This document shows, piece after piece, positions 1 through 38,572 of a stretch of 38,572 nucleotides of DNA; positions within the stretch are counted from its first letter, which is position 1, and every line of letters starts with the position of its first letter. Below the pieces are notes generated by a model that did no database searches, was not told where the DNA came from, and saw only the letters and a list, made by a program, of their open reading frames with translations. A program made the translations under genes and the position numbers. The stretch comes from an uncultured Bacilli bacterium (lineage in GTDB: Bacteria; Bacillota_I; Bacilli_A; RF39; UBA660), in assembly GCA_944331865.1 (NCBI GenBank), contig CALVIZ010000009.1, positions 1 to 38,572 on the forward strand, read 5' to 3'.

Positions 1-1
1 A

Positions 2-1459
2 TGGCCGGGGGATGGTTATGCTTTTAATAATGAACTATCCGGTTGTGAAAGAGGTGGAGAATTAGTATATGATAGAGAAACAAATATAGTAAAACTAATA
101 AGTAGTGGATCAGATAAATGTTATGTATATTTTGATAAATATAATGTGGCAAAGATAACTAATGTAACAAATACTAAGACAACAAATAGTGTAACATTAA
201 CAGTAACAACAGAGGCAGGAGAAAATCCTATAGATAAATATTACTTTAGTAAAGATGGAGGAAATAGTTATCAAGAAAGCACATCACAAACATATACATT
301 TAATGAATTAACTCCAAATACCACATATACATTTAAGGTATATGCAAAAGATACATTAGGATATGAAACAAATGAAGAAACAGTACAAGTAACAACAAAT
401 GCATATGTAAATCCAACTGTTAATAGTATAACAATAACGGATACAACAACAAGTACAATAAGCATAAGTGTAAGTGCCAGTGGAGGAACCAATAGTGTAG
501 CAACATATTACTATTCAATAAATAACGGTGCATATACAAGTAGTAGTAGTAATACCAAAACATTCACAGGATTAAGTAAAGGAACGACATATACAATAAA
601 AGTATATGTAAAAGATACAAATGGAGTAGATTCGAGTGTAAAGACAACAAGTGTTCAAACTGAAAATACAGTATTACTTGCAGATTATATAAAAGGATTA
701 TATACTTCTCAAGGGGCAATTGGAATATATTATCATACCAGTAGCCTAGCAAATAGTGCAGCAGACAATAGTTATCGATATGCTGGCGCAAGCGCTAATG
801 TAAATAACTACATATGTTTTGGAAGTGATGCAAGTACATGTCCAAGTGATAATTTATATCGAATAATAGGAGTGTTTGGAAATCAAGTAAAACTAATCAA
901 AAACACAAGTTTAGGAGACTACCGTTGGAGTGGCTCAAGTTCAAATCAAAGTAATACATGGAGTAGTAGTAGATTAAATACAGGGACATTAAATGGGGCA
1001 TACTTAAATGGATTAAGTAGTACATGGCAAAATAAGATAGCAACAACAAACTGGAAAGTAGGAGGGATGAGTCAAAATTCTTCAGCAACAGCAAAACAAT
1101 ATTATGATACAGAAATAGGAAGTAGTTCAAGTAGTACAACATACAGTGCAAAAATAGGGTTAATGTATGTATCAGATTATGGATTTGCGGCAAGCCCAGA
1201 TTATTGGACAACAGAGTTATTTAATTACGAACCGTCAAAAAGTAGCAATTGGATGAATATTAATCTTAACGAATGGACAATTTCCCGCAGATCGGACAAT
1301 ACTCTCGATGCGTTCTACGTGACTTCGACAGGCTCTGTCACTGGCCGCAGCGTTGCGCATTTCATTTCGATTGACGTGCGGCCGTCCTTCTATCTAATAT
1401 CTTCCACAATTTATGTTAGTGGATCTGGTACTAGTAGTGACCCAATTAGAATAAATTAG
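2..1459 (+). CDS. Fibronectin type III surface protein, 5' end outside the window
   Basis: The reading frame is open from the window edge, so the N terminus and any signal peptide are missing; 485 residues are visible. It opens with a WPGDGYAFN module that ends in SDKCYVYFD (residues 1-46). Two fibronectin-III-like repeats follow, at about 49-133 and 137-222, rich in Thr/Ser and with the typical [13 protein letters not shown] and [13 protein letters not shown] strands. A C-terminal domain of about 260 residues contains [20 protein letters not shown] and ends VRPSFYL...GSGTSSDPI, a pattern seen in large surface proteins of gut Bacilli and suggestive of a C-type-lectin or related fold. It is probably exported and extracellular, binding an unknown ligand. 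No LPXTG-like anchor or C-terminal membrane helix is visible. The last 140 bases of the domain have a G+C content and codon usage unlike the rest of the gene. The GTG at 146 is an internal codon. Confidence 0.8.
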
Positions 1460-1482
1460 CACTCTATATTGACAAGTGCTAA
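1456..1482 (+). promoter_or_regulatory. CIRCE operator (HrcA repressor site)
   Basis: TTAGCACTC, nine bases, then AAGTGCTAA matches the CIRCE consensus TTAGCACTC-N9-GAGTGCTAA with one mismatch. The left arm overlaps the stop codon of the preceding gene. The right arm covers the end of the -35 box and the start of the spacer of the clpB promoter, so bound HrcA would block RNA polymerase directly. hrcA itself is not in the window. Confidence 0.9.
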
Positions 1483-1497
1483 TTTTAGTGATACAAT
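1469..1497 (+). promoter_or_regulatory. SigA-type promoter of clpB
   Basis: TTGACA (1469-1474) and TACAAT (1492-1497) are separated by exactly 17 bases. The promoter lies inside and just downstream of the CIRCE element and 24 bases before the clpB start codon. This spacing predicts a short leader carrying the AAGGAGG ribosome binding site at 1508-1514. Confidence 0.85.
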
Positions 1498-1520
1498 TAT
1501 TCTTGTAAAGGAGGGATAAT

Positions 1521-3635
1521 ATGTATCCAAATAATGAAGAAGAATTAAAAGATGTATTAAATAAATATGGACGAGATATAACAAAAAATGTTACAGATAA
1601 CAAAGTTGATCCAGTAATTGGACGTGATGAAGAAATAAGAAATGTGATTAGAATTCTTTCACGCAAAAGCAAGAACAATCCAGTATTAATTGGTGAACCA
1701 GGGGTTGGTAAAACAGCAATAGTAGAAGGTCTTGCTCAAAGAATAATAGCAGGAGATGTACCAAACAGTTTAAAAAATCATACTATTTGGGAACTTGATT
1801 TAGGATCTTTAGTTGCTGGTGCAAAATATCGTGGAGAATTTGAAGAAAGACTAAAAGCAGTATTAAAAGAAATCAAAGATAGTGATGGCGAAATCATAAT
1901 GTTTATTGATGAAATTCACATGATAGTTGGAGCAGGAGACACTGGAGCAATGGATGTATCTAACATGTTAAAACCAATGCTTGCCCGTGGAGAAATACAT
2001 GTCATCGGAGCAACAACCCTAAATGAATATCGTAAATTTATTGAAAAAGATGGGGCATTAGAAAGAAGATTTCAAAAAGTATTAGTAAGTGAACCAAATG
2101 TTCAAGATACAATAACTATACTTCGTGGTTTAAAAGAAAGATTTGAAATATTTCATGGTGTAACTATTAAAGATAGTGCTCTAGTAGCAGCGGCAACTTT
2201 ATCTGATAGATATATAACTGATAGATATTTACCTGATAAAGCAATAGATTTAGTAGATGAAGCATGTGCAACAATTAAAATGCAACTCGATTCAGTGCCG
2301 GTAGAACTAGATGAACTTACTAGAAAAATAATGAGTTTAGAAATAGAACGTCAAGCAATAAAAAAAGAAAAAGATGAATTAAGTAAAGAAAGATTAATAA
2401 AAATTGATGAAGAGTTAGAAAAACTAAAGGCTCAAGAAAAAGAAATGCGTGCTAAATGGGAAGAAGAAAAAGAAATAAAAGATAAAATAAATAAAAAGAA
2501 AGAAGAACTAGAAAAAGCCCGTTTTGAATTACAAACTGCTGAAAATAATTATGACTTGGAAACTAGTGCTAGACTTCGTCATGGAACAATTCCAAAATTA
2601 GAACAAGAACTTAAAAATCTTCAAGAAAACAATCAAAGTAATATTTTATCAGATGTTGTAGATGAAGAAGGAATTGCAGAAATTATATCTCGTTGGACTC
2701 ACATACCAGTTGCTAAATTAGTAAGTAGTGAAAAAGACAAATTATTACATTTATATGATAGATTAAAAACTAGAGTTATGGGACAAGATGATGCTTTAAA
2801 ATTAGTAAGTGAAGCAATCATTAGAGCCAGAAGTGGAATAAAAGATCCTAACAAACCAATAGGATCATTCATCTTTTTAGGACCTACTGGAGTAGGTAAA
2901 ACTGAAGTAGCTAAAAGTTTAGCGTATGAACTTTTTGATGATGAAAAACACATAATTAGAATAGATTGTTCTGAATATATGGAAAGTTTTAATGTTTCAC
3001 GTTTAATCGGAGCACCTCCAGGATATGTAGGTTATGATGAAGGTGGAGAATTAACTGAAGCAGTAAGAAGGAATCCGTATAGTATAGTTTTATTTGATGA
3101 AATAGAAAAAGCTCATAAAGATGTATTTAATATTTTATTACAAATATTAGATGATGGAAGACTTACCGATTCACAAGGAAGAACAATAGATTTTAAAAAT
3201 ACCATAATAATAATGACTAGTAATTTAGGCAGTGAATATATACTTGAAAATTTAGATAATGCAAAAGAACTAGTAATGCAAGAATTAAAAAATACATTTA
3301 GACCAGAATTTATTAATCGTATAGATGAAATAATTATATTTAATTCTTTAAAGAAAGAAATAATTGGGGATATAGTTGATAAAATTATAAAAGAAGTAGA
3401 TAGTAGACTAAATCAAAATTATATTCATATTGCCATTACTAATGAAGCAAAAGAAAAGATTATTAATGAAGCATATGATGAAAGATATGGTGCAAGACCA
3501 ATCAAAAGATACATTACTAAAAATATTGAAAGTATAATTGCTCATAAATTAATAGAAGATAACATAAATGTAGGTTCAAAATTAGTTATTGATTATGATA
3601 ATATCAAAAAAGAATTTATTGTAAAAATAAAATAA
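1521..3635 (+). CDS. clpB: ClpB-type AAA+ disaggregase lacking the N-terminal domain
   Basis: This is an HSP100 chaperone that extracts polypeptides from aggregates with DnaK in the cytoplasm. It has two AAA+ modules. The first has Walker A GEPGVGKT (58-65), Walker B FIDEIH (128-133) and the ERRFQ finger. The second has Walker A GPTGVGKT (about 453-460), [10 protein letters not shown] and sensor motif [10 protein letters not shown]. Between them is a Glu/Lys-rich coiled coil of about 120 residues, the long ClpB M-domain, which separates it from ClpC with its short linker. The protein is 704 residues against about 860 for full-length ClpB. The Clp-N repeat domain is absent, as in the short ClpB of Mycoplasma or an internal-start isoform. 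The start is set by AAGGAGG seven bases upstream. CIRCE/HrcA heat-shock control is visible upstream. Confidence 0.93.
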
Positions 3636-3660
3636 GTGTGAAATTTTGCACTTATTTTTT
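3634..3660. terminator. Bidirectional terminator between clpB and the metallophosphoesterase
   Basis: AAGTGT (3634-3639) pairs with GCACTT (3648-3653) around an 8-base loop and is followed by a T run on the plus strand; A-rich sequence to the left gives a T run on the minus strand. It overlaps the stop codon of the convergent minus-strand gene and serves both genes. Confidence 0.7.
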
Positions 3661-4584
3661 AGTTCTAGCTAGAACAATCCTTTTAGAAGTTTCTAAAGTT
3701 TTTTCTTCGCCAGGTAATATTTGAATTTTATCTAGTTGCATTGGGCAGAAAACATTTAACCAATGTAATATTTTGGGAGCACAATATTGGATTTTAGTAA
3801 TACCCCCATTAATTATTAAGTAGGTATTATTATCTAAAGTTCTTATTCCTCTTATATTTTTAGGAAATAATTCTTTTTTAGGACTAATGATACCTCGATT
3901 ACTATTTCCTATTCCTAGAGGTACACATCCGTCATGTGTATGAGCAGATAAAATAACATCAAAATCATTTAATAAATCAACATTTGTTGGACTTTTTAAA
4001 AATTCTGGTGAATGAATTAAAGCAATATTAGGTTTGTCTTTTTCTAAATTAGTATATAATTCTTTTCTCGGTTCAAAATCTTGATAAAAGGCAACTGGAT
4101 CAATTTTTCCATTTTCTCTATCATAATAATAATCTAAAGTTTGATTATATCCCATCAAACAAAATGAATCATTTTGAAATACATCATTAATAATTAAATG
4201 AACATTTTTTATATTTTCTAACATGTTCCAAAAATCCATATTAAAATGTGTATATACAGTATGTTTTTCATCAATTATAAAATCGTGATTACCTAAAATA
4301 ACAAAAACAGGTTTAATATATGCTATAAAAGATATAAATTCAATTATTTCTTTAATTTTAGCATCATCATTTAAAACATCAGGTGAATCAATTAAATCTC
4401 CTAAAAATATATAATAATCGGTTTCTTCGGATTCTAAAAGCCATTTTAATTTATCAAGGACTTTTTGACCAACTATTTTACTCAAATGTATATCTCCAAA
4501 AGCTAAAAAATTAAATGGATTTTTAGCATTTGGCAAAGTAATTTTTGTATCTCTAATTTGAAAATATTGATTAGGTAAAAACAT
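3652..4584 (-). CDS. Calcineurin-like metallophosphoesterase
   Basis: This is a predicted dinuclear metal phosphoesterase of about 310 residues. The five metallophosphatase motifs are visible in order: GDIH (D31, H33), GDLID (D63), GNHD (N99, H100), a His at 191, and AHTHDG (H215, H217). The substrate cannot be read from sequence; relatives of the YkuE/YaeI kind act on phospholipid-linked or nucleotide phosphates. No signal peptide or membrane helix is seen. The start is supported by AAGGGGG upstream of the ATG, and a minus-strand promoter lies 29 bases farther on. It is a single-gene transcription unit convergent with clpB. Confidence 0.85.
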   Translation of the reverse strand: MFLPNQYFQIRDTKITLPNAKNPFNFLAFGDIHLSKIVGQKVLDKLKWLLESEETDYYIFLGDLIDSPDVLNDDAKIKEIIEFISFIAYIKPVFVILGNHDFIIDEKHTVYTHFNMDFWNMLENIKNVHLIINDVFQNDSFCLMGYNQTLDYYYDRENGKIDPVAFYQDFEPRKELYTNLEKDKPNIALIHSPEFLKSPTNVDLLNDFDVILSAHTHDGCVPLGIGNSNRGIISPKKELFPKNIRGIRTLDNNTYLIINGGITKIQYCAPKILHWLNVFCPMQLDKIQILPGEEKTLETSKRIVLARTKK

Positions 4585-4612
4585 ATATATCCCCCTTCAT
4601 TTAATATTGACT

Positions 4613-4641
4613 ATTATAATTTTTACAAAAATATTTGTCAA
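4613..4641 (-). promoter_or_regulatory. Promoter of the metallophosphoesterase gene
   Basis: Read on the minus strand, TTGACA (plus coordinates 4636-4641) and TATAAT (4613-4618) are separated by 17 bases. Both boxes are perfect consensus. The start site would lie near 4606, leaving a leader of about 20 bases that contains the ribosome binding site. Confidence 0.85.
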
Positions 4642-4696
4642 TATTTACTATTTTTTATAATTTAATTATGATAAAATAATTAAGGAAGTGGTATGA

Positions 4697-5080
4697 GTGA
4701 TTAAGGAATTTAAGAAATTTATTGCTAGAGGCAATGTTTTAGATTTAGCAGTTGGAGTAATAGTAGGTGGAGCATTTTCATCTATTGTAACAAGTTTAGT
4801 TAATAATATATTTACTCCCATAATTGGTTTAATCCTAGGTGGAATAGATTTTTCTAATTTATCAATAACTTTTAAGGATACCAAAATAATGTATGGAGCA
4901 TTTATACAAAGCATAATAGATTTTTTAATTGTAGCATTTTGTTTATTTTTAATTGTTCGTTTTGTTAATAAAATAACAACTAAAAAGAAAAAAGAAGAAA
5001 TAAAAGAAAATAAAAGCTCTGAACTTAAAGTGCTAGAAGAAATAAGGGATATTTTAAAAAATGGAATACAAGACAAATAA
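4697..5080 (+). CDS. mscL: Large-conductance mechanosensitive channel MscL
   Basis: This is the homopentameric membrane channel that opens under hypo-osmotic stress. The 127-residue length is typical. The N-terminal amphipathic segment IKEFKKFIARGNVLDLAVGVIVG and the pore helix TM1 (about 15-45, with TPIIGLI) match the family closely. TM2 lies at about 68-92 and is followed by a Lys/Glu-rich cytoplasmic helix. Translation begins at a GTG, because the nearby ATG at 4693 runs into a stop after three codons; AAGGAAG lies just upstream. Its 3' end overlaps the next gene by 20 bases, indicating translational coupling. Confidence 0.95.
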   Translation: MIKEFKKFIARGNVLDLAVGVIVGGAFSSIVTSLVNNIFTPIIGLILGGIDFSNLSITFKDTKIMYGAFIQSIIDFLIVAFCLFLIVRFVNKITTKKKKEEIKENKSSELKVLEEIRDILKNGIQDK

Positions 5081-5693
5081 TGGATTAGAAATAGAAGTAA
5101 TAATTATCCGAAAGAACAATAAAAATATATATTTTAGGGTCAAAGAAGATTTAAAGATATATGTAAATGCTCCGATATATTTAAGCAAAGCAAGTATATT
5201 AAATTTATTAAAAGAAAATGAAGACTCAATATTAAAAATGTATGAAAAGATGGAAGATAGAGTAAAAGACAATGATAAATTTCAATATTTAGGAAAAAAA
5301 TATTATGTAGAAATAACTAATCAAGAAGAAGTAACCTTTGATGAGAAAAAAGTTTATGTAAAATCATTTGAAAAATTAAATGAATTTTACAATGAACAAA
5401 TGAAAAAGATTTTTACAGAAGAAGTAGAAATTGCAAAAAAATGTTTTTCTCATTTACCAGAGTTTACATTAAAGTTTCGTAAGATGAAAACCAGATGGGG
5501 AGTATGCAATACATTAAAAAAGACTGTAACTTTAAATACTGAATTATTAAAAAAGGATATTACATTGATAGATTATGTTATCATTCACGAATTATGTCAT
5601 TTTTTTGAAGGAAATCATAGTAAAAAGTTTTGGGACTTAGTAGCCCAAGCATATCCAAATTATAAAGAAGCGAGAAAGAAGTTGAGATATTAA
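5061..5693 (+). CDS. YgjP-like (DUF45/WLM) zinc metallohydrolase
   Basis: The protein is 210 residues long. The C-terminal half carries TRWGVCN and the zinc site HELCH (H176, E177, H180) with a downstream His in GNHSKKFW (H186), typical of the YgjP/SprT-like M48-related group. Members have been annotated as metallopeptidases or as nucleotide pyrophosphatases, and the sequence does not decide between these. The N-terminal 75 residues form the beta-rich lead domain usual for this family. It overlaps mscL by 20 bases, and its stop shares one base with the next start (TAATG), so it belongs to a tight operon. Confidence 0.82.
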   Translation: MEYKTNNGLEIEVIIIRKNNKNIYFRVKEDLKIYVNAPIYLSKASILNLLKENEDSILKMYEKMEDRVKDNDKFQYLGKKYYVEITNQEEVTFDEKKVYVKSFEKLNEFYNEQMKKIFTEEVEIAKKCFSHLPEFTLKFRKMKTRWGVCNTLKKTVTLNTELLKKDITLIDYVIIHELCHFFEGNHSKKFWDLVAQAYPNYKEARKKLRY

Positions 5694-6421
5694 TGACAAT
5701 AACTAGTATTCAAAACGAAAAAGTAAAATTTTGGACCGGTTTAAAATTAAAGAAAAACAGAGATAAACATAAATGTTTTTTAATTGAAGGAGATCATTTA
5801 ATAGCAGAAGCAAAAAAGAAAAATTTAATTATAGAAACAATAAGTTTAAATGATCCTACTGCTGATTATCAAGTTACAAAAGAAATTATGGCAAAAATAA
5901 GTGAACAAAAATCTATAAGTACTGATATAGCAGTAGTAAAATACATACCAAATAAAGAAATTATTGGCAATATATTAATTTTAGATGATATTCAAGATCC
6001 AGGAAATTTAGGAACACTAATAAGATCAAGCATCGCCTTTAATTTTCCAAATATTATATTAAGTAATAATTCAGTTGATTTATACAATTCCAAAGTAATA
6101 AGAGCAACTGAAGGAATGATTTTTCAAACCAATGTAATAAGAACAGATTTAAAAGATGCAATAAATAAATTAAAAGAAGACAATTATACTATTATAGGAA
6201 CAGATGTATTGAAAGGAAAAGAAATAAAAAATATTTCTGCTAAAAATTATGCTATTATTTTAGGTAATGAAGGAAATGGCGTAAATAAAGAGATAAATGA
6301 TTTAAGCGATTATTTAGTGAATATAAAAATGAGTAAAAATATAGAATCATTAAATGTAGGTATAGCAGGAAGTATATTAATGTATGAGGTATATAATGGA
6401 AGAACTAATAATAGTAGGTAA
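5693..6421 (+). CDS. TrmH/SpoU-family RNA 2'-O-methyltransferase
   Basis: This is an S-adenosylmethionine-dependent RNA methyltransferase with a deep trefoil knot. The three SpoU motifs are clear: LDDIQDPGNLGTLIRSS (motif 1), ILGNEGNGVNKE (motif 2) and IKMSKNIESLNVGIAGSIL (motif 3). The N-terminal RNA-binding lead domain (RNDKHKCFLIEGDHLI) is like that of RlmB/TsnR relatives, so the likely substrate is 23S rRNA; the exact base is unknown. The length of 242 residues is normal. It starts at ATG in a TAATG overlap with the previous gene and is followed immediately by rimM. Confidence 0.9.
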   Translation: MTITSIQNEKVKFWTGLKLKKNRDKHKCFLIEGDHLIAEAKKKNLIIETISLNDPTADYQVTKEIMAKISEQKSISTDIAVVKYIPNKEIIGNILILDDIQDPGNLGTLIRSSIAFNFPNIILSNNSVDLYNSKVIRATEGMIFQTNVIRTDLKDAINKLKEDNYTIIGTDVLKGKEIKNISAKNYAIILGNEGNGVNKEINDLSDYLVNIKMSKNIESLNVGIAGSILMYEVYNGRTNNSR

Positions 6422-6887
6422 AGTAATAAACTTTTTTGGAATAAAAGGGGAATTAAAAATTAAAAGTAACTTTGATAAAAAAGATAAAGTATTTAAAATA
6501 AATAATTATATTTTAATAAACAATGAAAATTTAAAAATAACTAGTGTTAGATATCATAAAAACAATATATTAATTAGAGTTAATGATATTAATGATATAA
6601 ATGAAATAACAAAATATATAGGATATAACGTATATTTTAAGAAAAGTAATTTACATTTAGAAGACAATGAATATATATTACAAGACTTAATTGGAGCAGA
6701 AGTTATAGATGATGAAACAAAATTAGGAAAAGTAATAGAAATATATGAAAGCAATAATACAAATTATATTAAAGTAAAAAACGATACAAAAACATTTTTA
6801 ATACCATTAATAGATAATTATATAAAGTATTTTGATAAAGATACAAAAACAATTTATACAATAAATGGTAAAAGTTTAACTTTGTAA
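6396..6887 (+). CDS. rimM: 16S rRNA processing protein RimM
   Basis: RimM helps 30S head assembly near ribosomal protein S19. The N-terminal motif IIVGKVINFFGIKGELKIKS and the C-terminal PRC-barrel stretch LQDLIGAEVIDDETKLGKV...FLIPLIDNYIKYFD identify it. The start chosen is ATG 6396, giving MEELIIVGKV, because GAGG lies six bases upstream; an in-frame ATG at 6384 has no such site. It overlaps the methyltransferase gene by 26 bases and precedes trmD, the usual rimM-trmD order. Confidence 0.9.
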   Translation: MEELIIVGKVINFFGIKGELKIKSNFDKKDKVFKINNYILINNENLKITSVRYHKNNILIRVNDINDINEITKYIGYNVYFKKSNLHLEDNEYILQDLIGAEVIDDETKLGKVIEIYESNNTNYIKVKNDTKTFLIPLIDNYIKYFDKDTKTIYTINGKSLTL

Positions 6888-6909
6888 AAACAATAATAAA
6901 TAGTATAAT
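6881..6909 (+). promoter_or_regulatory. Candidate promoter inside the rimM-trmD gap
   Basis: TATAAT (6904-6909) has a weak -35 TTTGTA at 6881-6886 with 17-base spacing. The predicted start site is around 6915-6917, at or after the first base of the only in-frame ATG of trmD (6913). This supports a downstream initiation codon for transcripts made here. Confidence 0.5.
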
Positions 6910-6912
6910 AAA

Positions 6913-7605
6913 ATGTGTGAGGTGATTTATATAAAAATTGATATTTTGACATTATTTCCTAACTTTTTTAATGGAATATTAAATGAATCGATTATAAAAA
7001 GAGCAATTGAAAATAAACAAGTAGAAATAAACATTATTAATTTTCGTGAATATTCACCTTTATCTAACAAACAAGTTGATGATACGCCTTATGGTGGTGG
7101 AGCGGGAATGCTTTTAAGATGTGAACCTATTTTTTTAGCACTAGATACTATAAAGGAAAAAGATTCTCATATTATTTTATTATCTCCCGAAGGCAGTACT
7201 TATAACCAAAAAAAAGCCTTAGAACTAAAAAAATATAAACATATAATAATAATTTGTGGTCATTACGAAGGATTTGATGAAAGAATTAAAAGCCAAGTAG
7301 ATGAAATTATTAGTATAGGAGATTATATACTAACTGGTGGAGAAATTGCAGCAATGGCTATAACAGATAGTATCATTAGATTAATACCTGGGGTAATTAA
7401 TGAAAACTCATTATTGACAGAATCATTTAATAACAATTTACTTGATTATCCACAATATACTAAGCCTGCAGAGTATAGGGGATTAAAAGTACCAGATATT
7501 TTATTAAGTGGTAATCATGAATTAATAAATGAATTTCGTAAAAAAGAACAGATAAAAAAGACAAAAGAATTAAGACCAGACTTATGGGAGGAAAAAGATG
7601 AATAG
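6913..7605 (+). CDS. trmD: tRNA (guanine-N1)-methyltransferase TrmD
   Basis: TrmD methylates G37 in tRNAs, preventing frameshifts. Family motifs are present: IDILTLFP at the N terminus, DDTPYGGGAGMLL, CGHYEGFDERI (knot and catalytic Asp region) and GDYILTGGEIA. The coordinates begin at the only canonical in-frame start, ATG 6913, which has no ribosome binding site. The true start is probably the AUA at 6931: it gives IKIDILTLFP, the normal TrmD N terminus, and GAGGTG lies six bases before it. An AUA start, or a base error there, should be considered. The stop overlaps the next gene by eight bases. Confidence 0.93.
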   Translation: MCEVIYIKIDILTLFPNFFNGILNESIIKRAIENKQVEINIINFREYSPLSNKQVDDTPYGGGAGMLLRCEPIFLALDTIKEKDSHIILLSPEGSTYNQKKALELKKYKHIIIICGHYEGFDERIKSQVDEIISIGDYILTGGEIAAMAITDSIIRLIPGVINENSLLTESFNNNLLDYPQYTKPAEYRGLKVPDILLSGNHELINEFRKKEQIKKTKELRPDLWEEKDE

Positions 7606-8020
7606 TTTTATATTGAAAAATGATAATGAAGAAAAGAAAGTGCTATTATATGAAGAAAAGAAAAGTTATTCATTTACTCCCAAAAAAGGATATAAAAAAG
7701 TAAAAAAAATAACTGTATTAGACAAAGATATGACATCATCGATTTTAGAAGATAAAATAATAAGAAAATACAATTTATTGATTAAAATAATTTATGATTT
7801 AATATCAAGCGATGATACTACAAGTGGTGATGTTTTAGCAGCTTATACTGAACTTGATCGTTTGAGAAATATTATGTTATACAAGTATCATGAATATTTA
7901 AGAAAAGAATTTATAGATAAATATTTAAAGAAATTATATATTTTAGAATTAGAATTAAAAAAAGTTCATGTTATGGAACTAACTGATGAGATTGAAGAAC
8001 AAAGAGGTAAAGGAAGATAG
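7598..8020 (+). CDS. Small helical protein of unknown function
   Basis: I do not recognise this 140-residue protein. The first 45 residues are Lys/Glu-rich (KKVLLYEEKKSYSFTPKKGYKKVKKI). The rest looks like two long helices (KYNLLIKIIYDLISS and YTELDRLRNIMLYKYHEYLRKEF...LELELKKVHVMELTDEIEE), suggesting a helical hairpin. It ends GKGR, similar to the HGRSR tail of the helical protein at 18694-19068. There is no signal peptide or membrane helix. It overlaps trmD by eight bases and is the last gene before a strong terminator, so it is cotranscribed with the translation genes. Confidence 0.7.
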   Translation: MNSFILKNDNEEKKVLLYEEKKSYSFTPKKGYKKVKKITVLDKDMTSSILEDKIIRKYNLLIKIIYDLISSDDTTSGDVLAAYTELDRLRNIMLYKYHEYLRKEFIDKYLKKLYILELELKKVHVMELTDEIEEQRGKGR

Positions 8021-8024
8021 TGTA

Positions 8025-8060
8025 AATAATATAGATTAATTTTATCTATATTATTTTTTT
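8025..8060 (+). terminator. Rho-independent terminator after the rimM-trmD run
   Basis: A perfect 12-bp stem (8025-8036 with 8044-8055) has a 7-base loop and is followed directly by a T run. It lies a few bases after the stop of the 140-residue gene and closes the operon. Confidence 0.85.
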
Positions 8061-8101
8061 GTTTAAAATTTATAATACAATAAATTAAAGTAGAGGTAGT
8101 T

Positions 8102-8428
8102 ATGAAGAAGTTAATTATATTATTATTCGTTGTTTGTGTAATTAGTTGTGCTATTTTAAGCCAAAAATATTTTGATAATTCCAAAGAAAATACAATTGTT
8201 AATAGCAACAATACTTTAGCAATAATGGTTGAAACTGGAGTAGGTAGTGGAGAATACATTGAATCTAGCAAATCTTTTTGGCCAGGGGATGGGTATGCTT
8301 ACAATGACAACTTATCTTGGTGTGAAAATGGTAGTAATTTAATTTGGAATGAAGAAAACAAAACATTGACTTTAAATTCCAGTTTAACAGATAAATGTTA
8401 TATATATTTTGATTTAACAAGTAATTAA
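8102..8428 (+). CDS. Secreted free-standing WPGDGY module protein
   Basis: The protein is 108 residues with an N-terminal hydrophobic segment (about 3-20, LIILLFVVCVISCAILS) acting as signal peptide or anchor. Its C-terminal half reads FWPGDGYAYNDNLSWCENGS ... DKCYIYFD, clearly related to the first visible residues of the large surface protein at the left edge of the window ([20 protein letters not shown] ... DKCYVYFD). Both have the two conserved cysteines. It looks like the N-terminal module of such surface proteins existing alone, either as a small secreted protein or as the stump of a larger gene. The stop is followed by unrelated sequence. AGAGGTAG precedes the ATG and TATAAT lies at 8071-8076. 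Confidence 0.75.
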   Translation: MKKLIILLFVVCVISCAILSQKYFDNSKENTIVNSNNTLAIMVETGVGSGEYIESSKSFWPGDGYAYNDNLSWCENGSNLIWNEENKTLTLNSSLTDKCYIYFDLTSN

Positions 8429-8439
8429 GTAAAGTAATG

Positions 8440-8468
8440 TTGTAATATTTATAAAAATTTGCTATACT
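8440..8468 (+). promoter_or_regulatory. Promoter of the candidate antisense RNA
   Basis: TTGTAA (8440-8445) and TATACT (8463-8468) are spaced by 17 bases. The transcript would start near 8475 and reach the terminator at 8516-8550, with no credible coding sequence between. Confidence 0.65.
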
Positions 8469-8474
8469 ACAAAT

Positions 8475-8550
8475 GAAAGCGTTACCCATAGTGGATAATG
8501 CCTGGTTTATTGGTCAGACACTATACCTATTTAGACTAGTGTCTTTTTCT
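8475..8550 (+). ncRNA. Candidate antitoxin-type small RNA of about 76 nt
   Basis: A promoter at 8440-8468 and a strong intrinsic terminator (8516-8523 pairs with 8537-8544, 8 bp, then a T run) bound a short RNA. It runs head-on into the 3' end of a small hydrophobic ORF on the opposite strand, so the terminator region of the two transcripts is complementary. Its first 35 bases are also nearly identical to the start of the opposing transcript. Size and layout resemble type I antitoxin RNAs such as RNAII of the Fst family; the function is inferred. Confidence 0.55.
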
Positions 8551-8710
8551 TATATTAATTTAATAATAATTAAAAGTAATATAATTATGATTACTAGAAG
8601 TAACATTCTTTCTTCTTTCATCTCTTTGCCTCTTTTTATCCAATACCCCTATTTAAGAGTAGTAATAGATTACTCAGATTTAAAGCAGGCACTACCACTA
8701 GTAGGTAACG
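8480..8710. repeat. Pair of 30-bp imperfect inverted repeats around the toxin/antisense locus
   Basis: Arms 8480-8509 and 8681-8710 both read, outside to inside, CGTTACC...TAGTGG...TGCCTG.TTTA, with about 25 of 30 positions shared after two single-base gaps. Each arm begins a few bases after a predicted transcription start, so the two convergent RNAs have nearly the same 5' sequence. The central region holds the hydrophobic ORF and the shared hairpin. Confidence 0.65.
8550..8621 (-). CDS. Candidate type I toxin, 23-residue hydrophobic peptide
   Basis: The minus strand encodes MKEERMLLLVIIIILLLIII followed by KLI, a charged head, a single membrane-spanning stretch of Leu/Ile/Val and a Lys near the end, as in TxpA/Fst/Ldr-like pore or membrane toxins. 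AGAGG (plus coordinates 8629-8633) lies seven bases upstream. The predicted leader is about 90 bases. It is opposed by a small RNA that overlaps its stop and 3' end. AT-rich DNA can produce such peptides by chance, so confidence is moderate. Confidence 0.5.
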   Translation of the reverse strand: MKEERMLLLVIIIILLLIIIKLI

Positions 8711-8717
8711 GTGATTT

Positions 8718-8745
8718 ATTATATAGTTAAATTATTATTATGCAA
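8718..8745 (-). promoter_or_regulatory. Promoter of the hydrophobic-peptide transcript
   Basis: On the minus strand TTGCAT (plus 8740-8745) and a perfect TATAAT (plus 8718-8723) are separated by 16 bases. The start near 8711 puts the inverted-repeat arm at the very 5' end of the mRNA. Confidence 0.6.
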
Positions 8746-8807
8746 GCAATTCGACAAAACTAGATAAAAAAAGTAATTATTATGATTAATAAAACATATT
8801 ATTTTTT

Positions 8808-9407
8808 ATGAAAAAGTTTATTGCTCACCGTGGTATATGGAACGATTTAGTTAAAGATAACTCATATGAGGCATTATATAATGGATTAATGAGTAGTCAA
8901 TATATTGGCATAGAAACGGATTTAAGAGTTACTAAAGATAATATTTTTATATTGCATCATAATGCCTTATATAATGGAAAATTAATTAAAAATCTTTTAT
9001 ATAATGAATTAGAAGATATAGTTAAACTAGAAGAGATATTAAAAATAAATACTAATAAAATAATATTAATAGAAATAAAAGATTTTAATATTAATATAAA
9101 TAGATTAATAAAATTATTAGATAAATATAAAAGAAATGTTATGTTAATGTCTTTTGATACAAATATAATTAATAAGATTAAAAAATTAAATATTAAATAT
9201 AAACTTGGAGTACTAAATTATATTATTAATAGTGATAGTGAATACAACTTTGATTTTATTTGTATATTAGATATACTAAATAAAAAGGTAATAATAGATT
9301 CTTTTAAAAAACGGAAAATAGAAGTATTAATATATGGAGTAATTGACATAAAAGAAGATAGTATATATATAATAGATGATGAAAAACTAAAAAAATTCTT
9401 GCTATAA
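8808..9407 (+). CDS. Glycerophosphodiester phosphodiesterase family protein
   Basis: This is a predicted GDPD-type TIM-barrel enzyme hydrolysing glycerophosphodiesters to glycerol-3-phosphate and an alcohol. Family residues are visible: FIAHRG (His and Arg near residue 7), GIETDLRVTKDNIFILHHN (metal-binding Glu/Asp and the second His) and ILIEIKD. It is 199 residues, shorter than the usual 230-250, consistent with a minimal barrel. No signal peptide is present, so it is probably cytoplasmic. No ribosome binding site precedes the ATG; a TATTAT box ends only a few bases upstream, so translation may be leaderless. Confidence 0.85.
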   Translation: MKKFIAHRGIWNDLVKDNSYEALYNGLMSSQYIGIETDLRVTKDNIFILHHNALYNGKLIKNLLYNELEDIVKLEEILKINTNKIILIEIKDFNININRLIKLLDKYKRNVMLMSFDTNIINKIKKLNIKYKLGVLNYIINSDSEYNFDFICILDILNKKVIIDSFKKRKIEVLIYGVIDIKEDSIYIIDDEKLKKFLL

Positions 9408-9449
9408 TTATATATAAATGCTAAAATTTTGATTGAAGGATGTGTAATA

Positions 9450-10079
9450 ATGCAAGAATTTGTTTTAGCAGTAATGGAAAACTATGGTTATTTTGGTGTA
9501 TGTTTTTTAATTGCTATAGAAAATATATTTCCACCGATACCATCAGAATTAATACTTCTATTCGGAGGATTTATGACTACCAAAACTAGTTTAAATATAA
9601 TACTAATGATTATATTTGCTACATTAGGTTCATTGATAGGTGCTATAGTATTATATTATATTGGTAAGATATTAAATAAAGATCGTTTAAAGAAAATTGT
9701 ATCAGGTAAAATTGGCAAAATATTAAGAGTTAAAACGAGTGATATAGACATGGCAGATGCATGGTTTGACAACAAAGGAAACATAACAGTATTTTTTTGC
9801 CGTTTTATTCCCATAGTACGTAGTTTAATTTCAATTCCAGCAGGGATGAGTGAAATGCCAATGCTTAAATTCTTAATTTATACAATTGTAGGATCTGCTA
9901 TATGGAATACAGTATTAATAATTATTGGAAATCGCGTCGGAGAAAATTGGGAATCAATCCTAGCAATATTTGACAAATATTCTTTAGTTGTAGTAATTTT
10001 ACTAATAATAATATTTATTGGGTTCATAATATGGTTTTATAAATTTAGAAAGCCAAGTAAAAAGAGCAAAACAATGTAG
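9450..10079 (+). CDS. DedA family membrane protein
   Basis: DedA (VTT/SNARE-associated) proteins are polytopic membrane proteins implicated in flipping undecaprenyl phosphate or phospholipids and in membrane homeostasis. The signature is present: IENIFPPIPSELILLFGG near the N terminus and FFCRFIPIVRSLISIPAGM in the middle, with reentrant and transmembrane segments around them and a Lys-rich tail. The start is ATG 9450, preceded by AAGGATG at 9436-9442; an in-frame TTG at 9429 lies before that site and is unlikely. Length is normal at about 209 residues. It lies downstream of GDPD with no terminator between, so they may be cotranscribed. Confidence 0.9.
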   Translation: MQEFVLAVMENYGYFGVCFLIAIENIFPPIPSELILLFGGFMTTKTSLNIILMIIFATLGSLIGAIVLYYIGKILNKDRLKKIVSGKIGKILRVKTSDIDMADAWFDNKGNITVFFCRFIPIVRSLISIPAGMSEMPMLKFLIYTIVGSAIWNTVLIIIGNRVGENWESILAIFDKYSLVVVILLIIIFIGFIIWFYKFRKPSKKSKTM

Positions 10080-10081
10080 AT

Positions 10082-10110
10082 TTGGCAAAAACAATAAAAT
10101 AATATATAAT
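10082..10110 (+). promoter_or_regulatory. Strong SigA-type promoter
   Basis: TTGGCA (10082-10087) and TATAAT (10105-10110) are separated by 17 bases and begin just after the dedA stop codon. They drive the single-gene unit that ends in the terminator at 10973-11000. Confidence 0.8.
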
Positions 10111-10127
10111 ATAAGTGGTGGATGAAT

Positions 10128-10973
10128 ATGAATAAAGAGAATCTAATAGTTATTTTAGGTGGTGTAATTTTTTTAGCTATAGGATTAGTAATTACTTTTA
10201 ACATAACAGAAAAAAAAGAAATAAATATTAATACAACTCAAATAAAAAATAGTAGTAAAGAAAATAAAATGGAAGAAAAAAATAATACAGAAGTAACTTT
10301 TGAAAGTAGTGAAATTCAAATTGATAATAATTCTACTAATGTATCTTCAAATAATCCTAATAAAGAAATAACAAGTAATATAGATACCACAAAAGTAATA
10401 GATAATAACTCAAATAATGCAATAGTTAAAAAAGAAGAAAAAGAAGAACCATCAGAGATTAATTATTCTAATAATGATTCTGTAGTTATAAGTAGTTTAG
10501 AAAATACATTAGATAAAGTAAAAAACACTACTACAGATAGCAAGTTTATTGATAGTGCAAAAGGAATATTTATAAGTTTAGTAGATTTTATATTTTATGA
10601 TGGAGAAATTAATGGTATAACATTTGATGAACTTACAGCTAGTGGAAAAGAAAAAGTCTTAAATTTAGCAAATAAAATAGATACTGCAATTGAAGAAAAA
10701 GTACCTGGATATAAAGAAACAATTAGCGATAAAGCCACTGCAGCATTTACTAAAGCAAGTGAATTGATAAAAAAAGGAGCAAACAACATAAATGATTTTG
10801 CAAAAGAAAAATTAGGAGAAGAATATTATAATGATATAATAGCTGCCAAAGATGAGTTAGTTTACTATACTAAAAATGCTATTAACTTTATAGGAGATAT
10901 TGGAGGTAATTTATTTAATAGTGCAAAAGATAAATTAAATAATTGGTATCAAAATTTTAAAAATAATAATTAA
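10128..10973 (+). CDS. Membrane-anchored protein with helical extracytoplasmic domain, unknown
   Basis: The protein is 281 residues. One N-terminal membrane helix (about 5-23, LIVILGGVIFLAIGLVITF) is followed by a low-complexity linker of about 95 residues rich in Asn, Ser, Thr, Glu and Lys. A helical domain of about 150 residues begins at SVVISSLENTLDKVKN and includes GIFISLVDFIFYDGEINGITFDEL. The topology suggests a tethered surface protein. I do not recognise the domain. ATG 10128 is preferred to ATG 10122 because GGTGG (10117-10121) is six bases before it. It has its own promoter and terminator, so it is monocistronic. Confidence 0.75.
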   Translation: MNKENLIVILGGVIFLAIGLVITFNITEKKEININTTQIKNSSKENKMEEKNNTEVTFESSEIQIDNNSTNVSSNNPNKEITSNIDTTKVIDNNSNNAIVKKEEKEEPSEINYSNNDSVVISSLENTLDKVKNTTTDSKFIDSAKGIFISLVDFIFYDGEINGITFDELTASGKEKVLNLANKIDTAIEEKVPGYKETISDKATAAFTKASELIKKGANNINDFAKEKLGEEYYNDIIAAKDELVYYTKNAINFIGDIGGNLFNSAKDKLNNWYQNFKNNN

Positions 10974-11000
10974 AATTGCATGATAAAGTGCAATTTTTTT
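10973..11000 (+). terminator. Rho-independent terminator
   Basis: AAATTGCA (10973-10980) pairs with TGCAATTT (10989-10996) around an 8-base loop, followed by a T run. It begins at the stop codon of the membrane-anchored protein gene. Confidence 0.85.
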
Positions 11001-11032
11001 AAAAATATGTTATATTTTTAATGGTGATTTTA

Positions 11033-11752
11033 ATGAATATTTTAGTAACAGGTTCATCCAAAGGTATAGGAGCAGCAATAATAAAAAAATTTGCAAGTAA
11101 AGGGTGGAATGTAGTAATAAATTATAATTTTAGTCAAAAAGAAGCCCACGACTTAGAAACATATATAAAAAGATATAATATAAAAGTATTAAACATAAAA
11201 TGTGATGTTAAAAATGAGGTTGAAGTAAAAAATATGTTTACAAAAATAAAAGAAGAGTTCGGCAATTTAGATGTTATTGTAAATAATGCTGGTATTTCAT
11301 TAGATAATGGCTTAGTAAATAAAGACGCTAAAGAATTTATGACAGTCGTAAATACCAATTTATTAGGTACATATCTAGTTAGTAAATATGGAACTAAATT
11401 ATTAAAAGAAGGAAGCATAATAAACATATCTAGTAACAATGTATATACTGGTGGAATTATAGAGTCGGTAGATTATGATGCATCAAAAGCAGGGATAATT
11501 GCTTTAACCCATGATTTTGCTAGATATTTAGCCCCTAAAGTAAGGGTAAATTGTATTTGTCCCGGATGGATAAATACAGATATGAACAAAGATTTATACA
11601 TAGATTATAAGAAAGAAGAAGAAAATAAAATATTATTAAAAAAGTTTGGTGAAGCTGAAGATATAGCAAATGTCGTATATTTTTTAGCAAGTAAAGAAGC
11701 CAAATATATAAATGATACAATAATTAGAGTAGATGGTGGTTATGGACATTAA
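11033..11752 (+). CDS. Short-chain dehydrogenase/reductase (FabG-like)
   Basis: This is a classical SDR of about 240 residues with an NAD(P)-binding Rossmann fold. The cofactor motif is VTGSSKGIGAA near the N terminus, NNAG follows in the middle, and the catalytic set is Ser in INISSNN, Tyr in DYDASKAG and Lys four residues later. The C terminus with IIRVDGGYGH is FabG-like. It may be a 3-oxoacyl-ACP reductase or a related oxidoreductase; it does not sit in a fatty-acid cluster, so the substrate is open. The start at 11033 follows GGTGAT; ATG 11021 lies before that site. It overlaps the next gene by 20 bases. Confidence 0.87.
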   Translation: MNILVTGSSKGIGAAIIKKFASKGWNVVINYNFSQKEAHDLETYIKRYNIKVLNIKCDVKNEVEVKNMFTKIKEEFGNLDVIVNNAGISLDNGLVNKDAKEFMTVVNTNLLGTYLVSKYGTKLLKEGSIINISSNNVYTGGIIESVDYDASKAGIIALTHDFARYLAPKVRVNCICPGWINTDMNKDLYIDYKKEEENKILLKKFGEAEDIANVVYFLASKEAKYINDTIIRVDGGYGH

Positions 11753-12953
11753 AAAAATAGAAGAAGAATTATCAAAAGAATTTAAAAAGATAGAAGAAAT
11801 AGAGTATTTGAATAGTCAGAAAGTAATTGAAGCATTTTGGCAAGAAAAAGTATCGACTCAGCATTTTGTTGAAACAACTGGATATGGATATGGAGATTTA
11901 GGAAGAGATACATTAGAAAAAATATATGCTAGGATATTTAAAAGTGAAAATGCCTTAGTAAGAACGCAATTTATATCAGGAACTCATGCTATAAGTACAG
12001 CCTTATTTGCCTTATTAAGACCACACGATACTTTATTAACCATTACATCAAAGCCATATGATACATTACTTTCGGTAATAGGTTTAGATAACAATCCTAG
12101 TTCATTAAAATCATATTTAATAAATTATGAACAAATTGATTTAGTTAATAATGATTTTGATATTATTAAAATACAAGAACGCTTAAAAAAGGGCAATATT
12201 AAAGTAATTCATATTCAAAGATCAAAAGGGTACAGTACAAGAGAAAGTTTAAGTATAACTAAGGTAGAAAATGTAATTAAAAAAATTAGAGAGATTGATA
12301 ATTCAGTTATAATAATGGTAGATAATTGTTATTGTGAATTTGTAAGTAATAAAGAACCTATTGAAATAGGTGCAGACATTTGTATTGGATCTTTAATAAA
12401 AAATTTAGGTGGGGGAATATCTCCGAATGGTGGGTATATAGTTGGTAGAAAAGATTTAATTTTACTATGTAGTGAAAGATTAAATGTAGCAGGAGAGGCA
12501 AAAGAAGTAGGTCCATCTTTAGGAGCAAACAAACAATTTTATCAAGGCTTATATATGGCTCCATCAGTAGTAGCATCTAGTCTTAAGACATCATTATTAG
12601 CAGCTTACATATTAGAAAAAATGGGATATATTGTAAGTCCAAAATGGAATGAAGAAAGAGTAGATATTGTAAGGTCTATAACATTTAATGATAAAGATAC
12701 ATTAATTAAATTTATTCAAGGGATTCAAATGGGCAGTGCTATAGATAGTAATGTTTTACCAATTCCTTATAGAATGCCGGGATATGATGATGATATAATT
12801 ATGGCATCAGGTTCATTTACTCAAGGATCATCAATTGAACTTTCTTGTGATGGGCCAATAAAAGAACCATTCGTAGCATATTTACAAGGTGGACTAACAT
12901 ATCAATATGGTAAAATAGGAGTATTAAAAGCAATAGAAAACATAAAAAAATGA
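11733..12953 (+). CDS. YnbB-like PLP-dependent protein (methionine gamma-lyase family)
   Basis: The protein is 406 residues and belongs to the fold-type I PLP family often labelled aluminium-resistance protein or methionine gamma-lyase family (YnbB). Conserved features are YGYGDLGRDTLEKIYARIF, the RTQFISGTHAI stretch, DNCYCEF (PLP-ring Asp) and GSLIKNLGGGISPNGGYIVG with the Schiff-base Lys in SLIKN. The actual reaction in this family is poorly defined; a carbon-sulfur lyase is likely. The start is uncertain between ATG 11733 and ATG 11742, because GGTGG at 11735-11739 falls between them. It overlaps the SDR gene and is probably cotranscribed with it. Confidence 0.87.
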   Translation: MVVMDIKKIEEELSKEFKKIEEIEYLNSQKVIEAFWQEKVSTQHFVETTGYGYGDLGRDTLEKIYARIFKSENALVRTQFISGTHAISTALFALLRPHDTLLTITSKPYDTLLSVIGLDNNPSSLKSYLINYEQIDLVNNDFDIIKIQERLKKGNIKVIHIQRSKGYSTRESLSITKVENVIKKIREIDNSVIIMVDNCYCEFVSNKEPIEIGADICIGSLIKNLGGGISPNGGYIVGRKDLILLCSERLNVAGEAKEVGPSLGANKQFYQGLYMAPSVVASSLKTSLLAAYILEKMGYIVSPKWNEERVDIVRSITFNDKDTLIKFIQGIQMGSAIDSNVLPIPYRMPGYDDDIIMASGSFTQGSSIELSCDGPIKEPFVAYLQGGLTYQYGKIGVLKAIENIKK

Positions 12954-12985
12954 TGAATTTCATATTTTCATCATTTTTATTTTAC
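12948..12985. terminator. Bidirectional terminator between convergent genes
   Basis: AAATGATGAA (12948-12957) pairs with TTCATCATTT (12967-12976) around a 9-base loop, with an A run on the left and a T-rich run on the right. It overlaps the stop codon of the YnbB-like gene and sits directly against the 3' end of the minus-strand gene. Confidence 0.8.
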
Positions 12986-13624
12986 TCTACTTAGACTAAA
13001 AGCAATTTCAGGATTTTTAGCTTCTTTCATATCCCAATCATTTTTATTATTTTTAAATGAAACTAATCTAAGTGCGTTACCTAAAGACATTAACAATCCA
13101 GCTTGTTGTCTTAATTTAGTCCATTCTTCACCATTATTTAATCTTCTCAAATCTTCAAAATTTGTTGCATTATTGACCAAATATAATAGGCTCATAATTT
13201 CATTGCGATGTTCCATTAATTTATCTTGATAATAACAATAATCATTACCTAAAGTTTCCCCAATGATATTGCTTTTATCTTCCCAAGGTCTAGCACTTTT
13301 TACGACGCAGTTACTCCAAATTTCTAAAACTTTTCTTTGAAAAATACTACTCATGCTAGGTGTTGGTTGAATATTTGGCTTTTTAAATGCTTGCATTAAT
13401 TCGTAAAAAGAATCATGTTCTTCTATAACTTTATCAGCAAATTCCGATTCAAGATTAGAAGATAAATTTTTAACTCTATTTTCTAATTCTATCCTTTCTA
13501 TCAAATAATCGGCTTCAGTATCCGATAAATCATCACCCAAACTAGAACCCTCTAATAATATATCAAAATATGCATCATCTATTTTACCATTTCTATTAAA
13601 TGGTACGCTAATAACACTTTTCAT
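12977..13624 (-). CDS. Conserved-looking cytoplasmic protein of unknown function
   Basis: I do not recognise this 215-residue protein. It begins MKSVISVPFNRNGKIDDAYF, has an acidic segment (GDDLSDTEADYLIERIELE) and then mostly helical sequence with unusual aromatic stretches such as LEIWSNCVVKSARPWEDKS and DNDYCYYQDKL-like (GNDYCYYQDKLMEHR). There is no signal peptide or membrane helix. AGGGGGT lies just upstream of the ATG, and a consensus promoter is present on the minus strand. It forms a single-gene unit convergent with the YnbB-like gene and divergent from murG. Confidence 0.75.
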   Translation of the reverse strand: MKSVISVPFNRNGKIDDAYFDILLEGSSLGDDLSDTEADYLIERIELENRVKNLSSNLESEFADKVIEEHDSFYELMQAFKKPNIQPTPSMSSIFQRKVLEIWSNCVVKSARPWEDKSNIIGETLGNDYCYYQDKLMEHRNEIMSLLYLVNNATNFEDLRRLNNGEEWTKLRQQAGLLMSLGNALRLVSFKNNKNDWDMKEAKNPEIAFSLSRVK

Positions 13625-13649
13625 AATTTACCCCCTTTTGATGTATATA

Positions 13650-13678
13650 ATTTTAGCATATTTTTATTTATTTGTCAA
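13650..13678 (-). promoter_or_regulatory. Promoter of the minus-strand unknown gene
   Basis: On the minus strand TTGACA (plus 13673-13678) and TAAAAT (plus 13650-13655) are spaced by 17 bases, about 25 bases before the start codon. Confidence 0.75.
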
Positions 13679-13802
13679 ATTTGTGTAAAATTTATCAAAA
13701 AATTAAAAAAATAAAAGCAATAGAAATACTTATTTTATAATAAAAAAGAAAATGGTTATAAAAAATCATAAATTTATTGTATAATTAAGTAAAGGGTGAT
13801 TT

Positions 13803-14882
13803 ATGAAAATAATTTTATCAGCTGGAGGCACTGGTGGCCATATCTATCCGGCATTAGCAATACTTAAAAAATTTCAAGAAAAAGAGAAAAATTTAGAAGT
13901 AATATATATTGGAACACATGATAGAATGGAAAAAGATATAATTCCTAGCATGAATATAAAATATATCCCTATTGAAATATATGGCTTTAGTAAAAAGAAG
14001 ATAATTCGTGATTTTAAAAACATTTTTTTAATTAAGAAAGCGATAAATAAATGTGTAACTATAATGAAAGATTTTAAACCGGACATAGTTATTGGCACAG
14101 GTGGCTATGTAACTTATCCTGTAATTAAAGCAGCTCACAAATTAGGAATAAAGACATTTATTCATGAGCAAAACAGTATTGCTGGTAAAAGCAATATTAC
14201 ACTTGCCAAATATGTAGATTTAGTTGGAGTATCATTTAAAAATTCAAAGGATTATTTTACATCAGCTCGCAAAGTTATTTACACAGGAAATCCATGTGGC
14301 GAAAGTGCTTTAACGATACCAAAAATATCTAAAACAAAATATGGTTTTAAAGAAAGTGATAAATTAATAATAATAGTAGCAGGATCTCAAGGAAGTAGTT
14401 CATTAAATGAAAAATTTAAAGCATTTTTAAAAATAGTTGGCAAAGAACAATACAAAATAATTTATATTACTGGCAAAAACTTTTATGAAGATTTTATAAA
14501 AGACACAGAATTTCCCCAAAATGTATTAGTAGTACCATTTGTAGATAATCTAGCAGGATTAATGAAAGATGCATATTTAATAATCACTAGAGCAGGTGCA
14601 AGTACAATAAGTGAAATTTTAGCATTAAAAATACCAAGTATACTAATACCTAGTCCCTATGTAGCAAATAACCATCAATATTATAATGCATTAGATTTAG
14701 TAAATATGAATGTTGCTCAAATAATAGAAGAAAAGAAATTAGACACCAACATAATTGAAGTTACAATAAATGAATTAATGGATTCAAAAAAATATAATGA
14801 AATTAAAAGTAATTTAAATAAATTAAATATGAAACCATCTTCAACAATAATTTATGAAGAGATAAAGGAACTACTTAAATGA
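13803..14882 (+). CDS. murG: MurG, UDP-GlcNAc:lipid I N-acetylglucosaminyltransferase
   Basis: MurG makes lipid II at the inner face of the membrane, the last cytoplasmic step of peptidoglycan synthesis. Motifs are the N-terminal glycine loop SAGGTGGHIYPAL (8-13), GTGGYVTYPVI, HEQNSIAGKSN, and the donor-binding region VAGSQGSSSLN and ITRAGASTISEILALKIPSILIPSP. The length of 359 is typical. TATAAT lies at 13780-13785 and AAAGGGTGAT just before the ATG. It starts an operon: the stop overlaps murB by four bases (ATGA). Its presence shows that the host makes peptidoglycan. Confidence 0.96.
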   Translation: MKIILSAGGTGGHIYPALAILKKFQEKEKNLEVIYIGTHDRMEKDIIPSMNIKYIPIEIYGFSKKKIIRDFKNIFLIKKAINKCVTIMKDFKPDIVIGTGGYVTYPVIKAAHKLGIKTFIHEQNSIAGKSNITLAKYVDLVGVSFKNSKDYFTSARKVIYTGNPCGESALTIPKISKTKYGFKESDKLIIIVAGSQGSSSLNEKFKAFLKIVGKEQYKIIYITGKNFYEDFIKDTEFPQNVLVVPFVDNLAGLMKDAYLIITRAGASTISEILALKIPSILIPSPYVANNHQYYNALDLVNMNVAQIIEEKKLDTNIIEVTINELMDSKKYNEIKSNLNKLNMKPSSTIIYEEIKELLK

Positions 14883-15787
14883 AAGAATACGGAATACTTT
14901 TAGAAAATGTAGATTTAAAGGAATATAATACCTATGGTATTGGGGGTAAAGCAAAATATTTAATAATGCCAACATCAATAGAAAGATTAGCAGGGCTATT
15001 AAAAAAGTTAAAACAAGAAAAGATACCTTGGTATATATTAGGAAAAGGATCAAATGTAATACTTCCAGATGAAGATTTTGATGGATGTATTATAAAATTA
15101 GACAAATTAAATAAAATTACTATAAAAAATGATATAATAACAGCAGCATCGGGAATAGTATTAGGAAAATTTGCTGCTGAATTATTAAAGGAAGGGTATA
15201 CCAATTATGCATCATTAATAGGCATTCCGGGTCTTTTAGGAGGAGCAATAGTTGGTAATGCTGGAGCATATAAAGTAGCTATCTTTGATTATTTAATTGA
15301 TGTTACAGTAATGGATGAATTAGGAAATATTAAAACATTAAAAAAAGAAGAAATAAATTATAGCTATCGAAACACAGAATTTAAAAAAACAAAAACAATT
15401 ATTCTTCAAGCATCATTTAAAGGAATAAAAGGCGATGTAAAAAAAAGTCAAGAAGAGATTAAAGAAAATTTAACAAAAAGGAAAAATACTCAACCATTAG
15501 AATATAAAAATGCTGGTTCAGTATTTAAAAATTCTTTAAATGCTGCGGCAGGATACCTAATTGAAAATAGCGGTTTAAAAGATTATACTATCGGGGGAGC
15601 TAAAGTCTCAAATAAGCACGCTAATTTTATAATTAATTATAATAATGCAACGAGTAAAGATATTAAAAAATTAATTGAATACATTAAAGAAAAAGTTAAA
15701 GAAAAATATAATGAAGAATTAGTTTTAGAACAAATAATAGTTAATTGGGAGAATCATGGAAAAAAAAGTAAAAAGGAGAATAAATAA
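14879..15787 (+). CDS. murB: MurB, UDP-N-acetylenolpyruvoylglucosamine reductase
   Basis: MurB is the FAD-dependent reductase forming UDP-N-acetylmuramate. Visible features are NTYGIGGKAKYLI at the N terminus, the FAD-binding ILGKGSNVILPD, the GIPGLLGGAIVGNAGAYK glycine region, NYSYRNTEF, and the catalytic Ser in NAGSVFKNSL. It is 302 residues, of the shorter type II class usual in Gram-positives. It overlaps murG by four bases and ftsQ by 32 bases, so translation is coupled across the wall-synthesis operon. Confidence 0.95.
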   Translation: MKEYGILLENVDLKEYNTYGIGGKAKYLIMPTSIERLAGLLKKLKQEKIPWYILGKGSNVILPDEDFDGCIIKLDKLNKITIKNDIITAASGIVLGKFAAELLKEGYTNYASLIGIPGLLGGAIVGNAGAYKVAIFDYLIDVTVMDELGNIKTLKKEEINYSYRNTEFKKTKTIILQASFKGIKGDVKKSQEEIKENLTKRKNTQPLEYKNAGSVFKNSLNAAAGYLIENSGLKDYTIGGAKVSNKHANFIINYNNATSKDIKKLIEYIKEKVKEKYNEELVLEQIIVNWENHGKKSKKENK

Positions 15788-16496
15788 AAAGGCTTTAATA
15801 GTAATAATACTAATATTATATTTAATTATAATGATTTTTTACTATGTTTATAAAATGCCAATTAAAAATATTATAATAAATGGAAATAATTTATTAAATG
15901 ATTCAGAAATAATTAGTAGTGTTGGTTTAAATGATTATCCCAATCTATTTAAAGTAAGTACTAAAAAAATAGAAAAAAAACTAGAAAAACTAGATTTAGT
16001 GATAAGTGCAGATGTTGATAAAAACTTATTTGGAACAATATATATCGATATAGAAGAAGCCCAAATACTATTTTTAAATAAAACAAATAACAAATTAGTA
16101 TTATCAAATAAAAAAGAAATATCTGAAATTAGTTATAGTGGAATACCGACTTTAATTAATTATGTACCTAGTGATATATATACAAATTTAATTGAGCAAA
16201 TGAGTAAAATAGATGGAGAAATTATTGCATTAATTAGTGAAATAGAGTATAATCCAGATGTCAAAGAGGATATAACAATAAATGATAATAGATTTATACT
16301 AAAAATGAATGATGGTAACTTAGTATACATAGATATTGTTAATTTTACTAATTTAAAAATGTATAAAACAATATATTCCAATTTAGAAACATCAGGAATA
16401 ATTCATTTAGATAATGTTTATGCTGATGCTGATACTATCATTTTTACTCCATTTGACAAAATAAACGAAGGTGAAAGCGATGAATTATCAGAATAA
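15756..16496 (+). CDS. ftsQ: FtsQ/DivIB cell-division protein
   Basis: This is a bitopic divisome protein linking septal peptidoglycan synthesis factors. It has a short basic cytoplasmic tail (KKVKRRINKK), one membrane helix at about 13-32, and a POTRA domain beginning KMPIKNIIINGNNLLNDSEIISS, then a beta domain. The length of 246 is normal. The linkage to murG and murB matches the division and cell-wall gene order of Gram-positives, which supports the call although sequence conservation in this family is low. GGGAG precedes the ATG inside murB. Confidence 0.85.
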   Translation: MEKKVKRRINKKALIVIILILYLIIMIFYYVYKMPIKNIIINGNNLLNDSEIISSVGLNDYPNLFKVSTKKIEKKLEKLDLVISADVDKNLFGTIYIDIEEAQILFLNKTNNKLVLSNKKEISEISYSGIPTLINYVPSDIYTNLIEQMSKIDGEIIALISEIEYNPDVKEDITINDNRFILKMNDGNLVYIDIVNFTNLKMYKTIYSNLETSGIIHLDNVYADADTIIFTPFDKINEGESDELSE

Positions 16497-17076
16497 ATTA
16501 TGGGAATTAATAAAATCCTTAGAAACTAGACCTAAAATATTATTACATAGTTGTTGTGGTCCGTGTTCAACGGCAGTAATAGATTTACTAAAAGATTACT
16601 TTGATGTAACAATCTATTATTACAATCCCAATATAGAGCCCAATGAAGAATACATAAAAAGGAAAAATGAACAAATTAGATTTATAAATGAATTAAATAA
16701 TGAATTTGTACATTTTATGGACTGTGATTACGAAAATGAAGTATTTAGAGAAAAGACTAAAGGTTTTGAAAAAGAACCAGAAAATGGAGCAAGATGCAGT
16801 ATATGTTACAAAATAAGAATGGAAAAAACTGCAAAAGAAGGTAAAAAATTAAATTTTGATTATTTTGGAACAACCTTAACAGTAAGTCCATATAAAAATA
16901 GTCAAAAAATAAATGAAATAGGTGCATATTTAGAAAAAAAGTATGAAATAAAGTTTTTATATAGTGATTTTAAAAAGAAAGATGGTTATAAAAAAAGTAT
17001 TGAGTTAAGTAATAAATATAAATTATATCGTCAGAATTATTGTGGCTGTGAGTTTGGGAGAGATAAAGATGTATAA
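16480..17076 (+). CDS. queH: QueH, epoxyqueuosine reductase
   Basis: QueH (DUF208) reduces epoxyqueuosine to queuosine in the wobble base of tRNAs. The iron-sulfur and metal-ligating cysteines are visible: HSCCGPC (C25, C26, C29), RCSICYKIRM and QNYCGCEFGR near the end, with YYYNPNIEPNEEY and the ALTVSPYKN-type stretch (TLTVSPYKNSQKI). The start ATG 16480 follows GAAGGTG; a GTG at 16471 lies within that site. It overlaps ftsQ by 17 bases, an unexpected position in a wall operon, and shares eight bases with the next gene. Confidence 0.93.
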   Translation: MNYQNKLWELIKSLETRPKILLHSCCGPCSTAVIDLLKDYFDVTIYYYNPNIEPNEEYIKRKNEQIRFINELNNEFVHFMDCDYENEVFREKTKGFEKEPENGARCSICYKIRMEKTAKEGKKLNFDYFGTTLTVSPYKNSQKINEIGAYLEKKYEIKFLYSDFKKKDGYKKSIELSNKYKLYRQNYCGCEFGRDKDV

Positions 17077-17545
17077 AGCAGTAGATTATTTTGGTTTTAT
17101 TTTATGGATAATTTATTTAATCTTATTTATGAATAGAGAAATAAAGCGAAAAAATAAGTTTTTAGAAGAATATAATTTTAAAATGCTTATAAATAAACCT
17201 TTTCATTTAATAAGAATAGATAGTGTATTTTTTTTGATTGTATATTTAATATATAGTAATTTATCAGATAATAGATTATTACCATATTTATATGTAATTA
17301 TAATGATAACTAATATTGTATATGTACTTTATGACATAGCAGATAATTACAAAACAGAAAAAACTACATTAAAAAATGAATTGTTTAATTTTTGTGCCAT
17401 TATTTTATTAGTTATAAGTATAGTATTATGTTTAATATTTAAAGTAGAATTAAATAATATTTGTATATTAACTCTAATTTTGAATTTATTTATCCCATTA
17501 TGGGTATGGTTTATAAATATAATCAAAAATAAATGTAATAAATGA
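17069..17545 (+). CDS. Polytopic membrane protein, unknown
   Basis: The protein is 158 residues starting at ATG 17069, where GGGAGAG lies just upstream; the reading frame continues back to a GTG at 17042 without a good site. About four to five hydrophobic segments are visible, at roughly 7-24, 50-65, 72-92, 110-128 and 131-150, separated by short charged loops. I see no family motif. It follows queH with an eight-base overlap and ends the murG operon. A role in the envelope is only suggested by the neighbours. Confidence 0.65.
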   Translation: MYKAVDYFGFILWIIYLILFMNREIKRKNKFLEEYNFKMLINKPFHLIRIDSVFFLIVYLIYSNLSDNRLLPYLYVIIMITNIVYVLYDIADNYKTEKTTLKNELFNFCAIILLVISIVLCLIFKVELNNICILTLILNLFIPLWVWFINIIKNKCNK

Positions 17546-17589
17546 TAATTTTAGTGTCTTAATATAATATTATAAGGTGGTGAGTAGAA

Positions 17590-17949
17590 ATGATTATAAC
17601 TGAACAAAACATAAGAAATTTTTTTAAAACTTTGACAGTAGAAGATATTGCAAATTCAGTTCACTTTTTTGGAATAGACTTTGATAACGAATCAATTGAA
17701 ACAATAATGCAAATTTTGAATATATTATATGAAGACGTAAAAACATTAAGAAATATAATTGATAGAGATTTTAAATCTCAAAATGGAGAACGGTTGCCAA
17801 AAGATGAACATACTCAAAGAATAATAATAAAAGATTGTAATAATAAAGAAACGGTTCTATTTAAAATATTAAGTAATGGGAATATCTATAATATGTTTAT
17901 AGAATTTAAATTTAATAATGGTAAAAAACCAGCAATTCCAGTAAAATAA
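17590..17949 (+). CDS. Small soluble protein, unknown
   Basis: This 119-residue protein is not recognised. It has an N-terminal helical part (NIRNFFKTLTVEDIANSVHFF, IMQILNILYEDVKTLRNII) and a C-terminal stretch predicted beta (RIIIKDCNNKETVLFKILSN, FIEFKFNN). No signal peptide or membrane helix is seen. AAGGTGGTGAG lies upstream of the ATG and TATAAT at 17563-17568. A terminator follows at 18008-18044, so it appears to be a short transcription unit. Confidence 0.65.
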   Translation: MIITEQNIRNFFKTLTVEDIANSVHFFGIDFDNESIETIMQILNILYEDVKTLRNIIDRDFKSQNGERLPKDEHTQRIIIKDCNNKETVLFKILSNGNIYNMFIEFKFNNGKKPAIPVK

Positions 17950-18007
17950 AGAGTTAATAGTAGAATAATAAAGAGTTGTATTTTTAACAAATTAAAAAAC
18001 TTAATTA

Positions 18008-18044
18008 AAAAAAGTCTAAAGAGTTGATTTTTTTAGACTTTTTT
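18008..18044 (+). terminator. Rho-independent terminator
   Basis: A 13-bp stem (18008-18020 with 18032-18044; core AGTCT/AGACT flanked by A and T runs) with an 11-base loop lies between the 119-residue gene and the secreted-protein gene. Because both arms end in A/T runs it can act on either strand. Confidence 0.75.
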
Positions 18045-18068
18045 GTTATTCTTAATATGGAGAGTAAT

Positions 18069-18701
18069 ATGAATAGAAAAACGAAGACAACATTACTTAT
18101 TATTTATATTTTAGCAATTTTTTCAATGGTAACCAGTGCAACAATGGCATATTTTACATATATTAAAGTGTCTAATGTATCTCCAATAATTAATACAAAT
18201 ACAGCTACCATTATGGATTGGTTAATTTTTGATGTAGGAAAACCAGTATATATTTTAGCAAATGATGCCAATTTTGGAAAAGATATGGGAAGTATAACAT
18301 CAAGTATGCAAGCAAGTGCAACATTAAAAGTAGAAAGTGCCGAATCGGTTACCAAAACATATTATTATAATTTAGAAATACCAAGTAATGAGTTTATATA
18401 TACAACAGAAGATCAACAAGCAGAATTACTAATCAAAGTAACAGATCCTACTGGTAAAGAACTAACTGAAATTCCCGGTTTAGAATATGTTGAAAGCCAA
18501 GGATATCAAGGATTTGACATAACAACTAAAAATGGCGATTTTTATATAGTAGAAAATTACAAAATTTCTACCAATACTATAGTAGAACACAAGTGGCAAG
18601 TAGAAATAATCCTTGTTAATTTAGATACAAATCAATATATGAATATAGGAAATGATTTTAATGGGGTTTTGAAAATGGAGAGTGTAAAAGGTAATGGATG
18701 A
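18069..18701 (+). CDS. Secreted camelysin/TasA-like surface protein
   Basis: The protein is 210 residues with a basic N terminus (MNRKTKTT), a hydrophobic signal segment of about 20 residues and the sequence TSATMAYFTYIKVSNVS, which resembles the signal-cleavage region of TasA/camelysin and SipW-processed proteins. The mature part is beta-rich (YYYNLEIPSNEFIYTTEDQQ, WQVEIILVNLD) and contains no catalytic motif. A fibre-forming or surface role is an inference from this pattern. The start is ATG 18069 with GGAGAG upstream. Its stop overlaps the next gene by eight bases. Confidence 0.65.
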   Translation: MNRKTKTTLLIIYILAIFSMVTSATMAYFTYIKVSNVSPIINTNTATIMDWLIFDVGKPVYILANDANFGKDMGSITSSMQASATLKVESAESVTKTYYYNLEIPSNEFIYTTEDQQAELLIKVTDPTGKELTEIPGLEYVESQGYQGFDITTKNGDFYIVENYKISTNTIVEHKWQVEIILVNLDTNQYMNIGNDFNGVLKMESVKGNG

Positions 18702-19068
18702 TTTACAAAAATATTTAAATAGTGAATATCAAAAAGAACATGATGACACAGTATTTTTAACTAATGAAGAACTAGCTAAAATGAATCCTGCAACTGAGTT
18801 AGATATTAAAATGGCTGATTATTTGTCAGAATATGAAAAAAGAGAAGCACTACATAGATTAATATCTGAAAAAAACCAAGAGATTATTAATTTACAGCAA
18901 GATATAGCTGATCTAGAAGTATTAATTAATGATTGTGGAAATAATAGTATGTTAAAATCAGAATATCGTCATGATATAATGGAAGATTATGTAGCCATAA
19001 GACTTTTAAAAGATGAATTAAGAAGTTTAGAACAAAAGTTAAGTGAAGGTCATGGTAGAAGTAGATAA
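18694..19068 (+). CDS. Helical coiled-coil protein, unknown
   Basis: The protein is 124 residues and mostly helical. The middle and end have heptad-like Leu/Ile spacing (RLISEKNQEIINLQQDIADLEVLIN, AIRLLKDELRSLEQKL), so it may form a helical hairpin or dimer. It ends HGRSR, comparable to the GKGR tail of the unknown at 7598-8020, which has a similar size and hairpin prediction. It overlaps the secreted-protein gene by eight bases and the recombinase gene by 17, so it is translated between them. Function unknown. Confidence 0.65.
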   Translation: MDDLQKYLNSEYQKEHDDTVFLTNEELAKMNPATELDIKMADYLSEYEKREALHRLISEKNQEIINLQQDIADLEVLINDCGNNSMLKSEYRHDIMEDYVAIRLLKDELRSLEQKLSEGHGRSR

Positions 19069-19906
19069 ATTTTTAAATTATTTAAAAAAAGAATTAAATT
19101 ATTCTGAAAATACAATAAATAGTTATAAATTAGACCTAGATAACTTTTTTCTTTTTGTCAAGAAAAACAAAATAAACTATTTAAAACTAACAAGTGAAGA
19201 TATAAGAAATTATTTAAAATATCTAGATGAATTAATGTTAAAAAACACTACTATATCTAGAAAAATTAGTGCATTAAGAAGTTTTTATAATTATTTATTA
19301 AATAAAAAATTAATTGATTTTAATATTTTTAGCAATATTAGAAATCCTAAACTAGAAAAGAAGTTACCTAATTATTTAAATTATGAAGAGTTAGCCAAAA
19401 TATTAGATAGTATTGATACATCCAGTGAAGATGGTTTAAAAAATAGATTATTAATTGAAATGTTGTATGCAACTGGCTGTCGAGTAAGTGAAATAGCAAA
19501 TATTAAAATAGAAGATATTAATTTTAGTAATAATTCTATAAGGGTGATAGGGAAAGGAAATAAAGAAAGAATAGTTTATTTTGGAGAATATGCAAGATTT
19601 TATTTGAATAAATATATTGAAGGACATAAAAGAGAATATTTATTTGATAATAAAAATAATGAAAAATTAAATATTCATGAAATTGAATACATGGTTAAAG
19701 AAATTGTTAAAAATTTAGCATTAAAAACGCATGTAACCCCACATACATTAAGACATACATTTGCCACACATTTACTTAATAATGGTGCTGATATTAAAAC
19801 AGTTCAAGAATTATTAGGACATTCGAGTTTAAATACAACAGGAATATATACCCATGTATCAAATGCCCGAATTAAAGAAATATATTTAAAGACATTTAAC
19901 AGATAG
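19052..19906 (+). CDS. XerC/XerD-type tyrosine recombinase
   Basis: This is a 284-residue site-specific recombinase. It has the N-terminal SAM-like core-binding domain (NYSENTINSYKLDLDNFF...ISRKISALRSFYNYL) and a catalytic domain with R144 (GCRVSEI), K168 (GKGNKER), H231 and R234 (HTLRHTFATHLL), H257 (LGHSSL) and nucleophile Y266 (TTGIYTHV). The length and the absence of phage context suggest the housekeeping dimer-resolution enzyme, though XerC and XerD cannot be told apart here. The start is ATG 19052; GAAGGT is very close, so an upstream GTG at 19043 is also possible. Confidence 0.88.
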   Translation: MVEVDKFLNYLKKELNYSENTINSYKLDLDNFFLFVKKNKINYLKLTSEDIRNYLKYLDELMLKNTTISRKISALRSFYNYLLNKKLIDFNIFSNIRNPKLEKKLPNYLNYEELAKILDSIDTSSEDGLKNRLLIEMLYATGCRVSEIANIKIEDINFSNNSIRVIGKGNKERIVYFGEYARFYLNKYIEGHKREYLFDNKNNEKLNIHEIEYMVKEIVKNLALKTHVTPHTLRHTFATHLLNNGADIKTVQELLGHSSLNTTGIYTHVSNARIKEIYLKTFNR

Positions 19907-19916
19907 AAAGGACAAT

Positions 19917-20801
19917 ATGGAAAAAATATTAGAATGTAAAAATTTACATAAGAAATTTGGTAAAAAAGAAATATTAAAAGGAGTATCATTTACAATAGCT
20001 GAAGGTGATATATTAGCATTTATTGGACCAAATGGTAGTGGTAAGACAACAACAATAAAATTAATTTTAGGCTTACAAAAGATAAATGCTGGAGAAGTTA
20101 TAATTAATGGTTATGACATAAAAAAAGATTTTGAAAACGCTATTAATAAGGTTGGGGCAATAGTTGAAAATCCCGATTTTTACATGTATCTAACAGGATA
20201 TCAAAATTTAAGATTAATAGCAAATTGTTATGAAAACATAACAGGAGAAGACATTAATAAAATAGTAAAATATGTTGGCTTAGAAAAAAGAATAAATGAT
20301 AAAGTAAGCAAATATTCATTAGGCATGAGACAACGATTAGGGATAGCAAGAGCATTACTAAACAAGCCTAATATATTAATATTAGATGAACCAACTAATG
20401 GTTTAGATCCGGAAGGTATAAAAGATTTAAGAGTATTACTTAAAAAATTAGCAAGTGAAGGAATGGGAATATTAATATCGAGTCATAATCTTGCTGAATT
20501 AGAAAGTTTTTGTAATAAGGTCTGTATTATAGATAATGGTGCTATAATTGAAACTAGTGAAGTTACAGAACTAAAAAAACACGAAAATCAATTTATATTT
20601 AATGTTAGCGATACAAAAACTTTAAATATTAAAAGTGCCTATGATATAACAAAAAATACATTTAAAATAAATGGTGATAAAGAACTAATTGCAAGTATTA
20701 TTAAAAAACTAGTAAAAGAAAATATAGATATTTATGAAGTAAAACAAACTGAACTTACATTAGAAGAAGCATTTTTACAAAAAACTAGAGGTGACAAATG
20801 A
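19917..20801 (+). CDS. ABC-2 type exporter ATP-binding protein
   Basis: This is the nucleotide-binding subunit of a heteromeric ABC transporter. It has Walker A GPNGSGKTT (37-45), the ABC signature in the YSLGMRQRLGIARALL form typical of ABC-2 exporters, Walker B ILILDEPTNGLDPEG, and the H-loop ISSHNLAELE. A C-terminal domain of about 70 residues follows. AAAGGA lies before the ATG. Its stop and the start of the permease overlap (ATGA), so the two form one transporter. The cargo is unknown; self-protection against peptide antibiotics or lipid export are both possible. Confidence 0.92.
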   Translation: MEKILECKNLHKKFGKKEILKGVSFTIAEGDILAFIGPNGSGKTTTIKLILGLQKINAGEVIINGYDIKKDFENAINKVGAIVENPDFYMYLTGYQNLRLIANCYENITGEDINKIVKYVGLEKRINDKVSKYSLGMRQRLGIARALLNKPNILILDEPTNGLDPEGIKDLRVLLKKLASEGMGILISSHNLAELESFCNKVCIIDNGAIIETSEVTELKKHENQFIFNVSDTKTLNIKSAYDITKNTFKINGDKELIASIIKKLVKENIDIYEVKQTELTLEEAFLQKTRGDK

Positions 20802-22234
20802 TAAGATTAATTAAAAACGAACTGTTTCGAATAATGCATAAAAAAAGCACCATAATATTTTTAATTATTGCTCTTATATATATATTATTAACTAATATAA
20901 TATATAAAAAAAGTGATATGTTAAATTCATTAAATTATGTAACTGATTATTACTATTATGACATTGAAACAGCCAAAGAATATTTAAATGAAACGGCACC
21001 AACAATTGAAAATGCATTAGAATATGCAGAATACAAATCATTTGTAGATGCTTATAATTTAGCAATAAATTATAAAGAGGAATCATGGCAATATAAAAAA
21101 TATATGGAAGAATACAAAAATATAGATAATAATTATATATTTGCAACTATTAACAATGATTTTGAAGAAGCAAATAAATATAAAGTAATTTTAGATGAAA
21201 TAAAAGAAAATATAGACAACAATGATTGGCATTATTTTGTAAATAATAAGATTAATGAATTAAAAGAAGATAAACAATTATATACCGAATTAATGGCAGA
21301 GAATAAAAATAATGAAGAAATAATATATTATCAAAAAGAAATATTAAAAGCAGAAGAAGAAATTAAGTTAAACGAATATCGTCTTAAAGAAGACATTTGT
21401 TATGGCAATGATTATATAAACACAGCTATAGCCGAAATTAAAAATTTATTGTTTGGTTATGCAGAATATACTATTGGAAAAAATAGTGATTATGAAGAAG
21501 ATTTTATAACTTATAATAAAAATCAGTATATATTACAAGAAAAAGAAGATATTAATAATAGGCAAACATTAAGAGGGATACTAATTAACTTTTTTGGAGA
21601 ATATTCATTTTTAATATTAGTATTTGTCATTATGATTGCTGGGGGATTAGTTAGTGAAGAATTTAATAAAGGAACGATTAAAAGTCTATTAATTATTCCT
21701 AAGAAAAGAGAGAAAATATTACTAGCAAAATATATAAGTGCAATATTATTTATTCCATTAGTTATCTTAATATTATTTATAGTTCAATTCCTAATCGGAG
21801 GTATTTTCTTTGGATATAGTTCATTAAATATACCGGTAATTGTATATAACTTAGCAGAAAAGCAAATAGAAACAATAAATGTATTTAAGTATTTTGGTTT
21901 ATATTTTATTACAAGTTTCCCAAAGATACTTTTACTTACAACATTAGCATTTGCTTGTTCGGTAATTTTAAATAATACAGCATTTGCTATTGCCTTAACA
22001 TTCTGTGGAATAATAGCTAGTGACTTAATAAATAGTTTTGCATTATTTTATGAAGTAAAAATATTAAACTATTTTGTAACAACTAATTGGAATTTTTCAG
22101 AATTCTTATTCGGAGGAACATCTACATATGGCAATTCACTAACACATTCTATAATAGTATGTTTAATGTATTTAGTAATAATGATAATTGCAATGTTTAT
22201 AGTATTTAAGAAAAAAGATGTAAAAAATGTATAG
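20798..22234 (+). CDS. ABC-2 type exporter permease
   Basis: The protein is 478 residues. One membrane helix lies at about 18-35, then a large, Tyr/Asn/Glu-rich extracytoplasmic domain of about 210 residues, then five further hydrophobic segments (about 266-288, 314-345, 375-395, 398-415, 450-472). GGLVSEEFNKGTIKSLLIIPKKR is typical of ABC-2 permeases and contacts the ATPase. It overlaps the ATPase gene by four bases. The big external domain suggests recognition of an extracellular ligand such as a lantibiotic-like peptide; this is an inference. Confidence 0.88.
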   Translation: MIRLIKNELFRIMHKKSTIIFLIIALIYILLTNIIYKKSDMLNSLNYVTDYYYYDIETAKEYLNETAPTIENALEYAEYKSFVDAYNLAINYKEESWQYKKYMEEYKNIDNNYIFATINNDFEEANKYKVILDEIKENIDNNDWHYFVNNKINELKEDKQLYTELMAENKNNEEIIYYQKEILKAEEEIKLNEYRLKEDICYGNDYINTAIAEIKNLLFGYAEYTIGKNSDYEEDFITYNKNQYILQEKEDINNRQTLRGILINFFGEYSFLILVFVIMIAGGLVSEEFNKGTIKSLLIIPKKREKILLAKYISAILFIPLVILILFIVQFLIGGIFFGYSSLNIPVIVYNLAEKQIETINVFKYFGLYFITSFPKILLLTTLAFACSVILNNTAFAIALTFCGIIASDLINSFALFYEVKILNYFVTTNWNFSEFLFGGTSTYGNSLTHSIIVCLMYLVIMIIAMFIVFKKKDVKNV

Positions 22235-22246
22235 AAGGTAGTAGAT

Positions 22247-23461
22247 ATGAAATTTAAATTAAAGCAAGGTAAATTTATTAATGTTTTTTGGACAATAATA
22301 TTTGGCCTTGCTTTAATTGTATGTATATTTACTAATAGTTATTTGCATAGATTATCAGATAGTTATAAAGAATCAACTACAGTAATAAAAACTGATAAAA
22401 ACAAAGAAAGAAACACAATTATAGATGAATATATTAAAAGTATACCTGAAGGGTTATTAATTGATGTAATAAATATAAAAAATAGTATAACTTCGATATT
22501 ATTAGAAGAAGAAGGTAAATACAAAAGTATTTTATTTGATTATCAAACAGGGGAAGAAATTAATATAAAAAAAATAATTAAAGAAGAAAAAGAAGAAGAA
22601 TTTTACAATAAAATAAGGGAACTTTTATATTTAAAGTATCCAGTATTTATTGCTCAAGTATTAGATAAAAAAGATGGTACTGATGTATATTTTATGAAAG
22701 ATAATGAATTAATAATTTACTATTATGATTATAAAATAACACCAGAAGTAAAAGAGGATTTATACTTAACAATAAATTACAATGAAATAAACGAATATAT
22801 AAATATTAGTTTAAATTTAGATAGTGAACATCAAAATGAAGATGGCAATATGATAAATCCTGCTAAGAAACAAATTGCAATAACCTTTGATGATGGTCCA
22901 GGAAATTATACTGAAGAATTAGTAGATATTTTAAAAGATAATAAAGCAAGATCAACATTCTTTATTTTAGGTATAAATATTATTGGTCATGAAGAAGTTT
23001 TAAAAAAATCTTTTGCAAATGGCAATGAAATTGGTTATCATTCATATAATCATCAAAACTTTTTACGGCAAGAAATAGATGAAATAATAGTTGAATTTAA
23101 TAAAAGTAATGAAGAATTAATTGCAGCAATTGGAAGTGGATTTACTTTAATAAGGCCACCATATGGATCAATAAATGAGAAAATAAAAGAATCTTTAGAT
23201 TTACCAATTATATTATGGAATATAGATACTGAAGACTGGCGATATAAAGATCCAGATTATTTAGTGAAATATGTTTTAGAAAATGTAAAAGAAGATTCTA
23301 TAATATTATTTCATGATATACATAAAACAAGTGTTGAAGCAATAGAGAAATTATTACCATATTTATATGTCGATGGTTATCAATTAGTTACAATATCGGA
23401 TTTAGCAAACAATAATGGCATAACATTAGAAGCGCACAAAAGTTATCGATATTTTTCTTAA
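22247..23461 (+). CDS. Membrane-anchored polysaccharide deacetylase (NodB domain)
   Basis: This is a CE4-family esterase, probably deacetylating peptidoglycan GlcNAc or another surface glycan outside the cell. A membrane helix lies at about 14-33, followed by a domain of about 170 residues resembling the DUF3298/PdaC-like lead domain, and then the NodB domain. Its motifs are AITFDDGPGNYTEELV (catalytic Asp and metal Asp), GYHSYNHQNF (metal His pair), RPPYGSIN, ILWNIDTEDWRYKD and IILFHDIH. GAAGG precedes the ATG. It abuts the ABC permease gene and overlaps the convergent membrane-protein gene by four bases, without a visible terminator. Confidence 0.9.
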   Translation: MKFKLKQGKFINVFWTIIFGLALIVCIFTNSYLHRLSDSYKESTTVIKTDKNKERNTIIDEYIKSIPEGLLIDVINIKNSITSILLEEEGKYKSILFDYQTGEEINIKKIIKEEKEEEFYNKIRELLYLKYPVFIAQVLDKKDGTDVYFMKDNELIIYYYDYKITPEVKEDLYLTINYNEINEYINISLNLDSEHQNEDGNMINPAKKQIAITFDDGPGNYTEELVDILKDNKARSTFFILGINIIGHEEVLKKSFANGNEIGYHSYNHQNFLRQEIDEIIVEFNKSNEELIAAIGSGFTLIRPPYGSINEKIKESLDLPIILWNIDTEDWRYKDPDYLVKYVLENVKEDSIILFHDIHKTSVEAIEKLLPYLYVDGYQLVTISDLANNNGITLEAHKSYRYFS

Positions 23462-23829
23462 ACAAATCCAATTTCATCAAGTTCATTAGTTGATGCTTCC
23501 TGAACCAAATATATTGCACCCCCAATAAGAAATAATAAGGCAGCTATTAATTTTAAAAAAGTATTACGATAATTATTATTATTAAAATTTTTTTCCATAT
23601 TATTTAAATCTTTAGTAATAGTTAAAACAAAATATAAATATATAAAAAAAGCAACTAAAAAAATAGCAATATGAATTGCTTTTTGTTTGCCATAAGAGTA
23701 TTTATTTTTAGTTAAAACATAATCTTTTTCATAATAATTAGCAAGTATTGCAAAAGTCGCAATAAAGAAATATATTATCCATATTATATTTTCATTATTA
23801 AGTTTATTTAATCGATTAAATACATCCAT
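23458..23829 (-). CDS. Small membrane protein, unknown
   Basis: The protein is 123 residues with about four predicted membrane segments (IIWIIYFFIATFAILANYY, AIHIAIFLVAFFIYLYFVL, FLKLIAALLFLIGGAIYLV and one weaker). No recognised motif is seen. No convincing ribosome binding site precedes the ATG, and only 13 bases separate it from the upstream gene of the same strand, so translation is probably coupled. It is the last gene of the minus-strand group that begins with the DHH phosphoesterase. Confidence 0.6.
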   Translation of the reverse strand: MDVFNRLNKLNNENIIWIIYFFIATFAILANYYEKDYVLTKNKYSYGKQKAIHIAIFLVAFFIYLYFVLTITKDLNNMEKNFNNNNYRNTFLKLIAALLFLIGGAIYLVQEASTNELDEIGFV

Positions 23830-23842
23830 ATTTAATCATATG

Positions 23843-24163
23843 CTATTTTTTCTTTTTACTTGTTTTTTTAGGATTATTTATCATATAAGCATTACATTGT
23901 TTAACTTTAGCGTAATACCGTCCTCCCAAAAATAAAATTGCAAACAAGCCAAAGATAATTCCTAAAACAATTTTTGAAATATTATTATTATCCATAATAC
24001 CATCTATTAAGAAATAAATTGAAAAGCCAAACAATGCTATGCCATAAACCAATAAACGATTAAGTCTTACTTTTATATTGTGACCATAATCGGTGTTAAA
24101 AAATTCTTTAGCAACTTCCTTTTTAGTACTTTTCGAAGCTCTTTGATACTTATTTTTTTCCAT
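23843..24163 (-). CDS. Small two-helix membrane protein, unknown
   Basis: The protein is 106 residues starting at the ATG whose plus coordinates are 24161-24163, with AGGTGAT just upstream. A basic, Lys/Thr-rich N terminus precedes two hydrophobic helices (LLVYGIALFGFSIYFLIDGIM and IVLGIIFGLFAILFLGGRYY), and the C terminus is very basic (NPKKTSKKKK). The function is unknown. It follows the DHH phosphoesterase gene by about 20 bases on the same strand and is likely cotranscribed with it. Confidence 0.65.
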   Translation of the reverse strand: MEKNKYQRASKSTKKEVAKEFFNTDYGHNIKVRLNRLLVYGIALFGFSIYFLIDGIMDNNNISKIVLGIIFGLFAILFLGGRYYAKVKQCNAYMINNPKKTSKKKK

Positions 24164-24183
24164 ACAAATCACCTAACATTATT

Positions 24184-25173
24184 TTAAGATATAAATTTAC
24201 ATTTAGCAAGATATTTTAAACTATCTTCTTTTGTCATAGTTTTAGCTTTCTCACTTTGTTCTTTAGTTATATTTACAGATGAGGCATTTTTATGTCCACC
24301 ACCCCCATAAATTTCAGTCAATTTATTTACATCAAAATTATTATCAATAGAGCGATAAGATTTTTGTCCAAAGCCTTTATCCATTGCAACAATTACAATA
24401 TATTTAATATTATTGGGATTTTTTTCCTTTTTAATATAATCAGCAATTTCATTGCGATATTCATAATTTGCATATAAAATACCAAATTTGTAATTAAATT
24501 CATCGTATAAATATAAAATATCATTAAAGTAAGTAGCTAAAATATTTTGATATTCTTCCTGTTTATCTTTAATAATATTTAATTCTTTATCTGTAAAATA
24601 AAATTTTTGTCTACTTTTTAAAAGCTTATTAAAAATTGAAAAAATATATTCATCTACACCATAGGCATTAAATAAAATTGCCAAGTTGTGAGCTTTTAAA
24701 CCTTTCATTTTTTTCTTTTTCCATTCCCAGGTATCTTCTAATCTAGTTAATTCAACAAATTCTTTTAAAAGATTATTTTCATTTAAAAAACTATTTTTAA
24801 TAAGATATTTATAAAATAATTGAGTAGCACAAGTTTTGCCATTTTCATTTTCTTCAACTATTATAGAAAAATCATATTTATTTAAGTTATTATTAATTGA
24901 AGCTTGATGATGATCAAATATCCATAGTTTATTTTTCAAATTTGAATTAGCAACAATACTTAATAAAGGTTCTTGTAAAGCTAAATCGGTTATATAAATT
25001 TTATCATATTGTTTAAATAAATCATTATCAAGATAATATTTAAATATAGAAGATAATGAATTAAAATTAGGACATAGCTCATAATCAACATTTAAGAAAG
25101 CTAATTTTGCTAAAATAACACAATTAATACCATCAATATCACTTTGATGACTAAAAATTAAATACTTATTCAT
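24184..25173 (-). CDS. DHH-family phosphoesterase
   Basis: This is a predicted cytoplasmic phosphodiesterase of the DHH/DHHA1 superfamily (NrnA, GdpP, RecJ relatives) with 329 residues. Motifs are FSHQSDIDG (metal Asp 12 and 14), ITDLAL, FDHHQAS (DHH at 87-89) and the DHHA1-type glycine stretch GGGGHKNASSV near 291-299. It might degrade nanoRNA or cyclic dinucleotides; no membrane or PAS domain is present, which argues against GdpP. AGGTG lies upstream of the ATG. It heads a three-gene minus-strand unit divergent from the gene at 25240. Confidence 0.85.
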   Translation of the reverse strand: MNKYLIFSHQSDIDGINCVILAKLAFLNVDYELCPNFNSLSSIFKYYLDNDLFKQYDKIYITDLALQEPLLSIVANSNLKNKLWIFDHHQASINNNLNKYDFSIIVEENENGKTCATQLFYKYLIKNSFLNENNLLKEFVELTRLEDTWEWKKKKMKGLKAHNLAILFNAYGVDEYIFSIFNKLLKSRQKFYFTDKELNIIKDKQEEYQNILATYFNDILYLYDEFNYKFGILYANYEYRNEIADYIKKEKNPNNIKYIVIVAMDKGFGQKSYRSIDNNFDVNKLTEIYGGGGHKNASSVNITKEQSEKAKTMTKEDSLKYLAKCKFIS

Positions 25174-25239
25174 AAATCTACACCTATAAATATTTTACTA
25201 TAAATTTTTTTGTGATAAAATAGTAAAAAGGTGATAATT

Positions 25240-25830
25240 ATGTCAGAAATTAGTGTTCATGTACGATTATATATGTTAATAGAAATAATATATTTTGATA
25301 TTATTAGTCTATATTTAGATAGCGATTTACCCGAAACATTTTGGGATTATGAAATTTATTGTAATGGTAAACTAATAAAAAAGTTTAATAACCCTATATT
25401 AAATAAAAATAATAGTTATGAATTTACTTTTACAACAACAGTAGAAAATAAAGAAAAAGTTCAAAGTTTAACGTTACATGATTATTTTAAAAACTTTATA
25501 ACATTAGAAAATAGTACAAAAGCGCAATTTACTCCAATTTATACTACTGATTTATTAACTGCCCTTTTCTGCAGCAATAAAATATATGTTATTAAAAATG
25601 ATGGTAGTGATTTTAAAGAAGAAGATTATGAAGAAATATTAAGTATTAGAAATCAAATATTAAGTGATTATATTGATAATTTTGGACCAATAAGTTATTT
25701 AAATGATATGGACAGTATATCATCTGCAGATGGCAAAATATATAAACTAAATTTTAATGGTTTAAATTTTGAACAAGGAATAGTAGAAGAAGATGCAAGT
25801 ATAAAATTAAACCATATCTTACCAACTTAA
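25240..25830 (+). CDS. Protein of unknown function
   Basis: The protein is 196 residues and not recognised. The N-terminal half looks beta-rich and domain-like (ETFWDYEIYCNGKLIKKFNNP, SYEFTFTTTVENKEKVQSLTL) and the C-terminal half is mixed with an acidic helix (FKEEDYEEILSIRNQIL). No signal peptide is obvious, but MLIEIIYFDIISLYL near the N terminus is hydrophobic. The start at ATG 25240 follows AAGGTGAT (25228-25235); an in-frame GTG at 25231 lies inside that site. It is divergent from the DHH gene. Confidence 0.65.
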   Translation: MSEISVHVRLYMLIEIIYFDIISLYLDSDLPETFWDYEIYCNGKLIKKFNNPILNKNNSYEFTFTTTVENKEKVQSLTLHDYFKNFITLENSTKAQFTPIYTTDLLTALFCSNKIYVIKNDGSDFKEEDYEEILSIRNQILSDYIDNFGPISYLNDMDSISSADGKIYKLNFNGLNFEQGIVEEDASIKLNHILPT

Positions 25831-25878
25831 TATAGTAAATTAATTAAATATATGATAGAATTAAAAAGAGGAGCAAAG

Positions 25879-26508
25879 ATGAAGAAGTTTTTAATTATAA
25901 TTGTTTTTTTATTAGTAATAGCGGGAGGAATTGGAGTATATTTTTTTATTAAGGATAAAAAAGAAGAAGAAAGAATAGCAGAAATAAAAAAAGGTTGGTA
26001 TGTAGAAGTATTAGTAGATGATGTAAACATAAGAGCAAAAGGGAGCTCTAATAGCAAAATCCTTGGTAAAACCAAAAAAGGGGACATATATGCTGTTAGT
26101 GATGTTGATATTATAGGAAATACTTATTGGTATAAAATTGATTATAATGGAACGCTTGCTTTTATATACAATTCAAGTAAATATAATTATTTAAAAGATG
26201 TTAACAATCCTAAAGATATAGCTACCCCAACTATTAAATATTTTACTGAAGTATATTATGTAGATTCAATAAATGATATAAACTATGATCATTTAGAAGT
26301 TTGGGATGATAGACCAGGTTATGAAATAAGCCATAAAGTATTTCATGAAACAGGTGTTGATATTAATGGTAATACAATTGATCAATATTGGATACAATAT
26401 ACTGTAACAGATAAAGCTGGAAAAAGTAGCTCAAAAGTACAAAAAATAGTATTTAATAAAAGACCAAGTGAAGAATTAGTATATGATTTCAAAGAATTAG
26501 AAAGATAA
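25879..26508 (+). CDS. Membrane-anchored SH3b-domain protein
   Basis: The protein is 209 residues. One N-terminal membrane helix (about 3-25) is followed by an SH3b-like domain with the family pattern VDDVNIRAKGSSNSKILGKTKKGDIYAV...YWYKIDYNGTLAFIYNSSKY, about residues 39-105. A beta-rich C-terminal domain with WIQYTVTDKAGKSSSKVQKIVF resembles Ig-like or bacterial adhesion strands. It is probably extracellular and may bind wall polymers. The start at ATG 25879 follows AGAGGAG; an earlier in-frame ATG at 25852 is upstream of this site. It is the last chromosomal gene before the prophage. Confidence 0.8.
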   Translation: MKKFLIIIVFLLVIAGGIGVYFFIKDKKEEERIAEIKKGWYVEVLVDDVNIRAKGSSNSKILGKTKKGDIYAVSDVDIIGNTYWYKIDYNGTLAFIYNSSKYNYLKDVNNPKDIATPTIKYFTEVYYVDSINDINYDHLEVWDDRPGYEISHKVFHETGVDINGNTIDQYWIQYTVTDKAGKSSSKVQKIVFNKRPSEELVYDFKELER

Positions 26509-26532
26509 AACTTGCATATTGCAAGTTTTTTT
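26508..26532 (+). terminator. Rho-independent terminator of the SH3b gene
   Basis: AAACTTGCA (26508-26516) pairs with TGCAAGTTT (26520-26528) around a 3-base loop and is followed by a T run. It overlaps the last base of the stop codon. Confidence 0.85.
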
Positions 26533-26542
26533 GAAAAAAATA

Positions 26543-26567
26543 TTAAAAAATCCCTTTAAAAAGGGAT
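26543..26567 (-). terminator. Minus-strand terminator facing the integrase transcript
   Basis: ATCCCTTT (26550-26557) pairs with AAAGGGAT (26560-26567) with a two-base loop; on the minus strand it is followed by TTTTTTAA. It probably ends transcription leaving the prophage integrase gene. It lies left of the candidate attachment region, so it is probably host DNA. Confidence 0.65.
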
Positions 26568-26579
26568 AAAATAACTTAT

Positions 26580-26602
26580 TTGGTGTCCCCTTAGGTCACC
26601 AA
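26580..26602. other. Candidate left attachment region (attL)
   Basis: TTGGTG (26580-26585) and CACCAA (26597-26602) form an inverted repeat around TCCCCTTAGGT. It lies between the host terminators and the integrase 3' end, where an attL is expected. The second copy of a core, needed to prove it, would lie beyond the window. Confidence 0.35.
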
Positions 26603-26611
26603 TTTAAAATC

Positions 26612-26637
26612 AAAGTCCGAAAATTTGGGCTTTTTTT
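26612..26637 (+). terminator. Plus-strand terminator at the prophage edge
   Basis: AAAGTCC (26612-26618) pairs with GGGCTTT (26627-26633), using one U-G pair, and is followed by a T run. It would stop transcripts entering the integrase region from the host side. Confidence 0.65.
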
Positions 26638-26689
26638 ATACTTATATTTTCCATATTTTCCATATTTTTTATATTTTATATATATTTCG

Positions 26690-26727
26690 GAGTAATTTTA
26701 GAGTAAAAATTACTCTCATTTTTACTC
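26690..26727. repeat. Cluster of GAGTAA/TTACTC repeats next to the integrase stop
   Basis: Four copies of the same hexamer occur within 38 bases: GAGTAA at 26690-26695 and 26701-26706, and TTACTC at 26710-26715 and 26722-26727. Together they form nested inverted repeats ending three bases before the integrase stop codon. They could be arm-type integrase or excisionase binding sites. Confidence 0.55.
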
Positions 26728-26730
26728 TCG

Positions 26731-28035
26731 TTAAAAGTAGTTGTCCGTAATATTTACAGCCTTATTTTTGATTACTTGAGATAAATGCCCATACTTGTTT
26801 ACTGTTGTGTTATACACTTTATGTCTTACAAATTTTTGAATATGATATAATTCCATTCCTTCAGTCATCATTGTTGCTACAAATGTATGGCGAAGGTCAT
26901 ACATTCTAATTTCTGTAACTCCAGCAATTTGGCAAAATTTATGAAACTTTTTTCTTAGTGCTACATCTGAATAGGGTTTATTATAATTATAATTCCAAAA
27001 TATAATTGTATTTAGATCTAATTTCAAATCATTAATCAAAAAGTCTTTATAGCGTTTTATTTCTTCACAATGTTTTTCAGATAAATCAATATAGTCTGTA
27101 GACCATTCATTTTTTGTGGATTTTAAATAAGATGCTGGAATTATTATTTTTTCTCTTTCTTTAACAATATAATCTTTATCAAATCTATTTTTATTTCTAA
27201 GTTCATCAAGCGTTATTCTAAATTGATTAGCTATAGAATAAAGTGTATCTCCTTTTTTAACAATATATTCTTGGTCTTTATATTTGTTTGGATCATATTC
27301 AATAGAATGGTTTATTAAAAGTTTTTTTCTTTTAAAATCTATGCTATTCCAAGTTAAAGCTCTAATTTCTCCAACACGTTCACCTAATGCGAAACCAAAT
27401 AGTGTAAATATTTTTATAAGATAAGCATCTTTTTTTAAATTTAAATCATTTGAGTTAATTAACTCATCTATTTTTTGAAAGAATTTTTTTATTTCGCTTT
27501 GATTCCAATATTGCATTTCTTTATTTTCAATCTTATATTTTGCAATTTTTGCTATTGGATTATTAGCAACTAGATTGCTATCTACTAAATAATTATAAAA
27601 TGCTCTCAATTGTTTCATTATGTGATTTTTTTGTTTATTTGTAGTGTTTAACTCATCTATAAATTTGCTCCAAAATTCTTTATCACATCTATGTATATTT
27701 TTATTTATTTTTCCTTTTAAATGACAATTATAGTCTTTATTTTTTCTATTAATTGTATTAAATTCTAATTTTTTTATATATTTACAATAATCAATATATT
27801 TTTTCCATAATTCATCAAAATTTGATTTGTTTTCTTTTTCAATTTTTTTATTTTCTTTTATTGTTGGGTTATCTCTAATTTGAATTGCCTTTTTGATATC
27901 AAAAATTTTATTTCCATTTTCATCCTTGCTAATGCTTGTTTTTATTGGTGTGTTAATTATTATTATATAATTGTTATTCTTTGAATGCTTATATATGTTT
28001 TGATATCTCGTATTTTTATATATTTTTTTATTCAT
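26731..28035 (-). CDS. Prophage tyrosine integrase with an inserted LysM domain
   Basis: This is a site-specific integrase for prophage insertion, 434 residues from the ATG at plus 28033-28035; an in-frame GTG three codons earlier is possible and residue numbers here count from it. An N-terminal arm region precedes a core-binding domain (about 75-165) and the catalytic domain. The catalytic domain has R223 (GERVGEI), R385 in YDLRHTF, H408 (VRHK) and nucleophile Y418 (NKYGHL). In place of a short beta-hairpin turn, residues 258-303 form a LysM domain: YIVKKGDTLYSIANQF, ITLDELRNKN, IIIP. The usual catalytic-Lys strand resumes at STKNEW. The first His of HxxR is Tyr, a known variation. The ribosome binding site is weak. 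The gene reads toward the host junction, as usual at attL. Confidence 0.9.
   Translation of the reverse strand: MNKKIYKNTRYQNIYKHSKNNNYIIIINTPIKTSISKDENGNKIFDIKKAIQIRDNPTIKENKKIEKENKSNFDELWKKYIDYCKYIKKLEFNTINRKNKDYNCHLKGKINKNIHRCDKEFWSKFIDELNTTNKQKNHIMKQLRAFYNYLVDSNLVANNPIAKIAKYKIENKEMQYWNQSEIKKFFQKIDELINSNDLNLKKDAYLIKIFTLFGFALGERVGEIRALTWNSIDFKRKKLLINHSIEYDPNKYKDQEYIVKKGDTLYSIANQFRITLDELRNKNRFDKDYIVKEREKIIIPASYLKSTKNEWSTDYIDLSEKHCEEIKRYKDFLINDLKLDLNTIIFWNYNYNKPYSDVALRKKFHKFCQIAGVTEIRMYDLRHTFVATMMTEGMELYHIQKFVRHKVYNTTVNKYGHLSQVIKNKAVNITDNYF
27136..27273 (-). other. LysM domain embedded in the integrase catalytic domain
   Basis: The 46 residues encoded here start EYIVKKGDTLYSIANQF and end EKIIIP, the full beta-alpha-alpha-beta LysM pattern (YxVKxGDTL, SIA, ITLDEL, N, IIIP). 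The reading frame is continuous on both sides with recombinase sequence, so this is a domain insertion and not a separate gene. Confidence 0.85.
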
Positions 28036-28052
28036 TTTTATCACATCTTTCT

Positions 28053-28080
28053 TTGAATTTTTATTTATTTGTGATATAAT
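28053..28080 (+). promoter_or_regulatory. Extended -10 promoter of a prophage small RNA
   Basis: TTGAAT (28053-28058), 16 bases, then TATAAT (28075-28080) preceded by TGA, giving an extended -10 (TGnTATAAT). It points away from the integrase, in the gap between two minus-strand genes, and has no coding sequence downstream on its strand. Confidence 0.7.
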
Positions 28081-28086
28081 AATATA

Positions 28087-28183
28087 GAAAAATCCTATTA
28101 CATTATATCGATGATATTTTGTTTAGTCTTAGCCGACTTATAAGTGATTTTTCAGCCTCGTGTTGCCTCACGAGGTATTTTTT
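28087..28183 (+). ncRNA. Candidate prophage regulatory RNA of about 95 nt
   Basis: An extended -10 promoter upstream and a strong intrinsic terminator (CCTCGTG 28156-28162 with CACGAGG 28169-28175, then a T run) bound this RNA. It contains no convincing ORF and runs opposite to the integrase and zinc-ribbon genes. Bases 28126-28141 are perfectly complementary over 16 nt to the early plus-strand region 29648-29663, in the leader of the membrane-protein gene at 29703. Within the match, GTC...GAC can form a small hairpin whose loop TTAGCC complements the loop GGCTAA of the target. This suggests an antisense regulator; the function is inferred. Confidence 0.6.
28126..28141 (+). repeat. Inverted-repeat copy 1 (pairing segment of the small RNA)
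   Basis: GTCTTAGCCGACTTAT is the exact reverse complement of 29648-29663. The two copies lie 1.5 kb apart and flank the zinc-ribbon, repressor, Cro-like and 29118 genes. Confidence 0.85.
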
Positions 28184-28433
28184 ATGCATTCCAGGAATGT
28201 CCACAATTCTGACAAACATTTACTTTTTTGGCAACTGTTTTTATTTTCTTCCTTTTACCAATAAATATTGCTGCAAGTAATGCTGGTATTGTAAATACTA
28301 ACCATTTTACAAATATCCACCACCAGCCAATTAATAACCACCAAATAATACCATGACGTTTTGTAACTAATTGACTTTCAGTTACAATTTGGATATTTAC
28401 ATTATTGCTGCCACATTTTGGACAAGTAATCAT
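28182..28433 (-). CDS. Zinc-ribbon membrane protein of the lysogeny module
   Basis: The protein is 83 residues. An N-terminal CPKCGS and a C-terminal CQNCGHSW could together bind one zinc. Between them lies a hydrophobic, Trp-rich helical hairpin (IIWWLLIGWWWIFVKWLVFTIPALLAAIFI). Small membrane proteins in this position, between integrase and repressor, are sometimes superinfection-exclusion factors in phages of Gram-positives, but nothing in the sequence proves that. AAAGGAGGT gives a very strong ribosome binding site. It is probably expressed in the lysogen from the repressor promoter. Confidence 0.75.
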   Translation of the reverse strand: MITCPKCGSNNVNIQIVTESQLVTKRHGIIWWLLIGWWWIFVKWLVFTIPALLAAIFIGKRKKIKTVAKKVNVCQNCGHSWNA

Positions 28434-28485
28434 TTTTTCTACCTCCTTTACTGCCTTTATTATATATTAAAACACAATATGTGAT

Positions 28486-28713
28486 TTAATCATTTTTTCT
28501 TAAATCCTTTGAGATAAAATCGCCAACAGGTATATCAAAATAATTTGCTAAATTTATTGCCCAATCCAAAGTGATTTTTCTTGAGTTGCATTCCCACTTT
28601 GCTAGTGTAGCTTGATTTATTTTTAACTCATTGCTCATTTTTTCTTGAGAAATTTGTTTTTTTTCACGCAAAAATTTAACATTTGAATTAGTAAAATTTT
28701 TATTTTCTATCAT
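28486..28713 (-). CDS. Small XRE-family repressor (CI-like)
   Basis: The protein is 75 residues, essentially only a helix-turn-helix domain: VKFLREKKQISQEKMSNELKINQATLAKWECNSRKITLDWAINLANYFDIPVGDFI. It lacks the C-terminal dimerisation/self-cleavage domain of classical CI, so induction cannot be by RecA-stimulated autoproteolysis of this protein. AAGAGGGAT precedes the ATG. It is divergent from the Cro-like gene across a region with operators and opposing promoters, the standard genetic-switch layout, which supports its role as the lysogeny repressor. Confidence 0.82.
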   Translation of the reverse strand: MIENKNFTNSNVKFLREKKQISQEKMSNELKINQATLAKWECNSRKITLDWAINLANYFDIPVGDFISKDLRKND

Positions 28714-28736
28714 TTTTATCCCTCTTTACATATATA

Positions 28737-28765
28737 ATTATATAATAATTTTTTTTACTTTACAA
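28737..28765 (-). promoter_or_regulatory. Repressor (lysogeny) promoter
   Basis: On the minus strand TTGTAA (plus 28760-28765) and TATAAT (plus 28737-28742) are spaced by 17 bases. The degenerate operator at 28773-28787 lies just upstream of the -35 box, a position suited to repressor autoregulation. Confidence 0.7.
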
Positions 28766-28772
28766 CAAAATT

Positions 28773-28787
28773 ATGGCAAAATGTCAT
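28773..28787. promoter_or_regulatory. Switch operator, degenerate copy
   Basis: ATGGCAAAATGTCAT is an imperfect copy of the 15-bp palindrome found at 28801 and 29061. It lies between the two divergent promoters. Confidence 0.65.
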
Positions 28788-28794
28788 TTTATTG

Positions 28795-28823
28795 TTGACA
28801 ATGGCAATTTGCCATTATATAAT
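28795..28823 (+). promoter_or_regulatory. Early (Cro-side, lytic) promoter
   Basis: TTGACA (28795-28800) and TATAAT (28818-28823) are perfect consensus with 17-base spacing. The operator palindrome fills 15 of the 17 spacer bases. The transcript would run through the Cro-like gene and the early region. Confidence 0.9.
28801..28815. promoter_or_regulatory. Switch operator, main copy within the early promoter
   Basis: ATGGCAATTTGCCAT is a 15-bp perfect palindrome about its central base, placed exactly between the -35 and -10 boxes. Occupancy would exclude RNA polymerase. Confidence 0.85.
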
Positions 28824-28846
28824 GGTGGTAAATAGAGGAGGGAAAA

Positions 28847-29083
28847 ATGGAAAATAGTATGTTACCTTTAATTTCTAAGAGATTAAAAGAACTTAGAAGC
28901 GGAAATAATTTAACGTATGATCAAGTTGCTTCTATTTTAAAAATTCATAGAGAAACTGTTAGAAGATATGAAAAAAATCCAGCTATTATGTCAATTGATA
29001 TTTTCATTAAAATGTTAGACATATATGGATATAAAACAAATATTTTTTTTAACGAAATATATGGCAATTTGCCATTAAATTAG
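28847..29083 (+). CDS. Cro-like XRE-family regulator
   Basis: The protein is 78 residues with a helix-turn-helix: ISKRLKELRSGNNLTYDQVASILKIHRETVRRYEKN, followed by MSIDIFIKMLDIYGY. It is the first gene of the early transcript, divergent from the repressor, so it probably acts as the Cro-type switch protein. GAGGAGGG provides a strong ribosome binding site. Its last codons, encoding YGNLPLN, contain an exact copy of the operator palindrome, so the protein sequence there is constrained by a DNA site or the site arose from it. Confidence 0.82.
   Translation: MENSMLPLISKRLKELRSGNNLTYDQVASILKIHRETVRRYEKNPAIMSIDIFIKMLDIYGYKTNIFFNEIYGNLPLN
29061..29075. promoter_or_regulatory. Switch operator copy inside the Cro-like coding sequence
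   Basis: ATGGCAATTTGCCAT occurs again, identical to the promoter operator, eight bases before the stop codon region of the Cro-like gene. It lies about 260 bp downstream, suitable for looping or a roadblock. Confidence 0.75.
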
Positions 29084-29117
29084 TTGCGAATATGTTTAAT
29101 AATAGAAGAGGTGAATG

Positions 29118-29420
29118 ATGAATTACATTGTTGGAAATCAAAGTATATCAGAAGAAAAATTAAGTGAAATAGTTAAAAAAATTATTAATTTATTAGCAAA
29201 TGAAAAAATAAAATATGGAATATGCGATATGGTATTAGATCAAGTTAAAGATAAAATTTACGATATAATGAATGACGAGTATTTAAAGTTTATTAATGAA
29301 GATAATAAAGAGATTGCTAAAGAAAGCAATCCCACAAATACAGATGAACTAATAGATGCTATAAACATGCAAATACCAGCATCTAATATTAATCCTTCTG
29401 TTTTTCAAAATAATCACTAG
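29118..29420 (+). CDS. Early phage protein, unknown
   Basis: The protein is 100 residues, mainly helical (EEKLSEIVKKIINLLANEKI, DMVLDQVKDKIYDIM), with an Asn-rich tail. No family recognised. Two adjacent ATGs exist; 29118 is preferred because GAGGTG lies at 29108-29113. It is the second gene of the early transcript. Its 3' end overlaps the convergent zinc-ribbon gene by 32 bases, so opposing transcription would give overlapping mRNAs. Confidence 0.6.
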   Translation: MNYIVGNQSISEEKLSEIVKKIINLLANEKIKYGICDMVLDQVKDKIYDIMNDEYLKFINEDNKEIAKESNPTNTDELIDAINMQIPASNINPSVFQNNH

Positions 29421-29592
29421 TTGGTATTATTAATCCACAATTTTTACAAATTTTTATATCAATTGGTAAAAATTTATTTAATTCCAAAGTTTCAGTTTTA
29501 GGATTATAAACTGGTAAAGCATATTGGTTTTGGTCACTTTTTAGATTGACTAAATCGTTGCTGCCACAATTAATACATTTATTTATTTTCAA
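29389..29592 (-). CDS. Small zinc-ribbon protein
   Basis: The protein is 67 residues with INKCINCGS near the N terminus and IKICKNCGL in the second half, a CxxC...CxxC zinc ribbon. It begins at TTG, preceded by GGGGTGA about six bases upstream; there is no in-frame ATG. It is the only minus-strand gene inside the early region and overlaps the 3' end of the preceding gene, so it may be a separately acquired morphon. Function unknown. Confidence 0.65.
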   Translation of the reverse strand: MKINKCINCGSNDLVNLKSDQNQYALPVYNPKTETLELNKFLPIDIKICKNCGLIIPTSDYFEKQKD

Positions 29593-29647
29593 CTTGTTTC
29601 ACCCCGCTTTCTAAAGAATATTATAAGGGTTTTAATAAAAAAATACA

Positions 29648-29663
29648 ATAAGTCGGCTAAGAC
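29648..29663 (+). repeat. Inverted-repeat copy 2 (target-side segment)
   Basis: ATAAGTCGGCTAAGAC is the exact complement of the 28126-28141 segment. It lies about 40 bases upstream of the start codon of the membrane-protein gene at 29703 and can form a small GTC/GAC hairpin with loop GGCTAA. Confidence 0.85.
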
Positions 29664-29702
29664 GATTTAAATAAAAAAGATATAGGAAAGGATTTGATAA
29701 AA

Positions 29703-29891
29703 ATGATTAAAAAAAGAAGATTAAAAAGATGGGTTAGAATAGAAATTGGAGTAATAATTACTTTAATATTTTTAGGTATTCTAACTTATTTTATTGTCGA
29801 AGGAATTAACAGATTTAACGAATTAGCGAAAGCATGCGATTTGGATAGAGGATATACATGTTCATATTATGAAATTAATAATCGGAGGTAA
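29703..29891 (+). CDS. Small single-span membrane protein of the early region
   Basis: The protein is 62 residues: a very basic N terminus (IKKRRLKRWVR), one membrane helix (IGVIITLIFLGILTYFIV) and a short outer part with two cysteines ending GYTCSYYEI. The C-x-x-x-x-x-GYTCSYYE-like ending occurs in small proteins of Gram-positive phages, but no function is known to me. AGGAAAGGA is the ribosome binding site for ATG 29703; an in-frame TTG at 29694 is unlikely. The leader carries the 16-nt segment complementary to the small RNA at 28087, so the gene may be controlled by antisense pairing. Confidence 0.7.
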   Translation: MIKKRRLKRWVRIEIGVIITLIFLGILTYFIVEGINRFNELAKACDLDRGYTCSYYEINNRR

Positions 29892-29893
29892 TT

Positions 29894-30106
29894 ATGGTTG
29901 AAAAAGAGTATTATTCAGCTAAAGATATAGCAATAATTAGAGGCATTTGCAGATCATCAGCTTATAAAGAAATTGAAGAAATGAATATTGAAATGAAACA
30001 AGAATATCCAAATATTAAAATATTTGATAATTATATACCAATATGGTATTGGAATGAAAAAACTCGAAAAATAGTCATAAGTGAAAGTAATGATTTTAAA
30101 GAATAG
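29894..30106 (+). CDS. Excisionase-like or HTH small phage protein
   Basis: The protein is 70 residues beginning YYSAKDIAIIRGICRSSAYKEIEEMN, which fits the winged-helix or MerR-like HTH of excisionases and small phage regulators (a SAKDIAxxxGxSRSxAYxxI pattern). The rest (IPIWYWNEKTRKIVI) may be the wing. CGGAGGT precedes the ATG, and only two bases separate it from the membrane-protein gene, so the two are cotranscribed. A DNA-binding role, possibly excision, is likely but unproven. Confidence 0.65.
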   Translation: MVEKEYYSAKDIAIIRGICRSSAYKEIEEMNIEMKQEYPNIKIFDNYIPIWYWNEKTRKIVISESNDFKE

Positions 30107-30174
30107 AATTTTTAAAATTAGAATAGCTTTTAAAATGAAACAATTCTATCTTTAAATTGCATGGAAGAAAATCA

Positions 30175-30180
30175 TATAAT
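30175..30180 (+). promoter_or_regulatory. Candidate -10 box before the structured leader
   Basis: TATAAT lies so that transcription would begin near 30186-30188, immediately before the first hairpin. The -35 region (about 30152) is weak, so activation or read-through from the early promoter may matter. Confidence 0.4.
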
Positions 30181-30190
30181 CAATAATTTT

Positions 30191-30278
30191 CGAGGGCATA
30201 GTGATGAATGCATAGTGGTGTTATCCTAGGCTAAAGTATCACCTCCTTTCTGCCTATGCATTCATCGTTATGCTCTCG
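30191..30278 (+). ncRNA. RNA hairpin with an anti-Shine-Dalgarno loop
   Basis: Bases 30191-30215 pair with 30254-30278 in an uninterrupted 25-bp stem that uses three G-U pairs on the plus strand. These would be A-C mismatches on the minus strand, so the plus-strand RNA is the functional form. The 38-base loop contains ATCACCTCCTTTCT (30238-30251), identical to the 3' tail of Firmicutes 16S rRNA that binds ribosome binding sites. An inner GGTG/CACC helix can cover part of it. It lies in the 290-base gap before the replication gene; nothing there codes. Confidence 0.7.
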
Positions 30279-30287
30279 AGAAAAAAG

Positions 30288-30367
30288 TTCCTGGATATAT
30301 AGAGGTTTAAATTAATTTATCACACCGAAATCTATCTAACCAATTTAAACCTCTATATATCCAGGAA
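30288..30367 (+). ncRNA. Perfect 26-bp hairpin in the replication-gene leader
   Basis: Bases 30288-30313 and 30342-30367 are exact inverted repeats of 26 bp around a 28-base loop. The stem starts nine bases after the anti-Shine-Dalgarno hairpin and ends 21 bases before the AGGAGG of the next gene. No T run follows, so it is not a terminator. It could be a leader RNA element, a double-stranded origin structure or a protein-binding site. Confidence 0.65.
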
Positions 30368-30398
30368 AACTAGGGGGTAAAAAATTTTAGGAGGAAAA

Positions 30399-31235
30399 AT
30401 GGATAAAACTAAATATTGGTTAAAATTCTATAAAGATTTTTTAAAAACACCCCAAATGCGCGTGATACGAAAAATGCCAAATGGTACTGAATATTTGCTT
30501 CTTTATATTTCTTTAATGTTGGAAAGTATAGAATTTGCTGGTCATTTGCGATTTACCGAAACAATTCCATATAATGACGAAATGTTAGCCAGCATAACTG
30601 ATACAAATATAGATATTGTTCGTTCTGGAATGACAATATTTGAAGAATTAGGAATGATTCAAATATTATCAGATAAAACCATATTTTTACCTGATGTTCC
30701 TAAATTAACAGGTAAAGAAAGTGAATCGGCTGCTCGTGTTCGGAAATGGAGATTGAAACATAAGGAAAACTTAAAATTGTTACAGTGTAACGATGATGTA
30801 ACTACATGTAACGGTGATGTACAAAATAGTAACGACAATATAGAAGAAGAAATAGAAATAGATAAAGAAATAGATAAAGAAATAGATATAGATATAGATA
30901 TAGATAATTTATATTCATATTTAGAAGAGAATTATGGAAGAACGATTTGCCAAATCGAGTACAACAAACTAAATGAATTTGTTAAATGCTTTGAACTCGA
31001 GGTAATTAAACGAGCAATTAAAATTTCAGTCTTTAATAATGTTAAGAATATCGCTTATCTTGAAGGTATTCTGAATAACTGGAAAGCAAAAGGGATTACA
31101 AAATTAAGCGATTTCCCTAAAAATGAAAAATCACGAGATGATCCAACAGAAGATATATCAAATGAATTGCTGGAATATGATTGGCTAAATGATGAAGGAG
31201 TTGATGAAGATGCTAGTTACCAAAGCAAAACATAA
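30399..31235 (+). CDS. Phage replisome organizer with DnaD-like domain
   Basis: This is the likely replication initiator, 278 residues. The N-terminal domain (YWLKFYKDFLKTPQMRVIRKMPNG...LLYISLMLES...YNDEMLASITDTNIDIVRSGMTIFEELGMI) is the phage replisome organizer winged-helix domain, about 1-120. A charged linker follows that includes IDKEIDKEIDIDIDIDN (about 152-168), then a DnaD-like helical domain (LEENYGRTICQIEYNKLNEF...AYLEGILNNWKAKG) that recruits the host helicase loader. An acidic tail ends the protein. AGGAGG lies five bases before the ATG, preceded by the two-hairpin leader. Confidence 0.88.
   Translation: MDKTKYWLKFYKDFLKTPQMRVIRKMPNGTEYLLLYISLMLESIEFAGHLRFTETIPYNDEMLASITDTNIDIVRSGMTIFEELGMIQILSDKTIFLPDVPKLTGKESESAARVRKWRLKHKENLKLLQCNDDVTTCNGDVQNSNDNIEEEIEIDKEIDKEIDIDIDIDNLYSYLEENYGRTICQIEYNKLNEFVKCFELEVIKRAIKISVFNNVKNIAYLEGILNNWKAKGITKLSDFPKNEKSRDDPTEDISNELLEYDWLNDEGVDEDASYQSKT
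30861..30906 (+). repeat. Tandem AT-rich repeats in the replisome organizer gene (possible origin)
   Basis: Two copies of the 12-mer GATAAAGAAATA (30861-30872, 30873-30884) are followed by three GATATA units. They encode the Ile/Asp/Glu/Lys linker. Phage origins are often internal to the initiator gene and include iterons and an AT-rich unwinding region, so this is a candidate; it may also be only a linker-encoding microsatellite. Confidence 0.45.
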
Positions 31236-31707
31236 TAAAATAGTTAGAGAATTAGAAAGAAATATTGTTATATTAAACGATGAAATAAAAGCATTAAAAA
31301 AAGAAAATTCTAGTGAAAAATATAAATTGTTGGAAGCAAAAGAAAATTTTAAAAAAACTTTAAAAAATAAAGAAAATCAAATAAAAAAATTATTAGCAGT
31401 TAATTTAACAAATGAAAAAATATCTTTAGAATTAAAAATAGCACATGGTGCCAATGGCGGATTAAAAGCAAGTAATAATAAAAAATCTAAATTAATAATT
31501 GAATTAAAAAATATCATAAAAGAAAAGGATTTAAAGATTAAAGAATTAGAAAAAGATTTAAAAGAAGTTAAAAGTGATAAATATAGAGTCGTGCATTGTA
31601 AATCTGCAGAGATACCTAAAATGGAAACATCACGAGTTATCAGAGGTCCTAAAAATGCTCAAGTAAACAAAATGCTTAAGGAAATAGGTGATGATCATGC
31701 GAAGTAA
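31210..31707 (+). CDS. Coiled-coil phage protein, unknown
   Basis: The protein is 165 residues, Lys/Glu-rich, with long predicted coiled coil (KIVRELERNIVILNDEIKALKK and IIELKNIIKEKDLKIKELEK) and a basic middle (HGANGGLKASNNKKSK). It may be structural or bind nucleic acid. ATG 31210 is preferred since AAGGAG lies at 31195-31200; ATGs at 31189 and 31204 are in frame too. It overlaps the replisome gene by 26 bases and the next gene by 11. Confidence 0.65.
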   Translation: MLVTKAKHNKIVRELERNIVILNDEIKALKKENSSEKYKLLEAKENFKKTLKNKENQIKKLLAVNLTNEKISLELKIAHGANGGLKASNNKKSKLIIELKNIIKEKDLKIKELEKDLKEVKSDKYRVVHCKSAEIPKMETSRVIRGPKNAQVNKMLKEIGDDHAK

Positions 31708-31993
31708 ATTACCAGATGATGTATTTTCTAAATTGCCTTCAGATGTTCAAAAATATGTATTGGAATTAGAAACAAACAATTTAGTTTTATCAAAGCAAAA
31801 TGATTTGTTACAAGAAAACTTTAATGGTGTAAAAAACAAGAAAGAAATAATAAAACAAATAAATTTCATTTCGAATACAAAAGAAGAAAAATATAATAAT
31901 CTGCATTTTTATGAAGAAGGAAAAATAGCATCACTTTTATGGTCTATTGGTTTATCAGAAACAACAAATATTAAGGAGCTTAAAGATGTTTAA
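31697..31993 (+). CDS. Small phage protein, unknown
   Basis: The protein is 98 residues. It begins MRSKLPDDVFSKLPSDVQKYVLELE, then a helical region (TNNLVLSKQNDLLQENF). No recognised motif. AGGTGAT lies just upstream of ATG 31697. It overlaps its neighbours on both sides (11 and eight bases), so it is part of the tightly packed early operon that leads from the replication gene to the recombinase. Confidence 0.6.
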   Translation: MRSKLPDDVFSKLPSDVQKYVLELETNNLVLSKQNDLLQENFNGVKNKKEIIKQINFISNTKEEKYNNLHFYEEGKIASLLWSIGLSETTNIKELKDV

Positions 31994-32192
31994 ATGTGAT
32001 TTATGTCATAAAATAACTGAGCCTAGAGAAAAATTAACAAAATATCCAATAAAATATCGTGATAAAATTTATCAACATGATCATCCATTTAAAAAAAATC
32101 AGGTAATTACTAGTTACGGAAAAGAAATAGTTAAAGAAATAAATGTTTGTGAAAAATGTGCTGAAGAATTAAAAAATGGCATCATATCATAG
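31986..32192 (+). CDS. Small zinc-finger phage protein
   Basis: The protein is 68 residues. FKCDLCHKI at the N terminus and VCEKCAEEL near the C terminus provide CxxC pairs, with a His in YQHDHPF between them, so it probably binds one zinc. AAGGAG lies before ATG 31986, inside the 3' end of the previous gene. Its own 3' end overlaps the recombinase gene by 17 bases. Function unknown; small zinc proteins of this kind are common in early regions of Gram-positive phages. Confidence 0.65.
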   Translation: MFKCDLCHKITEPREKLTKYPIKYRDKIYQHDHPFKKNQVITSYGKEIVKEINVCEKCAEELKNGIIS

Positions 32193-32847
32193 AAGAATCA
32201 AAGCTGATTCTGGAAAAGATAAAACATTACCGATAAAAGATAATAAACAATTAAATCGAGTAATGGACTATTTAAGAGTACAAATCGATTTAGCAAAAAG
32301 TGATATAAAAATTTATCAAGCACATAGGAATTATATTTTATTTCTTATAGGTTTTAATACAGCTTTTAGAGCAGAGGATTTATTGCAACTTAAAGTAAAA
32401 GATGTCATAAAGGGATATATTTCAATTAAAGAAAATAAAACAGGCAAATGGCAGCATTTCAAAATGAATAAGAACCTCCATGAAGAGATATTAGAATATA
32501 TTAACAAATATCAGTTAAAAGATAATCAGTATTTGTTTATGGGACAAAAGAAAAAAGATACACATAATGGTATTACTGTAGATGTTATTTACCCAATTAC
32601 TAGACAAAATTGTCAAAATACAATATTTCCTAAAGTTATTAAAGCGTGTGGAATTGATTTTACATTTGGACTTCATAGCTTAAGGAAAACATTTGGATAT
32701 CAATGGATAAAAAATGGTGGGAATTTAATAACTCTTATGAAAATGTATAATCATGAAGAACCAGCTACAACTCTTTTATACGTAATGTGGGATACCAAAG
32801 ATATTGATGATGCTAGAGAGTCAATATATATTGGAGGTAAAAAATGA
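32176..32847 (+). CDS. Second phage tyrosine recombinase without a separate core-binding domain
   Basis: The protein is 223 residues, essentially only a catalytic domain. Residues matching the recombinase set are R65 (TAFRAEDLL), K88/K91 (ENKTGKWQHF), H167 and R170 (LHSLRKTFGYQ), H193 (MYNHEEPATT) and Y202 (LLYVMW). The N-terminal SAM-like domain is missing and replaced by about 45 residues of charged sequence. It is clearly different from the integrase at the prophage end. It may resolve dimers, act on an internal inversion site, or serve phage replication. It overlaps the next gene by four bases. Confidence 0.82.
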   Translation: MASYHRRIKADSGKDKTLPIKDNKQLNRVMDYLRVQIDLAKSDIKIYQAHRNYILFLIGFNTAFRAEDLLQLKVKDVIKGYISIKENKTGKWQHFKMNKNLHEEILEYINKYQLKDNQYLFMGQKKKDTHNGITVDVIYPITRQNCQNTIFPKVIKACGIDFTFGLHSLRKTFGYQWIKNGGNLITLMKMYNHEEPATTLLYVMWDTKDIDDARESIYIGGKK

Positions 32848-33410
32848 GTGATCGAGAAAAAGAAGAAATGTTTTTGAAAAATAAAATTTATATCTATTGG
32901 TATATAAAAAAATTGGGTCTAAAATCTATGGGTGAAGAATTATATGGTGCTGGTTTACTTGGCTTAGTTAGTGCAATTAATTCATATGATCCTAATAAAC
33001 CAAATAAAGAAAACACTTATTTTACTAAATGTATAATTAATAGCATAAATAGATATTTATATCTTCAAAATATGCCTAAAAGAAAAAATGATAAAAAAAT
33101 TGTAAGTTTAGATAAACCAATCAATAATTATGAAAATTGTTCTTTATTAGATGTAATTAGTAGTGATGATAATGTTGAAGAAATAGTTGAAAATAAAGAA
33201 CGAATAAATATTTTAATGGAAGTAATAAACGAATTATCATCAAGCGACAAAAATATAATTTTAAAATATTTTGGAATTAATTGCGATAGGATGAACGAAA
33301 GAGAAATCGCAAAGGAATACAATGTTTCAAAACAAGCAATATCATATAAAAAAAATAGGATATTAAAAATTCTTAAAAATAAATTAATTGTAAGAAAATT
33401 TGAATTTTAG
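32844..33410 (+). CDS. Phage-encoded sigma-70-like factor
   Basis: The protein is 188 residues with a region-2-like N-terminal part (YWYIKKLGLKSMGEELYGAGLLGLVSAINSYDP...FTKCIINSINRYL) and a region-4 HTH at the end (ELSSSDKNIILKYFGINCDRMNEREIAKEYNVSKQAISYKKNRILKIL). This is the architecture of small sigma factors that redirect RNA polymerase to phage promoters. It is coupled to the recombinase by a four-base ATGA overlap. The promoters it recognises are not identified; the middle/late promoters of this phage are candidates. Confidence 0.82.
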   Translation: MSDREKEEMFLKNKIYIYWYIKKLGLKSMGEELYGAGLLGLVSAINSYDPNKPNKENTYFTKCIINSINRYLYLQNMPKRKNDKKIVSLDKPINNYENCSLLDVISSDDNVEEIVENKERINILMEVINELSSSDKNIILKYFGINCDRMNEREIAKEYNVSKQAISYKKNRILKILKNKLIVRKFEF

Positions 33411-33420
33411 GAGGAAAAAT

Positions 33421-33591
33421 ATGAATAATGATGTTATTATTGGCTACATTTTATTGGCTTTAAAAAATTTGAAATATAGCGAAGAAAAAATGGAAGAGAT
33501 ATTAGATGAATTAAGATTTTTATTTGATAATAAAAGTGAAATTGAAGCTGCAAATTATTATAATAGCCGCAAATGGCAAGAAGAAAATTAA
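33421..33591 (+). CDS. Small helical phage protein, unknown
   Basis: The protein is 56 residues starting at ATG 33421, with a strong AGGAGG just upstream that follows the sigma-factor stop. It is mostly helical and acidic (KNLKYSEEKMEEILDELRFLFDNKSE) with no recognised motif. An earlier in-frame ATG at 33400 precedes the ribosome binding site. It overlaps no neighbour by more than a few bases if the downstream gene starts at 33615. Confidence 0.55.
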   Translation: MNNDVIIGYILLALKNLKYSEEKMEEILDELRFLFDNKSEIEAANYYNSRKWQEEN

Positions 33592-33614
33592 AATGTATGT
33601 TGTTGGAGATTAGA

Positions 33615-33854
33615 ATGGTAAAATTATTAATAGATTATTTAAATAATAAATCTAAAAAAGATTTAATAAATATTATAACTAATCATTATAAATTTTTAGT
33701 AAGTGAATTAGAAAAAGCAAAAAAACAATACGATGGGTTTTTAAAAGAAAATATGAATATTTGTGCAGAACACGCCAAAGACGAATATAACTTTATTTTA
33801 TTGCAATTGAAATGGTATGAGAATTATATATTATCTAAAATAGAAAAGGATTAA
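33615..33854 (+). CDS. Small phage protein, unknown
   Basis: The protein is 79 residues, helical: LLIDYLNNKSKKDLINIITNHYKFLVSELEKAKKQYDG, then a second helix (YNFILLQLKWYENYILSKI). ATG 33615 has TTGGAGA upstream; the frame is open from an ATG at 33573 that lacks such a site. No recognised family. It is followed two bases later by the ASCH-domain gene, so it belongs to the accessory operon. Confidence 0.55.
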   Translation: MVKLLIDYLNNKSKKDLINIITNHYKFLVSELEKAKKQYDGFLKENMNICAEHAKDEYNFILLQLKWYENYILSKIEKD

Positions 33855-33856
33855 AT

Positions 33857-34168
33857 ATGCTAATATTACCTATAAAGAAAAAATGGTTTGATATGATTTT
33901 ATCTGGAGAAAAGAAAGAAGAATATAGAGAGATAAAACCATATTGGACTACGAGATTTAAAAACAATTTTGATGAAGTAAAATTAAACATAAATTCTATA
34001 ATTGAAAGTGCAAAAGGCACAGTTATATTTAAAAATGGTTATCAAAAAGATGCCCCAAAAATTAAATGCGAAATAATTATAAAAGTAAATATAGGAAAAA
34101 TTGAATGGGGAGCAGAACCTAATAAAGAATATTATGTTTTAAAAATATTAAGTATAGAAAAGGAATGA
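33857..34168 (+). CDS. ASCH-domain protein
   Basis: The protein is 103 residues. LPIKKKWFDMILSGEKKEEYREIKPYWTTRF at the start, the internal FKNGYQ and the C-terminal EYYVLKILSIE match the ASCH/PUA-like beta-barrel of small phage proteins. The family is predicted to bind RNA or modified nucleotides and some members are N4-acetylcytidine hydrolases. AAAAGGA precedes the ATG. It overlaps the start of the next gene if that begins at 34165. Confidence 0.8.
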   Translation: MLILPIKKKWFDMILSGEKKEEYREIKPYWTTRFKNNFDEVKLNINSIIESAKGTVIFKNGYQKDAPKIKCEIIIKVNIGKIEWGAEPNKEYYVLKILSIEKE

Positions 34169-34170
34169 GT

Positions 34171-34485
34171 ATGTATAAATATGAAAGTATAAAAAAGCTT
34201 GTTGATAACAATATAGGGCAATCAAAAGAAAAATATATAATAGACTACAATTTATTATGTAGAATAAGTCAAATGTATCATGAATTGGAAGGACTAAAAT
34301 TATGCTATGAAAGAGTTTTAGAAAAGAATTTTAAAAAAGAATATATGCAATGGGTATCACATGCTAAGCAAGGTTTATACAATACTAGAGTTGGAAATCC
34401 TAGAAAACAAGACTTAATCGATGGTATAAATTGGGCTATTGAGTGTTTAGAAAGAGCAACAACTATAGAAAAGAGTGATAAGTAA
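34171..34485 (+). CDS. Small phage protein, unknown
   Basis: The protein is 104 residues, helical (YNLLCRISQMYHELEGLKLCYERVLEKNFKKEY) with a basic middle (HAKQGLYNTRVGNPRKQD) and a C terminus ending LERATTIEKSDK. ATG 34171 is favoured because AAGGA is about eight bases upstream; ATG 34165 is in frame but too close. The stop shares one base with the next start (TAATG). The ending resembles that of the following gene (EKSDK). Confidence 0.55.
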   Translation: MYKYESIKKLVDNNIGQSKEKYIIDYNLLCRISQMYHELEGLKLCYERVLEKNFKKEYMQWVSHAKQGLYNTRVGNPRKQDLIDGINWAIECLERATTIEKSDK

Positions 34486-34826
34486 TGAATAAAGAAATAA
34501 TGAGTGAGGAAGCATTTAATGAATTAATTACCAATATTGAAGTCGTATCACAATTAACCTTGTATGGTAGAAAAAATATAAAATATTATTTTGAAAAATT
34601 ACAAAAAGAAAACCAACAACTAAAAGAAAATAATCAAGCACTGCAAGAAGAAATTGCTAAAACATGGGCTAAATTAGATAAAAAAGAAAAAATAATAGAT
34701 AAAGCAGGAGAATATATAAATAAAACTAAATATAGTGATTTAGTTGGGTTGAATAGTTATAGTATAAATGAATTTTGGTTTATAAAAGAATTACTAGAAA
34801 TATTAGAAAAGAGTGATAAGCAATGA
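34485..34826 (+). CDS. Coiled-coil phage protein, cassette family member 1
   Basis: The protein is 113 residues with a central coiled coil (YFEKLQKENQQLKENNQALQEEIAK) followed by KKEKIIDKAGEYINKT and ending LLEILEKSDKQ. The next gene has the same layout: a KENQQLKEQLQQKEDIINKA core and a LLEILDNKGE end. The two therefore belong to one family of exchangeable small ORFs. It overlaps its downstream neighbour by four bases. Function unknown; multimerisation through the coiled coil is likely. Confidence 0.6.
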   Translation: MNKEIMSEEAFNELITNIEVVSQLTLYGRKNIKYYFEKLQKENQQLKENNQALQEEIAKTWAKLDKKEKIIDKAGEYINKTKYSDLVGLNSYSINEFWFIKELLEILEKSDKQ

Positions 34827-35131
34827 ATGAAGAAATATATAATGATTATTTGAAATTATCCGGTGAAATAACAGAAAAATTAGATAATACGGCATCTTAT
34901 AAAAATTGGCTAATAATTCAAGAATATATTGATATTTTGATAAAAGAAAACCAACAATTAAAAGAACAACTACAACAAAAAGAAGATATTATAAATAAAG
35001 CAAATACTTATGTGATTGAAAACGCAAACATTTACTTAAATTTTATGGGTAATAAAGTGGGTTTTTTTAAAGAAAATGATGGTAAAACACCAATAGAATT
35101 ATTAGAAATATTAGATAATAAAGGAGAATAA
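34823..35131 (+). CDS. Coiled-coil phage protein, cassette family member 2
   Basis: The protein is 102 residues, homologous in layout to the preceding one: a helical N terminus, KENQQLKEQLQQKEDIINKA, then YVIENANIYLNFMGN and the end PIELLEILDNKGE. The last 28 bases, including stop, are identical to the last 28 bases of the following gene and contain the AAAGGAG that serves as ribosome binding site for the next ORF. This junction looks like a recombination point between small cassettes. Confidence 0.6.
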   Translation: MNEEIYNDYLKLSGEITEKLDNTASYKNWLIIQEYIDILIKENQQLKEQLQQKEDIINKANTYVIENANIYLNFMGNKVGFFKENDGKTPIELLEILDNKGE

Positions 35132-35365
35132 TAAATGAATAAAGAAATAAAAATAATAGATTTACTAAATAAAAAAGCAAATCGTGAAGAAATGCCAAAT
35201 AAAATAAAATATGAAAATATAGAATGGTATTATGATATAGAAGAAAATGAATACATAAAAGAAAATGAAGATTATTGGTTATTTCAGGATTATTTTCCCA
35301 ATAATTTAAACTTTATGGATTGTTTAAATGATTTAGTAGAAATATTAGATAATAAAGGAGAATAA
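35104..35365 (+). repeat. 28-bp direct repeat at ORF ends
   Basis: The same 28 bases, starting AGAAATATTAGATAATAAAG, end the genes at 35104-35131 and 35338-35365. Each copy encodes EILDNKGE plus the stop codon and carries the ribosome binding site for the next gene. A shorter match (AGAAATATTAGA) ends the gene at 34485-34826. Confidence 0.85.
35135..35365 (+). CDS. Small phage protein, cassette family member 3
   Basis: The protein is 76 residues, acidic and aromatic in the middle (NIEWYYDIEENEYIKENEDYWLFQDYF), ending LVEILDNKGE like the previous gene. The N terminus starts MNKEI like the gene at 34485. It appears to share its ends but not its core with its neighbours. AAAGGAG just upstream comes from the shared junction repeat. 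Function unknown. Confidence 0.55.
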   Translation: MNKEIKIIDLLNKKANREEMPNKIKYENIEWYYDIEENEYIKENEDYWLFQDYFPNNLNFMDCLNDLVEILDNKGE

Positions 35366-35542
35366 ATGAAAATAAGATGTAAAAAATGTGGAGAAATAAT
35401 TGAAGGAGATAAGAAAGGAACTTACATTACTTGTAAATGTAAAGCTATTGCAATAGATGAAACAACCTATTATTGTAGAATAAATGGTAATATCGAAGAT
35501 TTTGAAGAAGTAAAAGAAAATAAAAATAAGGAGAATAAATAA
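35366..35542 (+). CDS. Small zinc-ribbon protein (DUF7695-like)
   Basis: The ORF encodes 58 residues beginning MKIRCKKCGEIIEGDKKGTY and continuing with TCKCKAIAIDETTYYCRINGN, so two CxxC-type knuckles plus a later Cys. This small treble-clef-like protein is common in phages of Gram-positives and is annotated as an uncharacterised zinc-ribbon family. The ATG directly follows the stop of the previous gene, using the AAGGAG of the 28-bp junction repeat. GGAG in its own last codons serves the next gene. Confidence 0.75.
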   Translation: MKIRCKKCGEIIEGDKKGTYITCKCKAIAIDETTYYCRINGNIEDFEEVKENKNKENK

Positions 35543-35543
35543 T

Positions 35544-35828
35544 ATGAAACAAGGAAGAAATTTTCAAGAAATAGCTGATAAAATAATAAAAGTAATTAAT
35601 GAACAATGCGATTTTAATGAAGAAAGAGTGGCTAATATCATTGAACAAATAGAAAAGATTAAATATAGTAATAAGTATAAAGCCCCCGAATTACAATATA
35701 TAAGTTGGAATGAATTAGCAGATGTTTTATCAAAAAATTTCGTGCCCAGCAATTCTAAATGGGAAACTGAAATAATGATAATATTTAATGACCTAAGTGG
35801 AACAATTGAAGATTATTGGGAAGGATAA
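35544..35828 (+). CDS. Small phage protein, unknown
   Basis: The protein is 94 residues: an N-terminal helical part (NFQEIADKIIKVINEQCDFNEERVANIIEQIEKI) and a C-terminal part with aromatic residues (LQYISWNELADVLSKNF, SGTIEDYWEG). No family recognised. AAGGAG from the end of the zinc-ribbon gene lies upstream of the ATG. It is the last full gene of the accessory series; a 13-codon ORF (35837-35878, MNNREIIDYILSK) after it looks like the remnant of another cassette. Confidence 0.55.
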   Translation: MKQGRNFQEIADKIIKVINEQCDFNEERVANIIEQIEKIKYSNKYKAPELQYISWNELADVLSKNFVPSNSKWETEIMIIFNDLSGTIEDYWEG

Positions 35829-35997
35829 TAGATAATATGAATAATAGAGAAATAATAGATTATATTCTAAGTAAATAAAAATACTGAAAAAACGAAAAAA
35901 TAAATTATTGCAAGTTTTTTATAAAAATCAAATAATAAAAAATATGATATTTGCAAGAAATTATCTAATTAAAATAAACTTAAAATATTGCAATATG

Positions 35998-36035
35998 AAA
36001 ACTTGTCAGAATTAGGTACTTTGTCAAGTTTTTAA
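35998..36035 (+). terminator. Possible terminator before the HNH-like gene
   Basis: AAAACTTG (35998-36005) pairs with CAAGTTTT (36025-36032) around a 19-base loop and is followed by a short T run. It closes the accessory series. The 230-base gap from 35829 to 36060 otherwise holds A/T-rich sequence with TTGCAAG repeats and no gene. Confidence 0.5.
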
Positions 36036-36060
36036 AAAGTAGAAAAGGGGTTGTTTTATA

Positions 36061-36654
36061 ATGGATTTAAGAAAATTTGGATCTTTAAAAAATACTAAAG
36101 TTGTTTCTGAAAAAGAAAAAATTTATAAGGAAGAATTTAAAGAATTTTATCGTAAAGGTAATGCAATTTATGAATGTTCTAATTTTGGACGAATTAGAAG
36201 AATTTGTAAAACAAACATATATTATTTAAAGCCATATTTAAGAAATTGTATTGAATCGCATCGGAATCGCAGACATACAGTTATAGTAAAAATTGACAAT
36301 AAGGAATTTAATTGTAGAAAATTAATAGCAGAAAAGTTTATTCGTCCTTTGAAAATAAATGAAGTAGTTATATTAAAAAATGGTAATAATCTTGATTTAA
36401 ATGTGAAAAATATGTTTATTACAACAAAATCTAACTTAGGTAAAATAACTGGAGGTAAATCAAGTAAAGCTAAAAAAATATATTATTATGATAATTTAAA
36501 CTTTAGACACACATATCCATCTGCTAGATCATTAGCCAAATATTTAGGTGTTAGTTATCAAACAATTTTAGATATTGCAAATGGAAAAACGAAAAATTCA
36601 AAATTTAATGTAAAATGGTGTGAAAATGAAAAATTGTTTATACAAAATTCATGA
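36061..36654 (+). CDS. NUMOD4/HNH-like homing-endonuclease relative, catalytic site degenerate
   Basis: The protein is 197 residues. YECSNFGRIRRI matches NUMOD4, the following block (KIDNKEFNCRKLIAEKFIRPL...NEVVILKNGNNLDLNVKNMFITT) matches the HNH segment, and SAKKIYYYDNLNFRHTYPSARSLAKYLGVSYQTILDIANGK-like sequence matches NUMOD1 DNA binding. In active relatives the middle reads about VHRLVAxxF...VNHxDGN; here both histidines are absent (NCRKLIAEKF and VILKNGN). DNA binding is likely kept and cleavage probably lost. AGAAAAGGGG precedes the ATG. Free-standing HNH genes are mobile, so this may be a former homing element kept as a regulator. Confidence 0.75.
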   Translation: MDLRKFGSLKNTKVVSEKEKIYKEEFKEFYRKGNAIYECSNFGRIRRICKTNIYYLKPYLRNCIESHRNRRHTVIVKIDNKEFNCRKLIAEKFIRPLKINEVVILKNGNNLDLNVKNMFITTKSNLGKITGGKSSKAKKIYYYDNLNFRHTYPSARSLAKYLGVSYQTILDIANGKTKNSKFNVKWCENEKLFIQNS

Positions 36655-36683
36655 TTTATTAAATAATATAATTAGGAGGATTT

Positions 36684-36812
36684 ATGCAAGATAAAAACTT
36701 ACTTTTTTCTAATACATGTAGAATTACATTGTTTATTGTATTAGCAATTTTTTTTGATAAATGGTGGATAGTGTTATTTAGTATATTTTTTCTTACTTAT
36801 AGAGAAAAATGA
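36684..36812 (+). CDS. Short membrane peptide, 42 residues
   Basis: The ORF encodes a short Asp/Lys/Asn-bearing head, then a hydrophobic stretch (ITLFIVLAIFFDKWWIVLFS) and a second hydrophobic run before YREK. A strong TAGGAGG lies just before the ATG. Its stop overlaps the start of the next short ORF (ATGA), so the two are translated together, ahead of the late regulator. Function unknown; holin-like or host-membrane roles are open. Confidence 0.6.
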   Translation: MQDKNLLFSNTCRITLFIVLAIFFDKWWIVLFSIFFLTYREK

Positions 36813-36913
36813 AAATAATTTATACTGGAAATTACACATTAAGTGATTATGCAATTTTTATACTAATTATAGTTTTAATTTACATTTATTGGAGGAATAA
36901 AAAGGATGATTAA
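36809..36913 (+). CDS. Short membrane peptide, 34 residues
   Basis: The ORF encodes MKIIYTGNYTLSDYAIFILI and a further hydrophobic part (IVLIYIYW) with a basic/acidic tail (RNKKDD), a single-span membrane peptide. It begins in an ATGA overlap with the previous ORF and its end overlaps the late-regulator start by eight bases; the TTGGAGGA in its last codons is the ribosome binding site of that gene. The coupling supports real translation. Confidence 0.6.
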   Translation: MKIIYTGNYTLSDYAIFILIIVLIYIYWRNKKDD

Positions 36914-37487
36914 CGAATTAGAAGAATTAAAGAAAGAAAATGAAAATTTAAGAAACAAAATTAATAATGAATATATTAATAAAAAGGATATAACTAAAAC
37001 CATTATTTCCGAACTTGTAAGACTAAAAATTTTGAAACCAAACGCTGATCCATTTGGAAGTACAAAAAATTTGTTAGAAAATTTCAATAAACTGGATATT
37101 TCTATAAATCATCTAAATTCGGAGATAAAAAAACTCGAAGCTAGTAAAAACGAATGGGATGGTCCAAGATTTAAGTCGACTAGCATAGTTCAAAACGTAT
37201 CACCTTCATTAAAAACATTAGATATCATTGATAATAGAATTTCTGATTTGAAACAGATTATTGAAAAAATATCTTGCTATCAATCACAAATAAGGGCTGT
37301 TATAAATACTCTTCCAGCAACTGATAAAAAATTAATAGAAGATTTTTACTTTAAAAAGATTGATGTTGTTGATATTTCAATTGAACTTGGATGTGATCAA
37401 TCAACTACTTATAGAAAAGTAAATAAGGTCATAGATAAGATCAAAATTGAATTATTCCCAGGAAAATATATCGATTCATTAATATAA
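36906..37487 (+). CDS. ArpU/RinA-type late transcription regulator (sigma-70 region-4-like)
   Basis: The protein is 193 residues. An N-terminal coiled coil (LEELKKENENLRNKI) and a helical middle are followed by a C-terminal HTH: INTLPATDKKLIEDFYFKKIDVVDISIELGCDQSTTYRKVNKVIDKI. Sequence and position, the last gene before the late promoter and the morphogenesis genes, match the ArpU/RinA/DUF1492 late activators of Gram-positive phages. TTGGAGGA lies upstream. It probably switches on the promoter at 37516-37544 or allows passage through the terminator that follows. Confidence 0.78.
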   Translation: MINELEELKKENENLRNKINNEYINKKDITKTIISELVRLKILKPNADPFGSTKNLLENFNKLDISINHLNSEIKKLEASKNEWDGPRFKSTSIVQNVSPSLKTLDIIDNRISDLKQIIEKISCYQSQIRAVINTLPATDKKLIEDFYFKKIDVVDISIELGCDQSTTYRKVNKVIDKIKIELFPGKYIDSLI

Positions 37488-37515
37488 AATGCAAAAAGGC
37501 TGCAAAAAAGCCGCC

Positions 37516-37544
37516 TTTACAATGCAAAAGTTATATATTATAAT
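37516..37544 (+). promoter_or_regulatory. Candidate late promoter
   Basis: TTTACA (37516-37521) and TATAAT (37539-37544) are spaced by 17 bases. TGCAAAA occurs three times in the preceding 40 bases (starting about 37489, 37501 and 37523), with GGCT/AGCC and AAAGGC/GCCTTT inverted repeats, a possible activator-binding region. Confidence 0.6.
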
Positions 37545-37562
37545 TAGTAAAATTGAATGTAT

Positions 37563-37599
37563 GCATTCGAGAAAGATAATTTCTTGAATGCTTTTTATT
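37563..37599 (+). terminator. Leader terminator between the late promoter and the first late gene
   Basis: GCATTCGAGAAA (37563-37574) pairs with TTTCTTGAATGC (37580-37591), 12 bp with one G-U pair and a 5-base loop, followed by TTTTTATTT. It starts only about 12 bases after the expected start site of the late promoter, so transcripts would stop at about 45 nt unless antiterminated. Confidence 0.75.
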
Positions 37600-37620
37600 T
37601 AAATGAAAGGAGTTGAGTTA

Positions 37621-37998
37621 GTGGAAAAAATTATTAAGATTGGTGAAAAAGAATTTAAAATTAAATCAAGTGCATATACCATGTTTGCATATCAAGATGA
37701 ATTTAAATCTGATATGCTTGACGATGTTACTAATCTTCAAAAAACAGCAATGGAATGCAAATCAGTTGATAAAAATTCGGATGAATATACGGAAAAATTA
37801 ATTAGCCTAATAAAACCAGTTATGAAATCTTCTTTACAAATTTTATATATTATGGCTAAAGAAGCTGATGATAATATAGTAAATTATAAAGAGTTCTTAA
37901 AAAATATAGATAATTTATTTTCTGATTTTTCTTGGTTTAATGATACTTTGACTTGTGCATTAGCACCCTTTACAAGGCGAGTACAAAAAACTGAATGA
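37621..37998 (+). CDS. Tail assembly chaperone, short (G-like) product
   Basis: The protein is 125 residues: KIIKIGEKEFKIKSSAYTMFAYQDEF at the start is typical of tail-assembly-chaperone G proteins of Gram-positive siphophages; the rest is helical. Translation starts at GTG 37621 with AAAGGAG eight bases before; the ATG at 37603 lies ahead of that site. It ends VQKTE-stop. A second frame downstream carries the conserved extension without its own start codon, as expected for a G/GT frameshift pair. A terminator and late promoter precede the gene. Confidence 0.78.
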   Translation: MEKIIKIGEKEFKIKSSAYTMFAYQDEFKSDMLDDVTNLQKTAMECKSVDKNSDEYTEKLISLIKPVMKSSLQILYIMAKEADDNIVNYKEFLKNIDNLFSDFSWFNDTLTCALAPFTRRVQKTE

Positions 37999-38194
37999 TA
38001 TTTATAGTACTTCAAATGAAAGGCTAGATATATATGGAGTTATTGCACTTGCCAAAAGAGTGAATATAAACATAGAAGAATTAAAAAATATGTCATTCGT
38101 ATCTTTGGTAAATATTTTAATTTCTACAGTAGAATCAAATAAAAATAATTCTATACGAATGGCCACACAATCTGATATTAATAAATTTTTTTAA
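37982..38194 (+). CDS. Tail assembly chaperone frameshift extension (T region)
   Basis: In the +1 frame relative to the upstream gene, an ORF of about 70 residues reads YKKLNDIYSTSNERLDIYGV, then IALAKRVNINIEELKNMSFVS and ends ATQSDINKFF. This matches the C-terminal T part of tail assembly chaperones (LAxxxGxxxxELxxMSF...ATQxDIxxFF). No plausible start codon or ribosome binding site lies near its beginning, and it overlaps the GTACAAAAAACTGAATGA end of the G gene, so expression by ribosomal frameshifting (+1 or -2) is expected. Confidence 0.72.
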   Translation, partial: YKKLNDIYSTSNERLDIYGVIALAKRVNINIEELKNMSFVSLVNILISTVESNKNNSIRMATQSDINKFF

Positions 38195-38212
38195 AAGAAA
38201 GGAATGATATGT

Positions 38213-38572
38213 ATGGTAAAATGTTTAGTTTTAAAAAAATATAAAGATGCTAATTTAGATAGTAAAACACTAGAAAAAGGAACAATAGTTGAATATGAAT
38301 TAGAAAAGGCTGAAAAGCTTCAAAAATCAGGATATGTTAAAATTGTTGGCGATGTTACTCCTATCACCTCTGAAGTAGAAGAACCAGAAGAAACTAATAC
38401 TGATAATGAATTAGAAGAAGATAATGAATCAGATGATGAAAAAGAAGTAACCACTGAAGAAGAAAAAGAAGAACAAGAACCAGAAGAAACTAATGCTGAT
38501 AATGAATTAGAAGAAGATAATGAATCAGATGATGAAAAAGAAGTAACCACTGAAGAAGAAAAAGAAGAACAA
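38213..38572 (+). CDS. Acidic repeat phage protein, 3' end outside the window
   Basis: The reading frame from ATG 38213 is open to the window edge (120 codons). The first 50 residues (MVKCLVLKKYKDANLDSKTL...VEYELEKAEKLQKSGYVKIVGD) form a small domain seen in short virion-associated phage proteins. The rest is two copies of a 32-residue, strongly acidic repeat containing EPEETN, DNELEEDNESDDEKEV and EEEKEEQ. AAAGGA precedes the start. The protein may be a decoration or tail-associated protein with a variable acidic arm. Confidence 0.6.
   Translation, partial: MVKCLVLKKYKDANLDSKTLEKGTIVEYELEKAEKLQKSGYVKIVGDVTPITSEVEEPEETNTDNELEEDNESDDEKEVTTEEEKEEQEPEETNADNELEEDNESDDEKEVTTEEEKEEQ
38381..38572 (+). 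repeat. Two tandem 96-bp repeats in coding sequence
   Basis: Units 38381-38476 and 38477-38572 are identical except one base, which changes a Thr codon to Ala. Each encodes 32 acidic residues. The array reaches the window edge and may continue, so copy number could vary between strains. Confidence 0.9.

Follow-up and report, generated by a model that had tools for sequence, protein, structure and literature searches.

Why should a prophage-like element carry, just ahead of its replication gene, an RNA hairpin whose loop copies the 3' tail of 16S rRNA? The stretch of DNA that we analysed (the window, 38,572 nucleotides) is contig 9 of a 1.19-Mb bacterial genome. Within it, a prophage-like element starts at about 26.7 kb and comprises a tyrosine integrase, a pair of HTH regulators, small genes and a replisome organiser (rep), whose nearest named kin are in uncultured gut Bacilli MAGs, for example Pelethosoma. 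A 292-nt non-coding leader separates the replisome-organiser gene from the preceding 70-aa gene and contains, from 5' to 3', hairpin 1 (HP1), hairpin 2 (HP2), AGGGGG (30372) and AGGAGG (30389), followed by the ATG at 30399. The features of this region, some of them defined by comparison with two further loci, L023 and L024, are as follows.

30151-30180, plus strand: possible promoter TTTAAA-N18-TATAAT, weak (10 of 12 consensus matches), from which the transcript would start at the foot of HP1.
30187-30282, plus strand: HP1, 29 contiguous pairs (G-U allowed) with a 38-nt loop; arms at 30187-30215 and 30254-30282, 25-bp core at 30191-30278.
30217-30220, plus strand: GGTG, able in predicted folds to pair with CACC of the loop as a small inner helix; present in all three loci.
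30238-30251, plus strand: anti-Shine-Dalgarno (anti-SD) segment of loop 1, ATCACCTCCTTTCT, which copies the 3' tail of 16S rRNA; 14-nt identity with the 16S tail of the same genus (L297), with its first 13 nt unchanged in L023 and L024.
30288-30367, plus strand: HP2, a perfect 26-bp stem with a 28-nt loop (z -9.6).
30315-30325, plus strand: conserved loop-2 motif ATTTATCACAC (ATTTGTCACAC in L024), from the three-locus alignment.
30372-30377, plus strand: AGGGGG, retained in all three leaders (L024: CACAGGGGG); pairs over 6-7 nt with loop 1.
30389-30394, plus strand: AGGAGG, the Shine-Dalgarno (SD) sequence of the replisome-organiser gene; 6-nt pairing with loop 1, predicted duplex -10.2 kcal/mol.
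30399-31235, plus strand: replisome organiser / DnaD-like helicase loader (rep), 278 aa; Phage_rep_org_N 5e-26, DnaB_2 3.7e-13; phrog_186 and phrog_5968.

Promoter-like sites around 30151-30180 were in no excess over shuffles; ATCATATAATCAATAATTTTCGAGGG, from the promoter region, is retained in L023, immediately 3' of an indel. L023 (282-490) exceeds the window by about 100 nt upstream of HP1, where another hairpin may form (AAAATTTCTTTCC/GGAAGAAATTTT). The element has two tyrosine-recombinase genes, at 26731-28044 and 32176-32847, the second 82% identical in L024; a third integrase-like gene (19043-19906) lies outside it. The product of the first (minus strand, 437 aa) has an unusual insertion, a LysM domain (residues 260-303, E 4e-10) inside the catalytic-domain match (194-422). 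Two sigma-factor-like or transcription-regulator proteins are encoded in the early region (32844-33410 and 36906-37487; phrog_351 and phrog_36), and tandem ATAGAW-type repeats within the replisome-organiser gene (30840-30899) recall the origin iterons of phage replication genes.

A sequence-only reading of this DNA had described a 25-bp stem with a 38-nt loop at 30191-30278. These coordinates were correct, and the 25 bp are the core of the 29-pair stem. HP1 folds at -44.2 kcal/mol (z -7.8), and none of 200 shuffles was equally good. HP2, absent from that reading, belongs to the same element. The two hairpins have the longest stems in the 38.6-kb window, HP1 being the longest of all; the next is 17 bp, and the longest in 10 first-order Markov shuffles of the window was 19 bp. 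The claimed 14-nt identity with the 16S 3' tail was borne out by the 16S gene of the same genus (L297): it ends in ...GGATCACCTCCTTTCTATGG, so the match is genuine in this lineage. In the assembly that contains the window, only the 5' part of the 16S gene is present. The expected count of the 13-mer core is 0.0008 per window and 2e-8 per 38-nt loop, figures that are post hoc in that any striking motif would have been reported. In predicted folds of both the window and L024, CUCCUUUC is unpaired, as is expected of an anti-SD regulatory RNA with an unpaired, C-rich, SD-complementary segment.

The whole two-hairpin leader is common to the window, L023 and L024. The replisome organiser of L023 is 93% identical in amino acids to that of the window. 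L024 is from another genus, Pelethosoma merdigallinarum, and its sequence is that of genome G482/L248; the rep protein of L024 is 66% identical, and the locus is syntenic with the window, five neighbouring proteins being 58-82% identical. Stem lengths are similar across loci (HP1 26-29 bp, HP2 26-27 bp). Across the three loci, 19 stem pairs (11 of 25 in HP1 and 8 of 25 in HP2) were altered on both sides yet still paired, and all alignment cells of HP2 (100%) were paired; GGTG of L023 sits one column off in the alignment and is scored as unpaired there in this count. None of 500 column shuffles gave covariation as high, and no slid partner came close to these counts. Compensatory change 5' of orthologous, syntenic genes, as in a cis-acting structured mRNA leader, was found in three sequences from two lineages.

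Four segments are unchanged in all three leaders: ATCACCTCCTTTC (the 13-nt anti-SD of loop 1), UCACAC (loop 2), the GGGGG run, and AGGAGGAAAAATG with AGGAGG. Between the leaders of the window and L024, the longest stretch of identity is the 13-mer. Its length alone is not notable, since A/T low-complexity matches in shuffles can be equally long and the phage pair shares stretches of 11-16 nt near other genes; it is notable because of its composition and place. Homologues that kept the stem and lost the loop would have spoken against the sequence-only reading. The opposite was seen: the stems of L024 are largely rewritten with compensation, and 13 loop nucleotides are identical. Wobbles occupy seven independent positions within the compared stems, and all are G-U in the plus sense with none A-C, an outcome with about 1% probability under random polarity. 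The claim that HP1 is stable only as plus-strand RNA is backed in its plus sense by this polarity, but "only" was overstated: as RNA, the whole leader folds at -77 kcal/mol on the minus strand against -81 kcal/mol on the plus strand, and the minus strand also folds as DNA.

Sequence comparison establishes tandem hairpins of 26-29 bp, compensatory changes, plus-strand wobble polarity and a conserved copy of the 16S tail in loop 1. Since the stems have changed with pairing kept, and loop motifs and wobble polarity are kept as well, these results point to a conserved leader RNA rather than to chance, and very probably the two-hairpin leader is a genuine RNA element under selection. Conservation of the loop appears strong, on a small base of three sequences from two lineages that does not yet amount to a profile.

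A covariance search, proposed in the sequence-only reading, found a homologous leader in one further genome: in about 1,000 genome searches under strict filters, the HP1 model matched only the window's genome and G482 (L024). The samples, which overlap, were 386 genomes of the family, 395 of the class and 250 of the phylum. Motif scans of IMG/VR for loop 1, for loop 1 plus loop 2 at three spacings, and for loop 2 plus AGGGGG plus AGGAGG returned matches without the stem (for loop 1, among the matches listed). Comparison by blastn with phage and plasmid records gave no copies of the element, and IMG/VR protein searches with rep gave just distant relatives (33-34% identity), none with the alignment. 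Neither the rep homologues L249-L251 (53-60% identity over the N-terminal part) nor more distant ones have long hairpins or the loop, and six named phage relatives, streptococcal and others, have no long hairpin before the rep gene and no anti-SD loop. The parts thus occur as a set. One of these homologues, L251 (genome G099; rep 53% identical in amino acids), has three short hairpins (13 bp or less) in its leader and no anti-SD loop; structured rep leaders may be commoner than the two-hairpin element. Either the element is rare and belongs to a phage group within this family of gut Bacilli with small genomes, or it has diverged beyond our searches.

Several familiar identities were examined for the locus. 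A leader peptide in HP1 (ATG AAT GCA TAG in the window) was rejected, as it is not conserved in L023, and so was a minus-strand SD serving an antisense gene, there being no start codon at the usual spacing in the window. An intrinsic terminator was rejected for want of a U-tract, and 29600-30460 holds no terminator-like site. No tRNA or tmRNA was detected. Kissing between loops 1 and 2 was examined by eye: complementarity of 4-5 nt occurs in single loci, none of it retained across lineages.

What, then, might the loop do? We favour, with somewhat less than even confidence, a conserved structured 5' leader of the prophage replisome-organiser mRNA in which the anti-SD loop would control translation initiation. 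Loop 1 would be transcribed ahead of the rep ribosome-binding site and would pair in cis with AGGGGG, AGGAGG or both, in direct competition with the anti-SD of the 30S subunit. HP2 would bring the site near loop 1, because both stems are nearly equal in length in both lineages. By a rough estimate, which sets a stem of about 75-80 angstrom against at least 14 single-stranded nucleotides plus HP2, a pseudoknot that joins loop 1 to the purine sites across HP2 would be sterically possible. Synthesis of Rep would stay low until the loop was cleaved (RNase III is suited to stems this long), occupied by another RNA or a protein, or outcompeted by free 30S subunits, and the start of phage replication could thereby be tied to a host or phage signal. 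We place control in cis first because the element is associated with rep, the G-run next to HP2 is conserved and the two stems are nearly equal in length. Consistent with it, rep follows the leader directly in both lineages, whose early regions are syntenic, and each purine site can base-pair with loop 1; the predicted duplex of loop 1 with AGGGGG is -10.7 kcal/mol in the window and -9.4 kcal/mol in L024. The sequence-only reading had proposed that the loop could bind ribosome-binding sites, the AGGAGG of rep among them, as a ribosome mimic or as a translational switch: the 6-nt complementarity is there, but it does not decide between the two.

Against control in cis stands the extent of the conservation. 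Being a copy of the 16S tail, loop 1 can pair with any SD, and the rep SD ranks 20th of the 48 start sites in the window by predicted duplex energy with it. Each cis site pairs with 6-7 of the 13 conserved loop bases, and about 8 of 13 are accounted for when the inner GGUG/CACC helix is included. The cis model needs CCUCCU and this inner helix alone and leaves AU and UUC of the 13-mer unexplained, so that loop conservation exceeds what the cis targets require; the independent lineages, moreover, are only two. A trans-acting antisense RNA or a tail-reading protein would explain more of the 13 bases, and our weights for these three readings, in descending order, were therefore set with this in mind.

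That the hairpin region is cut from the transcript, its loop blocking the ribosome-binding sites on further mRNAs of the phage or the host in the manner of P1 c4 or S. aureus RNAIII, we regard as unlikely. Phage antisense RNAs of such a type exist (c4, PMC12197685), and conservation of the full 13-nt tail copy would favour extended SD targets (GAAAGGAGGUGAU). One candidate is a zinc-ribbon gene near the lysogeny genes, at 28433 (minus strand), whose SD AAAGGAGGT is predicted to pair at -17.3 kcal/mol, better than the rep SD; a zinc-ribbon-like gene of L024 has the SD GGAGGTGA, predicted at -15.2 kcal/mol. But any strong SD will pair well with such a tail copy, and the two genes have no detectable homology to each other, so they demonstrate no conserved, specific target in trans. 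Nor does a terminator-like site follow the hairpins (29600-30460), as it would in a separate small RNA with its own terminator, although a processed fragment is compatible with this. Less likely again is a decoy role, in which a tail-reading protein (bS21 or Era, else YbeY or S1) would take loop 1 for the 3' end of 16S rRNA and would then switch rep or be titrated. In OLE RNA a CCUCCU anti-SD mimic lies in the region bound by bS21 (PMC12054373), and the same sequence feature is present in loop 1 as a candidate binding site. Era recognises GAUCA and CCUCC (PMC10582724); AUCACCUCC is fully conserved in the leader, and (A/G)UCAC is repeated in the second loop. However, where the Era site has G before AUCA, the window has U and L024 has A; no counterpart of helix 45, after which GAUCA and CCUCC stand in the Era site, was seen, and neither bS21 nor Era explains the conservation of UUUC.

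The inverted repeats might instead act at the DNA level, in single strands or as a cruciform, for instance within a replication origin beside the replisome organiser. They do adjoin a replication gene and fold on the minus strand too, but the G-U polarity favours plus-strand RNA, the order and sense of the anti-SD loop, AGGGGG and AGGAGG are retained, and the origin-like direct repeats are elsewhere, inside the gene at 30840-30899; we consider such a role improbable. Viral contigs often hold reverse-complemented SDs, which makes an ordinary hairpin that happens to contain one conceivable. Yet more than 200 other distinct ATCACCTCCTTT sites, among the matches listed, include none in a comparable hairpin, the expectation for the loop is minute, and the minus-strand SD has no suitably spaced start codon in the window. 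Stem compensation and loop conservation in a second lineage practically refute chance, which we hold to be most improbable.

It is possible, if on the doubtful side, that the leader represents a new class of RNA, in which a near-full copy of the host 16S 3' tail is read as a ribosome by mRNAs, in competition with the 30S subunit, or by an rRNA-tail-binding protein, and so times phage replication. If confirmed, this would mean that phage replication in small-genome gut Bacilli is gated by an RNA mimicking the ribosome's message-recognition tail. It would also provide a phage example of rRNA-tail mimicry, one that makes SD pairing and engagement of a tail-binding protein directly testable against each other.

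In SD-sequestering leaders, such as RNA thermometers and ribosomal-protein leaders, 5' structure can hide the SD of a downstream gene, and the anti-SD strand normally lies within a stem. Here, by contrast, the anti-SD copies rRNA and occupies a loop, about 140 nt upstream. The sequence-only reading knew of no described element of exactly this form. Rfam release 15 (4227 families) gave no match in a cmscan of the window at gathering score, and in the open-access literature we found no structured replisome-organiser leader; related RNAs do exist, however, namely OLE (PMC12054373), RNAIII and CyaR (PMC2837412) and csRNAs (PMC3091779). Among anti-SD mimics, the open-access literature yielded OLE RNA as the one relevant case. 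Its CCUCCU mimic, in P6, binds ribosomal protein bS21, and it is likewise a non-rRNA RNA carrying the 16S anti-SD sequence (PMC12054373). Unlike the present leader, OLE is a bacterial RNA of about 600 nt with CCUCCU paired to an SD-like strand in a stem, whereas here 13-14 nt of the tail occupy the loop of a 26-29-bp phage hairpin before a replication gene. The P1/P7 c4 antisense RNA (PMC12197685) is also a phage RNA with loops complementary to a ribosome-binding region, but it targets ant mRNA, while this leader has the generic 16S tail and precedes a replisome-organiser gene. S. aureus RNAIII, with its C-rich loops, E. coli CyaR (PMC2837412) and the streptococcal csRNAs (PMC3091779) share an unpaired anti-SD able to block translation initiation; they act in trans, from their own genes and with short motifs, whereas the leader lies within an mRNA and holds nearly the whole 16S tail. 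Anti-SD loops themselves were already known, and what is new here is a phage mRNA leader, itself conserved, whose hairpin loop reproduces the 16S tail almost in full.
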